A stretch of DNA of 64,000 nt from the NCBI RefSeq assembly GCF_030409525.1, contig NZ_JAUFQB010000060.1, positions 1 to 64,000 on the forward strand, in the 5' to 3' direction. Origin of the DNA: Kaistella yonginensis. GTDB taxonomy: Bacteria > Bacteroidota > Bacteroidia > Flavobacteriales > Weeksellaceae. The notes below the pieces were generated by a model. That model searched no databases. It was not told where the DNA came from and saw only the letters and a list, made by a program, of their open reading frames with translations. Each line of letters starts with the position of its first letter. Positions within the stretch are counted from its first letter, which is position 1. Positions 1 to 64,000 of the stretch are shown here, in pieces. The position numbers were made by a program, and so were the translations under genes.

Positions 1-102
1 GCCATCTGCCAAACCCACCAAAGTTATTTCCGAATTTTCGCTTACTCAACAACACCATTCACCCCTTTTTATTTGCATAAAATCCATATTGTAAAGCTAA
101 AG

Positions 103-172
103 GAGTGGAGCTCTTTTTGCCGCAACGAAGTGAAGGCGAAAAAGCGGGAGTGGAGGGCGGAAATGTGCGCCC
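103..172. repeat. Dispersed intergenic element, copy 1
   Basis: This non-coding stretch shares a module order with a second copy near 10384-10467. Both begin with GA(G/A)TGGAGCTC, then a T-rich arm, a short spacer and an A-rich arm, then AGCGGGA(G/A)TGGA(G/A)G(G/A)CGG. The arms CTTTTTGCC (113-122) and GGCGAAAAAG (135-144) can pair into a hairpin. It sits just 3' of the glycosyltransferase gene. I know of no function; it looks like a short dispersed flavobacterial repeat. Confidence 0.5.
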
Positions 173-175
173 TAA

Positions 176-1177
176 TTATGGTTTATGAAAATGCGATGGA
201 AAGGCATCTTCGGGTTTTTGTCGGAATACATTGAGCAGAATCCAGGATTTCAAGAAGCCATAACCGTAGGAAAACATTTGAATATAGGTTGATATAATCG
301 CCATTGCTGCGATGCTTATATTTCTTGTTTTGTACAAAGCGTGGAAGAAAACGACGAAGGTGTAAAGGCCATAAAATCCTAAAATCAGTCCTTGTTGAAA
401 GGCAAAATAGGCAATAATTCCAAGAAAATACCCAATAAAAAATAGGGAGGGAAAAGCGAATGAAATTTTCACATATTTGGGATGACGCTGATTGAGAATG
501 GGTCGCGCACAACCGAATTGATAGACTTGTTTGGAAAACTTACCGAAGTCTACCCTGCGTTTATGATACACGCCAATATCATCGAAAAAAGCGGTCGTAT
601 AGCCATGCTCCCAAAGCCGCATAGAAAGATCGGGATCTTCACCAATACGCATTTCTGAAAAACCGCCTACTTGTTCGAAAGCCGATTTTCTAACACCCAT
701 GTTGAAACTGCGCGGCTGAAATTTGGTCACCGCTTTTTTATTCCCACGGATTCCGCCCGTGGTAAAAACGGAAGTCATCGAATAGGAAATCGCTTTTTGC
801 ATCAGGTTAAAGCCTTTGTGGGCTTTGTCTGCACCGCCAAAAGCATCACATGGAATCTCGGAAATATTTTTCTTTATATTTTGAATATAATCGGTTTCCA
901 CAATCACATCCGAATCAACGAAAATGAGCCAGTCATTTTTGGCTCTTCTGGCTCCGTAATTTCGTGATAATCCTGGACCGGAATTGTCTTTCCGGAAAAA
1001 TTCTATGGTTAATTTTTCCTGGAATAACTCTGCGGTTGGACGCAAATTTAGTAAAGAACCATCATCAACAATAATCACCTCAAAATCTCTATCGGTTTGA
1101 TACGACAAGGAATTGAGCAACTCGAAAAGTTCGTCTTTTCGGTTGTAGATGGCGATGATGATGGAGATGGTGTTCAA
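176..1177 (-). CDS. Family 2 glycosyltransferase
   Basis: A 333-residue GT-A-fold glycosyltransferase that would transfer a sugar from a nucleotide-sugar donor, probably onto a polysaccharide or lipid at the inner membrane. Visible motifs are the N-terminal strand with IYNRKDEL (10-17), VDDGS (37-41), SGPG followed by SRNYGARRA (66-79), the DXD-like metal site DSD (88-90), and an acceptor-side EDPDLSMRL (180-188). Hydrophobic segments near 238-262, 265-283 and 288-314 suggest C-terminal membrane anchoring. The THUMP methyltransferase gene lies about 104 bp upstream on the same strand. Donor and acceptor cannot be told from sequence. Confidence 0.9.
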   Translation of the reverse strand: MNTISIIIAIYNRKDELFELLNSLSYQTDRDFEVIIVDDGSLLNLRPTAELFQEKLTIEFFRKDNSGPGLSRNYGARRAKNDWLIFVDSDVIVETDYIQNIKKNISEIPCDAFGGADKAHKGFNLMQKAISYSMTSVFTTGGIRGNKKAVTKFQPRSFNMGVRKSAFEQVGGFSEMRIGEDPDLSMRLWEHGYTTAFFDDIGVYHKRRVDFGKFSKQVYQFGCARPILNQRHPKYVKISFAFPSLFFIGYFLGIIAYFAFQQGLILGFYGLYTFVVFFHALYKTRNISIAAMAIISTYIQMFSYGYGFLKSWILLNVFRQKPEDAFPSHFHKP

Positions 1178-1281
1178 TGTTATTTTTTGAAATGTTTTGT
1201 AGCGTCATCGTCCTTTTTATTAGGAAGAAGGTTGAAGAAATTTAGAATAATATCTATAAAATCCCAAAGCATAATTTTAAT

Positions 1282-2463
1282 TTAAGATTCGCTATCCCCT
1301 TCTCTCCCTTCTAATTTATGAATTTTCTTCGTCCCTTCATACATTTCATATTGCATAAAACGACATTCTAATTTCCCGTTGAATAGTTTGATTTTACGTG
1401 AAGGTCGCAAACCTACCCTTTTCAAAGAATCTAAATCGGAAGAAATTAACCATGCTAAAGTATTGGGATAATTTTTCTTAAAGGTATCCCCAATCTTAGC
1501 GTAAAACTCATCATCATTAATGACAATTCGTTCGTCATACGGTGGATTGAAAACCATCATTAGTGGGAATAATTCTTTTTTAGAATCGAAGAAATCTTGG
1601 TGTTTCACTTCGATAACATCATCCAGTTCGGCCGCTTCGATATTGACGCGTGCGGCGTGAAGCATATCAGAATCGATATCATATCCGACAATTTTTCCGG
1701 TAAATTCTTTGACGCGATTAAGGCGAACTTCTTTAATGGTTTGAAATAATTCTTCATCATAATTCAGCCAATTTTGGAAGCCGAATCTTTTACGGAAAGT
1801 TTGTGCGGGTAAATCCATGGCGATCATTGCAGCTTCAATTAGCAATGTTCCTGAACCGCACATTGGATCCAGAAAATTTCCTTTTCCGTCCCAACCTGCC
1901 AGTTGTAACATTCCGGAGGCGAGCACTTCATTCAAAGGCGCTTCGCCTTGTTCTTTTCTGTATCCTCTTTTGAATAAGGCATCGCCAGAAGAATCCAACG
2001 AAATTGTTACCAATTCCCGGTCGATGTGGAGGTGTAATTTAATATCAGGTTGCTGCGTATCAACACTCGGCCTTTTATTGTATTTGAATTTAAAGAAATC
2101 TACAATTGCATCTTTCATTTTTAAAGACATGAATTGAGAATGGGAAAATCGCTCAGAATAAATAGTAGTGTCGATGGCAAAAGTTTGATCAACTGTCATG
2201 TGTTCATCCCAAGGAAAATCAAAGAGCTTGTCATAGAAACGGTTTTCATCCCAGGCTTTGAAAGTGAGAACAGGAACCAAAATCTTTAATGCCGTTCTGG
2301 CAGAATAATTAATTTTATATAAAAAGCCTAAATCACCCTCACAATTCACGGCGCGGTTTTTTACTTCGACATTTGCTCCGCCAAGTTTTCTGATTTCTTC
2401 TGCTAAAATTTCTTCGAGGCCGAAAAATGTTTTAATCTGTATTTTTAAATTTTCTATTTCCAT
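1282..2463 (-). CDS. THUMP-domain class I SAM RNA methyltransferase (RlmL N-domain type)
   Basis: A 393-residue protein with an N-terminal THUMP RNA-binding region (about 1-165) and a Rossmann methylase domain. The SAM-binding loop is LDPMCGSGT (198-206), the acidic motif is GYDID (260-264), and the catalytic NPPYDER (306-312) is typical of N2-guanine or N6-adenine RNA methylases. The length fits the stand-alone equivalent of the RlmL N-terminal half, which makes m2G in 23S rRNA. The substrate is inferred from the family. The C-terminus is a charged tail. A 7-bp inverted repeat sits just upstream of the start. Confidence 0.88.
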   Translation of the reverse strand: MEIENLKIQIKTFFGLEEILAEEIRKLGGANVEVKNRAVNCEGDLGFLYKINYSARTALKILVPVLTFKAWDENRFYDKLFDFPWDEHMTVDQTFAIDTTIYSERFSHSQFMSLKMKDAIVDFFKFKYNKRPSVDTQQPDIKLHLHIDRELVTISLDSSGDALFKRGYRKEQGEAPLNEVLASGMLQLAGWDGKGNFLDPMCGSGTLLIEAAMIAMDLPAQTFRKRFGFQNWLNYDEELFQTIKEVRLNRVKEFTGKIVGYDIDSDMLHAARVNIEAAELDDVIEVKHQDFFDSKKELFPLMMVFNPPYDERIVINDDEFYAKIGDTFKKNYPNTLAWLISSDLDSLKRVGLRPSRKIKLFNGKLECRFMQYEMYEGTKKIHKLEGREGDSES

Positions 2464-2473
2464 ATGTTATTGA

Positions 2474-2488
2474 GCAACAATTTGTTGC
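2474..2488. promoter_or_regulatory. Inverted repeat upstream of the THUMP methyltransferase start
   Basis: GCAACAA and TTGTTGC are perfect 7-bp arms around one central T. They end 11 bp before the start codon at 2463 (minus strand). This could be a small operator or a leader hairpin near the start codon. Nothing else in the window shares it, so its role is open. Confidence 0.3.
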
Positions 2489-2619
2489 GATTGATTAAAG
2501 ATTAAATAATCTTGTATTTACGATTTTTGTTACCGAACAGGTCTGCCTTAAAAGAATCTAAAATACTTTAAATAAGATAAAACCTCAGCAACTTGTCGTT
2601 TTACAATTGCAAATTTAGT

Positions 2620-2627
2620 TATTTTTG
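2620..2627 (+). promoter_or_regulatory. Bacteroidota -7 element giving a likely leaderless mRNA
   Basis: TATTTTTG matches the Bacteroidota TAnnTTTG -7 element. Its last base is only four bases before the ATG at 2632, so the transcription start should fall at or within a base or two of the start codon. A TTG at 2593-2595, 24 bp further upstream, is a possible but slightly distant -33 element. This placement decides the start of the next gene: the in-frame TTG at 2593 would lie upstream of the transcript. Confidence 0.5.
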
Positions 2628-2631
2628 CAGA

Positions 2632-3378
2632 ATGGCATGGTTTAAAACTTGGTTTGATACTCCTTATTATCATATTCTTTATAACGACAGAGATTTCGCA
2701 GAAGCAGAAAACTTCATCACTTTGTTAATCAACTACTTAAATATTCCAGAGAATTCTAAATTAATCGATTTGGCTTGTGGTAAAGGTCGACATTCTGTTT
2801 TTTTAAATAAAATGGGCTTTCGAGTTTTAGGATTAGATTTATCGCAGCAAAGTATTCATCACAACAAAAAATTTGAAAATGAAGCTTTAAAATTTAAGGT
2901 TCATGATATGCGCGATGAAATTTATGCGCAAGTGTCGGATCAGAAAGCAGATGCTGTTTTGAATCTTTTTACCAGTTTCGGTTATTTTGAAGATGAAAAA
3001 GATGACCGGAAAGTTTTTCAATCCATCACTCATGTTTTGAAAGACGGCGGGTACTTTGTTTTGGATTTTTTGAATGCAAAATGGGTAGAAAATACTCTAG
3101 TTGAAGAGGATCACACTACAAAAGGCGGAATAAATTTTACCATTAAAAAGAAAATTGAAGATCAGCACGTTATTAAAGACATTAGTTTTGATGATGATGG
3201 AGAAAATTATCATTTTTTTGAAAAAGTAAAGCTGCACACTTTAGATGAAATAAATCATTACGCGGAAGAATTTGGTTTTGAGCGGATTAAAATCTTCGGC
3301 GATTATGTATTAAATGATTTTAATTTAGAAAGTTCACCACGTTGCATCAGCATTTTCAGAAAGAAAAAACAAGTATAA
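2632..3378 (+). CDS. Class I SAM-dependent methyltransferase
   Basis: I place the start at ATG 2632 (248 residues, MAWFKTWFDTPYYH...) rather than at the in-frame TTG at 2593, because a -7 promoter element ends four bases before this ATG. The SAM-binding motif I is LIDLACGKGRHS (about 43-54), followed by LGLDLS at the end of strand 2 and ADAVLNLFTSFGYF at motif post-II. It belongs to the broad Methyltransf_25-like group acting on small molecules or proteins, and no substrate can be named. The ZIP transporter gene begins 13 bp downstream, so the two are probably one operon. Confidence 0.82.
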   Translation: MAWFKTWFDTPYYHILYNDRDFAEAENFITLLINYLNIPENSKLIDLACGKGRHSVFLNKMGFRVLGLDLSQQSIHHNKKFENEALKFKVHDMRDEIYAQVSDQKADAVLNLFTSFGYFEDEKDDRKVFQSITHVLKDGGYFVLDFLNAKWVENTLVEEDHTTKGGINFTIKKKIEDQHVIKDISFDDDGENYHFFEKVKLHTLDEINHYAEEFGFERIKIFGDYVLNDFNLESSPRCISIFRKKKQV

Positions 3379-3391
3379 AATTGAGGGAGAT

Positions 3392-4084
3392 ATGATTATA
3401 ATTCTGCTAATTCTAAGTGTATTAATTGGAGTGTTTATGGGGAAATTTTTCGGAGATCGAGAAAAATTCGCCAAAAATCTGTTGATTGTAAGTGCTGGAT
3501 TTTTAATTACGATTTGTTTAAATGAAGTTTTTCCGGAGGTTTATTCTGGTGAACATCACAACATTGGTCTTTGGGTTATTGGTGGCGTTTTGCTGCAAAT
3601 GTTATTAGAAAATCTAACCAAAGGCTTCGAGCATGGCCATTTTCATCATCATACCGAAGGGAAAAACATTCTTCCTTTGGCTTTAATGATTGGACTCTTT
3701 ATTCACGCTTTTTTAGAAGGGATTCCGTTGGCAAATGAAGAAGAAATTTTAACGCCTTACCTCACGGGAATTTTGGTACATAATATTCCGATTTCTTTTA
3801 TTTTGGGTGCATTTTTGGTTAAGAATAAAAAGTTTTCGCCCTCTGCTTTTCTGATTATTTCAATTTTCGCCTTGGCATCACCGCTAGGGTTGGTTTTAGG
3901 CAAATATTTTAATCCTAATTTAGAAGTGTACTTTCTGGCGTTGGTTGGTGGAATTTTCCTTCATATTTCCTCTGTCATTATTTTTGAAAGCAATAAAAAT
4001 CACAATGTAGACTGGAAGAAAATTGGATATGTTGCTTTGGGTGTTTTGTTGGCAATGACCAGCCACCTTTTTCACAATCACTAA
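3392..4084 (+). CDS. ZIP family divalent metal transporter
   Basis: A 230-residue inner-membrane protein with about eight hydrophobic segments and the ZIP architecture. A His-rich cytoplasmic loop (EHGHFHHHTEG, about 79-89) lies between TM3 and TM4. The metal-site helices carry HAFLEGIPL (TM4) and HNIPISF (TM5), which match the conserved HNxxEG/HNxPEG positions of ZIPs, although the second Glu is replaced. It probably imports zinc or another divalent metal. It follows the methyltransferase gene by 13 bp and ends at a shared terminator with the convergent porin gene. Confidence 0.85.
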   Translation: MIIILLILSVLIGVFMGKFFGDREKFAKNLLIVSAGFLITICLNEVFPEVYSGEHHNIGLWVIGGVLLQMLLENLTKGFEHGHFHHHTEGKNILPLALMIGLFIHAFLEGIPLANEEEILTPYLTGILVHNIPISFILGAFLVKNKKFSPSAFLIISIFALASPLGLVLGKYFNPNLEVYFLALVGGIFLHISSVIIFESNKNHNVDWKKIGYVALGVLLAMTSHLFHNH

Positions 4085-4100
4085 ACTTTAACCCAAAAAA

Positions 4101-4127
4101 AAGATTCCAAAAATAAATTGGAATCTT
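4101..4127. terminator. Bidirectional terminator between convergent genes
   Basis: AAGATTCCAA (4101-4110) pairs perfectly with TTGGAATCTT (4118-4127) around a 7-base loop. On the minus strand the stem is followed by a run of T, which suits termination of the porin gene; the plus-strand side has a weaker T-run. It lies between the convergent ZIP and FadL-like genes. Confidence 0.8.
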
Positions 4128-4155
4128 AGATTAACTTTTTCTAAATTTTACGCAC

Positions 4156-5556
4156 TTAGAATCTCCAACCTAAGGTAATAAAGAAGTGATCTTTGGTGTT
4201 TTTCACATTCGACACCACTGCGTCATTAGAGTCGACAATATAAGTATCAGAGAAATACCCGGTGTTATTTGCTGCAGAACCTCTTAAGAACGGACTTTTA
4301 TATTCTGAACTTAAATTTTGATATGCTGCATCAATATAAAAGGATTTGAAATCATAGCCAATCCCTGCTCCTATTGTAGTTCTTTTGCCAACAATCAAAT
4401 CATCGTAAGTGGTATTTGCGGCGTTACCATTAGCTGAAAACGCAGAAATACTCATGGAATCAAAAGGGCTGCTTGCAAAACCATAACCACCTCTTAGGCG
4501 AAATGCATCAATTCTATATTCCGCACCGACCTTAATTTCAGATAAACTTTTAGAATTATTGCTGAAGAAATTGTTCAATTCGGTTTCGGCATTTCCGTAA
4601 ACTTTATATTTTGGCTTGGTTAAACCTAGAGAATAATCTACGTTGATTGCAAAGTTTTTATTTGGAACAAAGGCCGCACTTACAGTTGCTTTCATTGGGC
4701 TAGCTAGTTTTCGGTCTTCTGTGTAGGTTCCATCGGTCGGATTTTCGTATTCGTTATACACTCGTGCAATGCTCCACCACGTAGGAGTTTCTACTGATGC
4801 TCCCAGTCTAAACTGCGGATTAATTTTACCGATTACCCCAACAGATGCCGAGAAACCTGTTGATGACTCAGAGAAGGGCGTATATTGTTTATCATAAACA
4901 CTTGTGTTATTATTTAAACTAGAATTAAAGGCAGCAGAATCATACTGGTCGATATTTGCGGTATGAAAATTCAAACCTGCTCCCACATAAATTCTGTTAT
5001 CATAATTCCCTCCAGCTGCAATACTCATTTTCGAAACATCACCGTAGCGATTATACGCATGCCCTGCATAGGTTACATTGTCAATCAAGGTTCCAGCATT
5101 ATAAATATTAAAATTAACATTCGCATTGCCCGGAGTTTCAGAATAGTCCTCAATAGACTGGTTTGAATAGTTTACACCAATATTTACAAACTTCCATGGC
5201 GTAGAATCATCCAAACGAAAAGCCATTACACCTCCAACATTGGTCAAGTCGGTATTATTAAGCTTATAGTCAAGAGCAGTTCCTGCTAATGAAGTTGTAT
5301 TTTTGCTATTTTGAATTGCTAAAGTTCCAGAAATTTCACTGGTGATAGGTACTCCGATTCCAGCAGGATTGGTATTAATTACCGAAAAATCACCACCTAA
5401 AGCTCCCATAGATCCTGCCATAGCGTTATACTTTGCAGAACCTGTAGTTGCTGAATTTGAATATACATCGATCGTATTTCTAAGGGTAGAAATATCTTGA
5501 GCATTGGCAAAATAGGCCGCAGTGAAACTCAAAATTATAAAAGATTTTTTAATCAT
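4156..5556 (-). CDS. OmpP1/FadL-family outer membrane protein
   Basis: A 466-residue outer-membrane beta-barrel of the FadL/TodX type, which passes hydrophobic compounds such as fatty acids. A signal peptide ends at ANAQ (residues 17-20). The mature N-terminus contains the family pattern of an early helix then GSAKYNAMAGSMGALGGDFS and NTNPAGIG, followed by alternating beta-strand sequence up to a C-terminal aromatic residue (ITLGWRF), the usual barrel-assembly signal. It lies 24 bp downstream of the Tyr-rich lipoprotein gene, so they are likely co-transcribed. Members of this family are often loosely named hemin receptors; I see no heme-specific motif. Confidence 0.85.
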   Translation of the reverse strand: MIKKSFIILSFTAAYFANAQDISTLRNTIDVYSNSATTGSAKYNAMAGSMGALGGDFSVINTNPAGIGVPITSEISGTLAIQNSKNTTSLAGTALDYKLNNTDLTNVGGVMAFRLDDSTPWKFVNIGVNYSNQSIEDYSETPGNANVNFNIYNAGTLIDNVTYAGHAYNRYGDVSKMSIAAGGNYDNRIYVGAGLNFHTANIDQYDSAAFNSSLNNNTSVYDKQYTPFSESSTGFSASVGVIGKINPQFRLGASVETPTWWSIARVYNEYENPTDGTYTEDRKLASPMKATVSAAFVPNKNFAINVDYSLGLTKPKYKVYGNAETELNNFFSNNSKSLSEIKVGAEYRIDAFRLRGGYGFASSPFDSMSISAFSANGNAANTTYDDLIVGKRTTIGAGIGYDFKSFYIDAAYQNLSSEYKSPFLRGSAANNTGYFSDTYIVDSNDAVVSNVKNTKDHFFITLGWRF

Positions 5557-5580
5557 TTTTAAATTATTCTTGATTATACA

Positions 5581-6570
5581 TTAACGTCTAAAACCACCAG
5601 ATGATCGGGTAGAACCCGAACTCGAGTTAGATGAACCACTGTTTACTCCCCCACCTGAACTTCCTGACCTGAACCCTGCATCATTAGAGTTGCTTCTCGT
5701 GGGTTGGTTATATCTGGGAGTCTCTTGTCTCGGAGTAGCATTTGGTCGCGGGGTGTTATTGGGCTGCGGTGATGTTCTGTATCTCGGCTGATTGTTGTTT
5801 TGCTGTTGATTATTATAACGTGGGTTATTGTTTTGTTGTTGGTTATTATATCTCGGATTAGTATTTTGCTGCGTGTTATAACGTGGGTTATCATTTCTGA
5901 AACCAGAATTTGGATTGGTAGTCGGCCTTAAGCCCGATGGACTATTGCGGAATCCCGATCCGTCAGAACCACTTCTTTTATAATTAAATCCAGGCGCATT
6001 GTAACTGTTATAACCACCGTATCCGTAAGGACTGTAATAACCATAAGGATTATAACCGTAGTAAGGATTATAATAACCATAATATGGATTGTAATAACTG
6101 TAATAAGGACTATAATAACCTAAGAGTGGACTATAACCAAATCGCCAAGGATTATAATAACCACCATAGCCCCAAGATGAACCAAAACCAAAACTCATCC
6201 CAAAACCAAATCCTGAAGAAAACCCGTAAGGATAGCCATAAGAATCATTGTAAAAAGTTTCTGTTCCCGTAAAATTACCCCAATCAGAGTTTTGTGAATC
6301 TTGCCAATTTTGGTTTCTATTGTCAGAATTTAAGTATTTATTTTGATCCTCAGTGTATTGGTAATCATAATAATCACCTACCTGATTTCCGCTATTCATC
6401 ACAACGCCAACTGGAATGGTATCCTTGTTGGGGTCATAATAAACACCATCGGTCTCCGTATAGCCACCCATTGTAGCTCCGCAGGAGGATAAAATAAAAC
6501 CTCCCAAAACTGTCAAGACCAATTTTGATCTTAGTAATCCCATTGTTTTTTTATAAGTAATTTTTTCCAT
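5581..6570 (-). CDS. Low-complexity Tyr/Asn-rich lipoprotein
   Basis: A 329-residue protein of unknown function. A hydrophobic segment ends in the lipobox LSSCGA, so it should be lipid-anchored. Initiation could also be at the internal ATG at 6543 (MGLLRSK...), which gives a more typical signal peptide. The middle (about 115-195) is very rich in Gly, Tyr, Asn and Pro with repeated YNPYYGYY-type units. It is followed by PRYNNQQQNNN-type Gln/Asn repeats and a Ser/Gly-rich tail. It shares a probable operon with the FadL-like porin 24 bp downstream. An adhesive or surface-coat role is possible but not supported by any known domain. Confidence 0.8.
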   Translation of the reverse strand: MEKITYKKTMGLLRSKLVLTVLGGFILSSCGATMGGYTETDGVYYDPNKDTIPVGVVMNSGNQVGDYYDYQYTEDQNKYLNSDNRNQNWQDSQNSDWGNFTGTETFYNDSYGYPYGFSSGFGFGMSFGFGSSWGYGGYYNPWRFGYSPLLGYYSPYYSYYNPYYGYYNPYYGYNPYGYYSPYGYGGYNSYNAPGFNYKRSGSDGSGFRNSPSGLRPTTNPNSGFRNDNPRYNTQQNTNPRYNNQQQNNNPRYNNQQQNNNQPRYRTSPQPNNTPRPNATPRQETPRYNQPTRSNSNDAGFRSGSSGGGVNSGSSNSSSGSTRSSGGFRR

Positions 6571-6716
6571 GATAAGGTGAAAAAGTTTTAATTTGATTTA
6601 TATTTGCAAATCATACCAAAATTGTACCAATTAAAACGTACATATTTTGAGTAAAAATAGGCTTTTTAGATTAGATATTAAAAGCGATGATTAGTTAAAT
6701 TAAAAGATAAAATAAA

Positions 6717-8192
6717 ATGGCAAAAATTACTTCGAGGGCAGAGGATTATAGCAAATGGTATAATGAATTAGTTGTACAGGCAGATTTGGCAGAAAACTCT
6801 GGAGTTCGTGGTTGCATGGTGATTAAACCTTACGGTTATGCAATTTGGGAAAAAATGAGAGATGAACTAGATAAAAAATTCAAAGAAACTGGTCATCAGA
6901 ATGCGTACTTCCCCCTTTTCATTCCAAAAAGCTATTTTGAAGCCGAAGAACAAAACGCAGAAGGTTTTGCAAAAGAATGCGCTGTTGTAACCCATTATCG
7001 TCTTAAAACCGATCCGAATAATCCTAAGAAATTAATCGTTGATCCCGAGGCAAAATTAGAAGAAGAACTTATTGTTAGGCCAACTTCGGAAGCGATTATT
7101 TGGAATACCTATAAAAAATGGATTCAGTCTTATCGTGATTTACCAATTTTGATTAACCAATGGGCCAATGTGGTTCGTTGGGAAATGAGAACCCGTTTCT
7201 TTTTGAGAACTGCAGAATTTCTATGGCAAGAAGGACACACTGCACATGCAACAAAAGAAGAAGCCATCGAAGAAACTGAAAAAATGATTCACGTCTATGC
7301 GGATTTCGTGGAAAACTTCATGGGTATTCCGGTGATTAAAGGGATTAAAACAGCTTCAGAACGATTTGCAGGTGCAGATGAAACCTACTGTATCGAAGCG
7401 TTAATGCAAGATGGGAAAGCTCTTCAGGCGGGAACATCGCACTTTTTAGGACAAAACTTCGGTAAAGCATTTGATGTGAAATTCACCAATAAAGAAGGTA
7501 AAATCGAGCATGCTTGGGGAACTTCTTGGGGAACTTCTACCCGATTAATTGGCGGTTTAATTATGACTCATTCTGATGATCTAGGCTTGGTTCTACCACC
7601 GAGTTTGGCGCCAATTCAAGTAGTGATTGTTCCTATTTTTAAAGGAGAAGAACAGCTGAATCAAATTAATGAAGTGGCTTTTGATATTCAAGAAAAATTA
7701 AAAGCCAAAGGAATTTCTGTAAAATACGACAACCGAACCGATAATAAACCCGGTTGGAAATTTGCAGAATATGAATTGAAAGGTATTCCCATTAGAATTG
7801 CCATGGGCGCAAGAGACCTTGAAAATAAAACCGTGGAGATCGCGCGTAGAGATAATTTGACAAAGGAAGTACAGCCGCTTGAAAATATCGCACTGTATGT
7901 TGAAGAATTGCTTAAAACCATCCAAAAAGATATTTTCGCAAAAGCACAACAGCATAGAGATTCGCACATCACTGTTGTAAATTCTTACGAAGAATTCAAA
8001 CAAGTTCTGGACGAAAAAGGCGGATTTATTTCGGCCCATTGGGATGGAACTGATGAAGAAGAAGAACAAATTAAAAACGAAACAAAAGCAACAATTCGTT
8101 GCATTCCCTTGAACAACAAATTGGAAGACGGAATTTCTTTAATTACCGGAAAACCCTCTAAGCAAAGAGTAATCTTTGCAAAATCATATTAG
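6717..8192 (+). CDS. proS: Prolyl-tRNA synthetase, archaeal/eukaryote-like type
   Basis: Charges tRNA-Pro with proline in the cytoplasm. The 491-residue protein has class II motifs: RPTSEAIIW, motif 2 around [20 protein letters not shown], and motif 3 near [18 protein letters not shown]. It lacks the long INS editing insertion of E. coli-type ProRS and carries the anticodon-binding domain plus the extra C-terminal domain ending in Tyr, as in archaeal/eukaryotic enzymes. Only one Cys remains in that last domain, so the zinc site seen in some relatives is absent. This ProRS type is usual in Bacteroidota. It is divergent from the lipoprotein-porin pair. Confidence 0.96.
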
Positions 8193-8275
8193 TAAGACGC
8201 CATTTTTATATATTTTTAAATGTTAAGGTTTTTATAAAATTATCATTTAATCAAAGGACTAAACTATTTATTGCT

Positions 8276-8283
8276 TATTTTTG
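8276..8283 (+). promoter_or_regulatory. Putative -7 element for the DUF937-OmpA gene
   Basis: TATTTTTG matches TAnnTTTG and lies 27 bases before the ATG at 8311. No clear TTG -33 element is seen 17-23 bp upstream. Confidence 0.4.
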
Positions 8284-8310
8284 AATAATTAACTAAATAA
8301 TTAAACTATT

Positions 8311-9597
8311 ATGGCATTAAACATCATTGACCTTATTAAGGGACAATTAGGTCCAGCGTTGATTTCTCAAGCTGCATCTCAATTAGGTGAAAGCGAATCA
8401 GGAGTTTCAAAAGCAATTAGTGGATTACTACCAGCAGTTGTTGGTGGCTTAGCTAATCATGCCAGCAATCCAAATGTTTTGGATGCAATTACTGGCGCAG
8501 CACCAAGCGGCATGCTCGGAAACTTAATAGGAGGCTCTTCTGATAATTCATTAATTACCACGATGTTAACCGCAGTTTTTGGCGATAAAATCGGCGGTAT
8601 TGTAAATGCAATCTCCACCTATGCTGGCGTAAGCAACTCATCTTCTACTTCATTATTGAATATGGTGACAGGTGCAACGGTAGGCTCGGTAGGAAAATAT
8701 GCGGCAGAAAATAATTTAGGAGCCTCAGGAATCTCCAATTTATTGGCCGACCAAAAAGATGTAGTTTCAACTTTACTCCCTGCTGGTCTATCTTTAGCAT
8801 CATTAGGAGTTGGGAACTTATTCGGTGGCGCTGAAGCTGAAAAAATAAAAGTTACTTCTTTTGATGAGCCAAAAGTTGAAAAAGTTGAAGTAAACAGAGG
8901 CGGAAATACGCATATGAACCCTAATGAAAATAACAATAATGAAGGTGGCTCAATCTGGAAATGGTTACTCCCTATTTTATTACTAGGTTTGGCTGGTTGG
9001 TTCTTATGGAATAATTATAATAAAGACTCCAAACAAGAAGTGGTAACCACAGAAACATCTGATATGGTGGTAGATTCTGCAGATATGATGGTGAATGATA
9101 GCGCCGCAGTGATGACCAATAATCAAGTAACCGATATCGACCTCAATGGTAAGATGATTAAAGGGTACGCGAACGGGATGGAAGCTTCAATGATTAATTT
9201 CTTGAAATCCGATGGCTATAAAAATGCTGCCGACGATGCTACTTTAAAAGATACTTGGTATAATTTTGATAATGTAAACTTTAAAATCGGTTCTGCAACA
9301 GAATTAGAGACTGGTTCAGAAGGACAAATTCAAAATCTAGGTGAAATTTTAAAAGCTTATCCAGACGCAAAAATTAAAGTTGGAGGTTATACTGATATCA
9401 CGGGTGATGCTAACAAAAATAAAGAATTGTCTCAAAAAAGAGCAGATTTTATTAAAGCTGAACTTGGTAAATTAGGCGTTGCTGCACAAGTTGTAGAAGC
9501 AAAAGGCTACGGAAGTGAATTTGCAAAAGTTCCTGCTGAAGCATCTAATGAAGAAAGAGCTGCAGACCGTAAAATGGCGGTACGATTCACAAAATAA
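8311..9597 (+). CDS. DUF937 and OmpA-like domain membrane protein
   Basis: A 428-residue protein in three parts. Residues 1-about 150 form a DUF937-like region rich in small residues (ISGLLPAVVGGLANHA). A single transmembrane helix lies at about 215-235 (WLLPILLLGLAGWFLWNN). The C-terminal part (about 310-428) is an OmpA-like peptidoglycan-binding domain with the pattern IKVGGYTDITGDANKNKELSQ and KRADFIKAEL. There is no signal peptide, so the topology should be cytoplasmic DUF937, one membrane crossing and a periplasmic OmpA domain. A link between a cytoplasmic assembly and the cell wall is inferred; no pathway can be assigned. Confidence 0.85.
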   Translation: MALNIIDLIKGQLGPALISQAASQLGESESGVSKAISGLLPAVVGGLANHASNPNVLDAITGAAPSGMLGNLIGGSSDNSLITTMLTAVFGDKIGGIVNAISTYAGVSNSSSTSLLNMVTGATVGSVGKYAAENNLGASGISNLLADQKDVVSTLLPAGLSLASLGVGNLFGGAEAEKIKVTSFDEPKVEKVEVNRGGNTHMNPNENNNNEGGSIWKWLLPILLLGLAGWFLWNNYNKDSKQEVVTTETSDMVVDSADMMVNDSAAVMTNNQVTDIDLNGKMIKGYANGMEASMINFLKSDGYKNAADDATLKDTWYNFDNVNFKIGSATELETGSEGQIQNLGEILKAYPDAKIKVGGYTDITGDANKNKELSQKRADFIKAELGKLGVAAQVVEAKGYGSEFAKVPAEASNEERAADRKMAVRFTK

Positions 9598-9619
9598 TTT
9601 TAAAAAATATATATATACC

Positions 9620-9647
9620 AAGAATCCCGAAATATTTCGGGATTCTT
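9620..9647 (+). terminator. Rho-independent terminator after the DUF937-OmpA gene
   Basis: A perfect 28-bp palindrome (AAGAATCCCGAAAT and its complement) is followed by a run of T, 20 bp after the stop codon. It is a strong hairpin. Confidence 0.88.
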
Positions 9648-9811
9648 TTTTGCTATAAATTGATAAATACTAAAAAATAACTTTGTAATGATTTATCACT
9701 TTAGATGTTTACAAAGACATTTCTCTAATTATTCTTCAAAATACTGCCGAAATGTCCTAAAGTCCCTTTTGGCAAAATCTTTGTGAAAGGTTCGGTATAA
9801 AATTTAAAATT

Positions 9812-10351
9812 ATGTCAGACAACAAAGATATTCTGGACGAAAACGTAAATCCACAAGAAGATTTCACGCAAAACACTGCCGAAGAAAATACTGAAAACGT
9901 GACAGCAATGCCGACTGCAGAAGACCTTTTGGCAGAAGAGAAAGACCGTTATATCAGACTTTTCGCAGAATTCGAAAACTACAAGAAAAGAACGACGAAA
10001 GAAAAAATGGAATTCTTTCAATATGCTAATCAAGACATGATGATTGCGATGTTGGATGTTTTGGATGATTTCGAGCGTGCCCTTAAAGAAATTGCAAAAA
10101 ATGGAAACGAAGCAGATTTAAAAGGTGTGGAACTCATTTATCAAAAATTAAAAAACAGATTGGCAGATAAAGGATTAAAAGCAATAGCAGTAAATGCTGG
10201 CGATGATTTCAATGTTGATTTTCATGAAGCGATTACCCAAATCCCAGCACCTTCTCAAGATTTAAAAGGTAAAATTGTAGATGTTATTGAAACAGGCTAT
10301 CAATTGGCTGATAAAGTGATCAGATTTACAAAAGTAGTTACCGGAAACTAA
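9812..10351 (+). CDS. grpE: Nucleotide exchange factor GrpE
   Basis: The 179-residue co-chaperone releases ADP from DnaK. An acidic N-terminal tail (1-about 35) precedes the long helix with DRYIRLFAEFENYKKRT, the standard GrpE dimer helix. The C-terminal beta-wing region carries GVELIYQKLKNRLADKGL and ends with the signature-like IVDVIETGYQLADKVIRFTK. dnaJ follows 175 bp downstream. The gap holds a dispersed repeat, so the pair is linked but not tightly coupled. dnaK is not in this window. Confidence 0.96.
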   Translation: MSDNKDILDENVNPQEDFTQNTAEENTENVTAMPTAEDLLAEEKDRYIRLFAEFENYKKRTTKEKMEFFQYANQDMMIAMLDVLDDFERALKEIAKNGNEADLKGVELIYQKLKNRLADKGLKAIAVNAGDDFNVDFHEAITQIPAPSQDLKGKIVDVIETGYQLADKVIRFTKVVTGN

Positions 10352-10383
10352 AATTTAAGCGGTGCAATGATGCAGCCCGGCTT

Positions 10384-10467
10384 GAATGGAGCTCATTTTT
10401 TTTTTGGTTTTGGCAAAGTGCTTTGGCAAAAAAAATAGCGGGAATGGAAGACGGATTAAGCTGCCCA
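10384..10467. repeat. Dispersed intergenic element, copy 2 (grpE-dnaJ gap)
   Basis: This is the second copy of the element at 103-172: GAATGGAGCTC, a T-run, a central stretch with a direct repeat of TTTGGCAAA, an A-run, then AGCGGGAATGGAAGACGG and GCTGCCC. The T and A runs could pair. It lies between two co-oriented chaperone genes and could act as a processing or attenuating hairpin between them; that is inference. Confidence 0.5.
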
Positions 10468-10526
10468 AATTAAATAAATTATAAAATATTTTCAGTGAAT
10501 GATCTGAATAAACTCATCTAAAAATT

Positions 10527-11639
10527 ATGTCTAAAAGAGATTACTACGAAATTCTGGAAGTATCTAAAAGCGCTACAGCAGAGGAAATAAAAAAAGCCTA
10601 CCGAAAAATGGCGATTAAATTTCACCCTGATAAAAACCCCGGCGATAAAGCTGCAGAAGAAAAATTTAAAGAAGCCGCGGAAGCGTACGAAGTATTGAGC
10701 GACGGGAACAAAAAAGCGCGTTATGATCAATATGGTCACGCTGGAATGAACGGTGGTGGCGGATTTGGTGGCGGCGGTTTCGGTGGTGGCATGAATATGG
10801 ACGATATTTTCTCGCAATTCGGCGATATTTTCGGTGGACATTTTGGCGGCGGAGGCGGTCAGCAAAGACAGCAGCTACGCGGCAGTAATTTACGCGTAAG
10901 AATCAAATTGAATTTGGAGGAAATGGTTAGCGGTACCCAGAAAACCATTAAAGTAAAGAAGATGAAGTTGGCAAAAGGTGCTACTTCTAAAACATGTTCA
11001 ACTTGTAATGGATCTGGAGTTCAGGTAAAAGTAATGAACACCATGTTTGGCCAGATGCAAACACAAACGCATTGTGGAACTTGCCAGGGAATTGGTAAAG
11101 TTGCTGATAAAATCCCAGCTGGCGCCAATTCACAAGGTTTAATAAAAGAAGACGAAGAAGTAACCATCAATATTCCAGCCGGAGCAAGAGAAGGAATTCA
11201 GTTGAATGTACGCGGAAAAGGTAACGATGCCCCATTCGGTGGAACGCCAGGTGATTTGTTAGTCGTTGTTGAAGAAGAAGTTGATGCCCATATCAAAAGA
11301 GAAGGTGATAATCTTCATCAAGAATTGTATGTTTCTTTTGCAGAAGCGGCGTTAGGAACACACAAAGAAATACCAACCGTAGGTGGAAAAGTTAAAATAA
11401 AAGTAGATGCAGGAACACAATCTGGCAAAATATTAAGACTTTCTAAGAAAGGTTTACCGAGCATCGACAGTTATGGAACGGGTGATATGTTCGTTCACAT
11501 CAATGTATGGACACCACAAAATTTATCCAAAGAGCAGAAAGAATTTTTTGAAAAACAGATGAGCAACGGTGATATGGTTGCGGAACCATCTGGCAAGGAA
11601 AAAACATTTTTCGAGAAAGTACGAGATTTATTCGATTAA
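10527..11639 (+). CDS. dnaJ: Chaperone DnaJ with a reduced zinc-finger domain
   Basis: The 370-residue Hsp40 stimulates DnaK. The J-domain is at 4-66 with the HPD tripeptide in KFHPDKNPG, followed by a Gly/Phe-rich linker (about 72-115), the zinc-finger region and two substrate-binding barrels. Only two CxxCxGxG repeats are present, CSTCNGSG and CGTCQGIG. The first and fourth repeats of E. coli DnaJ, which form zinc site I, are missing, leaving only site II. I recall similar reduction in other Flavobacteriia, so it is probably lineage-typical rather than damage. Confidence 0.95.
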
Positions 11640-11650
11640 AATTTTAAAAA

Positions 11651-11682
11651 AAAGAGACTCCTTTTCGGAATCTCTTTTTTTT
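11651..11682. terminator. Terminator between convergent dnaJ and peroxiredoxin genes
   Basis: AAAGAGACTCC pairs with GGAATCTCTTT (one mismatch) around TTTTC, followed by a T-run on the plus strand. The A-run on the other side lets it serve the minus-strand gene as well. Confidence 0.8.
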
Positions 11683-11702
11683 ATACTATGATTTTAAGGA
11701 GC

Positions 11703-12413
11703 TTATTTCTTTTTCAAGATTGTATCTAAGACCAGATCTTTATCTAGTTTTTTCGTACAGAAATACCATTCTTTACAATCCAGTTCCTGATCTTCCATTC
11801 GGTCTTTTGCTGTACCACAAGAACCTGCTGGTCCTATGATTACATCGTCGCCCGGTTGCCAATCTGCAGGTGTAGCAATCCCAAACTCATCCGCTGCTTG
11901 TAAAGCGATTATTACCCGATATAACTCGTCGAAATTGCGACCTAAGCTTAGTGGATAGTAAATGATCGCTCTAATAATACCTTTGGGATCAATAAAGAAA
12001 ACCGCTCTTACTGCTTTGGTTGTATCTTCGTTGGGTTGAATCATGCCATATTTTTTGGCAACATTCATAGAGATATCTTCGATAAGAGGAAAGGTAACCT
12101 CTACCTCTTTCATGCCTTTATACTCAATTTTTTCTTTGATAGAGCGCAACCAAGCAATGTGGCTGTACAAACCATCAATAGAAAGACCAACCAATTTACA
12201 ATTGGCCTCGGCAAACTGATCTTGCATCGTCGCGAAAGTCATAAATTCTGAGGTACAAACTGGGGTGAAGTCTGCTGGGTGACTAAAAAGAATTACCCAA
12301 TCTCCTTTATAATCTGCAGGAAAATTAATATCTCCTTGTGTAGTTACCGCTTTAAATTCTGGAGCAGCATCACCAATTCTCGGCATACTAAAAAACTCTT
12401 GATCTTGATTCAT
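11703..12413 (-). CDS. Peroxiredoxin, Prx6 clade with archaeal-type resolving cysteines
   Basis: A 236-residue thiol peroxidase reducing H2O2 and organic peroxides in the cytoplasm. The peroxidatic Cys is C53 in the motif PADFTPVCTSEF. The long C-terminal domain carries C213 and C219 in CKEWYFC, which matches the CxxWxxC arrangement of archaeal Prx6-type enzymes, so a disulfide relay with C53 is expected rather than a pure 1-Cys mechanism. It is monocistronic: terminator on the 3' side and its own -7 element at 12441-12448. No regulator is adjacent. Confidence 0.93.
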   Translation of the reverse strand: MNQDQEFFSMPRIGDAAPEFKAVTTQGDINFPADYKGDWVILFSHPADFTPVCTSEFMTFATMQDQFAEANCKLVGLSIDGLYSHIAWLRSIKEKIEYKGMKEVEVTFPLIEDISMNVAKKYGMIQPNEDTTKAVRAVFFIDPKGIIRAIIYYPLSLGRNFDELYRVIIALQAADEFGIATPADWQPGDDVIIGPAGSCGTAKDRMEDQELDCKEWYFCTKKLDKDLVLDTILKKK

Positions 12414-12440
12414 TTTTATTTTTTTTAATGATTAATAAAA

Positions 12441-12448
12441 CAAAAGTA
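12441..12448 (-). promoter_or_regulatory. -7 element of the peroxiredoxin gene
   Basis: On the minus strand this reads TACTTTTG, matching TAnnTTTG, 27 bases before the start codon. Confidence 0.5.
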
Positions 12449-12873
12449 GGAGAACGAGTACGCATCTAAAGTAATCAAAGTTACATTGGCAATAGATAAA
12501 GGATATGGCCGAGATAGACTAAATTATTTTTTCATAAAACTAATTCGTCATTTCTAAACCAATATGTTTAAATGAACCATTCTCTGAAAATATTCCGCTC
12601 ACCAAATTCTAATTATTTGGTTTTCGCCGCTGACCTACTATTTTAAGCTCTTATCATTCGTCAATTTGCGTCCTTCTTTAACCAGCTAGCAAACTGGATA
12701 TTTTCTCAGGTGAACAAGATAAATTTAAATCACTTAATTTCTATTTTAGAACCACTTCCCCCAGAATATTTGAATAGTATACAAAAAGGAAGTTTTATAC
12801 TTTACGAATGTATTTTCTGTTTCTGAAAATTAACAAAACGCCCGAAAGCATTCTAAATTTCCCTAAAAATCAC

Positions 12874-12881
12874 TACTTTTG
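12874..12881 (+). promoter_or_regulatory. -7 element of icd
   Basis: TACTTTTG matches TAnnTTTG and lies 35 bases before the icd ATG. Confidence 0.5.
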
Positions 12882-12904
12882 TGTTTCTTAAATTTTAAAA
12901 TTAA

Positions 12905-15136
<2,232 letters not shown>

Positions 15137-15173
15137 GAAGAGGTTTATCACCAAGTCTTTTTATTTGATCCAT

Positions 15174-15203
15174 AAAACTCTCCTCAATTTGGGGAGTGTT
15201 TTC
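15174..15203 (+). terminator. Terminator after icd
   Basis: AAAACTCTCC pairs imperfectly with GGGGAGTGTTTT over a short AT loop, followed by a weak T-run. Confidence 0.6.
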
Positions 15204-15242
15204 CTATTTAATATCAACATTTTACAATACAATTAATTTGAT

Positions 15243-15250
15243 TACTTTTG
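15243..15250 (+). promoter_or_regulatory. -7 element of the lipoprotein gene at 15272
   Basis: TACTTTTG matches TAnnTTTG. It ends 21 bases before the ATG at 15272 and overlaps the in-frame upstream codon at 15248, so it argues for the downstream start. Confidence 0.5.
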
Positions 15251-15271
15251 TTTAAACTAAAAACTTATATC

Positions 15272-15889
15272 ATGAAAAAATTAATGCTTGCGACTGCAGT
15301 TCTAATGCTTGTCGCGTGTTCCAAAGAAGAAAAAGTTAAAGAAGAAAAAACAGGTGGGCTTTCTGATCTAATTTCTACTGCAAAAAATTACAGTACGATT
15401 AACAATTCCCTTCAGGATGTGAACAAAAACATTGAAAACTTAAAAAATCTAATACCGCTCACCAATGAAGAATTAAAAGCGGTTTTACCTGAACAACTCT
15501 TGGGGTTAAAAAGAAAGGAACTTTCAGTTGGCGACAATGCAATGATGAATCTATCAACCGCTGAGGCCAAGTATGCAGATGAGGACAATAAACGCATTAA
15601 AGTGGAAATTGTTGATGGTGCGGGTGAAACTGGTAGTGCCATGGTTTCGATTATGGTGATGGGGCTGAACGTCAACAAAGAAAAAACCACCGAATCCGGT
15701 TTTGAAAAAAGCACTGAAATTAATGGCGTGAAATCTATTGTTTCAGAAAACAAATATGGGGACAACATCAAATCTAAAATTCAAACAGTTGTTAAAAACA
15801 GATATTTAGTAACCTTAGAAGGAGAAGGGTTTACATATGAAGAATTGAAAAACACTTTAGGAGAACTTAATAATTCTGCTTTAAAATAA
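15272..15889 (+). CDS. Hypothetical lipoprotein
   Basis: I start it at ATG 15272 (205 residues) because it gives a clean signal peptide ending in the lipobox LVACSKEEK and because the -7 element overlaps the upstream alternative at 15248. The mature protein is charged, with a short coiled-coil-like stretch (NNSLQDVNKNIENLKNL) and alternating beta sequence. I recognise no domain. It ends at an exceptionally long terminator shared with the convergent membrane-protein gene. Confidence 0.82.
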   Translation: MKKLMLATAVLMLVACSKEEKVKEEKTGGLSDLISTAKNYSTINNSLQDVNKNIENLKNLIPLTNEELKAVLPEQLLGLKRKELSVGDNAMMNLSTAEAKYADEDNKRIKVEIVDGAGETGSAMVSIMVMGLNVNKEKTTESGFEKSTEINGVKSIVSENKYGDNIKSKIQTVVKNRYLVTLEGEGFTYEELKNTLGELNNSALK

Positions 15890-15906
15890 TTGATTGTATT
15901 TATTTT

Positions 15907-15947
15907 AATATAATAGCTTCCAGAGATTGTCTGGAAGCTATTATATT
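15907..15947. terminator. Long bidirectional terminator
   Basis: An 18-bp perfect stem (15907-15924 with 15930-15947) around the 5-base loop GATTG lies between the convergent genes. The core AGCTTCCAGA/TCTGGAAGCT is extended by AT pairs on both sides, so it works in either direction. Confidence 0.88.
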
Positions 15948-15972
15948 AAAAAGATTTTGCTGATTTTTAGCT

Positions 15973-16566
15973 TTATTTCAACGCTTTCAATAGCTGAGAA
16001 ATTTGCGAAATATATTTCCCATAAAACCTTTTAAACCACCAATTTCCCAGTAAATATAGACTTAATAAAGTAAACACACAGACTCCTAAAAATGTAAAGA
16101 TAAATTCGGCACCACCAATATTTTTCAGATTTGGCATAAATTCAAATATTAATAACATTTCACAAACTACAAATGGGACAAAAGAAATATAAAAGGACAG
16201 GTAATACTGTTCATTCAATTTGAATTGAAAACCCAAATCTTTCAAATTATCTTTGGTATTTAAATCTACAGTTGTTAAGTTTTTATACAAATTAAAAAAC
16301 TTGAAAAAATAGAAGCTCGTAATGAGCATTTGTGCAGAAACCAAAGTTATTATATATACTTTAAACTTAAAAAAGTGCATGTCTTTGAGTATAAAAAATA
16401 AAATAATAAATAAAAAGAATACTGCGGTCGACCAAAACTCCATCCTCATATTTTTTCGTATTTTTTCCAGAGGTTGATGAATTTCCTTTTGTTTCTCCAA
16501 AGAAATCTCCGGCGTTTCAGATACATCTTCTTGAGTCCAAATATTTTTTAATTGATCCAGTTCCAT
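15973..16566 (-). CDS. Membrane protein downstream of ECF sigma factor (putative anti-sigma partner)
   Basis: A 197-residue protein that begins MELDQLKNIWTQED, a cytoplasmic N-terminal segment of about 40 residues, followed by four hydrophobic helices (about 45-62, 70-90, 125-147, 153-175). It starts 10 bp after the ECF sigma gene. In Bacteroidota, small ECF sigma genes are commonly followed by a membrane protein with this type of N-terminus; a role in holding or sensing for the sigma factor is inferred from that position only. No zinc-binding anti-sigma motif is visible. Confidence 0.7.
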   Translation of the reverse strand: MELDQLKNIWTQEDVSETPEISLEKQKEIHQPLEKIRKNMRMEFWSTAVFFLFIILFFILKDMHFFKFKVYIITLVSAQMLITSFYFFKFFNLYKNLTTVDLNTKDNLKDLGFQFKLNEQYYLSFYISFVPFVVCEMLLIFEFMPNLKNIGGAEFIFTFLGVCVFTLLSLYLLGNWWFKRFYGKYISQISQLLKALK

Positions 16567-16576
16567 AGTTTTGAAT

Positions 16577-17062
16577 TTAAATAAGTTGTTTTAGCTTTTC
16601 CTTAGCACGATTAAGTTTCACTCGGGCATTGACTTCTGTAATTCCCATATTTTCTGCGATTTCCCTTCCCGAGTAGTCTTGTAAATAATAAAAAATAAGC
16701 GCTTTATCAATTTCATTTAATTGTTGAATCGCCTTATACATTTTTGCCAGTTTTTTTTCCTGATCATCATCATAATCATCAGCAACAAGTTCAAAATTTT
16801 CAACTTCATCATTTTTAATGAAACTTCGTCTCTTTTCAGACTTTAAGAATACGATTGCCGTGTTCAGTGCCACGCGATAAAGCCAAGTAGAAAACGCGCT
16901 GTTTCCCTCAAAACTTGAATAGGCTTTCCAAACCTGAAAAGTAATTTCTTGGAATAAATCTTTTTGGTCGTCGAAGTTATCCATATACATTTTAGAAATT
17001 TTGAAAATCACGCCTTTGTGTTTTTCTATTTTTTCTAAAAATTCTTGTTCTAATGAAGACAT
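16577..17062 (-). CDS. ECF-type RNA polymerase sigma factor
   Basis: A 161-residue sigma-70 family protein. Region 2 has the pattern DQKDLFQEITFQVWKAYSSF and FSTWLYRVALNTAI (core binding and -10 melting). Region 4 is the C-terminal helix-turn-helix with YYLQDYSGREIAENMGITE and NARVKLNRAKEKLKQL. It is upstream of, and probably co-transcribed with, the four-TM protein. Its target promoters are unknown; I saw no obvious atypical promoter shared by nearby genes. Confidence 0.93.
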   Translation of the reverse strand: MSSLEQEFLEKIEKHKGVIFKISKMYMDNFDDQKDLFQEITFQVWKAYSSFEGNSAFSTWLYRVALNTAIVFLKSEKRRSFIKNDEVENFELVADDYDDDQEKKLAKMYKAIQQLNEIDKALIFYYLQDYSGREIAENMGITEVNARVKLNRAKEKLKQLI

Positions 17063-17225
17063 ATTCCGATAATCTAAATAGTTAGTAGCTATTTGAAAAA
17101 GATGTTACAAAAAATTTCAATTTTAACCAAAATCAATCTTTTTTATCATGCATCTGCCAAAAATTGATCAGTGTAAAAGAATCGGAGCATTTTTTGTATA
17201 TTTCTGACTTAATAAAATTTTAAAA

Positions 17226-17669
17226 ATGAAAACCTTTAATTATATTCTGATGTTATTCTTTTTAGGCAGTTGTTCTGCTGCACAAAATTATCAACTCATT
17301 GAGGCCACGCATAGCACAAACCTTGGCGGCGTAAAAGGCGCTCGGTCAGAAAAGTTTGAAATTACCGTAAAAGAAAATCCTAAATTACTAATAAAACATT
17401 TGTTGATCGGTAACGTAAAAGTAGCATTGATCCAAAAGCGAACCTCTGGATTGATTACGTTATCAGGCCTTTATTTTCCCGAACAACACGAAATGGTTAG
17501 TGAAGCGGGGCAAATGGTTATTCCAGCAATTAAAAACAACCTTGATTTTAATAAAATTTATTTAGTTTCCGAGGATATACAAAGTAAAAAAGAAATTTTG
17601 CAGAAAATTAATTTTTCGGAAAAGTCAAAAAACACGCCTCTATCGCCCACAGAGGATGTCCCACAATAA
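17226..17669 (+). CDS. Small hypothetical lipoprotein
   Basis: 147 residues. A signal peptide ends at the lipobox FLGSCSA (about 13-19). The remainder is beta-rich, with KFEITVKENPKLLIKHLLIG, and ends in a Ser/Pro-rich tail. No domain is recognised. It stands alone between the sigma gene (divergent) and the T9SS protein gene, with no clear terminator before the next gene. Confidence 0.75.
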   Translation: MKTFNYILMLFFLGSCSAAQNYQLIEATHSTNLGGVKGARSEKFEITVKENPKLLIKHLLIGNVKVALIQKRTSGLITLSGLYFPEQHEMVSEAGQMVIPAIKNNLDFNKIYLVSEDIQSKKEILQKINFSEKSKNTPLSPTEDVPQ

Positions 17670-17748
17670 TTCGGAATCCAAACTGTAAAATAATCGTAAA
17701 TAGTTCCCAGTATTTTTAAATATTTTTATTTTTTTAATAATATAATTT

Positions 17749-17756
17749 TATATTTG
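17749..17756 (+). promoter_or_regulatory. -7 element of the T9SS protein gene
   Basis: TATATTTG matches TAnnTTTG and lies 24 bases before the ATG at 17781. Confidence 0.5.
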
Positions 17757-17780
17757 TTAACAAATTAAATAAACCTAATT

Positions 17781-20600
17781 ATGAATCTCAAATTTATCTT
17801 TGGACTTGGTCTTACGGTAGCAGCAGGTTATCTGAATGCACAAGTAAGCGAAAGCAGTACGAAAGAGGATACCACAATTAACAAAAAGTATCTAAAGAAC
17901 ATTACAGAAATTATTGGAGCTTATCAAAAGAATATTGAGTATGCCAAAGCGCATAATCAAAAACCGCCAGATGAGTATTATTTACATGATTACATTGCCA
18001 CCATGGATCCAGAAACGGGTACCGTGAACAATCAAAATTATGTACACCTTGAAAGTGAAGTTCAGGCTGGGAAATATAATCCGACCAAACCTTTAAAAAT
18101 ATTCAGTGGTTCAGAAACAAGTGGTGAAGCAAAAGCAATTACCAACCAATGGAAAGAACGCGGTCCATACGAAATTGGTGGGCGGGTACGCGCCATTATG
18201 TTTGATCCTAATGATCCAACTGGTAAGAAAGTTTGGGCAGGTGGAGTTTCAGGTGGATTGTGGTATAATAATGATATTACCAATGCTAATCAGGAATGGA
18301 CTCTTGTTGATGGATTTTGGTCGAACACCACCATTGCTTGCATCGCGGTGGATCCTAACAATTCGCAGATTTTCTATGTAGGAACAGGTGAAGTAGAAAC
18401 TGGTGACTTTAGTGGTCTTGGAATCTGGAAAACCCTTGATGGCGGAAGTACTTGGCAGCAAATCTTCGCAATAGAAAGTGGATATTCTGGAAATGTGAAG
18501 AGAGGAATGCACAATATTCCAAGTATAAAAGTTGTAAACAACAACGGAGTTTCTGAAGTTTACGCTGGTGTTGCAGGATCATACTTTGGTGATGCTGCTA
18601 CCTTTGCAGGACTCTATGAAGCAGGACTTTATAAATCGACCGATGGCGTCAACTTTACCCTACTCCCAAGTTTAATGGCTACTACAACCCGAGGCTATGA
18701 CATACAAGATATTGAAGTAGGTGCAGATAATTCGATTTGGGTAGCAACCAGAGGAAGTCGTTTTGGCGGATCAACCTCCGGTGGGAAAATATTTAAATCA
18801 ACAGATTTCGGAGCAAACTTTACCAATGTTTATGATGTAGGAAATACCGCCGCCAGAGTAATGGTGGAGGTTTCTGAAACCAATCCATTGAAAGCATATG
18901 CATTAATGCAAGGAGTAAGTAGCAGTACAGAACCTGTTCGTATCGCAAAAACAATTGATGGTGGTGCAACGTGGATTTCTACCAATGTGGCAGCTTCAGG
19001 AATTACCTTGCCAAACCCAATCGATACCGGCCAACCTGATAATGATTTTACAAGAGGACAAGCTTTTTATGATTTAGTAATCGAAGTAGATCCCACCAAC
19101 GATGAGCATGTTTATGTGGGTGGTGTTGACTCTTATAAAAGTACCGATGGTGGTGCAAACTGGACTCAATACACAAAGTGGTCAAATAATAATGTGATGG
19201 GATCCACAAATATTTCACGCGTACATGCCGATCAGCATGCGCTAGCCTTCAATCCTAAAAATCCTAATCAGTTTATAATGGCTAATGATGGCGGAATGTT
19301 TTTTGCAGCCGACAAAAATAATCTTGCCAGTTCTACAGCCGTTGGTATTCGCAATAAAAAATTAAATATTACCCAATTTTATCACGGTACGCTTAATCCT
19401 ACCGCTACTTTTGCAAATGAAGAAATGATTCTTGGTGCCCAAGATAATGGTACCCAGCAACTATCAGGTGCAGCCTTAGCCAGTGGATTTTATAATGGTG
19501 GCGAAGTTTATGGTGGAGATGGAGCCTATACCGCCTACGATGATCAAGATAAATATTTAATTGCATCTTACGTTTATAACTTCCATTACCTCTTTAATGA
19601 TCAAGGGCGTTACGCACTAATAAGTAACTCGACGCAACAAAACACCGGACAATTCATTAATCCTCTTGTTGTTGATAGAAACTTGGATATTGCCTACACG
19701 AATGCAAACGCAAATAACACCACTACCGTTAAATTAAATCGAGTTGATGGTTTAGCAAAATTACCTTTTGCACCAGTAAGAACACAACTTACCATTGCAA
19801 CCGTTACTGCCGGTGAAAATATTTCAAGATTATTTGTTTCACCGTATACTACAACAAGTACGACCTTATATATCGGACTTACATCTGGGAAATTGTATAA
19901 AGTAACTAATACAGACACCGTGCCTGTTCCTTCGCTTTTAAGCTATAATTTCGGTGGTAATATTTCTGATATTAAATTAGGAGCCTCTGAAAGTGAAATG
20001 ATGGTTACCGTTTCAAATTTCAACAAAACAAGCGTCTTTTATTCAACAGATGCTGGACTTACTTGGAATTCAAAGGAAGGAAACCTGCCAGATATTCCTG
20101 TTAAAGCAATCTTCATGAATCCAGAAGATAACAATGAAGTTATTTTAGGAACCTATTATGGGGTTTGGGGAACAGCAGATTTCCAGGCAACCAATCCAAC
20201 TTGGGCGTTATATTCAAACGGTTTAGGTAAGTTTAAAGTTAACCATTTTGACTACAGACCATCAGATAAAACCATTTTAGCGGTAACTTACGGAAGAGGA
20301 GCTTTCACTACAAATATTGTTTCTGGTGGCTTATCAACGCAAAATACGCAACATAATTTATTGAGTACCCAAGTTTACCCTAATCCTACTAGAGGACCAT
20401 TAAATATTAAATTTAATTCTAAAAACGGGTCTACAGTGAACATCGAATTATTTGATGCCTCGGGAAAATTGGTACTTGCCAAGAAAAATGTAAAATCTGA
20501 CGAAGAATTTAATATTGAAAGTTTGCCAAAAGGGATGTATGTCTTGAAAGCAATGCAAAATGGAAAAATGGTTTATTCATCTGTAGTTTCCAGAAAATAA
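17781..20600 (+). CDS. T9SS-exported BNR/sortilin-repeat protein
   Basis: A 939-residue secreted protein. The N-terminal signal peptide ends near YLNAQ. The body is a beta-propeller of sialidase/Vps10-type Asp-box repeats, seen as KTLDGGSTWQQ, KSTDGVNFT, KTIDGGATW, KSTDGGANWTQ and YSTDAGLTW. The C-terminus (about 862-939) is a type A T9SS sorting domain, with VYPNPTRGPLNIKF at its start and GMYVLKAMQNGK near its end. Export by the type IX system to the surface or medium follows from this domain. Catalytic activity is uncertain; many such propellers are binding modules. The TonB receptor gene follows 70 bp downstream. Confidence 0.9.
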   Translation: MNLKFIFGLGLTVAAGYLNAQVSESSTKEDTTINKKYLKNITEIIGAYQKNIEYAKAHNQKPPDEYYLHDYIATMDPETGTVNNQNYVHLESEVQAGKYNPTKPLKIFSGSETSGEAKAITNQWKERGPYEIGGRVRAIMFDPNDPTGKKVWAGGVSGGLWYNNDITNANQEWTLVDGFWSNTTIACIAVDPNNSQIFYVGTGEVETGDFSGLGIWKTLDGGSTWQQIFAIESGYSGNVKRGMHNIPSIKVVNNNGVSEVYAGVAGSYFGDAATFAGLYEAGLYKSTDGVNFTLLPSLMATTTRGYDIQDIEVGADNSIWVATRGSRFGGSTSGGKIFKSTDFGANFTNVYDVGNTAARVMVEVSETNPLKAYALMQGVSSSTEPVRIAKTIDGGATWISTNVAASGITLPNPIDTGQPDNDFTRGQAFYDLVIEVDPTNDEHVYVGGVDSYKSTDGGANWTQYTKWSNNNVMGSTNISRVHADQHALAFNPKNPNQFIMANDGGMFFAADKNNLASSTAVGIRNKKLNITQFYHGTLNPTATFANEEMILGAQDNGTQQLSGAALASGFYNGGEVYGGDGAYTAYDDQDKYLIASYVYNFHYLFNDQGRYALISNSTQQNTGQFINPLVVDRNLDIAYTNANANNTTTVKLNRVDGLAKLPFAPVRTQLTIATVTAGENISRLFVSPYTTTSTTLYIGLTSGKLYKVTNTDTVPVPSLLSYNFGGNISDIKLGASESEMMVTVSNFNKTSVFYSTDAGLTWNSKEGNLPDIPVKAIFMNPEDNNEVILGTYYGVWGTADFQATNPTWALYSNGLGKFKVNHFDYRPSDKTILAVTYGRGAFTTNIVSGGLSTQNTQHNLLSTQVYPNPTRGPLNIKFNSKNGSTVNIELFDASGKLVLAKKNVKSDEEFNIESLPKGMYVLKAMQNGKMVYSSVVSRK

Positions 20601-20670
20601 GTCACTTTTAAATTACTAATAAAGGTAAGGGTAATCCTTACCTTTTTCTGTTTAAAAATTAAAAATTTTA

Positions 20671-22872
20671 ATGAAAAAACGTTATATACTTGCGATTTCA
20701 CTCCTAACCATCAGTTTAGTTCGCGCGCAAGAGAAGGAAAAAAATATAGAAGAAGTAGCAATTCATGCCCGTGTAAAAGTCTCCAAAGAGCGGGAAGAAT
20801 TTAAAAGACATGCCCAGTCCACTGAAATTATTTCTGCCTATGAAATCAACAGAAATAATCCCGCATTTATTGAGCAAAGTCTCAACACGATGGCAGGAGT
20901 ACAGGTTGAAAAAAGAACGCAACTCGGTGGCCAAAGAATTATTCTGCGCGGTTATGGGAACGATCAAAAATTCAACAATTGGGGCATCAAAATGTATCTC
21001 AATAACATTCCGCTCACGGGCGCTGATGGGGTCACTGTTTTAGATGATCTTAATTTTGGTCTCATCAATCATATCGAAGTAATCAAAGGTCCTGCCGCGA
21101 CTTTATATGGCGGTGGTTCGGGCGGTGCGGTTCGCTTGTATATCAGACCGGAAACCAAAAAAGGAACTTCGGTGAATGAACAATTTGTAACGGGATCTTT
21201 TGGATTGTTTCAATCTTCAACTTCACTAACAAATACGGGTGAGAATCATTCAATCACCGCAGATTATAGCCATATTGGTAGTGATGGTTACCGACCACAT
21301 GGAAAAAGCATTAAGAATTTTTATACCCTTAATGGAGAATTTAAAGTCAATAAAAATCAGAAAATTACGATCTTGGCTTCACACGGAAATTCCCTTGAGC
21401 AGGTTTCCGGTCAGATTTCTTATGATGATTATTATAACGGAATTGATAATGGAAACTTTTCCTACATTAGAAGAGGAGCAAAAACAAAATTTGTGACTTC
21501 TCGGGTTGGGGTTGGCCATATCTGGGACATTAACAATAATTTTAAGAACAGTACAACCGTATTTTACAGCGGAACTGCCAGCGATAGAATTGCAGCAGGT
21601 GCCTCTGAAACCTATTCAGCACCTAACTATGGATTTAGATCGGTATTTAATTTTACGAAAGATTGGGCTAGTTTTAAAAGTCAAACAGAATTTGGATTAG
21701 AAATCCAACAATCCCGTTCTTTAATCTCTAACTACCGTTTTAAAAATGTTGCAATTACGGAAGCTCCCGTGTTAAGACCAATCTATGAAGGTTCTTATTT
21801 TAAATATCTCAATAACCAATCAAATTATTTTGTGGTCGAAAAAGTAACCTATAAACCTTGGGATCTACTGTTTTTAGCCGGCATTAGTTTAAATCAGATC
21901 AGCTATACAAGAGATGATTTGTTTGCGCTTCCAGGTTTATTTGTTGTCAATGGAAAAGACCTTTATAATAAAAATCTTTCCTTTGAAAAGAAATTCAATT
22001 TGGTCGCAACTCCTCATTTTGCACTCCAAAAAACATGGGAAGATCAAATTTTCAACCTTAGTTATAGCGAAGGATATAATGCGCCAACATCTGCAACTTC
22101 TTTTATATCAGGTTTAAATCAAACCAATAACAATTTGATTGCCGAGAAAGCGAAAATGTGGGATCTCAGTATTCAGGGCTTGCTTGCAGACACTTCGATT
22201 GATTACCAATTTTCGGTTTTCAGCATTTGCATCAAAGATAAATTAAGTCAATTGCGAGGCACCCTTAATAATCCAGAAAAAACACCGTACTCCTATTGGG
22301 CAAATACCGGAAATCAGGAAAACAAAGGTTTAGAAATGAGCGTTGGTTATGTTTACCGACTGAAGGATTCTTTTCTATCCAAGATTCAGCCTTTTGTAAG
22401 CTATACCCATAATAATTTTAAATATTCAAAATTCAGTACCTATTTACAGGAAGCTGGTCAACCGGCAGCCATCATGAATTATGATGATAAAAATGTGGTG
22501 GGTGTTCCGAAAAACAAATTATCCATAGGCGTAGATTTCGACACGAAAACCGGTATCTACTGGCAAAATACTTATAATTATATGGGAAGTGTGTATACCG
22601 ATTTTGCCAATAAAAATGAGGTAAAAAGTTTTGGTTTATTGAACTCAAAACTTGGCTATAAACAGCGTTTTAATAAAGTAGATGTTGATGTTTTCCTGGC
22701 TGGAAATAATCTAACCAATCAAATAAATTATACTTTCCTATTTTACGGCAACAGTATTAATGATAGCGACAAGGACAATCAATATTTAGATCCCACTGTT
22801 TTCACCGATGTAAATCCTGGCCCAAATAAAGCCTATTTTTTCACCGGCTTTAATGTAAAATATAATTTTTAA
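20671..22872 (+). CDS. TonB-dependent outer membrane receptor
   Basis: 733 residues. A signal peptide ends at LVRAQ, followed by a short TonB-box-like region, the plug domain (about 45-165, with GVQVEKRTQLGGQRIILRG and IEVIKGPAATLYGGGSGG) and a 22-strand barrel ending in NVKYNF. There is no N-terminal carboxypeptidase-like extension, so it resembles siderophore- or metal-type receptors rather than SusC glycan receptors. The ligand is unknown. It lies 70 bp after the T9SS protein gene without a terminator between, so co-transcription is possible. Confidence 0.92.
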   Translation: MKKRYILAISLLTISLVRAQEKEKNIEEVAIHARVKVSKEREEFKRHAQSTEIISAYEINRNNPAFIEQSLNTMAGVQVEKRTQLGGQRIILRGYGNDQKFNNWGIKMYLNNIPLTGADGVTVLDDLNFGLINHIEVIKGPAATLYGGGSGGAVRLYIRPETKKGTSVNEQFVTGSFGLFQSSTSLTNTGENHSITADYSHIGSDGYRPHGKSIKNFYTLNGEFKVNKNQKITILASHGNSLEQVSGQISYDDYYNGIDNGNFSYIRRGAKTKFVTSRVGVGHIWDINNNFKNSTTVFYSGTASDRIAAGASETYSAPNYGFRSVFNFTKDWASFKSQTEFGLEIQQSRSLISNYRFKNVAITEAPVLRPIYEGSYFKYLNNQSNYFVVEKVTYKPWDLLFLAGISLNQISYTRDDLFALPGLFVVNGKDLYNKNLSFEKKFNLVATPHFALQKTWEDQIFNLSYSEGYNAPTSATSFISGLNQTNNNLIAEKAKMWDLSIQGLLADTSIDYQFSVFSICIKDKLSQLRGTLNNPEKTPYSYWANTGNQENKGLEMSVGYVYRLKDSFLSKIQPFVSYTHNNFKYSKFSTYLQEAGQPAAIMNYDDKNVVGVPKNKLSIGVDFDTKTGIYWQNTYNYMGSVYTDFANKNEVKSFGLLNSKLGYKQRFNKVDVDVFLAGNNLTNQINYTFLFYGNSINDSDKDNQYLDPTVFTDVNPGPNKAYFFTGFNVKYNF

Positions 22873-22890
22873 ACAATTTTAACCTACCTA

Positions 22891-22926
22891 AAAACCCTTT
22901 CTGCATCAAAGCAAAAAGGGTTTTTT
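22891..22926 (+). terminator. Terminator after the TonB receptor gene
   Basis: AAAACCCTTT pairs with AAAGGGTTTT around a 14-base loop, and the 3' arm runs into more T. It also separates the convergent pseudouridine synthase gene. Confidence 0.85.
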
Positions 22927-22962
22927 ATTTGTAAATTTCTTTAAGGTACGCTTAAGGGGAAA

Positions 22963-24054
22963 TTAAATCATTTTCAAGGTATTCACTTCCAAATCGGTAA
23001 GGATTCTCCAGTGTCCACGTTTGATATTTTTCTTGGTTAAACCTGCGAACAAGACCCGATCAAGTAACTCTACCTCATATCCTAATTTTTGGAAAATACG
23101 GCGCACTACCCTATTCCAACCAATACTGAGTTCAATTCCGATTTCATTTTTTGGTTTTCCTTCGATATAAGAAATACTGTCGACTTCAGCAATCCCTTCT
23201 TCCAAGCGAATCCCCTCTTGGATCATGTTTAAATCGGCTCGGTCTAATTTGCGATCTAATGTTACATGATAGATTTTTTTCATAGTAAAAGATGGGTGCG
23301 TTAGTTTTTTCGTCATGTGCCCATCATTGGTCAAGAGAATTACGCCTGTAGTTGAGCGGTCTAATCTTCCAACTGGAAATAATCGGTATGGTGAGGCATT
23401 TGCGACAAGATCCAAAACTGTTTTTCTGGCTTTGTCATCTTTCGTAGTAGAAATATATCCTTTGGGTTTATTCAGCAAGACGTATACGGGTTTCTCTGGC
23501 GTAATTCCTTGTCCATCGAAAACCACTCGATCGGTTTTCTGAACTTGGTAACCCATTTCTGTAACAGGTTTCCCGTTTACTTCTACCAAGCCTTGGGTAA
23601 TTAATTCATCAGCTTCTCTACGCGAACAAATTCCGGAGTTCGCGATGTATTTATTCAAACGGATTGATTCTTTTGGTGTTTCTTTGGCGAGCTTATCAAA
23701 CCTTCTTTTTTGTACAAAAGATCGGGTTTTTGCAGCTTCATCAACCGGTACAAAAGGTTTTTTGTAGGGTTTTTTCACCCCCGATTTGGTTGGGCTTTTA
23801 TCAAAAGATTTACCAATTCTTTTTCCCATTTTCCGGGAAGCTGGTTTGTCGAAAGTTTTCTCGTAAGATTTGGCTTCTGCCTGAGACATTAGTCTCGGTT
23901 CTCTTGGAGCTTTCGGTTCTTTTGCTGCCTTTTTTTCCTCTGATTTTTCATCACGTGGACGAGCAGATTTCGTTGCCCGTGGCTTTGGGGAACTTCCTGA
24001 ATTAGAAATTTTGCTTATGCGTGGCTTCTTGTTACCATTACTGTCTCTGCTCAT
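22963..24054 (-). CDS. RsuA/RluB-family pseudouridine synthase with basic N-terminal extension
   Basis: Isomerises a specific uridine in rRNA. Of the 363 residues, about 1-128 are a Lys/Ser/Arg/Pro-rich low-complexity extension; then come an S4 RNA-binding domain (131-175, IRLNKYIANSGICSRREADE) and the catalytic domain with GRLDRSTTG, where Asp222 is the expected nucleophile. The family suggests RluB-type 23S modification; the exact site cannot be told. The basic extension is common in Bacteroidota members and probably aids RNA binding. A -7 element lies upstream at 24074-24081. Confidence 0.92.
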   Translation of the reverse strand: MSRDSNGNKKPRISKISNSGSSPKPRATKSARPRDEKSEEKKAAKEPKAPREPRLMSQAEAKSYEKTFDKPASRKMGKRIGKSFDKSPTKSGVKKPYKKPFVPVDEAAKTRSFVQKRRFDKLAKETPKESIRLNKYIANSGICSRREADELITQGLVEVNGKPVTEMGYQVQKTDRVVFDGQGITPEKPVYVLLNKPKGYISTTKDDKARKTVLDLVANASPYRLFPVGRLDRSTTGVILLTNDGHMTKKLTHPSFTMKKIYHVTLDRKLDRADLNMIQEGIRLEEGIAEVDSISYIEGKPKNEIGIELSIGWNRVVRRIFQKLGYEVELLDRVLFAGLTKKNIKRGHWRILTDLEVNTLKMI

Positions 24055-24073
24055 GTTCTGAAAAATTTATCTG

Positions 24074-24081
24074 CAAAGATA
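24074..24081 (-). promoter_or_regulatory. -7 element of the pseudouridine synthase gene
   Basis: The minus strand reads TATCTTTG, matching TAnnTTTG, 19 bases before the start codon. Confidence 0.5.
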
Positions 24082-24208
24082 AGCTATTTTTTATTTGTTT
24101 AAATGTGGCTTTGCCTTAAGATGAGTGATAAAATGGTCAATCTTAACAAAAATTAATATTCGAAATTTGAATATCTGCTTTGTGGCGATTTACATAAAAA
24201 TCTATTTG

Positions 24209-25105
24209 CTAGAAATAATAATGCTGTTGAATACCATTTGCCAACATCGAAATGATGCCGATAAAAATCCAGATTCTAAGCATATTCAAATTGGCAAACT
24301 TAGAATATTTGGTTTTATTGAGTACTAAAAACACCGATATAATTTGAATAAAAATACTTGCGGCAAAATAATAACTCATAATACTTGTGAGACCCATTTT
24401 CAAAATAATTAAACCAGAAGAGATCTGTGCCAGGATTAATAAAATCACAATTACCGTGCGGGAAGCTGTTGAACTAAAATAATTTGGAATGGTATCGTAT
24501 CCAAAAACCTTGTCTGCATTTTTCGTTAAGGTATCTTTGATTACGTCAATAATCAAAAGCATTAAGAAAATAAAAAAAGACATTAAAAAAATCTGAAGAG
24601 AGAATGTTTTATAGTAAAACAACATTCCAAAAAAGGGATAAAGTGATAAACTAACAAAAGTTAAATTATTAATTATCAATAATTTACTTAATTTATGACT
24701 GTAAAACCACATTAAAAATTGATAGGCCAAAAAGAAAAAGAACACCCGCATCGATATCAACCCCGCTATACCAAGAGAGAACACGTTCAAAAAAATATAA
24801 GCGTATAGAAAATACTTTTGTTTAAGGAAATTCTGAACTCGTGTACGAAACGGTTTGGTGAGCTGATCTTTTTCGCGATCATAAAACTGATTGATGATTC
24901 CACCAGCCAGAATACTTAAAATAGAACAAAAAATAATCCCGTGAACTTTAAAATCGAAAACAAAATTTCTTAAACTTTCTTCTTGATTAAAAAGAAAAAA
25001 AGTAGAAACGTATAAAGCAAAAGTAAGTAATAATGTAACGAATACCCGAGCGCCCATTAAGAAGGCAATAAACTGTGAAAACCGATAAAACAAAGGATTT
25101 TTCAT
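24209..25105 (-). CDS. UbiA-family prenyltransferase
   Basis: An integral-membrane prenyltransferase with about eight helices. Start taken at MKNPLFYRF (298 residues); a start 15 bp upstream is also open. The two metal-binding signatures are NQFYDREKD (NxxxDxxxD form) and DVIKD, which hold the Mg-pyrophosphate of the prenyl donor. Flavobacterial relatives are often labelled geranylgeranylglycerol-phosphate geranylgeranyltransferase; the acceptor is not evident here. It lies 70 bp downstream of the mevalonate-kinase-like gene, so an isoprenoid function for the pair is reasonable. Confidence 0.8.
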   Translation of the reverse strand: MKNPLFYRFSQFIAFLMGARVFVTLLLTFALYVSTFFLFNQEESLRNFVFDFKVHGIIFCSILSILAGGIINQFYDREKDQLTKPFRTRVQNFLKQKYFLYAYIFLNVFSLGIAGLISMRVFFFFLAYQFLMWFYSHKLSKLLIINNLTFVSLSLYPFFGMLFYYKTFSLQIFLMSFFIFLMLLIIDVIKDTLTKNADKVFGYDTIPNYFSSTASRTVIVILLILAQISSGLIILKMGLTSIMSYYFAASIFIQIISVFLVLNKTKYSKFANLNMLRIWIFIGIISMLANGIQQHYYF

Positions 25106-25175
25106 AGAGCGTAAAGTCACAAACTGCTGAATTAAAATAAATTTCGATGGGTGGTTTCAGACTTTAAAAAACGAC

Positions 25176-26102
25176 TTAGAACCTATAAATAACTTCTTTA
25201 TGGAAGCCTTCAAGCATTTTTTCTGCTTTCGAATAATCTTTGGTAAATCCAAGGATATAACCACCGCCTCCGCTTCCGCAGAGTTTTAGGTAATAAGCAT
25301 TGGTATCTAAACCTTTTTTCCAAACCTTGTAAATACTTTCAGGAATCATGGGTTTGAAATGTTCGTACGCCCAGACCGATAGACTTTTTAGATTTCTAAA
25401 TAAAGGAGTCATTTCTTTTTTCAAAAAAGCATCGATACAAGCGTTGTTATAACGAATAAATTCTTCTTTCATCGTCTTACGGAATCCTTCTGTTTTCATT
25501 TTTTCAAAAAAGATCTGAACCATCGGTCCGGTTTCTCCAGTCATCCCAGAATCGATCAAGAAAATTGCGCCTTTACCTTCGTGGCTGGCTGGAATTGAAA
25601 CTTTGTCCACACTTTCTTTGCTTTCGATGAGGATGGGAAGATTCATATAACAGATCAGTGGATCAATGCCGGAACTTTTTCCATGAAAATAACTTTCCAT
25701 TTGCCCGAAAATTGTGCGAAGATTCATAAGTTCATCTTTTGAGACTTGTTCTGGCTCATAACTATTTAAGGAATATTTTTCAAAAATAGCCGCTACCAAA
25801 GCTCCAGAACTACCAACACCATATCCTTGCGGAATATTAGAGTCGAAGAATAAACCTTTTTTAATGTCTTTTTTAAACTTAGAAATATTGAGTCGGAAAC
25901 TTTCAGGAAGTTGTAAATTTTTTAAATAGTCGGAATATTTCAACAGAGAATTATTCGATTCTTTTTCAAAATCACTTTCTAAAGCTGAGAATTTCAAGGT
26001 TCCTTTGTAAAAACTATAAGGCAAAGTAAGTCCTTGCGAATCTTCGATAATACCGTATTCGCCGAACAATAGGATTTTTGCGTAAAATAGTGGATTTGTC
26101 AT
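25176..26102 (-). CDS. GHMP kinase, mevalonate kinase-like
   Basis: Probably phosphorylates mevalonate in the mevalonate route to isopentenyl diphosphate. The 308 residues contain the three GHMP motifs: the substrate-side AKILLFGEYGII near the N-terminus, the ATP loop PQGYGVGSSGALVAAIF, and the C-terminal KLCGSGGGGYILGF. The length fits mevalonate kinase. The UbiA-like prenyltransferase gene downstream supports an isoprenoid context. Other GHMP substrates (phosphomevalonate) cannot be excluded from sequence alone. A -7 element lies at 26132-26139. Confidence 0.83.
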   Translation of the reverse strand: MTNPLFYAKILLFGEYGIIEDSQGLTLPYSFYKGTLKFSALESDFEKESNNSLLKYSDYLKNLQLPESFRLNISKFKKDIKKGLFFDSNIPQGYGVGSSGALVAAIFEKYSLNSYEPEQVSKDELMNLRTIFGQMESYFHGKSSGIDPLICYMNLPILIESKESVDKVSIPASHEGKGAIFLIDSGMTGETGPMVQIFFEKMKTEGFRKTMKEEFIRYNNACIDAFLKKEMTPLFRNLKSLSVWAYEHFKPMIPESIYKVWKKGLDTNAYYLKLCGSGGGGYILGFTKDYSKAEKMLEGFHKEVIYRF

Positions 26103-26131
26103 TTATAATTTAAACCATTGATTTTCAATTG

Positions 26132-26139
26132 CAAATTTA
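26132..26139 (-). promoter_or_regulatory. -7 element of the mevalonate kinase-like gene
   Basis: The minus strand reads TAAATTTG, matching TAnnTTTG, 29 bases before the start codon. Confidence 0.45.
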
Positions 26140-26209
26140 ACACTTTTTAATTAAAAATCATTGATAACTTAACAATTTCTACGCCAAAAAGCAAGTTAGC
26201 CATGATTAC

Positions 26210-27697
26210 TTAAGCATCTTTACTTTTATATACTTTCAATTTTAAGAAACGAATCAAAACCAAGCCTACAAAGAAAAACGCCGACATTGATAACGCGGAA
26301 TATCTCATATTGTGATACTTCTCTATCATGGTGGCAAAAATGAAGGTTCCGATGATGATCGCTATTTTTTCCAACACATCGTAAAAACTAAAAAACGTGG
26401 TATTATCCATGCTGTTTTCTGGCAATAATTTGGAATAAGTAGAACGGGACATTGCCTGTAAACCACCCATAACCAAGCCGATGATTCCTGCAATTACATA
26501 GAATTGATATTCTACATTCGGGTTTTCTTTATTGAGAAAATAGGCCGATAAACAGGCGACAATCCACAAAATAATGGCAATGGAAATCACATTTTTATTC
26601 CCTATTTTCCGTGATAATCTGGAGAAAAGAACCGCCCCGATGATGGCTTCGATTTGAATCAAAAGTAGGGTCATGATCAGTTTATCCTGTTCCAGATTGA
26701 TTTCGCTTTTACCAAAAAGCGTTGCCATTAAGAAAATCGTTTGCATTCCCACACTGTAAAAGAAAAAACTCGATAAAAAGAATTTTAAATTACGGTCTTT
26801 AAATAAGACTTTACCTACTTTAAATAATTCGCGGAAACTTTGTTTTGCAATATCGATATAAAAATGCACATTGTCTTTCAACACTTCCCAAACACCGCCC
26901 TGCTCCTCATGTTTCTTGAAAATATTTTTATAATTCAACAGTACCAAATCCTTTGGTAAAGATTCTTTAATATTTCCAAACTGCGGTAAATGCTTGAACG
27001 TATACTGCGCAAAGCCAAACCACCAAGCCCCAGTAAGCAAGAAGGAAATTCGGGTATACATTTTTGCCTGCTCAGCATCTTTCGCAAAAACCTGAATTAA
27101 AACCAAGCAGATAATCACCAAAACAACAGAGCCCAAATAACCATAAACATAACCTTTTGCAGAGAGCGCATCTTGTTTATCGGGCGTTGCAATATCTGGT
27201 AAGAATGAATTATAAAAAACCAAACTTCCCCAGAATCCTACACTCGCTGTTATACTGAATAGCAAACCTAAAAATACGTTCTGCATGCCGGTAAACATTG
27301 CCAAACCCATACAAGAGGTCGCTCCTAAGTAACAGAAGAATTGCAAAAACGATTTCTTATTTCCAATGGTATCGGCTAATGAAGATAAAAACGGGGAGAT
27401 TAAAACCACGATTAAAAATGAAATCGTGAGTGAATATCCATAGATTGCATCGGGTTGATATTCTTTACCAAAGACTGTAATCATATGCCGAACTGGCACC
27501 TTGATGTACTGGCCGGTTTCTTTTACAAATTCGGTTTTTTCTGACGCCGTGGTAAGAATCGAATAATAGATCGGAAAAATGGTCGATGTGATGACGAGGG
27601 AATAAACGGAATTCGCCCAATCATACAAAGCCCAGGCTTTCATAATCTTTGGATTATTCTTGATATTTGGAGTAGATAGAGATTCGTTTTCCGACAT
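26210..27697 (-). CDS. MFS transporter, UMF1/Atg22-like
   Basis: A 495-residue, about 12-helix transporter. The N-terminus has KAWALYDWANSVYSLVITS, the hallmark of the UMF1 family (relatives of yeast Atg22). The cytoplasmic loop between the halves is long and charged (about 235-300). The C-terminal half has GLVMGGLQAMSRSTYSKLLP, another family-typical stretch. The substrate is unknown for the bacterial members; amino-acid export is a guess from the Atg22 relation. It is monocistronic, with its own -7 element. Confidence 0.85.
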   Translation of the reverse strand: MSENESLSTPNIKNNPKIMKAWALYDWANSVYSLVITSTIFPIYYSILTTASEKTEFVKETGQYIKVPVRHMITVFGKEYQPDAIYGYSLTISFLIVVLISPFLSSLADTIGNKKSFLQFFCYLGATSCMGLAMFTGMQNVFLGLLFSITASVGFWGSLVFYNSFLPDIATPDKQDALSAKGYVYGYLGSVVLVIICLVLIQVFAKDAEQAKMYTRISFLLTGAWWFGFAQYTFKHLPQFGNIKESLPKDLVLLNYKNIFKKHEEQGGVWEVLKDNVHFYIDIAKQSFRELFKVGKVLFKDRNLKFFLSSFFFYSVGMQTIFLMATLFGKSEINLEQDKLIMTLLLIQIEAIIGAVLFSRLSRKIGNKNVISIAIILWIVACLSAYFLNKENPNVEYQFYVIAGIIGLVMGGLQAMSRSTYSKLLPENSMDNTTFFSFYDVLEKIAIIIGTFIFATMIEKYHNMRYSALSMSAFFFVGLVLIRFLKLKVYKSKDA

Positions 27698-27717
27698 ATT
27701 CTAAGTAATTAATGGAA

Positions 27718-27725
27718 CAAAAATA
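27718..27725 (-). promoter_or_regulatory. -7 element of the UMF1-type MFS gene
   Basis: The minus strand reads TATTTTTG, matching TAnnTTTG, 20 bases before the start codon. Confidence 0.45.
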
Positions 27726-27799
27726 ACAAAACCATTAAGAATCTAATGAAAAAATCAGTAGTTATTCTTAATGGATTGATTTAAAGGCTTTTAAATATT

Positions 27800-28978
27800 T
27801 TATAGATTTTCGATAATAATTGCCGAAGCACCACCGCCACCGTTGCAAATGGCTGCTGCACCATATTTACCGTTGTTTTGCTTTAAGATATTAATTAAAG
27901 AAACGATAATTCTAGAGCCCGAACTACCAAGTGGGTGTCCTAAAGAAACCGCACCACCATTCACATTTACTTTGGAACTATCCAATCCTAAAATTTTATT
28001 ATTTGCCAAACCTACCACAGAAAAGGCTTCATTAAATTCAAAAAAATCAATGTCTGAAATTTCTAAATTGGCTTTCTTCAAAGCGATTGGTAATGCTTTG
28101 GAAGGTGCTGTTGTAAACCATTCTGGCTCATGAGCTGCATCGGCATAAGCAACGATTTTTGCTAAAGGTTTCAACCCTAAAGCCTCCATTTTTTCTTTCG
28201 ATATCAACACCAAAGCAGAAGCTCCATCGTTTAAAGTTGAAGCATTCGCGGCAGTCACCGTTCCATTTTCTTTCTGGAAAACGGTTGCCAATGTTCCGAT
28301 TCTGTCGAAGTTTACTGCTTTGTATTCTTCATCTTCTGAAAAAATAATCGGATCTCCCTTTCTTTGTGGAATTTCAACGGAAACAACTTCCTCTTTGAAT
28401 TTACCTTCGCTCCAGGCTTTTGCCGAACGCTTGTAAGATTCAATGGCAAAATTATCCTGATCTTCTCTGGTCAAACCATATTCAGCGGCACATTTTTCTG
28501 CACAAACGCCCATGTGAACTTTTCCGTAAACATCGGTTAAACCATCGAGCACCATTCCGTCCTGCATTTTTACGTCGCCTAATTTGGTTGCGTTTCTGGC
28601 GTTAAAATAATGTGGAACTGAAGACATATTCTCCATTCCACCAGCCACAATCACGTCCTGATCCCCTGCTTTGATTGATTGCGCTGCCATCATTACTGCT
28701 TTCATCCCGGAGGCACACACTTTATTAATAGTGGTGGCGGTGGTTTCATTTGATAAACCCGCGCCTATGGCTGCCTGACGTGCGGGAGCTTGTCCCTCGC
28801 CTGCTTGCAACACATTTCCCATATACACTTCCTGAACGTGTTTTGGATCCAAATTTATTTTGTCTAATGCACCTTTTATTGCAGTTGAACCTAATTTTGT
28901 GGCTGGAACTGCAGCTAAACTTCCTAAAAAACTTCCCATGGGAGTTCTTACTGCTGATACGATGAATACTTCTTTCAT
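27800..28978 (-). CDS. Acetyl-CoA C-acetyltransferase (thiolase)
   Basis: A 392-residue thiolase condensing two acetyl-CoA or cleaving acetoacetyl-CoA. The nucleophile is Cys88 in NKVCASGMKAV, and the C-terminal catalytic His and Cys lie in GHPLGSSGSR and CNGGGGASA. It resembles the biosynthetic/degradative acetoacetyl-CoA type more than FadA, and a second thiolase in the fad operon (47500) covers beta-oxidation. Its proximity to the mevalonate kinase-like gene would fit feeding acetoacetyl-CoA to the mevalonate route, but an MFS gene separates them and no operon is evident. Confidence 0.93.
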   Translation of the reverse strand: MKEVFIVSAVRTPMGSFLGSLAAVPATKLGSTAIKGALDKINLDPKHVQEVYMGNVLQAGEGQAPARQAAIGAGLSNETTATTINKVCASGMKAVMMAAQSIKAGDQDVIVAGGMENMSSVPHYFNARNATKLGDVKMQDGMVLDGLTDVYGKVHMGVCAEKCAAEYGLTREDQDNFAIESYKRSAKAWSEGKFKEEVVSVEIPQRKGDPIIFSEDEEYKAVNFDRIGTLATVFQKENGTVTAANASTLNDGASALVLISKEKMEALGLKPLAKIVAYADAAHEPEWFTTAPSKALPIALKKANLEISDIDFFEFNEAFSVVGLANNKILGLDSSKVNVNGGAVSLGHPLGSSGSRIIVSLINILKQNNGKYGAAAICNGGGGASAIIIENL

Positions 28979-29022
28979 TATGTAGAATTTATATTTATTT
29001 TAAGTAGGCCAAATTACAAAAA

Positions 29023-29048
29023 AAAACACACTTTATAAAAGTGCGTTT
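29023..29048 (-). terminator. Terminator after the nucleoside-permease-like MFS gene
   Basis: On the minus strand AAAACGCACTTT pairs with AAAGTGTGTTTT (one mismatch) and runs into a T-tract, 14 bp after the stop codon. Confidence 0.8.
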
Positions 29049-29062
29049 TGCTATGAATAAAA

Positions 29063-30322
29063 TTAATGTGTTAAATCGGCGACTACTTCTGGATCGTGTT
29101 TGTGCTTAAACATAAATGCAAATAATATCGTAATAATCAGCGCATAAGCTGCAAAACTCAGCCATATTTCATGCCACATTTTATCACCATTTTCAAGCGT
29201 AAAATATTTTTGAATCATCCAACCACTCGCTAAACTACCAATAATTGCACCTACCCCATTGGTCATCATCATAAATAACCCTTGGGCAGAAGACCGAATT
29301 TTATAATCGGTTGTCGTTTCAACAAATAATGATCCTGAAATGTTAAAGAAGTCAAAAGCCATCCCATAAACTACACATGAAAGAATAATTAACCCTAATC
29401 CAGCACCTTGCGGACCGCCGTAAGCGAAAAATGCAAAACGCAAGACCCAAGCAAACATCGAGAGCAGCATCACGTTTTTAATTCCGTATTTCTTTAGAAA
29501 GAAAGGAATGGCCAAAATAAACAACGTTTCTGAAATTTGGGAGATCGACATAATTAAAGTCGACCTTTTCACCACGAAACTATCTGCATATTCGGGGATT
29601 TTACCGAAGTCTGAAAGGAAAGTATCACCATACATATTTGTTAGTTGTAAAGCAGCTCCTAGAAACATAGAGAACAAAAAGAACAATGCCATTTTATAAT
29701 CTTTGAATAGTGAAAAAGCATTAAATCCTAATTTTTCTGACCACGTCGCATTTTCGGAAATGAGATTTTGTGGCGGACATTTCGGCAATGTAAAGGCATA
29801 AACTCCGAGAATTATTGCGAAAGTAGCCGCGATATAAAACTGATTTCCAGAATCTTTATTCCCCGTAAGATTGGTAATCCACATGGCCGCAATAAATCCT
29901 ATTGTTCCCCAGACCCTAATCGGCGGGAAGACTTTAACAACATCGTAATTATTATTTTTCAGAATATAATACGCAATGGAGTTTGATAAAGAAATTGTTG
30001 GCATATAGAACATCATTGCGATGAGCATGATCCAAAAGAAATTTTGCGGGGTAGAAATTGAAGGCAAAAAGAATAAAGTAATTCCATAGAGTATATGCAA
30101 AATACCAAAAAGTTTTTCTGCATTCATCCATCGGTCAGCGATAATACCAGTAAGGGCAGGCATGATGATGGAAGCGATTCCTAGCGTTGCGAATACTTTT
30201 CCGAATTCTTCACCACTCCAATGTTTGGTGCCGAACCAGTAAACTCCAATGGTAATTAACCAAGCTCCCCAAACAAAAAATTGAAGGAATGACAGTATGG
30301 TAAGTCGTAATTTTAAATTCAT
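29063..30322 (-). CDS. MFS transporter, nucleoside:H+ symporter-like
   Basis: A 419-residue protein with about 12 helices. The start MNLKLRLTILSFLQFFVWGAW, without a signal peptide, and the whole-protein pattern resemble the NupG/XapB nucleoside permease family. It likely imports nucleosides or a related small molecule. It starts 17 bp after the bifunctional-nuclease gene, so the two form an operon; linking a nuclease-domain protein with a nucleoside importer is suggestive but unproven. A terminator follows. Confidence 0.82.
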   Translation of the reverse strand: MNLKLRLTILSFLQFFVWGAWLITIGVYWFGTKHWSGEEFGKVFATLGIASIIMPALTGIIADRWMNAEKLFGILHILYGITLFFLPSISTPQNFFWIMLIAMMFYMPTISLSNSIAYYILKNNNYDVVKVFPPIRVWGTIGFIAAMWITNLTGNKDSGNQFYIAATFAIILGVYAFTLPKCPPQNLISENATWSEKLGFNAFSLFKDYKMALFFLFSMFLGAALQLTNMYGDTFLSDFGKIPEYADSFVVKRSTLIMSISQISETLFILAIPFFLKKYGIKNVMLLSMFAWVLRFAFFAYGGPQGAGLGLIILSCVVYGMAFDFFNISGSLFVETTTDYKIRSSAQGLFMMMTNGVGAIIGSLASGWMIQKYFTLENGDKMWHEIWLSFAAYALIITILFAFMFKHKHDPEVVADLTH

Positions 30323-30339
30323 AATTCTTTATTAAAATT

Positions 30340-30936
30340 TTAGTCGATTTTCTTTTTTCTGCGTTTAATTTCTTCCTGTATTTCTAAGGCAGCATCGAAA
30401 TCTTCATCTTTCACCGCATCTTCCAATAGTTTGGATAAATCTTCATTGGTAAGACTTGATAAATTTCCTTCAGCGATAAGATCTTCCTGGGTTTCTGCGT
30501 CTTTTGAGGGAACATCGAGCTCTAATAAGATTCCGGCCTCATTTAAAACCTGTTGCGTGGTATAAATGGGTGCATCAAAACGAACGGCCATGGCAACAGC
30601 ATCTGAAGTTCGGGCATCCAGAATTAGTTCTTCGTCGGTCGTTTTGTTTTTGAAGTTAATATTGGAGAAAAATACGCCATCAATAATTTGATAAATAATG
30701 ACCGATGTAATTTCAAAATGCGTAGCTACGACGAATTTTGAAAATAAATCATGGGTAAGTGGGCGCGGTGGATGAATATCTTTCTCTAAACCCAAAGAAA
30801 TCGATTGCGCTTCGAAATTACCGATGACGACTGGCAGTTTGATATTGGTTTCTTCATGTTCCAACAGCAGTGCATAAGCACCAGATTGTGTTTGGCTATA
30901 GGAAATTCCGCGAATGGTTAATTTTTTATAATCCAT
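30340..30936 (-). CDS. Bifunctional nuclease (BFN/DUF151) domain protein with UVR motif
   Basis: 198 residues. Residues 1-about 140 are a DUF151/BFN domain (with LPVVIGNFEAQSISLGLE and LDARTSDAVAMAVRFDAPI), and the C-terminus (about 160-198) is a UvrB/C-type helical motif with LSKLLEDAVKDEDFDAALEI. The family has reported nuclease activity in a few members and no settled role in Bacteroidota. A -7 element ends four bases before this ATG, so the mRNA should be leaderless. The MFS gene follows 17 bp downstream. Confidence 0.88.
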   Translation of the reverse strand: MDYKKLTIRGISYSQTQSGAYALLLEHEETNIKLPVVIGNFEAQSISLGLEKDIHPPRPLTHDLFSKFVVATHFEITSVIIYQIIDGVFFSNINFKNKTTDEELILDARTSDAVAMAVRFDAPIYTTQQVLNEAGILLELDVPSKDAETQEDLIAEGNLSSLTNEDLSKLLEDAVKDEDFDAALEIQEEIKRRKKKID

Positions 30937-30940
30937 ATGA

Positions 30941-30948
30941 CAAATATA
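30941..30948 (-). promoter_or_regulatory. -7 element giving a likely leaderless mRNA
   Basis: The minus strand reads TATATTTG, then TCAT, then the ATG at 30936. The four-base gap places the transcription start at or beside the start codon, as at 2620-2627. Confidence 0.5.
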
Positions 30949-31027
30949 AATGAAATTTTCTCATTACGGCTTTTGTACCATCTTTTTTGTAATAAAATGA
31001 AACAAAAATCATGAGAAATTTACAAAA

Positions 31028-31053
31028 AAAGTCCGAAATAAATTCCGGACTTT
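31028..31053 (-). terminator. Terminator after etfA
   Basis: On the minus strand AAAGTCCG pairs with CGGACTTT around a 10-base loop, then a T-run. It closes the etfBA unit. Confidence 0.87.
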
Positions 31054-31076
31054 GCGTTTAGATTCAAAAAAAGATT

Positions 31077-32030
31077 TTATCCTTTTAAGGCTTTTATTTT
31101 CTGAGTTAATTCTGGAATAATTTGAAAAGCATCACCAACCACTCCATAATCTGCAGATTTGAAGAAAGGAGCTTCTGGATCGCTATTGATTACCACAATT
31201 GTTTTAGAAGAATTCACTCCGGCCAAATGCTGAATCGCGCCAGAAATACCTACGGCAATATATAAGTTGGGCGAAATTGCTTTCCCGGTTTGACCAACAT
31301 GTTCAGAGTGAGGCCTCCAGCCAATATCAGAAACAGGTTTTGAACAAGCTGTTGCCGCGCCCAAAAGGTTTGCTAAATCTTCGATCATTCCCCAATTTTC
31401 CGGACCTTTCATTCCACGACCAGCGGAAACTACGATTTCAGCTTCTTTCAAATCAAGTTTGCCAGAGCTTTGCTCGTGAGAAATTACTTTGGTATCTTCG
31501 TTTGCTACTGATAGGTTTTTCACTTCTTCTGCACCGGCCACTGCATTTTCTTTAACACCAAAAGCGTTTTGAGAAACGGTTACAATTACTCCTGCGGCTT
31601 CAGCTTTTGCGTGCATCATTCCTTTACCAGAGAACGCTCTTCTTTTCACTTGAAAAGGAGAGATGCTTTCTGGAGTTTCAATTGCGTTGGTAATTAAGGA
31701 AAAACCTTTCATAATCGCCAACATAGGTGCGATTGAAGAAGCATCTGTGGTATGAGGGAATATGATAACACCGCCAGTGCCATTAGACACTTCGTTCACT
31801 GCCTGTGCGTAAGCTTTTGCACTAAAATTTTTCAGTCCTTCATCTTTAATATTAAGGACTTGGTTTGCACCATATTTATACAATAAATCTGAAGAATCTG
31901 TCGGATTAACGGATATAGCGGTCACGGTATCGCCATTTTTATCAGCGATTGATTTGGCATAAGAAACTGCCTCAAATGCTGCTTTTTTATAGATTCCGTT
32001 TATATTTTCTGCATATACGAATATTGCCAT
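31077..32030 (-). CDS. etfA: Electron transfer flavoprotein subunit alpha
   Basis: With EtfB it forms the FAD-carrying heterodimer that takes electrons from acyl-CoA dehydrogenases and passes them to ETF-quinone oxidoreductase. The 317 residues include the C-terminal FAD-binding domain signature: VVSAGRGMKGPENWGMIE, GWRPHSEHVGQTGKAISPNL and YIAVGISGAIQHLAG. It follows etfB by 49 bp. The pair is probably under the palindromic operator at 32873-32890, shared with the distant fad operon. Confidence 0.96.
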   Translation of the reverse strand: MAIFVYAENINGIYKKAAFEAVSYAKSIADKNGDTVTAISVNPTDSSDLLYKYGANQVLNIKDEGLKNFSAKAYAQAVNEVSNGTGGVIIFPHTTDASSIAPMLAIMKGFSLITNAIETPESISPFQVKRRAFSGKGMMHAKAEAAGVIVTVSQNAFGVKENAVAGAEEVKNLSVANEDTKVISHEQSSGKLDLKEAEIVVSAGRGMKGPENWGMIEDLANLLGAATACSKPVSDIGWRPHSEHVGQTGKAISPNLYIAVGISGAIQHLAGVNSSKTIVVINSDPEAPFFKSADYGVVGDAFQIIPELTQKIKALKG

Positions 32031-32079
32031 TTTAATTAATTTTAAATTTTAAATTATGAATTATAAATCAGATTGCAAC

Positions 32080-32826
32080 TTAAATTACTTTCGCTTCTTC
32101 GTGAAGTAATCTTACCAATTCATCAAGATTGTCTGGAGCCACCATTTTCACTGCCGCTCTAGCCGGTACAGCATCAAAAGATACTGCATCTACTTTTACT
32201 TCGTTATTAATTGGCTCATTAACGGTCAAAGGTTTTGTTCTGGCAGACATAATACCACGCATATTCGGGATGATTAAATCCTTCTCATCCACCATTCCTT
32301 TCTGACCTGCAATAACTGCTGGAAGTTTTACCGAAATGGTTTCTTTACCACCTTCGATTTCGCGCACAGCAGTTGCTTCGGCACCGTTGACTTCTAAGCC
32401 AACACACGCATTAACAAAAGGTTGATTTAACAACTGGGCAACCATTCCTGGTACCGCTCCACCATTATAATCAATGGATTCTTTACCGCAAAGAATTAAA
32501 TCATAACCACCACTTTGCGCGATGTTTGCAATTTCTTTAGCTACGGAAAAGCTGTCTTTTGGTTCAACATTAATTCTAATCGCATCGTTAGCACCAATCG
32601 CCAATGATTTTCTAATAACAGGTTCTGTGGAAGCATCACCAACATTAATTACTGTTACCGTTGCGCCGGCAGATTCCTGTAATTTAATTGCTTTGGTTAA
32701 TCCAAATTCGTCTAAAGGGTTGATTACCCACTGAATTCCATTTTTATCAAACGCAGATTTGTCTGCCGTAAAATTAATTTTGGAGGTAGTATCTGGTACA
32801 CTACTGATACAAACTAATATTTTCAT
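32080..32826 (-). CDS. etfB: Electron transfer flavoprotein subunit beta
   Basis: The AMP-binding partner of EtfA, 248 residues, with the conserved N-terminus MKILVCISSVPDTTSKI and the family segment AVREIEGGKETISVKLPAVI. It is first gene of etfBA. About 47 bp upstream lies a perfect 18-bp palindrome identical in core to two sites before the marR-fad operon, so its expression is likely co-regulated with fatty-acid oxidation. Confidence 0.96.
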   Translation of the reverse strand: MKILVCISSVPDTTSKINFTADKSAFDKNGIQWVINPLDEFGLTKAIKLQESAGATVTVINVGDASTEPVIRKSLAIGANDAIRINVEPKDSFSVAKEIANIAQSGGYDLILCGKESIDYNGGAVPGMVAQLLNQPFVNACVGLEVNGAEATAVREIEGGKETISVKLPAVIAGQKGMVDEKDLIIPNMRGIMSARTKPLTVNEPINNEVKVDAVSFDAVPARAAVKMVAPDNLDELVRLLHEEAKVI

Positions 32827-32854
32827 GTGCTAATATTTATTGTTTTAATTTTTG

Positions 32855-32862
32855 CTAAGATA
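32855..32862 (-). promoter_or_regulatory. Possible -7 element of etfBA
   Basis: The minus strand reads TATCTTAG, one mismatch from TAnnTTTG, 28 bases before the etfB start. The palindromic operator covers the place where a -33 element would sit. Confidence 0.35.
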
Positions 32863-32872
32863 AATAATTATT

Positions 32873-32890
32873 TACTATGCATGCATAGTA
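32873..32890. promoter_or_regulatory. 18-bp palindromic operator upstream of etfBA (MarR-type)
   Basis: TACTATGCATGCATAGTA is a perfect palindrome. Its core TATGCATGCATA also occurs twice before the marR gene (44044-44057 and 44126-44143) and I saw it nowhere else in an intergenic region. Size and symmetry suit a MarR dimer. It overlaps the expected -33 region of the etfBA promoter, which fits repression. Confidence 0.7.
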
Positions 32891-32920
32891 TTATTAAAAA
32901 TTTTATATTTAATACATAAT

Positions 32921-33625
32921 TTAACCCTTTGGTTTTAAAGGTCTAATCTCTATTTTACTTGGTAAAGTGCGAGGATTCATGTTAAAAATATCAACGATCA
33001 ACTGACCGATATCTTCCGGTTGTATTTTCCAGGCATCTTTTTCAGAGGGCAGATTACCATTAAAATACGTAGAAACCGAGCCCGGCATGATGGTAGAAAC
33101 TTTAATATTATACTTTCTTAAATCCAACATGGCGGCTTGTGTGAAACCAACAGCTCCGAATTTTGAAGCGTTGTAACCCGAACCATTTTCAAAAAAATTA
33201 GTTCCAGCCAAGCTCGAAATCGTGATGAAGTAACCTTCTGATTTTTTTAATTCTTCCACAGAGGCTTTCAGCGTATGGAAAATTCCGGTAAGATTGGTAT
33301 CGATCATCGAGGACCATTCTTCAATTGCCAGTTCATCCACTGGTTTGAAAACGCCTAGACCCGCATTGGCAATTACGTAATCAATTTTTCCGAATTTTTT
33401 GATGATTTTAGCGATTGCATTTTTCTCATCTTCAAAATTTTTAACATCGGAACCAATACCGAAAACAGGGGTTTCCTGGGTTGACAATTGCTTTGCAACT
33501 TGCACCGCATCGTTTTGATCTCGCCCAGAAATGGCAACGGTAATCCCATGTTTATGGAGTACTTCTGCGATTCCCAAACCAATACCTTTGGTTCCGCCAG
33601 TTATATAAGCAACTTTATTTTTCAT
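32921..33625 (-). CDS. Short-chain dehydrogenase/reductase
   Basis: 234 residues with a complete classical SDR set: the NAD(P)-binding TGGTKGIG (9-16), NAG (NAGLG), a catalytic Ser in ITISSLAG, and YNASK with the Tyr and Lys. The substrate is unknown. It lies upstream of etfBA on the same strand, but the operator and etfB promoter sit between them, so it is probably a separate unit. A 3-oxoacyl or sepiapterin-type reductase are both possible. Confidence 0.88.
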   Translation of the reverse strand: MKNKVAYITGGTKGIGLGIAEVLHKHGITVAISGRDQNDAVQVAKQLSTQETPVFGIGSDVKNFEDEKNAIAKIIKKFGKIDYVIANAGLGVFKPVDELAIEEWSSMIDTNLTGIFHTLKASVEELKKSEGYFITISSLAGTNFFENGSGYNASKFGAVGFTQAAMLDLRKYNIKVSTIMPGSVSTYFNGNLPSEKDAWKIQPEDIGQLIVDIFNMNPRTLPSKIEIRPLKPKG

Positions 33626-33750
33626 TATTAATTATTTGCTTTAAAGTTAAAAAAAGTCTGTGACTTGGGATAATTTCTTTGATTTAAAAAAGACAAGAGC
33701 TCGATTTTAAAAATCAATCAACCTAAAAATAATAATTTAAGAGCGATAAA

Positions 33751-33774
33751 AAAGCACCTTTAAAAAGGTGCTTT
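33751..33774 (-). terminator. Terminator after the M20 dipeptidase gene
   Basis: AAAGCACCTTT pairs with AAAGGTGCTTT around a tiny loop, and the minus-strand read-out ends in a T-run, 6 bp after the stop codon. Confidence 0.87.
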
Positions 33775-33779
33775 GATAA

Positions 33780-35159
33780 TTATTTGGTATAATTTTCGAA
33801 AAACAACGGAATACTTTCAATTCCTTTATAAAAATTAAACAAGCCGTAATGTTCATTCGGTGAGTGAATTGCATCTGAATCTAAACCAAATCCCATCAAT
33901 ACTGATTTTGCCTTCAAAACTTCTTCAAACATGGCGGTAATCGGAATACTCCCTCCACTTCTGTACGGAAGCACTTCTTTGCCAAAAGCAGTTTCCATGG
34001 CAGTTTTCGCAGCTCGGAATTCTTTGGTATCGCTTGGCAAAACATAAGGCATCCCACCGTGATGTGGATTTACTTTTACCTTCACATTTGCAGGAGCAAT
34101 TTTTTCAAAATATTTGGTGAACTTTTCTGTAATTTCATTTGGGGTTTGATAAGGAACTAAACGCATCGAGATCTTCGCAAATGCTTTGGACGGAATTACG
34201 GTTTTCGCACCTTCACCAATATAACCGCCCCAAATTCCGTTGCAATCTAAAGTCGGACGAATAGAGGTTCTTTCTAAAGTGGTATACCCTTTTTCCCCTT
34301 CTACTCCATTCAAACCGATTGATTTTTTAAAATGTTCCAGGTCGTCTTTCAATTTATTCATATCGGCTCTTTCAGCATCAGAAACCGTTTCTACATTATC
34401 GTAAAAACCATCGATGGTAATATGTCCATTTTCATCAATTAAATTGGCGATCATTCTAGAAAGTACATGAATAGGATTTGGAACTGCACCGCCATACAAG
34501 CCAGAATGTAAATCACGGTTTGGTCCTTCTACTTCGACTTCTACGTAACTCAAACCTCTTAATCCGGTTGTTACCGTTGGTTGTTCGTTCGAATAAATAT
34601 GAGTATCTGATATTAAAATAACATCACAAGATAATTTTTCTTTGTTTTCATTTACGAAAGCTTCCAAACTTTTTGACCCAACTTCTTCTTCGCCTTCAAA
34701 AATAAACTTAACGTTACAAGGCAAAGTATTGGTTTTCATCATCGCTTCAAAAGCTTTGATGTGCATGAAAAACTGGCCCTTATCATCAGCAGAACCACGG
34801 GCGAAAATTGCACCTTCGGGGTGAATTTCAGTTTTCTCAATATACGGTTCGAAAGGTGGTTTTGTCCATAATTCTAATGGATCTGGCGGTTGTACATCGT
34901 AATGACCATAGACCAAAACAGTTGGTAAACTTTTATCTAAAAATTTTTGACCAAAAACAATTGGGTATCCTTTGGTTTCGCAAACTTCAACATCATCAGC
35001 GCCGGCGTCCCTAAGAAATTTTGCCACTTCATCAGCACATTTTAAAACTTCATCTTTATAGGCAGGATCTGCACTGATCGAAGCAATTTTTAACAATTCA
35101 AAAAGTTCATCAACATAACGCTGTTTGTTTTCTTGAATGTAATTTAAGGTTTCTTTCAT
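33780..35159 (-). CDS. M20 family dipeptidase
   Basis: A 459-residue zinc metallopeptidase of the CNDP/PepV-like group, cleaving dipeptides in the cytoplasm. Metal ligands are visible as the His of VYGHYDVQPPDP, the Asp in RGSADDKGQF, the catalytic Glu pair in FEGEEEVGS, and a C-terminal His near SPNEHYG. A dimerisation (lid) domain occupies the middle. There is no signal peptide. It is a single gene with its own terminator. Confidence 0.92.
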   Translation of the reverse strand: MKETLNYIQENKQRYVDELFELLKIASISADPAYKDEVLKCADEVAKFLRDAGADDVEVCETKGYPIVFGQKFLDKSLPTVLVYGHYDVQPPDPLELWTKPPFEPYIEKTEIHPEGAIFARGSADDKGQFFMHIKAFEAMMKTNTLPCNVKFIFEGEEEVGSKSLEAFVNENKEKLSCDVILISDTHIYSNEQPTVTTGLRGLSYVEVEVEGPNRDLHSGLYGGAVPNPIHVLSRMIANLIDENGHITIDGFYDNVETVSDAERADMNKLKDDLEHFKKSIGLNGVEGEKGYTTLERTSIRPTLDCNGIWGGYIGEGAKTVIPSKAFAKISMRLVPYQTPNEITEKFTKYFEKIAPANVKVKVNPHHGGMPYVLPSDTKEFRAAKTAMETAFGKEVLPYRSGGSIPITAMFEEVLKAKSVLMGFGLDSDAIHSPNEHYGLFNFYKGIESIPLFFENYTK

Positions 35160-35207
35160 TTTATTTTAATTGAAATTATTAAATATCGAACTTGGTAAAA
35201 ATAAAAA

Positions 35208-35233
35208 AAATGTCTCGCCAAAGCAAGACATTT
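35208..35233 (-). terminator. Terminator after the 98-residue lipoprotein gene
   Basis: The minus strand reads AAATGTCTTGC, a short loop, then GCGAGACATTT and a long T-tract. Confidence 0.8.
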
Positions 35234-35256
35234 AGATGATAATAACTAAAATAGTT

Positions 35257-35553
35257 CTATTTCGTTTCGGTAGTAGGTGCAGCTGCTGGAGCTTTCACTT
35301 CTTGGGTACTGTCTTTTTGTACTGCGGTCGCTGGTTGATTACTGCTATTCGCACTGTCAGTTGACATCATTTCGGAGGCTTTTTTTGCCTCAGCAGCCTG
35401 AAATGCAGCGGTTGCTTCATCGCTCATTACATCATCGGTATAGTGTTCTACACCAGGCTCCATTTTCAAAACTCCCTTGTTTGAACCTGCCTGAATTTTC
35501 TGACAACTGATTGCCAAACCTGCGATTGCTACTGCTAAAATAATTTTTTTCAT
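35257..35553 (-). CDS. Small lipoprotein with Ala/Thr/Ser-rich tail
   Basis: 98 residues. A signal peptide ends in the lipobox LAISCQKI (Cys17). The mature part is short and low-complexity, rich in Ala, Glu, Ser and Thr, with no recognised domain. It probably is an outer-membrane-anchored small protein of unknown function. A terminator follows and the M20 gene lies downstream in the same direction. Confidence 0.72.
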   Translation of the reverse strand: MKKIILAVAIAGLAISCQKIQAGSNKGVLKMEPGVEHYTDDVMSDEATAAFQAAEAKKASEMMSTDSANSSNQPATAVQKDSTQEVKAPAAAPTTETK

Positions 35554-35643
35554 ATCTACTTTATGATGATTAAGAATCTTTATTTTTTTTTATGCTCCAA
35601 AAGTAAGAAATAATAATACTTTCCACAAGACTTTCGTTAAAAT

Positions 35644-36792
35644 CTAAACACTTCTTAAAATAATTTTATTTTTTTGTGTTTGGGTAAAAATTAAATACGC
35701 TTTTCCACCATCGGAAATTTTATATTTTTTTTTAATCTCATCGGGTGTTAAAGGGTAGTTTTTTGAAATGACATTATACTTTTCTCCTTTCTTAATTTGC
35801 TTAGATTCGATGTTTTCTATGTTTAAAACTCTTCCCGGAAATCTTTCGACAAGCTTATCTGAGGTATAAAAATGCGAATTTGGATGTAATTTCTTCAGAT
35901 TAAATTGTTTAGAAATCGAATGAAAACCACCCGATTTTAAAACTGCATTATTCGGAATATACAAATATTGTAGCGGTTCTGAATACTCTGAAACAACAGC
36001 TTTTTCTTCTAAATAATTAAAAGAAAAAATCGTTTCATTACTTTCCAGATTGATGCAACTAATTGAAGTTTGGCCTTTTTCTGTTTCGGAATTAATGCTA
36101 ACCAACAATTCCTTCACTTCATTTCTTACCGCAATAATTTGAATTTGCACACAATTCTTTACCACTGAAATCAAATAAGAAATATCGATTAATGGGGAAA
36201 GTTTAATAATAATGTGATCAGAAATATTTCGCAAATGATCTTGTATTTCTAACAAGTTTGGTGATAAATCTTCCAGCAGAAATTTTTTGTTTTTATTTTC
36301 ATCTCGTCGTGCTGGATCTAGATATATTAAATCAAACTTTTCTTTATTCTTTTCTAAAAAATTCTCTAAATTTTCATTAATGAATTTCGCTTCTTTATTT
36401 AAAATATTCCAGTTATGTTCTACGGTTTTTAATAAGTCTGCATTCTGTTCTACCAAAGTAACTTCGGTGAAATTCTGACTTAAAAAATAGGCATCAATTC
36501 CAAAACCACAGGTTAAATCGATAATTTTTTTTCCCATTAAACTTTGAGCTTTAAATTCTGCTGTTGCTTGCGATGAAGCCTGTTCTAGATTCAGATGAGG
36601 AGGAAAAACAATGTCGTCTTTCAACAGAAAAGGAAACTTTTTTTGGGCAACATTCTTGCCTTTAATTTGCTGCACAATTTCCTGCATCGACACGTCTAAG
36701 AAAGGAGATTTTTTCAACAACAAAGAATGCAAATCCGTTGTTAGATTTGCATTGATGTATTGTTGAACTTTTTTATTAAGGATATTTTTCAC
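35644..36792 (-). CDS. SAM methyltransferase with THUMP-like domain
   Basis: 382 residues. A class I methyltransferase core has KKIIDLTCGFGIDAYFLSQ as motif I and DLIYLDPARRDENK as the catalytic-side motif, followed by a C-terminal THUMP-like segment (about 290-382, with NYPLTPDEIKKKYKISDGGK). The LDPARRD form is characteristic of this Bacteroidota group of putative RNA methyltransferases. The substrate is unknown. Upstream, 36807-36898 holds repeat-like non-coding sequence. Confidence 0.82.
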   Translation of the reverse strand: MKNILNKKVQQYINANLTTDLHSLLLKKSPFLDVSMQEIVQQIKGKNVAQKKFPFLLKDDIVFPPHLNLEQASSQATAEFKAQSLMGKKIIDLTCGFGIDAYFLSQNFTEVTLVEQNADLLKTVEHNWNILNKEAKFINENLENFLEKNKEKFDLIYLDPARRDENKNKKFLLEDLSPNLLEIQDHLRNISDHIIIKLSPLIDISYLISVVKNCVQIQIIAVRNEVKELLVSINSETEKGQTSISCINLESNETIFSFNYLEEKAVVSEYSEPLQYLYIPNNAVLKSGGFHSISKQFNLKKLHPNSHFYTSDKLVERFPGRVLNIENIESKQIKKGEKYNVISKNYPLTPDEIKKKYKISDGGKAYLIFTQTQKNKIILRSV

Positions 36793-36806
36793 TGTATTTT
36801 TTTTTT

Positions 36807-36898
36807 AAAACCACAAAAGTCACAAAAGTTTTTTTGAAGAGATTTAAATACTTTTTCATTAAAGAAGAAAAAAGCAAAATTCGTGCATTCGTGGCAAA
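36807..36898. repeat. Repeat-like intergenic sequence
   Basis: It contains ACCACAAAAGTCACAAAAG at one end and TTCGTGCATTCGTGGCAAAA at the other. Both are phrases I recall as common in intergenic regions of flavobacterial genomes. A copy search is needed; only one copy is in this window, although a related AAGTCAC word occurs at 41523. Confidence 0.35.
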
Positions 36899-36901
36899 AA
36901 A

Positions 36902-38068
36902 CTATTCAAACATTTCAGCCAACCGAACTGCTTTAATTTCGTTTGAGGAATACAGATCTTCGGTAGACTTAGTTTTCTCTAATTTCGGATAGAGATTCAC
37001 GCCGATGATTTTTATTTTTACTTCTTCGACCCAATTTTGTTCTTTGATGGCTTGGTCGTAAATTTTTTGTTGAATCCAACCAGATTTCAAAAGTTCAACA
37101 TAGCCACCGCCTTCTTCCATCTCTACAAATAATTTCCAGGATTTAACAGCGAATTGTTGCGTAAGATCTTCCACATAATACGAGCCATTTCCCGCATCAT
37201 CAAAAACATTAATGATACTTTCGTACGCTAAAACGATTTGCTGTTTAAAGGAAATTTCTTCGGATACGGAATTAGAATTTTCTATTTTATAATCATTGCT
37301 AAAAACGGCATCTGCTCCACCAATCATGGCGGCAGAAATTTCTAAAGTTGACCGAATTAAATTATTTTCAGCATCATTTTTTGATTTATTTCGTAAAGTG
37401 GTTTCCGCAAAAATATAGGGAACTTCGTCTAAATTAAATTCTTTTGAAAATTGGTTAAGGATCAATTTTAAGGCTCGAATTTTCGCAATTTCAAAGAAAT
37501 AATTTCCGCCAACAGCAATCTTAAAAACAATCTTATTTAAAATTTCGGCTCCAAATACCTCGGTCAGTTCTTTTGTTTTTGCCAGAGCAATTGCTAATTG
37601 CTGAACGATGTTCGCTCCGGAATTTTGATGCAAAGAAATATCAACGCAAAGATTTCTTTCAAAGTTTTTAGCTAATAATTCTTTTGCTAACTGTTGATTG
37701 AGTTCACCAGTTTTATCTTCAGTAAAAATATCAATTAAAGAAAAATATCGATTATTTTCATCGATCGAAATATGTTCGGCTAAATCCTTATCGTTAACAA
37801 AAAGTACTTTCTCCTGCAAATCTTCCACATTATTATTCAATAGAAATACAAAGACATTTTCTTCTGCACTTTCATGATAAAGAGCAACAAGATGCGTAGA
37901 TTCCTCTACCTTAGGAAGATTGCTCAACGGTTTGAAAACAGAATCGTAATAAGGTTTCACTACAATTCCTTCCAAATTTTCTTTAGATAAAATCTCATAG
38001 ATATTTTCTGTTTTCATTTGTTTCTGAACCGCAGCTTCCCAATCTTGAAGTGATTTTTTTTTAAACAT
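36902..38068 (-). CDS. mutA: Methylmalonyl-CoA mutase small (beta) subunit-like
   Basis: I start it at MFKKKSLQDWEAAVQ (388 residues); a start 18 bp upstream is also open. The N-terminal W-E-A-A motif and the barrel-like body match the non-catalytic MutA subunit of heterodimeric methylmalonyl-CoA mutase (TIM-barrel, no cobalamin-binding motif DxHxxG seen). It is shorter than classical MutA (over 600 residues), as in related flavobacteria as I recall. The catalytic MutB gene is not in this window. It is last in a probable udk-divIC-mutA unit. Confidence 0.78.
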   Translation of the reverse strand: MFKKKSLQDWEAAVQKQMKTENIYEILSKENLEGIVVKPYYDSVFKPLSNLPKVEESTHLVALYHESAEENVFVFLLNNNVEDLQEKVLFVNDKDLAEHISIDENNRYFSLIDIFTEDKTGELNQQLAKELLAKNFERNLCVDISLHQNSGANIVQQLAIALAKTKELTEVFGAEILNKIVFKIAVGGNYFFEIAKIRALKLILNQFSKEFNLDEVPYIFAETTLRNKSKNDAENNLIRSTLEISAAMIGGADAVFSNDYKIENSNSVSEEISFKQQIVLAYESIINVFDDAGNGSYYVEDLTQQFAVKSWKLFVEMEEGGGYVELLKSGWIQQKIYDQAIKEQNWVEEVKIKIIGVNLYPKLEKTKSTEDLYSSNEIKAVRLAEMFE

Positions 38069-38112
38069 AATTGATATTATCGCCAATTGATGGCTTTTAA
38101 CTGAAAAAAATA

Positions 38113-38460
38113 TTACTTCACTGCTTTAGCGCTATCAACCACCAAAATAAAAATCTCCTCATTCGGTTTTTTCATGAAGTAATTTTCACGAGCAAATTTT
38201 TCTTTTTCGTCTTTATTATTCATTAATTTCTTGTAGAACTGATCATTTTTCTCGTATTCGGTTTGATAATAGGCGAGTTGATTTTCATATTTATTGACTT
38301 CACCATTTAATTCATTAATAACGAGGAAAGAGGTACTGTCAAAGAAAACCATCCATACCAAAAAAAGAAAAATGGTTACGAAATATTTATTCACAAAATA
38401 TTTTTGTAAAAATTTATACTTCGTAGATTTCGGTTTAATTTCTTTAATGAGGTCTTCCAT
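38113..38460 (-). CDS. FtsB/DivIC-type septum formation protein
   Basis: 115 residues, bitopic: a cytoplasmic N-terminus, one transmembrane helix (about 28-48, FVTIFLFLVWMVFF-like region), then a coiled coil (NELNGEVNKYENQLAYYQTE) and a short extracytoplasmic tail. This matches FtsB/DivIC, part of the FtsQLB divisome complex. It begins one base after the udk stop codon, so translation is probably coupled. Confidence 0.83.
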   Translation of the reverse strand: MEDLIKEIKPKSTKYKFLQKYFVNKYFVTIFLFLVWMVFFDSTSFLVINELNGEVNKYENQLAYYQTEYEKNDQFYKKLMNNKDEKEKFARENYFMKKPNEEIFILVVDSAKAVK

Positions 38461-38461
38461 T

Positions 38462-39079
38462 TTACTGTGGTTTTTTCAGCGTATTATTAATAACGGTCGA
38501 AAGAAAATCAATAGCTACGGTATTTTGTTTCATATTCGGTACAATTAAATCTGCTTCATTTTTTGAGGGTTCGATAAACTCCTGGTGCATCGGCTTCAAG
38601 GTGGTTTGATAACGATGCAGAACTTCTTGTAAATCACGACCCCGCTCTTGGGTATCACGACGGATTCTTCTGATCAACCTTTCGTCTGAATCGGCATGTA
38701 CAAATACTTTTAAATCATATTCTTTTAAAAGTTCTTTATTGGTCAAAACTAAAATTCCTTCTACAATCAAAACATTTCTAGGTTCCACCGAAACATGATC
38801 GCCCGTTCTGGAATGCGTCACAAAAGAATACAAGGGTTGCTCAATGGTCTCACCATTTTTCAAAGCTTTTACGTGTTTAATCAACAGCTCAAAATCGATG
38901 GATTTGGGATGGTCATAATTCAGAACTTCTCTTTCCTGTAACGTGAGATTCGGATTATCATGGTAGTAATTATCTTGTGAAAGAACGTTGACCCCTTCTG
39001 TATTGAGTTGCTGAAGAATTTTATTGACTACAGTTGTTTTTCCTGATCCGGTACCTCCTGCAATTCCGATTACGAGCAT
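38462..39079 (-). CDS. udk: Uridine kinase
   Basis: Phosphorylates uridine and cytidine in pyrimidine salvage. The 205 residues carry the P-loop GIAGGTGSGKTTVV (5-18), the DNYYHD substrate segment and the DHPKSIDFE motif typical of Udk. It is the first gene of the udk-divIC-mutA cluster; the divIC start lies one base after its stop codon. A -7 element is at 39093-39100. Confidence 0.95.
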   Translation of the reverse strand: MLVIGIAGGTGSGKTTVVNKILQQLNTEGVNVLSQDNYYHDNPNLTLQEREVLNYDHPKSIDFELLIKHVKALKNGETIEQPLYSFVTHSRTGDHVSVEPRNVLIVEGILVLTNKELLKEYDLKVFVHADSDERLIRRIRRDTQERGRDLQEVLHRYQTTLKPMHQEFIEPSKNEADLIVPNMKQNTVAIDFLSTVINNTLKKPQ

Positions 39080-39092
39080 AGTTTTGTTTTTA

Positions 39093-39100
39093 CAAATATA
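39093..39100 (-). promoter_or_regulatory. -7 element of udk
   Basis: The minus strand reads TATATTTG, matching TAnnTTTG, 13 bases before the udk ATG, so the 5' leader would be only about ten bases. Confidence 0.5.
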
Positions 39101-39156
39101 AGATTTTGTCCTAAATTTCAGAATAAAACTGTACTGAAATTCTTCGAACGATGTAA

Positions 39157-39777
39157 TTAAGCTTTTCGCTCGATATTTAAAATATAATAAACCACCGCCA
39201 CCACCCTGGCTAAAAACTCCCTCGACTGGTTTCTGTAATAACTATTATTGGATAGAACATCCTGTGCATCAAAGCCCAGTGCATTCATCCCACTATTTCT
39301 GGCGTAGAACAGTGCTCGCAAATTATGAAAACCTTGGGATACAATGATCACGTCTTTTTGATGATAGACATCAAGACAGTTTTTAATGCTGGCCTGTGTT
39401 TTATATCCTTTCGGATCTTCAATGATGATATTTTCCGGTACGCCTTCCTGATAGATAAGATAATTTTTCATGGCTGCGGGTTCGTCATAACCTTTGCTTT
39501 TTTCGCCACTTACTATAATTTTTTTAATTTTTCCATGATGATAAAGGAGTGCCGCGGCATCCATTCTGGCAGTGAAATACGGATTTGATGCGCCTGATTT
39601 CATTTTCGGAGAAGTGCCCAAAACCAGTGCAGTTTCTCGGGGTGGAATTTTAGAAATCTTGGTGTAGGTTTTTCCATTTGTCACCGCAAAAACCCAAATA
39701 TTAGCCAAAATCATAAGTAGAATCCCAATTTCGATGAGATTAAAAAATGATTTTAAAAGATCTAATATTTTTTTCAA
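39157..39777 (-). CDS. SanA/YdcF-like (DUF218) membrane protein
   Basis: 206 residues. One N-terminal transmembrane helix (about 12-32), then a DUF218 Rossmann-like domain with TALVLGTSPKMKSG, IIVSGEKSKGYDEPAAMKNY and VIIVSQGFHNLRALFYAR. E. coli SanA of this family affects envelope permeability to vancomycin; the mechanism is not known. It starts 4 bp after the ferredoxin-reductase gene, so the two are co-transcribed. Confidence 0.85.
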   Translation of the reverse strand: MKKILDLLKSFFNLIEIGILLMILANIWVFAVTNGKTYTKISKIPPRETALVLGTSPKMKSGASNPYFTARMDAAALLYHHGKIKKIIVSGEKSKGYDEPAAMKNYLIYQEGVPENIIIEDPKGYKTQASIKNCLDVYHQKDVIIVSQGFHNLRALFYARNSGMNALGFDAQDVLSNNSYYRNQSREFLARVVAVVYYILNIERKA

Positions 39778-39781
39778 AACG

Positions 39782-40906
39782 TTATATTAAATCAAAATTA
39801 ACTTTAATATTTTTAGTAAGAACGACCGACATGCAGGCGAGTATTTTTCCGGATGCTTCTTCTGTCTCTGTTAAATATTCGTTTTCTAACAATTCAACGT
39901 CGCCTTCCTCCAAAACACATTCGCAACTACCGCAAATCCCAGATTTACAAGAGTAAGGTACAGGGAATTTTTGTATTAATAATTGTTGGAGCAAACGCAT
40001 TTTGTTGTTTTCCAACGTTGTGGAATAGGACTTATCAAAAAGTTTAAAATCAACCGAAATATTTTCAATGAGTGGAAATTCTTTTTCAATGGGATAAATA
40101 TCTTCATTAAATTCCTCAAATAACTCAAAATGAATATTTTTCTTGGGAATTCCGTGCTTATAACAAGCATTCGCAATTGATTTTATCATCTCTCCTTTGC
40201 CACAAATCAACACTTCATCTACGGCATCCCAGATGGTGCTTTCTTCATCAGTATCATCCAACAACAATAATTGATTGATGATTAAGGCCACCTTTTTTTC
40301 GTTTAACCTCCCTTCAAATAAGCCATTGCCTATTTTTTCCTGGGAATAAAAGTAATGAATTTCTAATCGTTCAGCATGTTTTTTAACCAATTCATCAAGT
40401 TCTTTTTTAAAGGCGATATGTTTCTTATTTTTAATTCCGTAAAAAAGAAAAAGTCTGGTTCTAGGTTCGGTGTATAAAATATTTTTAAAATGACTTAAAA
40501 CCGGAGTGATGCCAATTCCACCCGCAAACCCAACAATTGTTCGAAATTCATGTGGCTTAGAAATCAAGGTAAATCGTCCTCTGGGTTCAGAAACCTGAAT
40601 TTCATCACCAACTTTAATCTCGCCAAAGAGCTTGTGCGCGAAACTCTCTTGATTATTAATTTTGATGCCTAAAGCAATGGTTTTTTCGTGAGGTGCCGAG
40701 GTCATTGAAAAGTCTTTTTCAACAATGCGATTTTCGATTTGTAATTGTAAAGTAACGTATTGGCCAGCTTCAAATTGATATTGGATTGCAAGTTTTTTCG
40801 GGATTTCGAATTCGAGTGCGTAAGTACTTTTGGTCAGTTCTTGCTTTTTCGCTAATTTTAGCGGGTGAAATTCTATTTGTCTGGCTTTAGGTAAAAGATT
40901 TTCCAT
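39782..40906 (-). CDS. Ferredoxin-NAD(P)H reductase with C-terminal 2Fe-2S domain (PaaE-like)
   Basis: 374 residues: an FAD-binding barrel (about 15-110, with DFSMTSAPHEK), an NAD(P)-binding domain (GFAGGIGITPVLSHF), and a plant-type 2Fe-2S ferredoxin at the C-terminus with SCKSGICGSCEC and a later LACMS Cys. This is the arrangement of PaaE/HcaD-type oxygenase reductases. No oxygenase is adjacent, so its electron acceptor is unknown. It precedes the SanA-like gene by 4 bp and is divergent from the TlpA-like gene. Confidence 0.9.
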   Translation of the reverse strand: MENLLPKARQIEFHPLKLAKKQELTKSTYALEFEIPKKLAIQYQFEAGQYVTLQLQIENRIVEKDFSMTSAPHEKTIALGIKINNQESFAHKLFGEIKVGDEIQVSEPRGRFTLISKPHEFRTIVGFAGGIGITPVLSHFKNILYTEPRTRLFLFYGIKNKKHIAFKKELDELVKKHAERLEIHYFYSQEKIGNGLFEGRLNEKKVALIINQLLLLDDTDEESTIWDAVDEVLICGKGEMIKSIANACYKHGIPKKNIHFELFEEFNEDIYPIEKEFPLIENISVDFKLFDKSYSTTLENNKMRLLQQLLIQKFPVPYSCKSGICGSCECVLEEGDVELLENEYLTETEEASGKILACMSVVLTKNIKVNFDLI

Positions 40907-40920
40907 AGTAATTAAGAATT

Positions 40921-40928
40921 CAAAAATA
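40921..40928 (-). promoter_or_regulatory. -7 element of the ferredoxin-reductase gene
   Basis: The minus strand reads TATTTTTG, 14 bases before the start codon, within the 33-bp gap between divergent genes. Confidence 0.45.
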
Positions 40929-40939
40929 ATAAAAATAAA

Positions 40940-41512
40940 ATGAAAAAAATGATTTTTGGTGTAGTGTTACTGACTGCACTTTCGGCCTGTAATAAAGAAG
41001 CAAGTAAAGCCGAATCCACTGATGAACTAAGTACTGAAGTAGTTGCTACTGAAGAGGCAGAAACCCCTGCAGCAGCTGTTGTTCCCTTTAAAAAAATAGA
41101 AATGAGTCCAGATGAAATGACGAAATTTCTAGCTAAAAAAGAAAATGACACCCTGTATGTGACCAATTTCTTTGCAACTTGGTGTCCACCTTGTATTAAA
41201 GAAATCCCTCATTTCAAGCAACAAATGGCAGAATTAAAATCGCAACCTGTGAAATTTACCTTTATCAGTTTAGATAATAAAGACGATTGGGACACCAAAG
41301 TGAAAACTTTTTCAGAAGAACAAGGACTCTCTGAAAACGTAGTTTTATTAGATGGATCTCTACTAACTTCAACATTTTTCCCAGCAAATTTCAAGCAATG
41401 GGATGGCGGTTCAATTCCTTTCACCATTATGAGAAAAGGCGATAAAACCGATGAAACGGTGGGCATGATGAGTGAGCAAGCCTTAATAGATAAGATCAAT
41501 TCTTTTAAATAA
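40940..41512 (+). CDS. TlpA-like thioredoxin-fold lipoprotein
   Basis: 190 residues. A signal peptide ends in the lipobox LSACNKEA. A Glu/Ala/Thr-rich linker (about 20-55) leads to a thioredoxin fold with the redox motif WCPPC in NFFATWCPPCIKEIPHF. It should be a membrane-anchored periplasmic thiol-disulfide oxidoreductase of the TlpA/ResA type. It is divergent from the reductase gene with only 33 bp between start codons, and is closed by a terminator before the ABC permease gene. Confidence 0.9.
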   Translation: MKKMIFGVVLLTALSACNKEASKAESTDELSTEVVATEEAETPAAAVVPFKKIEMSPDEMTKFLAKKENDTLYVTNFFATWCPPCIKEIPHFKQQMAELKSQPVKFTFISLDNKDDWDTKVKTFSEEQGLSENVVLLDGSLLTSTFFPANFKQWDGGSIPFTIMRKGDKTDETVGMMSEQALIDKINSFK

Positions 41513-41522
41513 AATCTTTAAG

Positions 41523-41573
41523 AAAGTCACGAAGGGAATTGCTCCAAAAAAGCATGACTTTTGTGACTTTTTT
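41523..41573 (+). terminator. Terminator after the TlpA-like gene
   Basis: AAAGTCAC (41523-41530) pairs with GTGACTTT (41563-41570) around a long loop, ending in a T-run. The loop is large, so it may be a repeat-derived terminator. Confidence 0.6.
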
Positions 41574-41584
41574 CTATTGCCATA

Positions 41585-42556
41585 ATGTCGAAAAGCTTTA
41601 AAATCACCGTAATATTTATCGTCATCGGAATACTGATTTCGATTGCCGTGAATTTGAATATCGGTTTTATGAATTTAAGTTTTTCAGATTTCTTCTCCTC
41701 CAATTCCGGCCATTCTCAAATTGCACAACTCAGAATTAATCGAGTTTTGGTAATGATGTTGGCAGGAATTTCCATTCCGACCTCAGGATTTTTATTGCAG
41801 GAATATTTTCAAAATCCTTTGGCTGGGCCATCGGTTTTGGGAATTACATCAGTGGCAAGTTTAAGTGTTGCTTTTTATATTTTTTTTTCCAAAGATGTAA
41901 TCCTTCCTGAATTTTTACAAAACAGTTTTTTAAGCTTTTCTGCAATTGCCGGAAGCTTAGGTTTAATGTTTATTTTATTGGCTTTTTCAGGTCGTTTTCA
42001 AGATAAATCATTTCTAATTATTTTCGGATTTTTGATTTCAGCGTTAGCTGGCGCGGTGGTTTCGATCTTGCAATTCTATGCAGAAAATCAAAGTTTAAAA
42101 AATTATATTCTGTGGAGTTTCGGAGCGAATAGTCAGGTTTCCACCAATCAAGTTATGGTCTTAAGTGGATTTGTATTGATTGGTTTACTACTGAGTTTTA
42201 AAACCATCAAACCTTTAATTGGAAATTCTTTAGGAACCGCTTATGCTCAAAGTTTAGGAGTCAATTTAAAGCAGCTAAAGTTTTTTATCATTATCGCTTC
42301 TTCACTGCTATCTGCTTCTGTAACTGCTTTTTTAGGTCCCATTTTATTCATCGGAATCGTAGTTCCCCATTTTTGCAGAATGCTCTTTAATCCAGCAAAA
42401 TTATGGCAACAATGGATTTTGAATATGCTGCTAGGGATTTTAATCATGGAATTTTTCTCGATCCTATCTGAATCGACACAGTTTCCTTTAAATGTGATTA
42501 CCTCCTTATTTGGAATTCCTGTGATTTTGACGATGATGTTATCAAAAAACAAATGA
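41585..42556 (+). CDS. FecCD-family ABC transporter permease
   Basis: 323 residues with about nine to ten helices, of the BtuC/FecCD/FhuB family that imports iron siderophores, heme or B12. Family patterns include LRINRVLVMMLAGISIPTSG near the N-terminus, FQNPLAGPSVLGITSVAS and the C-terminal GPILFIGIVVPHFCRMLF. Its ATPase partner lies at 43091, beyond a dead GxxExxY gene. No substrate-binding protein gene is adjacent. Confidence 0.92.
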   Translation: MSKSFKITVIFIVIGILISIAVNLNIGFMNLSFSDFFSSNSGHSQIAQLRINRVLVMMLAGISIPTSGFLLQEYFQNPLAGPSVLGITSVASLSVAFYIFFSKDVILPEFLQNSFLSFSAIAGSLGLMFILLAFSGRFQDKSFLIIFGFLISALAGAVVSILQFYAENQSLKNYILWSFGANSQVSTNQVMVLSGFVLIGLLLSFKTIKPLIGNSLGTAYAQSLGVNLKQLKFFIIIASSLLSASVTAFLGPILFIGIVVPHFCRMLFNPAKLWQQWILNMLLGILIMEFFSILSESTQFPLNVITSLFGIPVILTMMLSKNK

Positions 42557-42564
42557 TAAATTTG

Positions 42565-42660
42565 TGCGAATAGTAAATCGCGAAGGCGCAAAGTTTATTT
42601 TTTCTGTGAGATTATAAGCCGCAAGGAATTCAATACATTGAATTTTAAAAATTTATAAAA
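42565..42660. repeat. Repeat-like sequence preceding the GxxExxY relic
   Basis: The phrase ATCGCGAAGGCGCAAAGTTT followed by a T-run and ATTATAAGCCGCAAGGAA resembles a degenerate intergenic repeat of the CGCAAAGGCGCAAAG kind that I recall before GxxExxY genes in flavobacteria. It probably arrived with the relic that follows. Confidence 0.35.
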
Positions 42661-42675
42661 ATAATACAACGTCAT

Positions 42676-42992
42676 ATGAATGAAAATGAATGATCGAAAA
42701 TCGTTTTTGAAGCAGGATTAAAAATCCATAAAAAATTGGACCCGCTATTAAAAAACAAAAATCACTCCCAATAAAGTACGAAGAATTAGTGATTGATTAT
42801 GTTTATAAATTGAATATCACTGTAGAAAACAAACTGATACTTGAAATTAAAGCGGTAGATTTCATTAATCCATACCATCAAGACCAATTATTAACCTACT
42901 TAAAAATGACTACTTGTAAATTGGGACTGCTAATTAATTTTCAAAATGACAATTTTAAAAGTGGCGTAACCAGAATTGTAAATGTTTTATAA
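42676..42992 (+). pseudogene. GxxExxY-family protein, pseudogene
   Basis: Reading from ATG 42676 gives MNENE, then an in-frame TGA, then SKIVFEAGLKIHKKLDP, which matches the family N-terminus. The GxLExxY core that names the family is deleted. The reading then continues in another frame as KKQKSLPIKYEELVIDYVYK and on to the conserved VENKLILEIKAV and KLGLLINF before the stop at 42992. So there is a nonsense codon, an internal deletion of roughly 25-30 codons and a frameshift. GxxExxY proteins are PD-(D/E)XK-like with unknown role. It sits between the permease and ATPase genes of one ABC importer. Confidence 0.85.
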
Positions 42993-43090
42993 AATAATTT
43001 TTATAGACTATCCATTCGCGGGCGGCGTACCTTGTGCCTTAAAAAGGAGTACATTTAATTTTTTGTGTCGTTGCATTTAACGAAATTAGA

Positions 43091-44014
43091 ATGTTTTTAG
43101 AATTAAAAAATACAACAATTGGTTATCAAACTCCTTTAATTAAAGAAGTTAATACTGGTCTGGCACTAGGCGAGATCTGCCTTTTAATCGGAAATAATGG
43201 AGTGGGAAAAACCACGTTACTCAAGAGCATTCTTCATCAGGTTAAATTATTGCAAGGTGAAATTTTGTTGAATGGTAAAACGACGGCGAACTTTTCACCA
43301 AAAGAGTTGGCACAACGAGTAGCGGTGGTTTTTTCAAAATCTAAAATTCCTTCAAATTATACGGTGCGGGATCTAATCTCCTTCGGCAAATACATTCATT
43401 ATCCTTACTATTTTGAACTGAATGATGCCGATCAAAAAGAAGTTGAAGAAATTATTGAAAGTCTGAACCTATCGAAATACAGGGATTTTCAGTTGCACCA
43501 ATTATCGGACGGAAATCTGCAAAAAGCGTTCATTGGTCGAGCCTTAGCGCAAAATTCGCCAATGATTATTCTAGATGAACCGACCACCCATCTGGATGAA
43601 GAAAACAAAATTATCATTCTGAAACTCTTGCGCAGTTTAGCAAAAACCCACGATAAATTGGTGCTATTTTCATCACATGACTGGCGGCTAGCAAAAGAGT
43701 TTGCCGATAAAATTTGGCTGATCAACAATGAAATCCTCGAAGCGGGAATTACGGAAGAGATATTGCTAAAACATGATGAATTGCTTAATCCAAGGTTGTT
43801 TGATTTTGATGCGGCATTTATCGCACCTCAAATCGTCGCGCCTGAATTACATAAAGAAATGCTCTACTCTTTTCTTCAAAAAAACTTCCAAAAAGATCTC
43901 TCTTCATACAAATTTGAGTTTAAAGATGCAATTTGGGTGATTTCCACAAGAGATATTCAACAAAAATGTGATTCTTTTACCAAAATTGCACTATATCTGC
44001 AAAACCTTCATTAA
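43091..44014 (+). CDS. FecE-type ABC transporter ATP-binding protein
   Basis: 307 residues. Walker A is GNNGVGKTT, Walker B MIILDEPTTHLD, and the H-loop is FSSHDWR. The signature is LSDGNLQKAFIGRALAQ, a departure from LSGGQ at two positions. The protein is about 50 residues longer than typical FecE/BtuD; the extra C-terminal part (about 245-307) has no domain I recognise. It should power the FecCD permease at 41585, with uptake of an iron chelate, heme or cobamide. Confidence 0.9.
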   Translation: MFLELKNTTIGYQTPLIKEVNTGLALGEICLLIGNNGVGKTTLLKSILHQVKLLQGEILLNGKTTANFSPKELAQRVAVVFSKSKIPSNYTVRDLISFGKYIHYPYYFELNDADQKEVEEIIESLNLSKYRDFQLHQLSDGNLQKAFIGRALAQNSPMIILDEPTTHLDEENKIIILKLLRSLAKTHDKLVLFSSHDWRLAKEFADKIWLINNEILEAGITEEILLKHDELLNPRLFDFDAAFIAPQIVAPELHKEMLYSFLQKNFQKDLSSYKFEFKDAIWVISTRDIQQKCDSFTKIALYLQNLH

Positions 44015-44043
44015 AACCTTATTTTATAGGCATTTACAAAGTC

Positions 44044-44057
44044 CTATGCATGCATAG
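44044..44057. promoter_or_regulatory. Distal MarR-type operator before the fad operon
   Basis: CTATGCATGCATAG is a perfect 14-bp palindrome. Extending to 16 bp, it differs from the etfBA operator at one base. Its centre is 84 bp (8 turns at 10.5 bp) upstream of the proximal site. Confidence 0.65.
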
Positions 44058-44125
44058 TATTATGCTTTTCATATCTTTTAAAGCGCTGAAATTCAAGTAT
44101 TAACAAAAATTTAACAAAATAAATA

Positions 44126-44143
44126 TACTATGCATGCATAATA
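44126..44143. promoter_or_regulatory. Proximal MarR-type operator before the fad operon
   Basis: TACTATGCATGCATAATA differs from the perfect etfBA palindrome at one base (A for G at 44141). It covers the expected -33 position of the marR promoter, whose -7 element is at 44149-44156, so binding would block transcription. Confidence 0.7.
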
Positions 44144-44148
44144 TTATT

Positions 44149-44156
44149 TATATTTG
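44149..44156 (+). promoter_or_regulatory. -7 element of the marR-fad operon
   Basis: TATATTTG matches TAnnTTTG, 15 bases before the ATG at 44172. The proximal operator ends 5 bp upstream of it. Confidence 0.55.
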
Positions 44157-44171
44157 ACAGAACCACCTTAA

Positions 44172-44633
44172 ATGCTTGATATGAACAAATCACACCACGA
44201 AAAAGTAGAGAATGTAGATCTCATCTTGAAATCTACCTGGCTTGCAGTTTCAAAAATGTATTCAGAATTAGCACAAGATCATGATGCCACTGCTGTTCAA
44301 GCGTTGACCCTCTTGAAAATAGACCCTAAAGAAGGCACCAGAAGTACAAACCTAGGGCCTAAAATGGCAATTGAGCCAACTTCTTTAACAAGAATCATTA
44401 AACTCTTGGAAGACAATGGCTATATCTATAAAGAAAAAACCACCAGCGACAAACGAGAGGTGATTATTAAACTTACAGAAAAAGGGATTAATTCCAGAAA
44501 TCTGTCAAAAGAAGTAGTAGTTAACTTCAATAAAAAAGTCATAGAAAAAATACCTGCAGAAAAAATGGAGGTTTTCAAAGAAGTTATGACAGACATTTTG
44601 AAAATCGCCAACGAATTAAATAATAAAAAATAA
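44172..44633 (+). CDS. MarR-family transcriptional regulator of the fad operon
   Basis: 153 residues; a start at 44181 (MNKSHHEK) is equally open. It is a helical dimerisation region plus a winged helix with VQALTLLKID, the recognition helix region TSLTRIIKLLEDNGYIYKEK and the wing SDKREVIIKLTEKG. It begins the operon and fadN starts 5 bp after its stop. Two copies of a TATGCATGCATA palindrome precede it and a third precedes etfB, so autoregulation plus control of etfBA is inferred. The effector is probably an acyl-CoA or fatty acid, by analogy with other fad regulators. Confidence 0.9.
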   Translation: MLDMNKSHHEKVENVDLILKSTWLAVSKMYSELAQDHDATAVQALTLLKIDPKEGTRSTNLGPKMAIEPTSLTRIIKLLEDNGYIYKEKTTSDKREVIIKLTEKGINSRNLSKEVVVNFNKKVIEKIPAEKMEVFKEVMTDILKIANELNNKK

Positions 44634-44638
44634 AAAAT

Positions 44639-47032
44639 ATGAAACGAAGAATTAAACACGTTACGGTTCTCGGTTCAGGAATTATGGGTTCCGGTATCGC
44701 AGCACATTTTGCCAATATTGGTGTAGAAGTGCTTTTGCTGGATATCGTTCCTTTTGAATTGACTGAAGCGGAACAGAAAAAAGGGTTGTCCAAAGAAGAC
44801 AAAATCGTAAGGAACAGAATTGCAACAGAGAATTTTGCAAAACTGAAAAAAGCAAGTCCAGCACTTTTATACACCCCGAAATTTGCAGATAGAATTACCG
44901 TTGGAAACTTTGATGATGATTTAGAGAAAATCAAAAAAACAGATTGGATCATTGAGGTTGTCGTTGAAAGACTCGACATTAAAAAATCTGTTTATGAAAA
45001 GATCGAACAGCACAGAAAACCAGGAACTTTAGTTTCATCCAATACTTCTGGAATTCCTATTCACTTTTTAATTGAAGGAAGAAGCGATGATTTCAAAAAA
45101 TATTTTGCAGGAACGCATTTCTTTAATCCGGTAAGATATTTACCGCTTTTAGAGGTGATTCCTACGCCAGAAACTGATCCAGAAATTATTCAATTTTATA
45201 TGGATTATGGAGCGAAATTTTTGGGAAAAACTACGGTTTTAGCAAAAGATACTCCAGCATTTATCGCCAACAGAATTGGGGTATTCTCCATGATGAACTT
45301 GCTTCATGAAGTGAAAAGTTTAGGATTAAATGTTTCTGATATTGATAAGTTAACCGGTCCAGTGATCGGTCGTCCGAAATCTGCAACTTTTAGAACTGCA
45401 GATGTTGTTGGTTTAGATACTTTGGTAATGGTTGCGGATGGCGTAAGAAACAGTAAAATGGAAGCCAATGATTTCAATGATGTTTTCAAATTGCCAGATT
45501 ACGTTCAGAAAATGGTGGACAACAAATGGTTGGGTTCCAAAACTGAACAAGGTTTCTACAAAAAAATTAAAAACGCAGAAGGAAAATCTGAAATTCAAGG
45601 TTTGAATTTGGATACTTTGGAGTATGAACTTCAAGGTAAAACAGAATTCCCTACTCTAGCATTAACAAAAAATATCGATAAACCGATTGACCGTTTCAAG
45701 GTTTTGGTTGGTGGAAAAGATAAAGCCGGAGAACTATATAGAAAATCTCTCGGTGCATTATTCGCTTATGTTTCGCATAAAGTTCCAGAAATTTCTGATG
45801 AAGTTTACAAAATCGATGATGCGATGAGAGCAGGTTTCGGTTGGGAAAATGGACCTTTCGAAATTTGGGATGCCGTTGGTGTTCAAAAAGGAATTGACTT
45901 GGCAAAAGAATCCGGTTACGAAGTTTCGGATTGGGTGAAAAATGTAGAATCTTTTTATAAAGTAAACGAGGAAGGTCAAAGCATTTATTTCGATAAAAAT
46001 TCTGGAAACTACAACAATATTCCAGGTCAGGAAGCATTTATCATTCTTGATAATATTAGAAAAAACAAAACACTTTGGAGCAATTCCGGTTCTGCAATTC
46101 AGGATTTGGGAGGTGGAATTATCAATTTTGAAATCCGTTCCAAAATGAATTCTTTGGGTGGCGAAGTTTTAGATGGTCTGAATAGAGCCATCGACTTGGC
46201 CGAAAAAGATTACGACGGTTTGGTGATCGGAAATCAAGGTGCGAATTTCTCTGTTGGAGCAAATTTAGCCATGATCCTAATGATGGCGATCGACCAAGAT
46301 TGGGACGATTTGAATATGGCAATTGCCTATTTCCAAAAATCAATGATGCGGGTTCGTTATTCTTCAATCCCAGTAATTGTCGCTCCACACGGAATGACTT
46401 TAGGTGGTGGTTGCGAAATGACGATGCATGCAGATCGAGTTGTTGCAGCCGCAGAAACCTATATTGGATTGGTAGAAACTGGTGTTGGTGTAATTCCTGG
46501 AGGTGGTGGAACCAAAGAAATGGCGTTGAGAGTTTCTCGTGAATTCCACAAAGATGACGTAAAAAATAACCGATTGCGAGATATGTTTATGAACATCGCC
46601 ATGGGAAAAGTTGCCACTTCTGCGTATGAAGCGTACGATATGGGAATTTTGGAAGAGCATAAAGACATCGTGGTAGTGAATAAAAACCGCCAGATCAAAA
46701 CTGCAAAAATGTTGGCTTTAAGTTTAGCAGAACACGGTTACACACAACCTATCGAACAAGAAGTAAAAGTTTTGGGAAGAGACGCACTCGGAATGTTCTT
46801 GGTTGGAACCGATCAAATGCTCACCGGAAAATACATTTCTGAACATGATAAATTAATCGCAGACAAACTCGCAAACGTTTTGGTAGGTGGAAATTTATCC
46901 GAACCAACCGTTGTTACAGAACAATATTTATTGAATCTGGAAAGAGAAACTTTCTTGCAATTGTGCGGTGAGCGAAAAACTTTGGAGCGTATTCAACACA
47001 TGTTGACGAAAGGAAAACCACTTCGTAATTAG
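44639..47032 (+). CDS. fadN: 3-hydroxyacyl-CoA dehydrogenase / enoyl-CoA hydratase, FadN type
   Basis: Bifunctional beta-oxidation enzyme of 797 residues. The dehydrogenase half comes first, with the NAD-binding loop GSGIMGSGIAAH (12-23), and GTHFFNPVRYLPLLEVIPT. The hydratase half is C-terminal, with PHGMTLGGGCEMTMHADRVV and GLVETGVGVIPGGGG. This order is the reverse of E. coli FadB/FadJ and matches B. subtilis FadN in both order and length. It is coupled to marR (5 bp) and followed by a four-helix-bundle gene and fadA. A partial ATGCATGCA at 46424 is coding and not counted as an operator. Confidence 0.95.
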   Translation: MKRRIKHVTVLGSGIMGSGIAAHFANIGVEVLLLDIVPFELTEAEQKKGLSKEDKIVRNRIATENFAKLKKASPALLYTPKFADRITVGNFDDDLEKIKKTDWIIEVVVERLDIKKSVYEKIEQHRKPGTLVSSNTSGIPIHFLIEGRSDDFKKYFAGTHFFNPVRYLPLLEVIPTPETDPEIIQFYMDYGAKFLGKTTVLAKDTPAFIANRIGVFSMMNLLHEVKSLGLNVSDIDKLTGPVIGRPKSATFRTADVVGLDTLVMVADGVRNSKMEANDFNDVFKLPDYVQKMVDNKWLGSKTEQGFYKKIKNAEGKSEIQGLNLDTLEYELQGKTEFPTLALTKNIDKPIDRFKVLVGGKDKAGELYRKSLGALFAYVSHKVPEISDEVYKIDDAMRAGFGWENGPFEIWDAVGVQKGIDLAKESGYEVSDWVKNVESFYKVNEEGQSIYFDKNSGNYNNIPGQEAFIILDNIRKNKTLWSNSGSAIQDLGGGIINFEIRSKMNSLGGEVLDGLNRAIDLAEKDYDGLVIGNQGANFSVGANLAMILMMAIDQDWDDLNMAIAYFQKSMMRVRYSSIPVIVAPHGMTLGGGCEMTMHADRVVAAAETYIGLVETGVGVIPGGGGTKEMALRVSREFHKDDVKNNRLRDMFMNIAMGKVATSAYEAYDMGILEEHKDIVVVNKNRQIKTAKMLALSLAEHGYTQPIEQEVKVLGRDALGMFLVGTDQMLTGKYISEHDKLIADKLANVLVGGNLSEPTVVTEQYLLNLERETFLQLCGERKTLERIQHMLTKGKPLRN

Positions 47033-47093
47033 ACTTGAGACGAAGAGATATTAGACTAAGAGACAAAAAATCACATTATTAAAATCAACAATT

Positions 47094-47453
47094 ATGCATA
47101 ATATTAAAAAGTTAAAAATCTGGAACGATTCTATAGATTTATGTGTTGACGTTTACGAAGCATTAGCAAAGATGCCAAATGATGAAAGATATGGTTTGTC
47201 TTCACAGATAAAGAGATCGGCAGTTTCGATACCTTCAAATATTGCAGAAGGAGCAAGAAGAGATACCAATCCACAGTTTAATCAATTTCTTAATATCGCT
47301 TTTGGTTCCTCATACGAACTGCAAACTCAATTGATTATCTCGGAAAGATTGAAATTTATTTCCAAAGAAGCAAATGAACCAATCTTAAATAAATTGGATG
47401 AAATTCAAAAAATGATTTACATTTTTAAAGAAAATGTAAAGAAAAATAATTAA
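47094..47453 (+). CDS. Four-helix-bundle protein (S23/IVS family), first copy
   Basis: 119 residues of the four-helix-bundle family first known from intervening sequences in 23S rRNA genes. The signature stretch is RSAVSIPSNIAEGARR with FLNIAFGSSYELQTQL. Its function is unknown. It sits between fadN and fadA, 61 bp and 46 bp from them. Similar words flank it in opposite orientation (TTAGACTTGAGA at 47029-47040 and the complement of TTAGACATGAGA at 47472-47483), which suggests it was inserted as a cassette. Confidence 0.88.
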   Translation: MHNIKKLKIWNDSIDLCVDVYEALAKMPNDERYGLSSQIKRSAVSIPSNIAEGARRDTNPQFNQFLNIAFGSSYELQTQLIISERLKFISKEANEPILNKLDEIQKMIYIFKENVKKNN

Positions 47454-47499
47454 CAGGACAAGAGTCTCAAATCTCATGTCTAAAAATCTATAATCTATT

Positions 47500-48678
47500 A
47501 TGAAACAAGCATATATAATAAAAGGGTTCAGAACCGCCGTTGGTAAAGCACCAAAAGGTTCACTTCGATTTACTCGTCCTGACGTCATGGCAGCAACCGT
47601 AATTGAAAAATTAATGGAAACCGTTCCACAATTGGACAAAAACAGAATCGATGATTTAATCGTTGGAAACGCAATGCCAGAAGCAGAACAAGGCTTAAAT
47701 GTGGCACGTTTAATTTCTTTGATGGGATTAAACACCGACCAAGTTCCTGGAGTTACGGTGAACAGATATTGCGCATCTGGATCTGAAGCGATCGCAATTG
47801 CATCAGCAAAAATTCAAACAGGAATGGCAGACTGCATTATCGCAGGAGGAACAGAATCCATGTCCTACATTCCTATGGGAGGTTACAAACCAGTTCCAGA
47901 AAGCGATATGGCGAAATCCAATCCCGACTACTATTGGGGAATGGGTTATACTGCAGAAGAAGTAGCCAATCAGTTTAAGATTTCTCGCGAAGAGCAAGAT
48001 CAATTCGCTTTTGAATCACATCACAAAGCATTGAAAGCGAACGAATCTGGAACTTTTAAAAATCAAATTGTTCCAATTCCTGTAGAGTACAATTATTTGG
48101 ACGAAAACCAAAAAATGCAAACCAAGAAATACGATTTTTCTGTGGATGAAGGTCCAAGAGCAGGAACTTCCATTGAAGCATTAGCAAAATTACGTCCAGT
48201 CTTTGCAAATGGCGGATCTGTAACTGCAGGAAATTCCTCCCAGATGAGTGATGGCGCTGCTTTCGTAATCGTAATGAGCGAAGAAATGGTGAAAGAATTA
48301 GGATTGGAACCAGAAGCAAGATTGGTTGCTTATGCTGCTGCAGGTGTAGAACCGAGAATTATGGGAATGGGTCCACTCTACGCAGTTCCAAAAGCATTGA
48401 AGCAAGCCGGAATGAAATTAGAAGACATAGAACTCATCGAATTGAATGAAGCATTCGCTTCCCAATCTGTGGCTTTGAAAAAAGAATTACATCTAAATCC
48501 AGATATTTTAAACGTCAACGGTGGCGCGATTGCGCTCGGACATCCACTGGGTTGTACCGGCACAAAATTAACCGTTCAACTCCTGGACGAAATGCGAAAA
48601 CGCGGCAACAAATACGGAATGGTAACAATGTGCGTAGGAACGGGACAAGGAGCGGCTAGTATATTTGAACTACTCTAA
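47500..48678 (+). CDS. fadA: Acetyl-CoA acyltransferase (beta-ketothiolase)
   Basis: Last step of beta-oxidation: thiolytic cleavage of 3-ketoacyl-CoA. The 392 residues contain the nucleophile Cys91 in NRYCASGSEAIA, the catalytic His in GHPLGCTGTK, and the second Cys in CVGTGQGAAS. Its place after fadN and before fadE, with small inserted genes on both sides, matches the fadNAE order. The leader carries an AATCTATAATCTATT word also seen before fadE. Confidence 0.95.
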   Translation: MKQAYIIKGFRTAVGKAPKGSLRFTRPDVMAATVIEKLMETVPQLDKNRIDDLIVGNAMPEAEQGLNVARLISLMGLNTDQVPGVTVNRYCASGSEAIAIASAKIQTGMADCIIAGGTESMSYIPMGGYKPVPESDMAKSNPDYYWGMGYTAEEVANQFKISREEQDQFAFESHHKALKANESGTFKNQIVPIPVEYNYLDENQKMQTKKYDFSVDEGPRAGTSIEALAKLRPVFANGGSVTAGNSSQMSDGAAFVIVMSEEMVKELGLEPEARLVAYAAAGVEPRIMGMGPLYAVPKALKQAGMKLEDIELIELNEAFASQSVALKKELHLNPDILNVNGGAIALGHPLGCTGTKLTVQLLDEMRKRGNKYGMVTMCVGTGQGAASIFELL

Positions 48679-48679
48679 A

Positions 48680-48710
48680 ATTTTAGATTTTAAATTATAA
48701 ATTTTAGATG
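48680..48710 (+). repeat. 31-bp direct repeat, left copy
   Basis: It begins ATTTTAGATTTTAAATTATA and ends TTTAGATG, two bases after the fadA stop and just before the second four-helix-bundle gene. It agrees with the copy at 49092-49122 at 29 of 31 positions. Confidence 0.75.
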
Positions 48711-48712
48711 AT

Positions 48713-49069
48713 ATGAGTTACAAAGAAGACAATTTAATTCAGATTAAAACATTTGATTTTGCATTGAGTATTATTAAATTTTACATGGAATGCAAATCTC
48801 AGAATGAATATATTTTATCTAAACAAATTCTTCGAAGTGGAACTTCAATTGGAGCCAATGTAGAAGAAGCAATTGCAGCTCAGTCTAAAAGAGATTTTAT
48901 TTCAAAGCTTTCTATTGCTAATAAAGAAGCTAGAGAAACAAAATATTGGTTGAGGCTTTTCAGCTCTTCAAATTTGGTCCAAATTGACATAGAATCTTAT
49001 TTAAAGGAGATTGAAAGCATCATTAATATCTTAACTAAAATCATCAAGACATCATCTGAAAATTTATAA
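48713..49069 (+). CDS. Four-helix-bundle protein (S23/IVS family), second copy
   Basis: 118 residues, with the family pattern RSGTSIGANVEEAIAAQSKR and KLSIANKEARETKYWLRLF. It belongs to a different subfamily from the copy at 47094; the two are not recent duplicates. It lies between 31-bp near-identical direct repeats (48680-48710 and 49092-49122) inside the fad operon, between fadA and fadE. Function unknown. Its regular position at gene boundaries and its repeats suggest a passive or mobilised cassette. Confidence 0.88.
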   Translation: MSYKEDNLIQIKTFDFALSIIKFYMECKSQNEYILSKQILRSGTSIGANVEEAIAAQSKRDFISKLSIANKEARETKYWLRLFSSSNLVQIDIESYLKEIESIINILTKIIKTSSENL

Positions 49070-49091
49070 CAGCGAATCTTAAAGCACAATA

Positions 49092-49122
49092 ATTTTAGAT
49101 TTTAAATTGTAAACTTTAGATG
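49092..49122 (+). repeat. 31-bp direct repeat, right copy
   Basis: It matches 48680-48710 at 29 of 31 positions. The spacing, copy to copy, is 412 bp and encloses exactly the second four-helix-bundle gene. Further AT-rich words of the same type, in inverted orientation (AATCTATAATCTATAATCT), follow at about 49203-49223, directly before fadE. Confidence 0.75.
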
Positions 49123-49234
49123 TCAACCAATTTAGAAATAAAGAGCTATAAAAAATTAATTTATAACAACATCAAAAATTTACAAACGCGAATCTAATTT
49201 AAAATCTATAATCTATAATCTAAAATTTAAAATA

Positions 49235-51013
49235 ATGACCAATACACTAAAAGGCGGCGAATTCATCATCAAAGATATTCCTGCAGCAGAAATTTTCAGT
49301 CTTGAAGAACTGACCGAAGAGCAAAAAATGCTCCGTGAATCCATCCATGATTTTATGGAAAGAGAAGTGATTCCAAAGCGTGAGCGTTACGAAAGTAAAG
49401 ATTATGCCTTAACCGAAGCTACCATGCGTCAATTGGGCGAAATGGGAATTTTGGGAATCGCAGTTCCAGAAGCCTACGGCGGACTTGGAATGGGCTTCGT
49501 AAGCACCATGTTGGCCTGTGATATCGTTTCCGGTGGAAATGGTTCCCTGGCGACTGCATACGGCGCACATACCGGAATTGGTACGCTTCCAATTTTATTA
49601 TACGGAAGTGAAGAACTCAAACAAAAATACCTGCCTGCCTTAGCGACCGGTGAAAAATTCGGAGCCTACTGTTTGACAGAGCCTGATGCAGGTTCCGATG
49701 CGAACTCCGGAAAAACCAGAGCAGTACTTTCTGAAGATGGTAAATATTACATCATCAACGGACAGAAAATGTGGATTTCTAATGCAGGTTTTGCAGACAC
49801 TTTCACGCTTTTTGCAAGAATTGAAGACGATAAAAACATCACCGGTTTCGTGATCAACCGCTCTGAACTGGAAGATCCGGCAAGCATGACGATGGGTGAA
49901 GAAGAACACAAATTGGGAATTCGCTCCTCTTCTACCCGTCAGGTTTTCTTTAATGATATGAAGATTCCCGTTGAAAATTTGTTGGGCGAAAGAAACAACG
50001 GTTTCAAAATCGCTTTGAACGCTTTGAATGCTGGTCGTATTAAATTAGCCGCTGCAAACATTGATGGACAAAGAAGAATTACTTCGCTTGCCATCAACTA
50101 TGCGAACGAAAGAAAACAATTTGGCGTTTCTATTTCTACTTTTGGCGCAATTCGTAAGAAAATTGCAGAAATGACAACTGGAATTTTCGTGTCAGAATCA
50201 GGGTCTTACCGTGCTGCAAAAAATGTAGAAGATAAAGTAAATGAATTGGTTGCAGCAGGTTCTACGCACGAACAAGCAGAATTGAAAGCACTGGAAGAAT
50301 ATGCAGTAGAATGTTCTATATTAAAGGTTTACGTTTCCGATCTTACACAGCATATTGCAGATGAAGGAATCCAAATCTACGGTGGAATGGGATTCTCTGA
50401 AGATGCACCTATGGAAGCAGCGTGGCGAGACGCCAGAATTGGCAGAATCTACGAAGGAACCAACGAAATCAACCGACTTTTAGCCGTTGGAATGTTGATC
50501 AAGAAAACCATGAAAGGCGAACTTGATTTGTTGAAACCAGCCATGGCAATCGGAAAAGAACTGATGGGAATTCCTTCTTTTGAAGTTCCAGATTTTTCAG
50601 AATATATGTCTGAAGAAAAAGCCCTCCTTCATAACTTGAAGAAAGTATTCTTGATGGTTGCAGGAGCCGCACTTCAAAAATACATGATGGAAATTGAAAA
50701 ACAGCAGCATCTCCTTTTGAACGCTTCCGAAATTCTGAACCAAATTTACATGGCAGAATCTGCAATTTTACGTGCAGAAAAACATTTCTCCGCAGATTCT
50801 GTAGAAGCAGCAATGGCGCAACTCAACCTTTACAAAGCCGTGGAAGCAATTACCACAGCCGCAAAAGAAGGAATTGTATCCTTTGCAGAAGGCGACGAAC
50901 AACGCATGATGCTTTCTGGTTTACGCAGATTTACAAAATACACCAATATGCCAAATGTAGTGGCGCTGACTGAAAAAGTGGCGGCGCATTTTATGGAGAA
51001 AGGAGCGTACTAA
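49235..51013 (+). CDS. fadE: Acyl-CoA dehydrogenase, FadE type
   Basis: First step of beta-oxidation: FAD-dependent oxidation of acyl-CoA, passing electrons to ETF. The 592 residues match B. subtilis FadE in length and carry FAD/substrate motifs YCLTEPDAGSDANSG and KMWISNAGFAD, RKQFG, and the catalytic Glu in IGRIYEGTNEINR. A C-terminal extension of about 150 residues follows the core, as in this subfamily. The last gene of the marR-fadN-fadA-fadE operon. Its electron acceptor EtfBA is encoded 17 kb away under the same type of operator. Confidence 0.95.
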   Translation: MTNTLKGGEFIIKDIPAAEIFSLEELTEEQKMLRESIHDFMEREVIPKRERYESKDYALTEATMRQLGEMGILGIAVPEAYGGLGMGFVSTMLACDIVSGGNGSLATAYGAHTGIGTLPILLYGSEELKQKYLPALATGEKFGAYCLTEPDAGSDANSGKTRAVLSEDGKYYIINGQKMWISNAGFADTFTLFARIEDDKNITGFVINRSELEDPASMTMGEEEHKLGIRSSSTRQVFFNDMKIPVENLLGERNNGFKIALNALNAGRIKLAAANIDGQRRITSLAINYANERKQFGVSISTFGAIRKKIAEMTTGIFVSESGSYRAAKNVEDKVNELVAAGSTHEQAELKALEEYAVECSILKVYVSDLTQHIADEGIQIYGGMGFSEDAPMEAAWRDARIGRIYEGTNEINRLLAVGMLIKKTMKGELDLLKPAMAIGKELMGIPSFEVPDFSEYMSEEKALLHNLKKVFLMVAGAALQKYMMEIEKQQHLLLNASEILNQIYMAESAILRAEKHFSADSVEAAMAQLNLYKAVEAITTAAKEGIVSFAEGDEQRMMLSGLRRFTKYTNMPNVVALTEKVAAHFMEKGAY

Positions 51014-51015
51014 AA

Positions 51016-51064
51016 TCATTGCGAGGAAGTCATTAAGTTCGTCATTGCGAGGAACGAAGCAATC
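51016..51064. repeat. Dispersed repeat with two TCATTGCGAGGAA words
   Basis: TCATTGCGAGGAA occurs at 51016-51028 and 51042-51054, the second followed by CGAAGCAATC. This phrase is a common dispersed intergenic sequence in Bacteroidota as I recall. It lies directly after fadE. Confidence 0.6.
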
Positions 51065-51082
51065 TTTCTCTTTTAAATATTG

Positions 51083-51112
51083 AACGCCTCAAGAAATTGG
51101 GGCGTTTTTTTA
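51083..51112 (+). terminator. Terminator of the fad operon
   Basis: AACGCCTC pairs with GGGGCGTT around an 8-base loop, followed by seven or more T, 70 bp after fadE. Confidence 0.87.
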
Positions 51113-51168
51113 TACATGCCTGCAAGTCGGAAACTTTGCGACCCACTGCCGTGTGGTCACCCGCCACC

Positions 51169-51340
51169 CACCTCCCAAACGGCGATGACCACCTTACCCA
51201 AGCACCCTACCCACCTTAGGTAAGCACCCCCTACACCTTCATTTTTGAAAAAACCACCTTACCCAAGCACCCTAGCCTCCTTGTATAAGCACCCCACCCA
51301 CCTCAAAAAGGGCGATAACCTGCTTCAAGAGGTGGTTTTC
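51169..51340. repeat. Tandem array of about eight units, 21-22 bp period
   Basis: Units start at 51169, 51190, 51212, 51234, 51255, 51277, 51299 and 51320, all 21 or 22 bp apart (mean about 21.6). Most begin CACCT; the best-conserved share CACCTTnnnnAAGCACCC, in which CTT-n4-AAG is itself a small inverted repeat. Order is mirrored at the ends: the unit at 51169 (CACCTC...GGCGATGAC) is paired by the unit at 51299 (CACCTC...GGCGATAAC), and the 51190-51212 pair recurs at 51255-51277. C-rich on plus, G-rich on minus, unlike the surrounding AT-rich DNA. Period is about two helical turns and not a multiple of three. Confidence 0.75.
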
Positions 51341-51382
51341 TCATGATTTGACCAATTTTTTAAATTTTTTAGCATAAAAAAT

Positions 51383-51401
51383 GCCCCGCAAATTGCGGGG
51401 C
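51383..51401 (-). terminator. GC-rich hairpin 3' of the 160-residue protein gene
   Basis: GCCCCGCAA and TTGCGGGGC form a perfect 9-bp stem. On the minus strand it is followed by CATTTTTTATG, so it should terminate the gene at 51438-51920 before the tandem array. Confidence 0.8.
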
Positions 51402-51437
51402 CCCCTTAAAAATAATGATGTTTGGGAAAAACAATCA

Positions 51438-51920
51438 CTATCCATTTTCTGTTGGTCTATTTTTCTTTGCACGGGGCAAGAAGAATTGTTTCAGTTCGTC
51501 TCGTTTGGTTTCAAAACCAGGCTTGTGTGCCCCCGCTTTGTAGTTGCAATATGCGTAATCATCTAGTGCGGCTTGGTAATTATCATAATCGTGCAAGATT
51601 TTTGTATTTTTCAACAGCAAGGCAATTGCATCAATTCGGTAGGTGATGCCTTCATAAAAGCTGCGGCTGTCCTTATCTTTCTCAAATTCTTCCCAATCCA
51701 CATCCGGTGACGAAAGTTCTGGGCTATTATGTCTGTAGTCCCAATCTTTATTGATAAAGAGTTTGTGCTGTTCGTTTACACTGCCATACAATTGGCGCTC
51801 TTGCGGCGTAAGCGTGACCGATAAATCACTGAGTTCATTTTCCAAACTGCTTATTGCTGTTTGGATGGCGTTTTTTTTTGCCGCTGTGAGGTGAAAATTA
51901 TTTAAGTTGTTAATAGGCAT
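51438..51920 (-). CDS. Hypothetical protein, flavobacterial family
   Basis: 160 residues, soluble, acidic and aromatic-rich, mostly helical. Distinctive stretches are LTPQERQLYGSVNEQHKLF, LSSPDVDWEEFEKD and KILHDYDNYQAALDDYAY. I recall similar uncharacterised proteins in other Flavobacteriia, but no function. It has no signal peptide or membrane helix. It is isolated: a hairpin terminator and the 22-bp-period array lie on its 3' side and about 390 bp of gene-free DNA on its 5' side. Confidence 0.8.
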   Translation of the reverse strand: MPINNLNNFHLTAAKKNAIQTAISSLENELSDLSVTLTPQERQLYGSVNEQHKLFINKDWDYRHNSPELSSPDVDWEEFEKDKDSRSFYEGITYRIDAIALLLKNTKILHDYDNYQAALDDYAYCNYKAGAHKPGFETKRDELKQFFLPRAKKNRPTENG

Positions 51921-52307
51921 GGCACTCTGGTTTTAAAATTATTACGATAAAATTAATAACAAAAACGAAATAAAACAATCGTGAAAACACCCATTTTTCA
52001 GGGGACGGTCTTAAAAGAAACTCCTCGCTATAACCATGCGTTCCTTTCAATACGGATTGGTAGCATCTGATCATTAATTCGAGCCTCAAACAAGCCACAG
52101 CACTTTGGCAAAATTAATAAGCTAGCCTCCTGCGCAACGTCTCCGACTTTGAGCAACCACAATCTCACTCCTCATAATTATTATACTTCCGAAATTCACT
52201 TGTTTTCGTAGTATCTATAATTAGTGGATCTGCCAGTTCTATTTGTCGCAATCCTTCACCACCACTATCCAAAATTAATTGCCTAAGAATATTTAAATTC
52301 CTGCGCT
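51921..52307. other. Gene-free stretch between the 160-residue protein and the TonB pseudogene
   Basis: I see no convincing gene. A short open frame (51910-52098, minus) overlaps the real gene start and looks accidental. A word related to the hairpin motifs at 54804 and 54998 occurs at 52129-52154 (CTGCGCAACG and CTCCGACTTTGA). Confidence 0.5.
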
Positions 52308-54602
52308 TTAAAATTGATACTGCAAGTGTAAACCGCCATAATAATTTCGGAAATTTCCGGGATAATAATAACGGGGCGCTTTGCCACCAAATCCTACCGC
52401 ATTGGTCAGAATACTTGCGGCATATTTTTCATCAAAAATATTATTGATTCCAAAATAAATATGAGCTTCAGCACCGCCGAAAACAATCAATTTATAGGCG
52501 GTCTTTACGTTCACAACCTGATAGGAATCCGTGCGACCACTGTTGGAATCATTTAAATAAATTAGACCAACCTTGCGGGCATTCAAATAAAGATGAACGC
52601 CGAATCCTGTTTTCAAATCAAGTCCGTAATTTAGGGTGTAATTTGGAACGCCGGGAAGTTTATTTCCTGAAAAATCACCGTTATTATTTATGAAATTCCG
52701 AAATTCAAATTGATTTAAAGAGCCATTAAAAAAAGGATTCACACTAATATTTTCTGAAAGATTAAAACGGTAATTGGCTAGAAATTCTACTCCTTTTTGA
52801 CTTGTTTTACCCGCATTTACGCCCACATATTGGTCTTCTGCAACGCGTTGTGCGACCAATAGATTTTCAATTTCAATAGTATATCCATTAATTTCTGTGT
52901 ACAATTTATTTTTCAGCCAGTTCGCCTTAAAACCGATCTCATAGTTCGTACCGGTTTCGGGATTTAAATCTGTGTTAATGGTTCTTTCCGGGGTTAATGT
53001 TTCGGCAACGGTTGGAATAGAAAAACCTCTGCTTATGGATGCATAAAAATTTTTACCTTTTGATAGCTCGTAACTTGCACCCAATCTTGGTGAAAAAATC
53101 GGCTCGAATCTGTAATTTCCATTTTGATTAGAAATACCCGAATTAAAACGATCGGTGAGATTGTAGGAAGTTGTATTAAAATTAAAGCCCGTTTGCAGTT
53201 TAAATTTAGGATTAATTTCAAAATTAATTTGTCCAAATCCGTTGATAAAAGTCCTTTCCTGCTTATTTTCACTGATGCGGTCGCCCTGGACACTACCCTG
53301 CCCCGGGAAATTTTTATACAGATTTTTAAAATTTCCAGTTTGAAACCATTCGGTGTAAAATTCCCCGCCAAAACTGATCTCTGATTTAATGTTCAATATT
53401 TTACTAATCCAATTAAACTTTGTTCGCACCCCAGTAGAAATGCGATCCTCTTCCAAAATATCAAAAGGTCTCGGTTCATATCCATTTCTAAAACTGATGA
53501 ATGTACTGGTTGTATTTTGCAGCTTTTCTGTCAGAAAATGGGTGTTAGACAAACCAAGTAATCCTCTATCGTAAGATTCATAGCCTTCTGATTGCGCCCA
53601 ACTGAGATCGGCAGTGGTGGGACTGTTGATGAAATCATTATAATTGATAGAACTGGGAATAAAAGCTTTCAGTCGGGTGAAATTAGCGAGATAGGTTAAA
53701 TTCGATTTTTTGTGAGCAGCAATATTTCCATTGATCACTACAGACTGTTTGCTCAACTTTCCGTTTTCTCTAAAGCCATCACTTGTCAAATTACTGAAAG
53801 AGGCAAAAAGACTGGCATTTTTCAGTGATAAGGCAGTTTCCGCCGTGTATTTTTGGGTATTAAAACTGCCTACCTGACCGCTGATCTTAACTTTATTCCC
53901 ATCCGATATTTTCGATTGCGCCTATAAATTAATTGAACCTCCTAAACCGGCTCCAAAAATACTTGAAGTTGGTCCTTTTATAATTTCAATATGATCTAAA
54001 CTTTCAGGATCAAAATCATCCAGGGTAAGTTCTCCTTCTGCCGTAGCGAGTGGAATTTCGTCGAAATAAGATTGGATTCGGTTGGTGCTGTATTGAGAGC
54101 GCGCTCCAATTCCTCTGATGGTAATTTTGTTGGTGTTTAATGCCCCTTGATTGATAAACAAACCGGGAGCCGTTCCTAGACTTTCCAAAATAGTTACTCC
54201 ATCGGTACGGTCGAATTCCTTTTGACCAATTACACTAACGGCCGCCGGAATTTCTTGCAGATTTTGGGGAACCAAAGTACTTCTCAAAATGACCTCTGAA
54301 ATGGCTATTGCTCTCCGTTGTAAATAAATTGCTTGAATTCCAGGTTTTGATTCTAAATTTATAGATCGATCAGCGTATCCCAAAGATTTAAGTGTAAATC
54401 GGCCCGGCAAATAGTTGCCATTAATAAAAAATAAACCGTCTTTCGATTTTGTTAATAAAGTATTGTTGAAAAAAATCTCCGCTTCAATAATATGGTAAAT
54501 ATCGGAAGCATCAACAATTTGAAATTGATTTTGTTGTGCTTCAACGATTGGTAAACCGTAGAGGAGAAAAAGAGCGCAAGTAATCCGTTTTAAAAAATCC
54601 AT
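52308..54602 (-). pseudogene. TonB-dependent receptor interrupted by one in-frame amber codon
   Basis: A 764-codon reading frame with a single TAG (plus-strand CTA at 53922-53924). Residues 1-226 hold the signal peptide (ending VEAQ), a short carboxypeptidase-like extension and the plug, ending HIEIIKGPTSSIFGAGLGGS-INL. After TAG the same frame goes on as AQSKISDGNKVKISGQVGSF through 44 codons to the ATG at 53789, then 493 residues of barrel ending GLHLQYQF. No other lesion is visible. The plug and barrel would be separated, so the receptor should be non-functional unless the codon is suppressed or is a base error. Siderophore-type receptor; ligand unknown. Confidence 0.88.
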
Positions 54603-54803
54603 ATGTTAATTTACCCCAATATTCTAGATTATTCCAGCAGCCGCATCACATTCCAGCAAATTTCTTCCTCAATTTGGAATGATTACTACTGGTTTTAATG
54701 CTGCTGAAATTAGTATGGATTAAAGATAGGGTTTATATTGAAAAATTAATATTTAGTTGCTCATCATTTGAATAATTCAAAAATGAAAAACTAGAACTCA
54801 ACC

Positions 54804-54832
54804 CGCTGCGCGAAGTGTTCGGACTTCAACGC
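54804..54832. repeat. CGAAGT/ACTTCG hairpin element, copy A
   Basis: GAAGT and ACTTC pair around GTTCGG-type sequence. The flank CGCTGC matches that of the copy at 54998. Confidence 0.4.
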
Positions 54833-54894
54833 ACACAAATCTTAAAACTTTGTCAAATTGAAAAAATCATTAATATCAATCCAAAAAAAATAGC

Positions 54895-54907
54895 GTTCCT
54901 ACGGAAC
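54895..54907. repeat. Short palindrome GTTCC-TAC-GGAAC
   Basis: A perfect 5-bp-arm inverted repeat, echoed by GATTCCTACGGATTA at about 54946-54960. It looks like decayed repeat sequence. Confidence 0.4.
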
Positions 54908-54997
54908 ACTTACAAACAAATACAAATTTATTTCTACACCGATAAGATTCCTACGGATTATTGAAAATTGAATTTTAAATCTTAAACTTTGAATCTC

Positions 54998-55032
54998 CGC
55001 TGCACGAAGTTTCCCGACTTCGATGTTGCGGA
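54998..55032. repeat. CGAAGT/ACTTCG hairpin element, copy B
   Basis: CGAAGT-TTCCCG-ACTTCG is a perfect 6-bp-stem hairpin flanked by CCGCTGCA and ATGTTGCGG, related to 54804-54832 and, more weakly, 52129-52154. Confidence 0.45.
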
Positions 55033-55127
55033 TTTGCAATCCATGACCATTAATTAAAACAAATCTAAAAAAATAAACTTTGTCTAAGTACCATAACCCT
55101 TCAAAAAACTTTGACAAAATAAAAAAT

Positions 55128-56006
55128 CTATTTTATCAGCCGTTTTGCAGTTGCCATCATGGCTTCATAATGATCGTGGCTTTTACAATAAAAATTTGCA
55201 TAAATAGTTTCGTAATTATTAGAATTGCAAGAATATTGATATTTAAAGGCGATATAATAAGTAGTTCTACTATATCCAAATTGTTTTGTAAGAATGGCTT
55301 TTATCTCTTTCAATCCATAATCGCAAGTTCCATTTTGAGGAAAATTCATTCTGATATACAGTTCATTATTTTTGGTGAAAAATTCAATCGAAGAATAAGT
55401 AAAACTGGTACTTCCTGTAATATTAAAAGAATATCTTGGATCTAGAAAATTGATTTTCGCAGATCTTATCCCTTTGTTTAGTGCGGCTGCCAATTCATCT
55501 ACATTTTCGTAGTGATACTCGCTAACATCGGTGGAAGTTGTATTTGTTGAAGTTTTCGCAGCACTTTCTGGTATTTGTTTGTTTTCTTCGGCTTGTTCCC
55601 AAACATATTTTATTCCGGCATAATCACCACTTCTGACTCCAAAATAAATTTTGTAACCAATGTAATCTTTTAGTTCAAAATCAAAAACTTCCTTTGTGCC
55701 TTCATGAGACGTGATCGCTATTTTGCCATCATAAATTTTGTAATCGTACCTTGGTTTGGTTGCTTCATTATCCCCTTTTTTATAATAATAAACTTTTCCG
55801 TTGGGTGAAAAAGCCATATAAGTCCCTTGGTATTCTTTCGGAACGGTATAAAATTGAGTTTTAGATTCATACCGTCTCAAAAACCATTTGTTTTTAGAAA
55901 TTTTTTCTATGGTTTCTTTTTCTGTTAATTTTTGAGCACTTAAATTTGGACTGCTCAAACAAAATAAAATTGCAAAAAATAGGATGATAATATTTCTCAT
56001 ATTCAA
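55128..56006 (-). CDS. Hypothetical secreted protein
   Basis: 292 residues; an alternative start at 56000 (MRNIIIL) changes little. A signal peptide ends at LSAQ. The first half reads like a lipocalin-like or stress-type beta domain (KNKWFLRRYESKTQFYTVPK, FSPNGKVYYYKKGDN); the second, after a Thr/Ser linker (about 150-165), contains NVDELAAALNKGIRSAKINF and is rich in Tyr. No family is recognised. Two -7 elements precede it, one with a well-spaced -33 TTTG. Confidence 0.78.
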   Translation of the reverse strand: MNMRNIIILFFAILFCLSSPNLSAQKLTEKETIEKISKNKWFLRRYESKTQFYTVPKEYQGTYMAFSPNGKVYYYKKGDNEATKPRYDYKIYDGKIAITSHEGTKEVFDFELKDYIGYKIYFGVRSGDYAGIKYVWEQAEENKQIPESAAKTSTNTTSTDVSEYHYENVDELAAALNKGIRSAKINFLDPRYSFNITGSTSFTYSSIEFFTKNNELYIRMNFPQNGTCDYGLKEIKAILTKQFGYSRTTYYIAFKYQYSCNSNNYETIYANFYCKSHDHYEAMMATAKRLIK

Positions 56007-56026
56007 TTGTTTTTTGGGTGGGAAAT

Positions 56027-56034
56027 CAAAGTTA
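56027..56034 (-). promoter_or_regulatory. Second -7 element of the secreted-protein gene
   Basis: The minus strand reads TAACTTTG, with a TTG 22 bp upstream at 56057-56059. It ends 20 bases before the start codon. Confidence 0.4.
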
Positions 56035-56066
56035 AAATGGTTTGAATCAAATTATACAATCAATAG

Positions 56067-56098
56067 CAAAAGTAGATTAATTCTATAATTAAATCAAA
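56067..56098 (-). promoter_or_regulatory. -33/-7 promoter of the secreted-protein gene
   Basis: The minus strand has TTTG (56098-56095), a 20-bp spacer after its TTG, and TACTTTTG (56074-56067): the best full match to the Bacteroidota TTG-N17-23-TAnnTTTG consensus in the window. Confidence 0.6.
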
Positions 56099-56309
56099 AT
56101 TTAGTGGAATTTAAAATCAAATATACCATAAAATTTCGTTTAAATTGATGAAATTTTGAACCAACCAACCGATTTAAAAATTAAAAAGTACCTGTTTTAC
56201 AAAGAAAAATCAGTGTTCTTGAAACCACAAAAAACCTTTCCAAAAAAAAGAAAAGAATATTAGATTTTATGTAATTTAGTTCTACCAATAATCACAAAAC
56301 CAAATTGCC

Positions 56310-56813
56310 ATGAAAAAATTACCATTGATGTTCTGCATGATTTTAGGATTTTCTACCATAAGTTATGCGCAAAGTGCCATTCCACAAAAAATAACCGACA
56401 CAAGAAGTTCTGAACCAGAAAAAACTACAGGAAAAATCACAACTAAATCTGGATTAATTTATGAAGTTCTGAAATCAGGAAATTCCCAGAAGCCAACTAT
56501 TCATGATGAAGTAGTTTATCATATCATCACAAGTTTGCCCAATGGAACCATTCTAAACGACACGTATAAAAGAGGAAAACCCGTAACTTCTAAAGTGAAA
56601 GAAGTTATTTCTGGTTTAAGTCAAGGTCTATTATTAATGGGAATCGGGAGCAAATACCGATTAACTATTATTCCAGATTTAGCATTTGGGGAGGAAGGTG
56701 GTTTAGGAAGAAGATTACCACCAAATACCAATATTATCTATGAAGTAGAATTGATGGAAATTCATAAAAAAGAAGCGACTTTTGATTATTCTGATATGCT
56801 TTATAGCAGATAG
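56310..56813 (+). CDS. Secreted FKBP-type peptidyl-prolyl isomerase
   Basis: 167 residues. A signal peptide ends at SYAQ, so it acts in the periplasm or beyond. The FKBP fold (about 50-152) shows DEVVYHIITSLPNGTILND, GLSQGLLLMGIGSKYRLTI and the family end RRLPPNTNIIYEVELMEI. It should catalyse cis-trans isomerisation at Xaa-Pro bonds or act as a chaperone. The short tail (DYSDMLYSR) is not typical. A repeat element follows. Confidence 0.9.
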   Translation: MKKLPLMFCMILGFSTISYAQSAIPQKITDTRSSEPEKTTGKITTKSGLIYEVLKSGNSQKPTIHDEVVYHIITSLPNGTILNDTYKRGKPVTSKVKEVISGLSQGLLLMGIGSKYRLTIIPDLAFGEEGGLGRRLPPNTNIIYEVELMEIHKKEATFDYSDMLYSR

Positions 56814-56849
56814 TAAGGTATATGATTTTCCATAATTTTCGTAAATATT

Positions 56850-56915
56850 CCCTCTCGCTATCAAATAACAAGAGGGTGGCGAAATTTCAAAGAAATTTTG
56901 ACGGGGTAGTTTTTT
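56850..56915. repeat. Dispersed intergenic repeat with two small hairpins
   Basis: CCCTCT/AGAGGG arms (56850-56855, 56871-56876) are followed by GTGGCGAAATTTC-AAA-GAAATTT and GACGGGGTAGTTTT. This GTGGCGAAA...GACGGGGT phrase is one I recall as a common dispersed repeat in Bacteroidota intergenic DNA. Confidence 0.55.
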
Positions 56916-57062
56916 AGAAAAAAAGTTTTTTCTTATTTAATCCGTTCGAGTTTCAACCGCTCTATTATCAAGCATTAAAATGCTAAAAATTAAACCTATT
57001 TTTACCACTACAATTATAAATTTTCCAAAATCATCTCCTTAAAAAAACACAAACTAAACCCC

Positions 57063-57668
57063 TTGAAAATCCTTTTAATCATAGGATTTGGCTATTTTTT
57101 TTGGTTGATGTTGAGAATTACTTTAGAATATATTCCATTTGATAAAGAAGCCAGTTTTTTGATGATAAAACAAACCGAAGTGCAAGGAAGACCAGAATAT
57201 TTGTGGTTTTTCTATGCTCATGTTTACACCAGTATTTTTGTTTTAATGGCGGGATTTTTAGCGATTTTAAGGAAAAATTTTGGAATTAAAGATTTCCACA
57301 AAAGCGCAGGGAAAATCTATATTTTTCTAATTTTAATTCTTGCTGCTCCTTCTGGAATTTACATGGGGATTTTTGCCAATGGAAATTTCTTTGCTAAATT
57401 ATCTTTCGTAATTCTGGGAAGTTTATGGTGGTTTTCTACCTTCAAAGCGTTTCAACTGGCGAGAAGTAAAAAATTTAAAGAACACAAAAAATGGATGTGG
57501 CGAAGTTTTGCGCTTACATTATCGGCGATCACATTGAGAATGTGGAAGGTTTTTATTGTATATTTATTCCACCCAAATCCGATGGATGTTTACCAAATCA
57601 TCGCGTGGTTGGGCTGGATTCCCAATATTCTTTTGATAGAATTTTTAATAAGAAAAAAACTGATTTGA
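57063..57668 (+). CDS. DUF2306-type membrane protein
   Basis: 201 residues from a TTG start; there is no earlier ATG in frame. About six transmembrane helices. Conserved-looking histidines occur in YAHVYTSIFVLMAGF, KDFHKSAGKIYIFLIL and FKEHKKWMWRSFALT, which resembles the heme-protein-like DUF2306 family. Function unknown. The YARHG gene follows 61 bp downstream. Confidence 0.8.
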   Translation: MKILLIIGFGYFFWLMLRITLEYIPFDKEASFLMIKQTEVQGRPEYLWFFYAHVYTSIFVLMAGFLAILRKNFGIKDFHKSAGKIYIFLILILAAPSGIYMGIFANGNFFAKLSFVILGSLWWFSTFKAFQLARSKKFKEHKKWMWRSFALTLSAITLRMWKVFIVYLFHPNPMDVYQIIAWLGWIPNILLIEFLIRKKLI

Positions 57669-57729
57669 AATCGCCATTATTTAAAATTAACCTATTCAAA
57701 ATGACCATTAAAACAATAAAAACACAAAT

Positions 57730-58653
57730 ATGAAAACTTTAAAATTAATCGCAATTGCGGCATTTGCACTTTCTCTCACGAATTGCACCAAAGGTGAAAC
57801 AGTTGATGGAAATTCTTCCAAAGATTCTATGATTGTTGAAAAAGATTCTGCGGTAATTCCAGAAATTCACACCGAATATTATGGGATTTACACCGGAGAA
57901 TTCGCGGGTTTGCAAATGGTAAAAGATGATATGGATGACCAAATGTACGAGGAAAATGTTTCCAAACGGCTATCTCTTAAAATCAACAGAATTACCAATG
58001 ATAGTGTTTATGGACAAAGTATTGTGAACGGAAATCAACGTCCGTTTCGAGGAACTTTTAATGATGATTCTAAACTTTTCATTCTAGATGAACCTGGAGA
58101 TGATAAAACCGATGGAAGATTTGAAGTTAAATTAAAATCCGACAGTTTAACAGGAAAATGGACTGCCTTCAACAAATCTGCAGTAAAAGCACCGAAAAAA
58201 ACATTAAAATTGATCAAAAAAGAATTCGTTTACAATCCAAATTTTATGATTGATGAAGATTCTAATTTGATCGATTGGTCCAATCCGAAAGAATTTAAAG
58301 AAAAATACACCGACGAAGAAACCGGGAAAACCGAAACTTACACAACGTCCAAAAATAGAATTGCTTCTGATGCCGTTTTCAAAATAAACGCATCAAAACA
58401 AAAATTAACGGAAAAAGATTTGAAAAATTTAAGAAAATTAGATTTAGAAATCATCAAAAATTCTGTTTTCGCAAGACACGGCTACTCCTTTAAAAAAGAA
58501 ACCTATCGATTTTTCTTTGAGCAAACGGATTGGTATATTCCGGTTTCCAATAATGTGGATGCAGACCTTTCTCATTTAGAAAAGGAAAATGTGGCTTTGC
58601 TGAACCGTTTTACCAAATATGCCGAAGATAAATATGATTCTTTTGGAAGATAA
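57730..58653 (+). CDS. YARHG-domain lipoprotein
   Basis: 307 residues. A signal peptide ends in the lipobox LTNCTKGE. The C-terminus (about 225-300) carries the YARHG domain, here NSVFARHGYSFKKETYRFFF with the ARHGY core and the downstream TDWYIP. This domain is thought to be extracellular and perhaps to bind peptidoglycan or peptides. The middle (about 45-200) is beta-rich and unrecognised. It probably shares a transcript with the DUF2306 gene. Confidence 0.87.
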   Translation: MKTLKLIAIAAFALSLTNCTKGETVDGNSSKDSMIVEKDSAVIPEIHTEYYGIYTGEFAGLQMVKDDMDDQMYEENVSKRLSLKINRITNDSVYGQSIVNGNQRPFRGTFNDDSKLFILDEPGDDKTDGRFEVKLKSDSLTGKWTAFNKSAVKAPKKTLKLIKKEFVYNPNFMIDEDSNLIDWSNPKEFKEKYTDEETGKTETYTTSKNRIASDAVFKINASKQKLTEKDLKNLRKLDLEIIKNSVFARHGYSFKKETYRFFFEQTDWYIPVSNNVDADLSHLEKENVALLNRFTKYAEDKYDSFGR

Positions 58654-58827
58654 TTTAGAGACCGGCGATATTTAACTAGCAGCAACTATTTAACCCACCA
58701 GTTATTTAAACGGCGCCTCAATTGGTTCACAAGAGGACCAATTGGTTTTGAAAATCTCCATTATTTCAACGTGGAAGCATATTTGTTGTGAAAAACACTC
58801 GATTATATTAATTCTAAAAAATTCAAC

Positions 58828-59064
58828 ATGATGTGGAAAGAAATTGATGGAAAGCTACAGCAGACTTTTAAGTTTAAAGATTTTCCCGAGGCATTTGCCT
58901 TTATAACTAGAGTGGCTTTTATTGCAGAAAGTCAACAACACCATCCCGACTGGTCAAATTCTTATAATAAAGTTACGATTAGTTTGTGTACGCATGACGC
59001 GGGTAGTCAAATAACAGAAAAAGATCATCAACTGGCCAAAGCGATTGATAAAATCAGAGCGTAA
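58828..59064 (+). CDS. 4a-hydroxytetrahydrobiopterin dehydratase (PCD/DCoH)
   Basis: 78 residues, slightly shorter than the usual 95-110. It keeps the core EAFAFITRVAFIAESQQHHP (about 21-40), then DWSNSYNKVTISLCTHDAG, and ITEKDHQLAKAID, which are the hallmark parts of pterin-4a-carbinolamine dehydratase including the active-site HHPDW. It would regenerate tetrahydrobiopterin after aromatic amino acid hydroxylation. No phenylalanine hydroxylase is in the window. The shorter N-terminus may mean the domain is minimal rather than truncated. Confidence 0.88.
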   Translation: MMWKEIDGKLQQTFKFKDFPEAFAFITRVAFIAESQQHHPDWSNSYNKVTISLCTHDAGSQITEKDHQLAKAIDKIRA

Positions 59065-59076
59065 AAGTACAAGTCC

Positions 59077-60228
59077 CTATTTTATAATTCTCGGAATATC
59101 TGCGGAAAGCCGTGTCAGTAATTCATAATTTAAAAGATTGCTGTAGTCGCTAAACGAGGAAACCGAGAGTTGCTTTTCTGCCTGATCGCCAATTAAAACC
59201 ACTTCGTCCCCGCGTTTGATTTGGTCTAAAAGCGTTACATCGATGACCATCATATTCATATTAATACTTCCGATCACGACACAGCGCTCGCCATTAATTA
59301 AAACCCTGCCGACATTGCTTAAACTGCGGCCGTAACCATGCGCATACCCTACGGGAACACAGGCGATTTTCATTTGGGCATCTGCCATAAAACTTGTACC
59401 GTAGCCTACAAATTCGCCCCGCTTCACTTTCTTAACACTCATGACGGAACTTTTCCAACTGATGACTCGTTTTAGAGGGTTCTCATTCTTCCTTTTGGTG
59501 TTATAGAAATTAACCAAAACTTCCGGACTTGGCCAAAACCCGTATTGCATGATGCCAATTCTAACCATATCCATTTGCGTTTCCGGATACATCATTGCTG
59601 CAGCGGAACAGGCAGAATGTCTTTGCTGCGGTTTTAAATTTTTAGCACAAAATTGCTGGTAGATTTCATCATAACGGTCGATTTGCTTTTTAATCCGAAA
59701 ATAATTTGCGATACTTTCTGCGCCAGCAAAATGGGTACAAAGTCCTTTAAATTGAATAAAATCCGAATGCTTTTTCAGAAAATCCTGAACCCACTTCAGG
59801 TCAATCGAATTGAAGCCGGTGCGGTTCATTCCGGTTTCCACTTCAATATGAACGATGGCCTTTTTAGCCAGATTTTTAGCCACCGCCAAAGCGGAGATCA
59901 GTCGATTTTTTTCAAATACAAAAAACTCGACCCCGTTCTCTATAATCCATGGAAGATCTTCATCTGCATTAAGCCAACCCATAATCATCACCGTAGCTTT
60001 ATCGCCAACGACTGCTTTTACTCTGCGTGCTTCCTGACTGTCGAACACCGAAAAGTGATGAACATTCTCTGCCAAAGCGATCTCTACAAAAGTTTCAATC
60101 GAATGTCCATACGCGTTTCCTTTTACTACTGACGAAAAAAGGACTTCTTTGCGGAAATGTTTCCTTAGAAAATTAATATTGGTTTTGTATGCTTTTGGAT
60201 CAAGCTCCAGGTAAGAATTATTGTGCAT
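59077..60228 (-). CDS. alr: Alanine racemase
   Basis: Interconverts L- and D-alanine with PLP for peptidoglycan. The 383 residues have the PLP lysine K36 in VVKGNAYGH and, in the C-terminal half, the catalytic Tyr in FVGYGTSFMA, and VPVGYAHGYGRSL. The start overlaps the last 11 bases of the M20 amidohydrolase gene, indicating coupled translation. It stands alone, not fused to MurF as in some Bacteroidota enzymes. Confidence 0.93.
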   Translation of the reverse strand: MHNNSYLELDPKAYKTNINFLRKHFRKEVLFSSVVKGNAYGHSIETFVEIALAENVHHFSVFDSQEARRVKAVVGDKATVMIMGWLNADEDLPWIIENGVEFFVFEKNRLISALAVAKNLAKKAIVHIEVETGMNRTGFNSIDLKWVQDFLKKHSDFIQFKGLCTHFAGAESIANYFRIKKQIDRYDEIYQQFCAKNLKPQQRHSACSAAAMMYPETQMDMVRIGIMQYGFWPSPEVLVNFYNTKRKNENPLKRVISWKSSVMSVKKVKRGEFVGYGTSFMADAQMKIACVPVGYAHGYGRSLSNVGRVLINGERCVVIGSINMNMMVIDVTLLDQIKRGDEVVLIGDQAEKQLSVSSFSDYSNLLNYELLTRLSADIPRIIK

Positions 60229-61354
60229 CTATTAACTCGCTTATTTTAAAAAATATTTGGGCACCAGTTTCTGTAATTTCATCGGGCCAATCATAATCGG
60301 GATTATGAAGATTTGGAGTTTTTTTTCCACTTCCCAAACCAAACATCGCTCCTGCAAAATTTTCCGTAAAAATGCCAAAATCTTCGCCCCATTGAAACGG
60401 TGTTTCTCTTTCTATTAAATTAAAGTGAGAATCTCGTGCTGCTTGCCGAACAATATCTACCGCTTGGGGATTGTTTTCATTGGCGCTAAACCGCTGTGTC
60501 CAGAAAATTTCTGGTTGTAAATTGTATTTTTTTGCTGAGGCTATGGCGATCTGTTCCAACTCTTCTTCCAGCGCTTTCATTTCAACATTTAACGCCCGTC
60601 TGAACGTGTAGTGAACTTCACCGTAGCCTGCGGATATTCCATAATCTTCGGTGCCCATTGTTAGGTAAATCGGAGTCAACACGGTGAACTTCTCTTTCTT
60701 TGCATCAGGTTGATTTTTTTGATCATATTCCTTGATGATTTCAGCAAATGCAAGCGCGGGATTATCCCCATTTTCTGGTTCTCCCGCATGCGCGGTTTTG
60801 CCGTGAAGTTTGATGATGATTGAATTTACCGCACAAGTGAAGGTGTGATTTTTTACCACGATATCGTGAAAATCATAACCTGGAAGGTTGTGCAGGGCAA
60901 AAACTCTATCGGGATTTAAGGTTTTAAAACGCGTGTCATTGTAAATAGCAACGGCACCTTCGCCATTTTCTTCTGCCGGCTGAAAAAGTAAAATCACTTT
61001 CGTATGCTGCATTTTATTTTCTGCTAATTTTTTTGCGAAAGCGCACATGACAGCCATGTGACCATCGTGACCGCATTTATGTGAAATCTTTTTAAATTTG
61101 GATTGATGCGCGAACTCATTGACTTCCTGAATTGGTAGTGCATCCAATTCACAGCGAAACATAATGCTTTTTTTTACTTCTTCTGAGGGTTCATAAACCG
61201 CAATAACACCAGTGCCGTTACCCAAACCTTCCAATAATTCATCGGGTTGATATTGTTGTAAAAAAGTTGCAATTGTTTTTGAGGTTTCAAATTCCTGACC
61301 GGAAAGTTCAGGATTTTGATGAAGGTATTTTCGGAGCGCGTGAATATTGTTCAT
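60218..61354 (-). CDS. M20 amidohydrolase (N-acyl amino acid hydrolase type)
   Basis: 378 residues from MNNIHALRKYLHQNPELSGQ; an open start 33 bp upstream adds an untypical tail. Metal ligands are the His and Asp around FRCELDALPI and HKCGHDGHMA, and the catalytic Glu pair in QPAEENGEGA. The lid domain begins near HAGEPENGDNP. It probably removes an acyl group from an amino acid or cleaves an indole- or hippurate-like amide. The alr gene overlaps its 3' end. Confidence 0.9.
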   Translation of the reverse strand: MNNIHALRKYLHQNPELSGQEFETSKTIATFLQQYQPDELLEGLGNGTGVIAVYEPSEEVKKSIMFRCELDALPIQEVNEFAHQSKFKKISHKCGHDGHMAVMCAFAKKLAENKMQHTKVILLFQPAEENGEGAVAIYNDTRFKTLNPDRVFALHNLPGYDFHDIVVKNHTFTCAVNSIIIKLHGKTAHAGEPENGDNPALAFAEIIKEYDQKNQPDAKKEKFTVLTPIYLTMGTEDYGISAGYGEVHYTFRRALNVEMKALEEELEQIAIASAKKYNLQPEIFWTQRFSANENNPQAVDIVRQAARDSHFNLIERETPFQWGEDFGIFTENFAGAMFGLGSGKKTPNLHNPDYDWPDEITETGAQIFFKISELIDAQ

Positions 61355-61550
61355 TCGTCTGTTTGGTTTAAAATTTAAGTCGATCATTAATCTTAATGGT
61401 TATAAAGTACGAAAAATAATAGAAATGTTCCTTACGATCAGTTCGTTTTAATTAAACTTTAACTTTTTAGGTATTGAAATTACATCCATTATCATTACAA
61501 AAAATGAGGAAGTAATTCTTTACATTAACTTAATTTCAGCTTTAAAATTA

Positions 61551-61673
61551 ATGAAGAAAACGTACAATATCAACATTAATAAAACCCTACTTCGATGTTT
61601 TTTCACTGCTCTTTTTTATTTTTCTATTTTTGCACTCTTTAAAAAACTTTATTCGAAAGTATTGAAAAATTAA
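61551..61673 (+). CDS. Possible small membrane peptide (40 residues)
   Basis: ATG 61551 to TAA 61673 encodes 40 residues: a basic N-terminus (MKKTYNININK), a hydrophobic core CFFTALFYFSIFALF, and a basic tail KKLYSKVLKN. That is the layout of small single-pass peptides. The sequence is AT-rich, so it may be chance. It ends 24 bp before the SulP gene and overlaps that gene's putative -7 element. Confidence 0.25.
   Translation: MKKTYNININKTLLRCFFTALFYFSIFALFKKLYSKVLKN
61625..61632 (+). promoter_or_regulatory. -7 element of the SulP gene
   Basis: TATTTTTG matches TAnnTTTG, 65 bases before the SulP ATG. Confidence 0.4.
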
Positions 61674-61697
61674 GACAACGATTCCGTTGAAAACCAT

Positions 61698-63230
61698 ATG
61701 AAATTAGTCCTCAACTTATTCGACTTCAACCAGAAAGTAAACTATAGAAATGAAATATTAGCCGGTTTGACTGTTGCTATGACCATGATTCCAGAATCGT
61801 TGTCATTTGCTATTTTGGCGGGATTTCCGCCGTTGGTCGGTTTATATGCTGCGTTTATTGCGGGCTTAATCACTGCTATTTTCGGCGGAAGACCGGGCAT
61901 GGTTTCTGGTGGCGCGGGTGCAACGGTAATCGTTTTAATTGCACTGATGCGATCTGATGGACTGGAATATGTTTTTGCAGCAGTAGCGCTCGCCGGGGTG
62001 ATTCAAATTTTAATTGGCTTATTTAAATTCAGCAAATTTATTCGATTAGTTCCACAACCTGTGATGTACGGTTTTGTCAATGGTTTATCGATCATTATTT
62101 TCATGTCGCAGCTCGATCAGTTTAAAGTACTTACGAATGGTCAACTCACTTGGCTTCAAGGGGAACCCTTAATGATTATGATCGGATTGGTTGCGTTAAC
62201 CATTGCTATCGTGGTATTATTTCCAAAAATAACTAAAAAAATTCCTGCCTCTTTGGTTGCAATTATGGTGGTTTTTGCGCTGGTGGTCGTTTTGGGAATC
62301 AATACCAAAACAGTTCAGGATATTGCTTCCATCGAAGGTGGTTTTCCTCCATTTCATATTCCCAATATCCCATTTACGCTGGAGGCTTTCAAAACAATTC
62401 TACCGTACTCGTTAATTTTTGCAGCGGTTGGCTTAACAGAGGGACTTTTAACTCTGAATTTAGTAGATGAAATGACCGGTACCAAAGGAAACGGAAATCG
62501 TGAATGTATCGCTCAGGGAACCTCGAATATCGCAAATGGTTTCTTTTTCGGGATGGGTGGTTGCCCGATGATTGCGCAAACTTTGGTGAATCTTTCTGCC
62601 GGTTCACGTGCAAGGCTTTCTGGAATTATCGCTGCAATTACGATTTTACTTATTATTCTATTCGGGGCACCAATTATTGGTCAGTTGCCCATGGCAGCTT
62701 TAGTTGGCGTAATGATTATGGTCGCACTGGGCACTTTTGAATGGGCAAGTTTTCGGATTGTAAGAAAGATGCCACGACATGACATTTTCGTTCTTATTCT
62801 TACCGCTGCCATTACGGTTTTGCTTCATAATCTTGCGCTGGCGGTGTTGATTGGTGTTATTATTTCGGCCTTGGTGTTTGCCTGGGAAAGTGCTAAAAGA
62901 ATCCGCGCCAGAACGTATATCGATGCAGCAGGAATAAAACATTACGATATTTACGGGCCGCTTTTTTTTGGATCTGTAATGGCTTTCTCAGAAAAATTTA
63001 AGATTGATGAAGACCCCAAGCAAATTATTATTAATTTTAAAGAATCCCGGGTCTCAGATATGTCTGCAATTGATGTTCTAAATACCATCACCAAAAAATA
63101 CAGCGACGCTGGAAAAACCGTTCACCTTCAGAATCTAAGTGCCGACTGTGTGCGCCTTTTAAACAAAGCAGAAGCGGTAATAGAAGTCAACATCATCAAA
63201 GATCCCGAATATTTAGTCGCAATTGATTAA
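61698..63230 (+). CDS. SulP-family inorganic anion transporter with STAS domain
   Basis: 510 residues: a membrane domain of about 11-14 segments in which the SulP pattern VAMTMIPESLSFAILAGFPP appears near residue 27, and GLITAIFGGRPGMVSGGAGA follows, then a cytoplasmic STAS domain (about 420-510, with SRVSDMSAIDVLNTITKK). It would carry sulfate, bicarbonate or a related anion, most likely by H+ or Na+ symport. The 0.3-kb region upstream is gene-free apart from a possible 40-residue peptide. Confidence 0.93.
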   Translation: MKLVLNLFDFNQKVNYRNEILAGLTVAMTMIPESLSFAILAGFPPLVGLYAAFIAGLITAIFGGRPGMVSGGAGATVIVLIALMRSDGLEYVFAAVALAGVIQILIGLFKFSKFIRLVPQPVMYGFVNGLSIIIFMSQLDQFKVLTNGQLTWLQGEPLMIMIGLVALTIAIVVLFPKITKKIPASLVAIMVVFALVVVLGINTKTVQDIASIEGGFPPFHIPNIPFTLEAFKTILPYSLIFAAVGLTEGLLTLNLVDEMTGTKGNGNRECIAQGTSNIANGFFFGMGGCPMIAQTLVNLSAGSRARLSGIIAAITILLIILFGAPIIGQLPMAALVGVMIMVALGTFEWASFRIVRKMPRHDIFVLILTAAITVLLHNLALAVLIGVIISALVFAWESAKRIRARTYIDAAGIKHYDIYGPLFFGSVMAFSEKFKIDEDPKQIIINFKESRVSDMSAIDVLNTITKKYSDAGKTVHLQNLSADCVRLLNKAEAVIEVNIIKDPEYLVAID

Positions 63231-63279
63231 TAGAGGGTGCCCCGAGAATTATAAATTTAAAAGTGAATTATTCTAAGGG

Positions 63280-63591
63280 TTAATTCCAGAAATAGGTCGA
63301 TAAAAAATGGGCGACGCGATTCATATCTTGGCGCATAGAAAATGCGAGCAGGCATTTCAACTGAATAAGAATCGGCTCAAAACCATTGGCCAGTTTTAGA
63401 AATTCACGCTCTGGGATTATGCCATAGCATTTTCCTTGGTGCAAAAGATTAAGCGTTTTATCTCCCAGCTCCACCGATATATTGCCTACTTTCTTATAAA
63501 AAGTATAATCACTAATTTTCACAAAGCCATCTTCCAACATTTCGGAAATAAGTTTGCTAAAGAGTTTTTGTCCTTCTGGAGATAAATTCAT
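63280..63591 (-). CDS. Hypothetical protein
   Basis: 103 residues, no signal peptide, one domain of mixed helix and strand: a helical N-terminus (SPEGQKLFSKLISEMLEDGF), a beta part, and a C-terminal helical end with FSMRQDMNRVAHFLSTYF. I do not recognise it. It has its own -7 element at 63619-63626 and is divergent from the HD-domain gene. Confidence 0.7.
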   Translation of the reverse strand: MNLSPEGQKLFSKLISEMLEDGFVKISDYTFYKKVGNISVELGDKTLNLLHQGKCYGIIPEREFLKLANGFEPILIQLKCLLAFSMRQDMNRVAHFLSTYFWN

Positions 63592-63618
63592 AATACTAAA
63601 ATTGCCATTGTAAAATTA

Positions 63619-63626
63619 CAAAAATA
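63619..63626 (-). promoter_or_regulatory. -7 element of the 103-residue protein gene
   Basis: The minus strand reads TATTTTTG, matching TAnnTTTG, 27 bases before the start codon. Confidence 0.45.
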
Positions 63627-63717
63627 GATTGAATGCGCATTTTAATGGTTTTAGTCCGTTTATTTCTGAATAATTAATATTGAAAATTCTTGTATATTGC
63701 ATCTATAATTAAATCAA

Positions 63718-64000
63718 ATGACGAAAGAAGAAATGCTTAACAAAGCCATAAAACTTGCCCAGAAAGCACATAAAGGACAGACCGATAAGTTTGGAACACC
63801 GTATATCGGTCATGTCATGCGCGTGATGAACGCAGGGAAAACCTACGATGAAAAAATGGTGGGCGTGTTGCATGATATACTCGAAGATTGTCCAGAAATA
63901 ACCGAAGAAACTTTAAAAGAAGAAGGCTTTTCTGAAGAAGTGATTTTTGCCATTAAATGTATAACAAAAACGGCAGATGATATGGATTATACCGAATTTA
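63718..64000 (+). CDS. HD-domain hydrolase, SpoT/MESH1-like, cut by window end
   Basis: Starts at ATG 63718 (MTKEEMLNKAIKLAQ) and runs off the window after 94 codons. It carries the HD signature: His18 in KAHKGQ, His32 in IGHVMRVM, and His52-Asp53 in LHDILED with the ED pair. This matches the (p)ppGpp hydrolase domain of SpoT/MESH1-type proteins. Whether a synthetase domain follows lies outside the window; small stand-alone HD hydrolases are common in this group. Confidence 0.85.
   Translation, partial: MTKEEMLNKAIKLAQKAHKGQTDKFGTPYIGHVMRVMNAGKTYDEKMVGVLHDILEDCPEITEETLKEEGFSEEVIFAIKCITKTADDMDYTEF

Follow-up and report, generated by a model that had tools for sequence, protein, structure and literature searches.

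Plasmid iterons are repeats of 17–22 bp that lie about two helical turns apart and are bound by Rep. BIME/REP elements are palindromic repeats found at the 3' ends of genes, a single palindrome being present in many copies in the genome. In CRISPR loci, repeats of about 25–36 bp are separated by unique spacers and accompanied by cas genes, and in the centromere satellites of eukaryotes the unit length is kept while the sequence turns over. To our knowledge, no bacterial DNA element with a phylum-wide period but changing letters has been described. A search of the open-licence literature (subscription journals and preprints being outside its scope) returned nothing on a gene-linked array of 21-bp units, and no paper came to light when the spacing of iterons was searched for. 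TIGR arrays consist of two repeats of 8–12 nt which alternate with spacers of 9 nt, or up to 12 (PMC12045711).

The window, that is the whole stretch of 64,000 nucleotides that was analysed, contains a tandem array which is almost certainly part of a conserved gene-plus-array locus. This is a two-part chromosomal locus of the Bacteroidota, made up of a gene for a 160 amino acid protein, a terminator and an array in which the unit of approximately 21 bp is kept and the letters change between lineages. The features of the locus in the window are:

49235–51013, + strand: acyl-CoA dehydrogenase, a core gene which borders the array
51082–51107, + strand: intrinsic terminator belonging to the acyl-CoA dehydrogenase gene; it flanks the array on the side away from the 160-aa gene
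51169–51340, no strand assigned: tandem array of eight units of 21–22 bp (mean 21.6)
51383–51401, − strand: intrinsic terminator belonging to the 160-aa gene, which it separates from the array
51438–51920, − strand: 160-aa partner gene; its product is acidic and all-helical and belongs to a family that has no name in Pfam or NCBIfam
51981–51992, − strand: GGGTGTTTTCAC upstream element, 61–72 bp 5' of the start codon of the 160-aa gene

The 160-aa gene is transcribed towards the array, which sits 3' of it and past its terminator, and no genes lie in the gap between the array and the dehydrogenase. The upstream element (GGGTGTTTTmAC, 0–2 mismatches) was found at 15 of the 26 loci of the genus, where it begins 72–94 bp before the start. 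The pattern of turnover is that of the centromere satellites of eukaryotes, an analogy in which scale, organism and bound proteins differ. The VNTR loci of Flavobacterium psychrophilum are intergenic tandem repeats too, but they have units of 4–9 bp and the accessible part of that report mentions no partner gene family (PMC4501049).

The eight units start at positions 51169, 51190, 51212, 51234, 51255, 51277, 51299 and 51320, with steps of 21, 22, 22, 21, 22, 22 and 21 bp; such steps are incompatible with coding, and the original prediction had rightly held coding repeats to be unlikely. Its 21.6-bp tandem array proved to be real. Using periods of 12–50 bp and dinucleotide shuffles as controls, the comb score was 6.2 at 21.5 bp, which none of 1000 shuffles equalled, and the period persisted in autocorrelation, both the comb and the single-lag tests beating all shuffles. 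The best single lag was 65 bp, or three units, with 54% identity (reached by none of 2000 shuffles), so that there is a higher-order repeat of three units as well. The predicted CTT-n4-AAG dyads are present in four units (51190, 51212, 51255 and 51277), and the end units at 51169 and 51299, spaced by 130, are alike (81% over 32 nt). The C-rich island was borne out (GC 0.545, GC skew −0.45 at 51100–51299), as were the terminators that flank the array on each side. The dyad symmetry of this array is not significant (p 0.18), and among the 26 arrays of the genus it has the lowest score (T 5.6; next lowest 7.5). Tandem Repeats Finder missed it with default scores and recovered a part of it with looser ones.

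Relatives of the array emerge when its period, not its letters, is searched. A sequence search of the own genome turned up the array only once, and a comparison with 60 relatives gave short matches only (best E 0.0011 over 33 bp). The pattern CACCTTnnnnAAGCACCC, which had been proposed for a search of related genomes, would miss the relatives, since among the 36 genomes of the genus it forms an array in its own genome only. In 14 other genomes of the genus it has one or two scattered matches, a reversed control pattern having about as many. At least 118 stretches of the genome collection were matched, with one match apiece in the 80 that were listed, and we take these matches as chance. A longer two-unit pattern matched none of the viral contigs, and Rfam gave nothing above its cut-off on 50900–52400, with two matches far below it.

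Homologs of the 160-aa protein are present in 18 of the 36 genomes of the genus, at 26 loci; some genomes have two or three, and a few of the genes are broken. A single-sequence search detected homologs in 16 of 296 Bacteroidota genomes, with identities down to 21%, and a profile search in 32 of 395. Among 50 genomes reached via other loci, they were found in one of seven that the record titles assign to the Bacteroidota and in none of the 43 others. Plasmid records, phage records and viral contigs yielded no homologs. In a stretch of 360 bp on the 3' side of the gene, autocorrelation was best at a lag of 21, 22, 42 or 43 bp at all 26 genus loci, with a mean z of 7.1 at lag 21 and 5.9 at lag 42.

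For a wider survey, both flanks of the gene were scanned over a maximum of 900 bp at 77 loci from 49 genomes (26 loci in 18 genomes of the genus and 51 loci in 31 genomes beyond it), an array being scored at T ≥ 5.5 with a period of 20.5–22.5 or 41–45 bp. L298 was included in the count of 3' arrays, and the fragment G259:C52 (L241) was excluded from the 77 loci despite its period of 21/64. The predicted co-occurrence with the 160-residue family was confirmed by a 3' array at 61 of the 77 loci, which correspond to 60 arrays, the tandem genes L247 and L237 of G183 having one array between them. All 26 genus loci have such an array, as do 35 of the 51 beyond the genus, or 35 of 46 when five gene fragments are left out. 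On the 5' side of the same 77 loci an array was scored at three. The homologous loci share descent, and these counts are to be read as non-independent trials. With any period admitted at T 5.5 the 3' count is 62 of 77, the sole locus of another type being L262 at 32 bp, and all 56 loci with T ≥ 8 are of the 21-bp type; among 879 random stretches of 900 bp from the own genome, three reached T 5.5 and none T 8. The two-helical-turn spacing that had been predicted for the window is therefore a conserved property, the fitted period of the 56 loci, in a fit restricted to 20–23 bp, having a median of 21.00 and a mean of 21.12 (sd 0.27). A 3' array is missing at 16 of the 77 loci, five of which are the gene fragments, among them L238 with a 3' flank of three bases. 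At one locus, L248, the array lies on the 5' side.

A terminator was found between gene and array at 42 of 53 loci, including 23 of 23 in the genus (shuffles 4.1), and the array therefore lies outside the transcript of the gene, barring read-through. The number of units varies among related species, as had been anticipated: the array of L184 is 63 bp longer than that of L185 and 42 bp longer than that of L170.

The rarity of such arrays was assessed in 40 stretches of 20 kb (800 kb) of the own genome, in which T 6 is passed at 17 periodic places. The sole non-coding array of 20.5–22.5 bp in this sample lies 3' of the second 160-aa gene. The other non-coding repeats have periods of 29.5, 46.5, 16 and 41 bp, and the one of 41 bp (L331, T 7.1) falls inside the period window too. 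Three arrays of period 21 pass T 8 in 268 kb from other flavobacterial loci, each of them on the 3' side of the dehydrogenase of another species. A sample of 903 kb from diverse genomes gave one array of period 21 in L121 (Saprospiraceae), one of 22 in L075 (Acinetobacter) and one of 42 in L050 (Bifidobacterium). Palindromic repeats 3' of genes recall BIME/REP, but unlike that element, two arrays are present in the examined part of the own genome, both adjoining members of the 160-aa family, and the array of the window is single-copy.

It might be supposed that the array is a neutral minisatellite which hitch-hikes with the gene and grows by slippage, and the shifts in unit number between close species, the rapid divergence of letters and the many mismatches tolerated would all accord with this. 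Slippage would not readily account for a single unit length at 56 of 56 strong loci when the non-coding repeats of the own genome differ in period, nor for the constant side behind a terminator, for lineages with unrelated letters yet equal unit length, or for one palindrome recurring at non-orthologous loci of the genus, and we regard this explanation as improbable.

The palindrome in question is GGTTC-n-GAACC. It occurs exactly in eight of 23 genus arrays, in 16 with at most one mismatch and in 19 with at most two (shuffles 0, 0.1 and 0.9). The corresponding numbers are 0, 1 and 6 for the 5' flanks of genus loci (26 flanks, 400 bp from each), and 1, 2 and 6 for 32 arrays beyond the genus. 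The window's array is without it, the best match having four mismatches, and the array of the paralog L186 contains it once with one mismatch. The letters are therefore not free inside the genus, and they change between lineages. The 8-mers common to array pairs amount to a median of 0.9% (55 arrays), and 10% is exceeded by 85 of 1485 pairs; where related loci from close species were compared, they had 10–83% in common.

Twofold symmetry was also evident in the array consensus, for which the mean dyad score was 0.585 vs 0.483 in shuffled arrays; of the 63 arrays, 23 had a significant dyad (p<0.05) and 40 did not. For palindromes whose arms measure four bases, enrichment extends over all gaps from 0 to 12 and is greatest at odd gaps (gap 0, 86 vs 46 shuffled; gap 1, 100 vs 45). 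The hairpin-sized gap of 3 is among these (102 vs 43), the closing inner pair being missing in half. Because all gaps are enriched, the palindrome test alone cannot separate DNA dyads from hairpins, and a transcribed chain of small RNA hairpins, as a small RNA or an mRNA 3' end, could also produce the enrichment at hairpin-sized gaps. Single strands of the window's array do form more stable folds than their shuffled controls (z −2.0 to −3.1 for four stretches, one of which contains the terminator of the dehydrogenase). RNA covariation at the dyads was not detected, complementary double changes numbering 55 vs 51.8 expected by chance, so the dyads are not kept by compensatory change. Neither was there a strand preference or G-U excess, the ratio of G-T to A-C mismatches being 146 : 152, and it is mainly this which points to duplex DNA rather than RNA. 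With a terminator intervening and no Rfam match above cut-off in 50900–52400, hairpins of RNA appear quite improbable, and a small RNA from the array, for which the original prediction had suggested looking, seems unsupported by either the strand or the covariation signal.

The TIGR-Tas systems offer another comparison. A guide array of that type would have about 10 constant and about 11 variable bases, often in a double unit of 42 bp, and an adjoining small helical protein. The short-repeat array beside a gene for a small helical protein and the palindromic elements are likenesses (PMC12045711); several arrays have their best period at 41–44 bp, and L298 is composed of the constant AGGTCGAGCT and variable 10–11-mers. 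L298 is, though, the closest approach to the unique spacers of TIGR arrays, for in most of the 37 arrays compared the variable columns are largely common to the units, that is, repeated. TIGR-Tas arrays are transcribed and cut into 36-nt RNAs, against which speaks the terminator preceding the array at those 42 of 53 loci, together with the missing strand preference. The 160-aa protein has neither a Pfam match to Nop nor a significant PDB match by fold (Foldseek) or sequence, a remote fold being possible. A guide array of this kind is highly improbable. CRISPR differs as well, in that the unit here is 21 bp and the spacers are mostly not unique; cas genes were seen beside at least two of the 58 fetched neighbourhoods (L390 and L394).

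The 160-aa protein was modelled as all-helical with a helix of 55 residues (pLDDT 88). It shows no match in Pfam or in NCBIfam, and PHROGs gave matches only at E ≥ 0.19. The paralog L186, the sole member submitted to PADLOC, had no match there. No significant relative was found in the PDB by sequence or fold, and fold searches with the model yielded nothing usable (best VIA-align Z 3.6 over 65 residues). Twenty-eight of 31 family members have a pI of 4.6–6.2, L191, L226 and L237 being higher; this acidic charge set back the protein as a candidate for the binder of the array.

Plasmid iterons share with this locus the in-phase direct repeats of about 21–22 bp adjoining a small gene (here a median of 21.00, and 21.6 in the window). 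The array is, however, chromosomal and its units are strongly degenerate, and no plasmid homolog was found. Iterons repeat one binding sequence per unit; of the arrays studied here, most of those in the genus contain GGTTC-n-GAACC and that of the window does not. The partner protein is without a Rep domain (Pfam), a PDB relative or a plasmid or phage homolog, so that membership among the plasmid iterons is not borne out. Of the original interpretation, the two-turn spacing is supported, and a plasmid iteron and a small RNA are not.

Binding sites for protein on one face of the DNA are the preferred reading here too, given 61 of 77 loci and a median period of 21.00. The array may be, with something near an even chance as judged from sequence comparison, an in-phase platform of double-stranded DNA for a dimeric DNA-binding protein. 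It would act as duplex, apart from the transcript of the gene. One site per two helical turns would make all sites face one way, and since they would be on one face a dimeric binder could assemble side by side. A palindromic site that is partly common to the loci within one lineage suggests a binder which changes with the lineage. The 160-aa protein, being acidic, is an unlikely binder; basic Cro-like helix-turn-helix proteins, such as a family encoded beside like arrays, would be better candidates. Several observations count against the platform. The window's own array is weak and lacks both a significant dyad and the genus palindrome, 3' arrays are missing at 16 of the 77 loci, most arrays (40 of 63) show no significant dyad, the array of L248 is on the 5' side, and arrays occur without the 160-aa gene at L211, L213 and L215. 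Autocorrelation in the genus arrays falls at 21 and not at 10.5 bp, and a regular-expression search placed the helix-turn-helix family beside three of 60 neighbourhoods, all of them in G259. For the platform, the palindrome shared within the genus outweighs the wide range of enriched palindrome gaps.

In G259 the order at three loci is 160-aa gene, array and helix-turn-helix gene. Arrays of 21 bp lie directly 5' of genes of this small basic family at L211 and L215, and 5' arrays were found at four of nine further loci (L289, L291, L292 and L293). The pI is 9.2–9.7 in eight of eight proteins. The model (pLDDT 76) matches SinR, 434 Cro and C.BclI with Foldseek probabilities of 0.99–1.00 but E ≥ 0.047; Pfam HTH_3 (E 0.014) is below cut-off, and a match to HigA has an E-value of 0.008. 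The predicted structure resembles that of Cro-like repressors, and the family may share this fold. Since this family and a third one carry arrays too, the array is the common part. The third family (about 200 aa) is represented by L121 1524–2141, L287 and L288, with 21- or 42-bp arrays 5' of the gene. The three 21-bp arrays that other species have on the 3' side of the acyl-CoA dehydrogenase are located at L211 365–580, L213 3350–3600 and L215 100–310, with the 160-aa gene not within reach; two are 5' of a helix-turn-helix gene (the L215 copy having an in-frame stop) and one stands alone.

The genes beyond the array were investigated in 58 fetched neighbourhoods, 23 from the genus and 35 from beyond it; when the locus of the window and the second own copy are added, 25 of the 26 genus loci were covered. 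Locus groups I, II and III have their outer core genes in common, and the interval from the array to the next core gene contains different genes in different species. At the corresponding locus of G009, extra genes separate the array from the dehydrogenase, including one of 823 aa without a match in Pfam or PADLOC. Homology among close loci, compared in four groups, breaks off at the distal end of the array or a short way past it.

According to Pfam, restriction-modification genes lie beyond the array at seven of the 25 genus loci: EcoO109I (L339), BglII (L340), EcoRV (L341), MmeI (L342), EcoRI methylase (L357 and L361), and, at the own copy in L321, an N6 methylase with two specificity proteins. 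This and the other Pfam defence counts are lower bounds, obtained from selected proteins of the 3' side. RloB was identified beyond the array of L344, and ParE-type toxin genes at L345 and, by blastp cluster, at L351 and L356. Beyond the genus, defence-type genes were found by Pfam at no fewer than seven of 35 loci (at least L366, L368, L369, L378, L381, L390 and L392). The cargo of L368 includes a DncV-like cyclase, ThiF and E2, and that of L390 Cas4; L394 is similar to L390 by eye. At other loci ordinary genes follow the array, among them TypA, a ROK kinase and DUF5686 (Pfam). PADLOC, run by family, matched 313 models with 113 3'-side proteins and 195 with 108 5'-side proteins. Only the Pfam results were counted, because PADLOC gives no per-protein counts and Cas1 in two members leads the 5'-side list (best 25 of 195).

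These neighbourhoods would suit a border or landing site, where recombination at the repeats would link incoming cassettes of restriction-modification, toxin-antitoxin or other defence genes to the core chromosome. Core genes outside and species-specific genes inside groups I, II and III, the end of homology at or shortly past the distal array end, a cargo with EcoO109I, BglII, EcoRV, MmeI and EcoRI-type genes, and the placement of gene and array between cas1 and cas4 in G188 are all as such a model would have it. A second periodic stretch before the next core gene was, however, absent from the 14 loci examined, the common sequence resuming (by eye) at the terminator of the core gene; Pfam shows no recombinase domain in the 160-aa protein; and ordinary genes are found at L362–L365, L371, L372 and L376 (by eye) and at L353, L354 and L360 (Pfam). 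No special insertion mechanism is needed, since the gap between two terminators is harmless for any insertion. Such a border or landing site is rather unlikely.

To return to the DNA platform, the locus often borders regions in which there is exchange of restriction-modification genes and other genes of defence, and we conjecture on this basis that it would organise, shield or mark such a region. A wider proposal, which is possible though rather doubtful, is that of a phylum-wide system in which the spacing and the twofold symmetry of the array would be kept, the letters would be lineage-specific and an acidic helical protein would be dedicated to it, often at the edge of an anti-phage hotspot; this might be a new defence, or a device for keeping or exchanging defence cassettes. 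Tools based on sequence are blind to an element whose period is conserved and whose letters are not. The locus can be tested and its arrays found through the partner gene, because a single family, a single side and a position behind a terminator are involved. The frequent restriction-modification and defence neighbours suggest that the array may serve as a handle for finding defence loci of the Bacteroidota.

Several minor observations were made. In L390 the 160-aa family gene and an array with a period of 43 bp lie between cas1 and cas4 (1725–4533), Cas1 being called from PADLOC and by eye and Cas4 from Pfam. L394 also has a gene of the 160-aa family, with an array under the threshold. Two adjacent variable 10–11-mers of L298, from genome G594, are near reverse complements of each other. 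Long G-rich repeats of 13 and 20 bp occur at 1100–3400 of L104 (Acidobacteria). In the window, a dispersed repeat, TCATTGCGAGGAACGAAGCAATC, is situated immediately 3' of the dehydrogenase (51016–51064); the own genome has three copies of it that are exact and one that differs by two mismatches. A further 21-bp period of the window, in sequence of coding-like character, was seen at 5941–6136.
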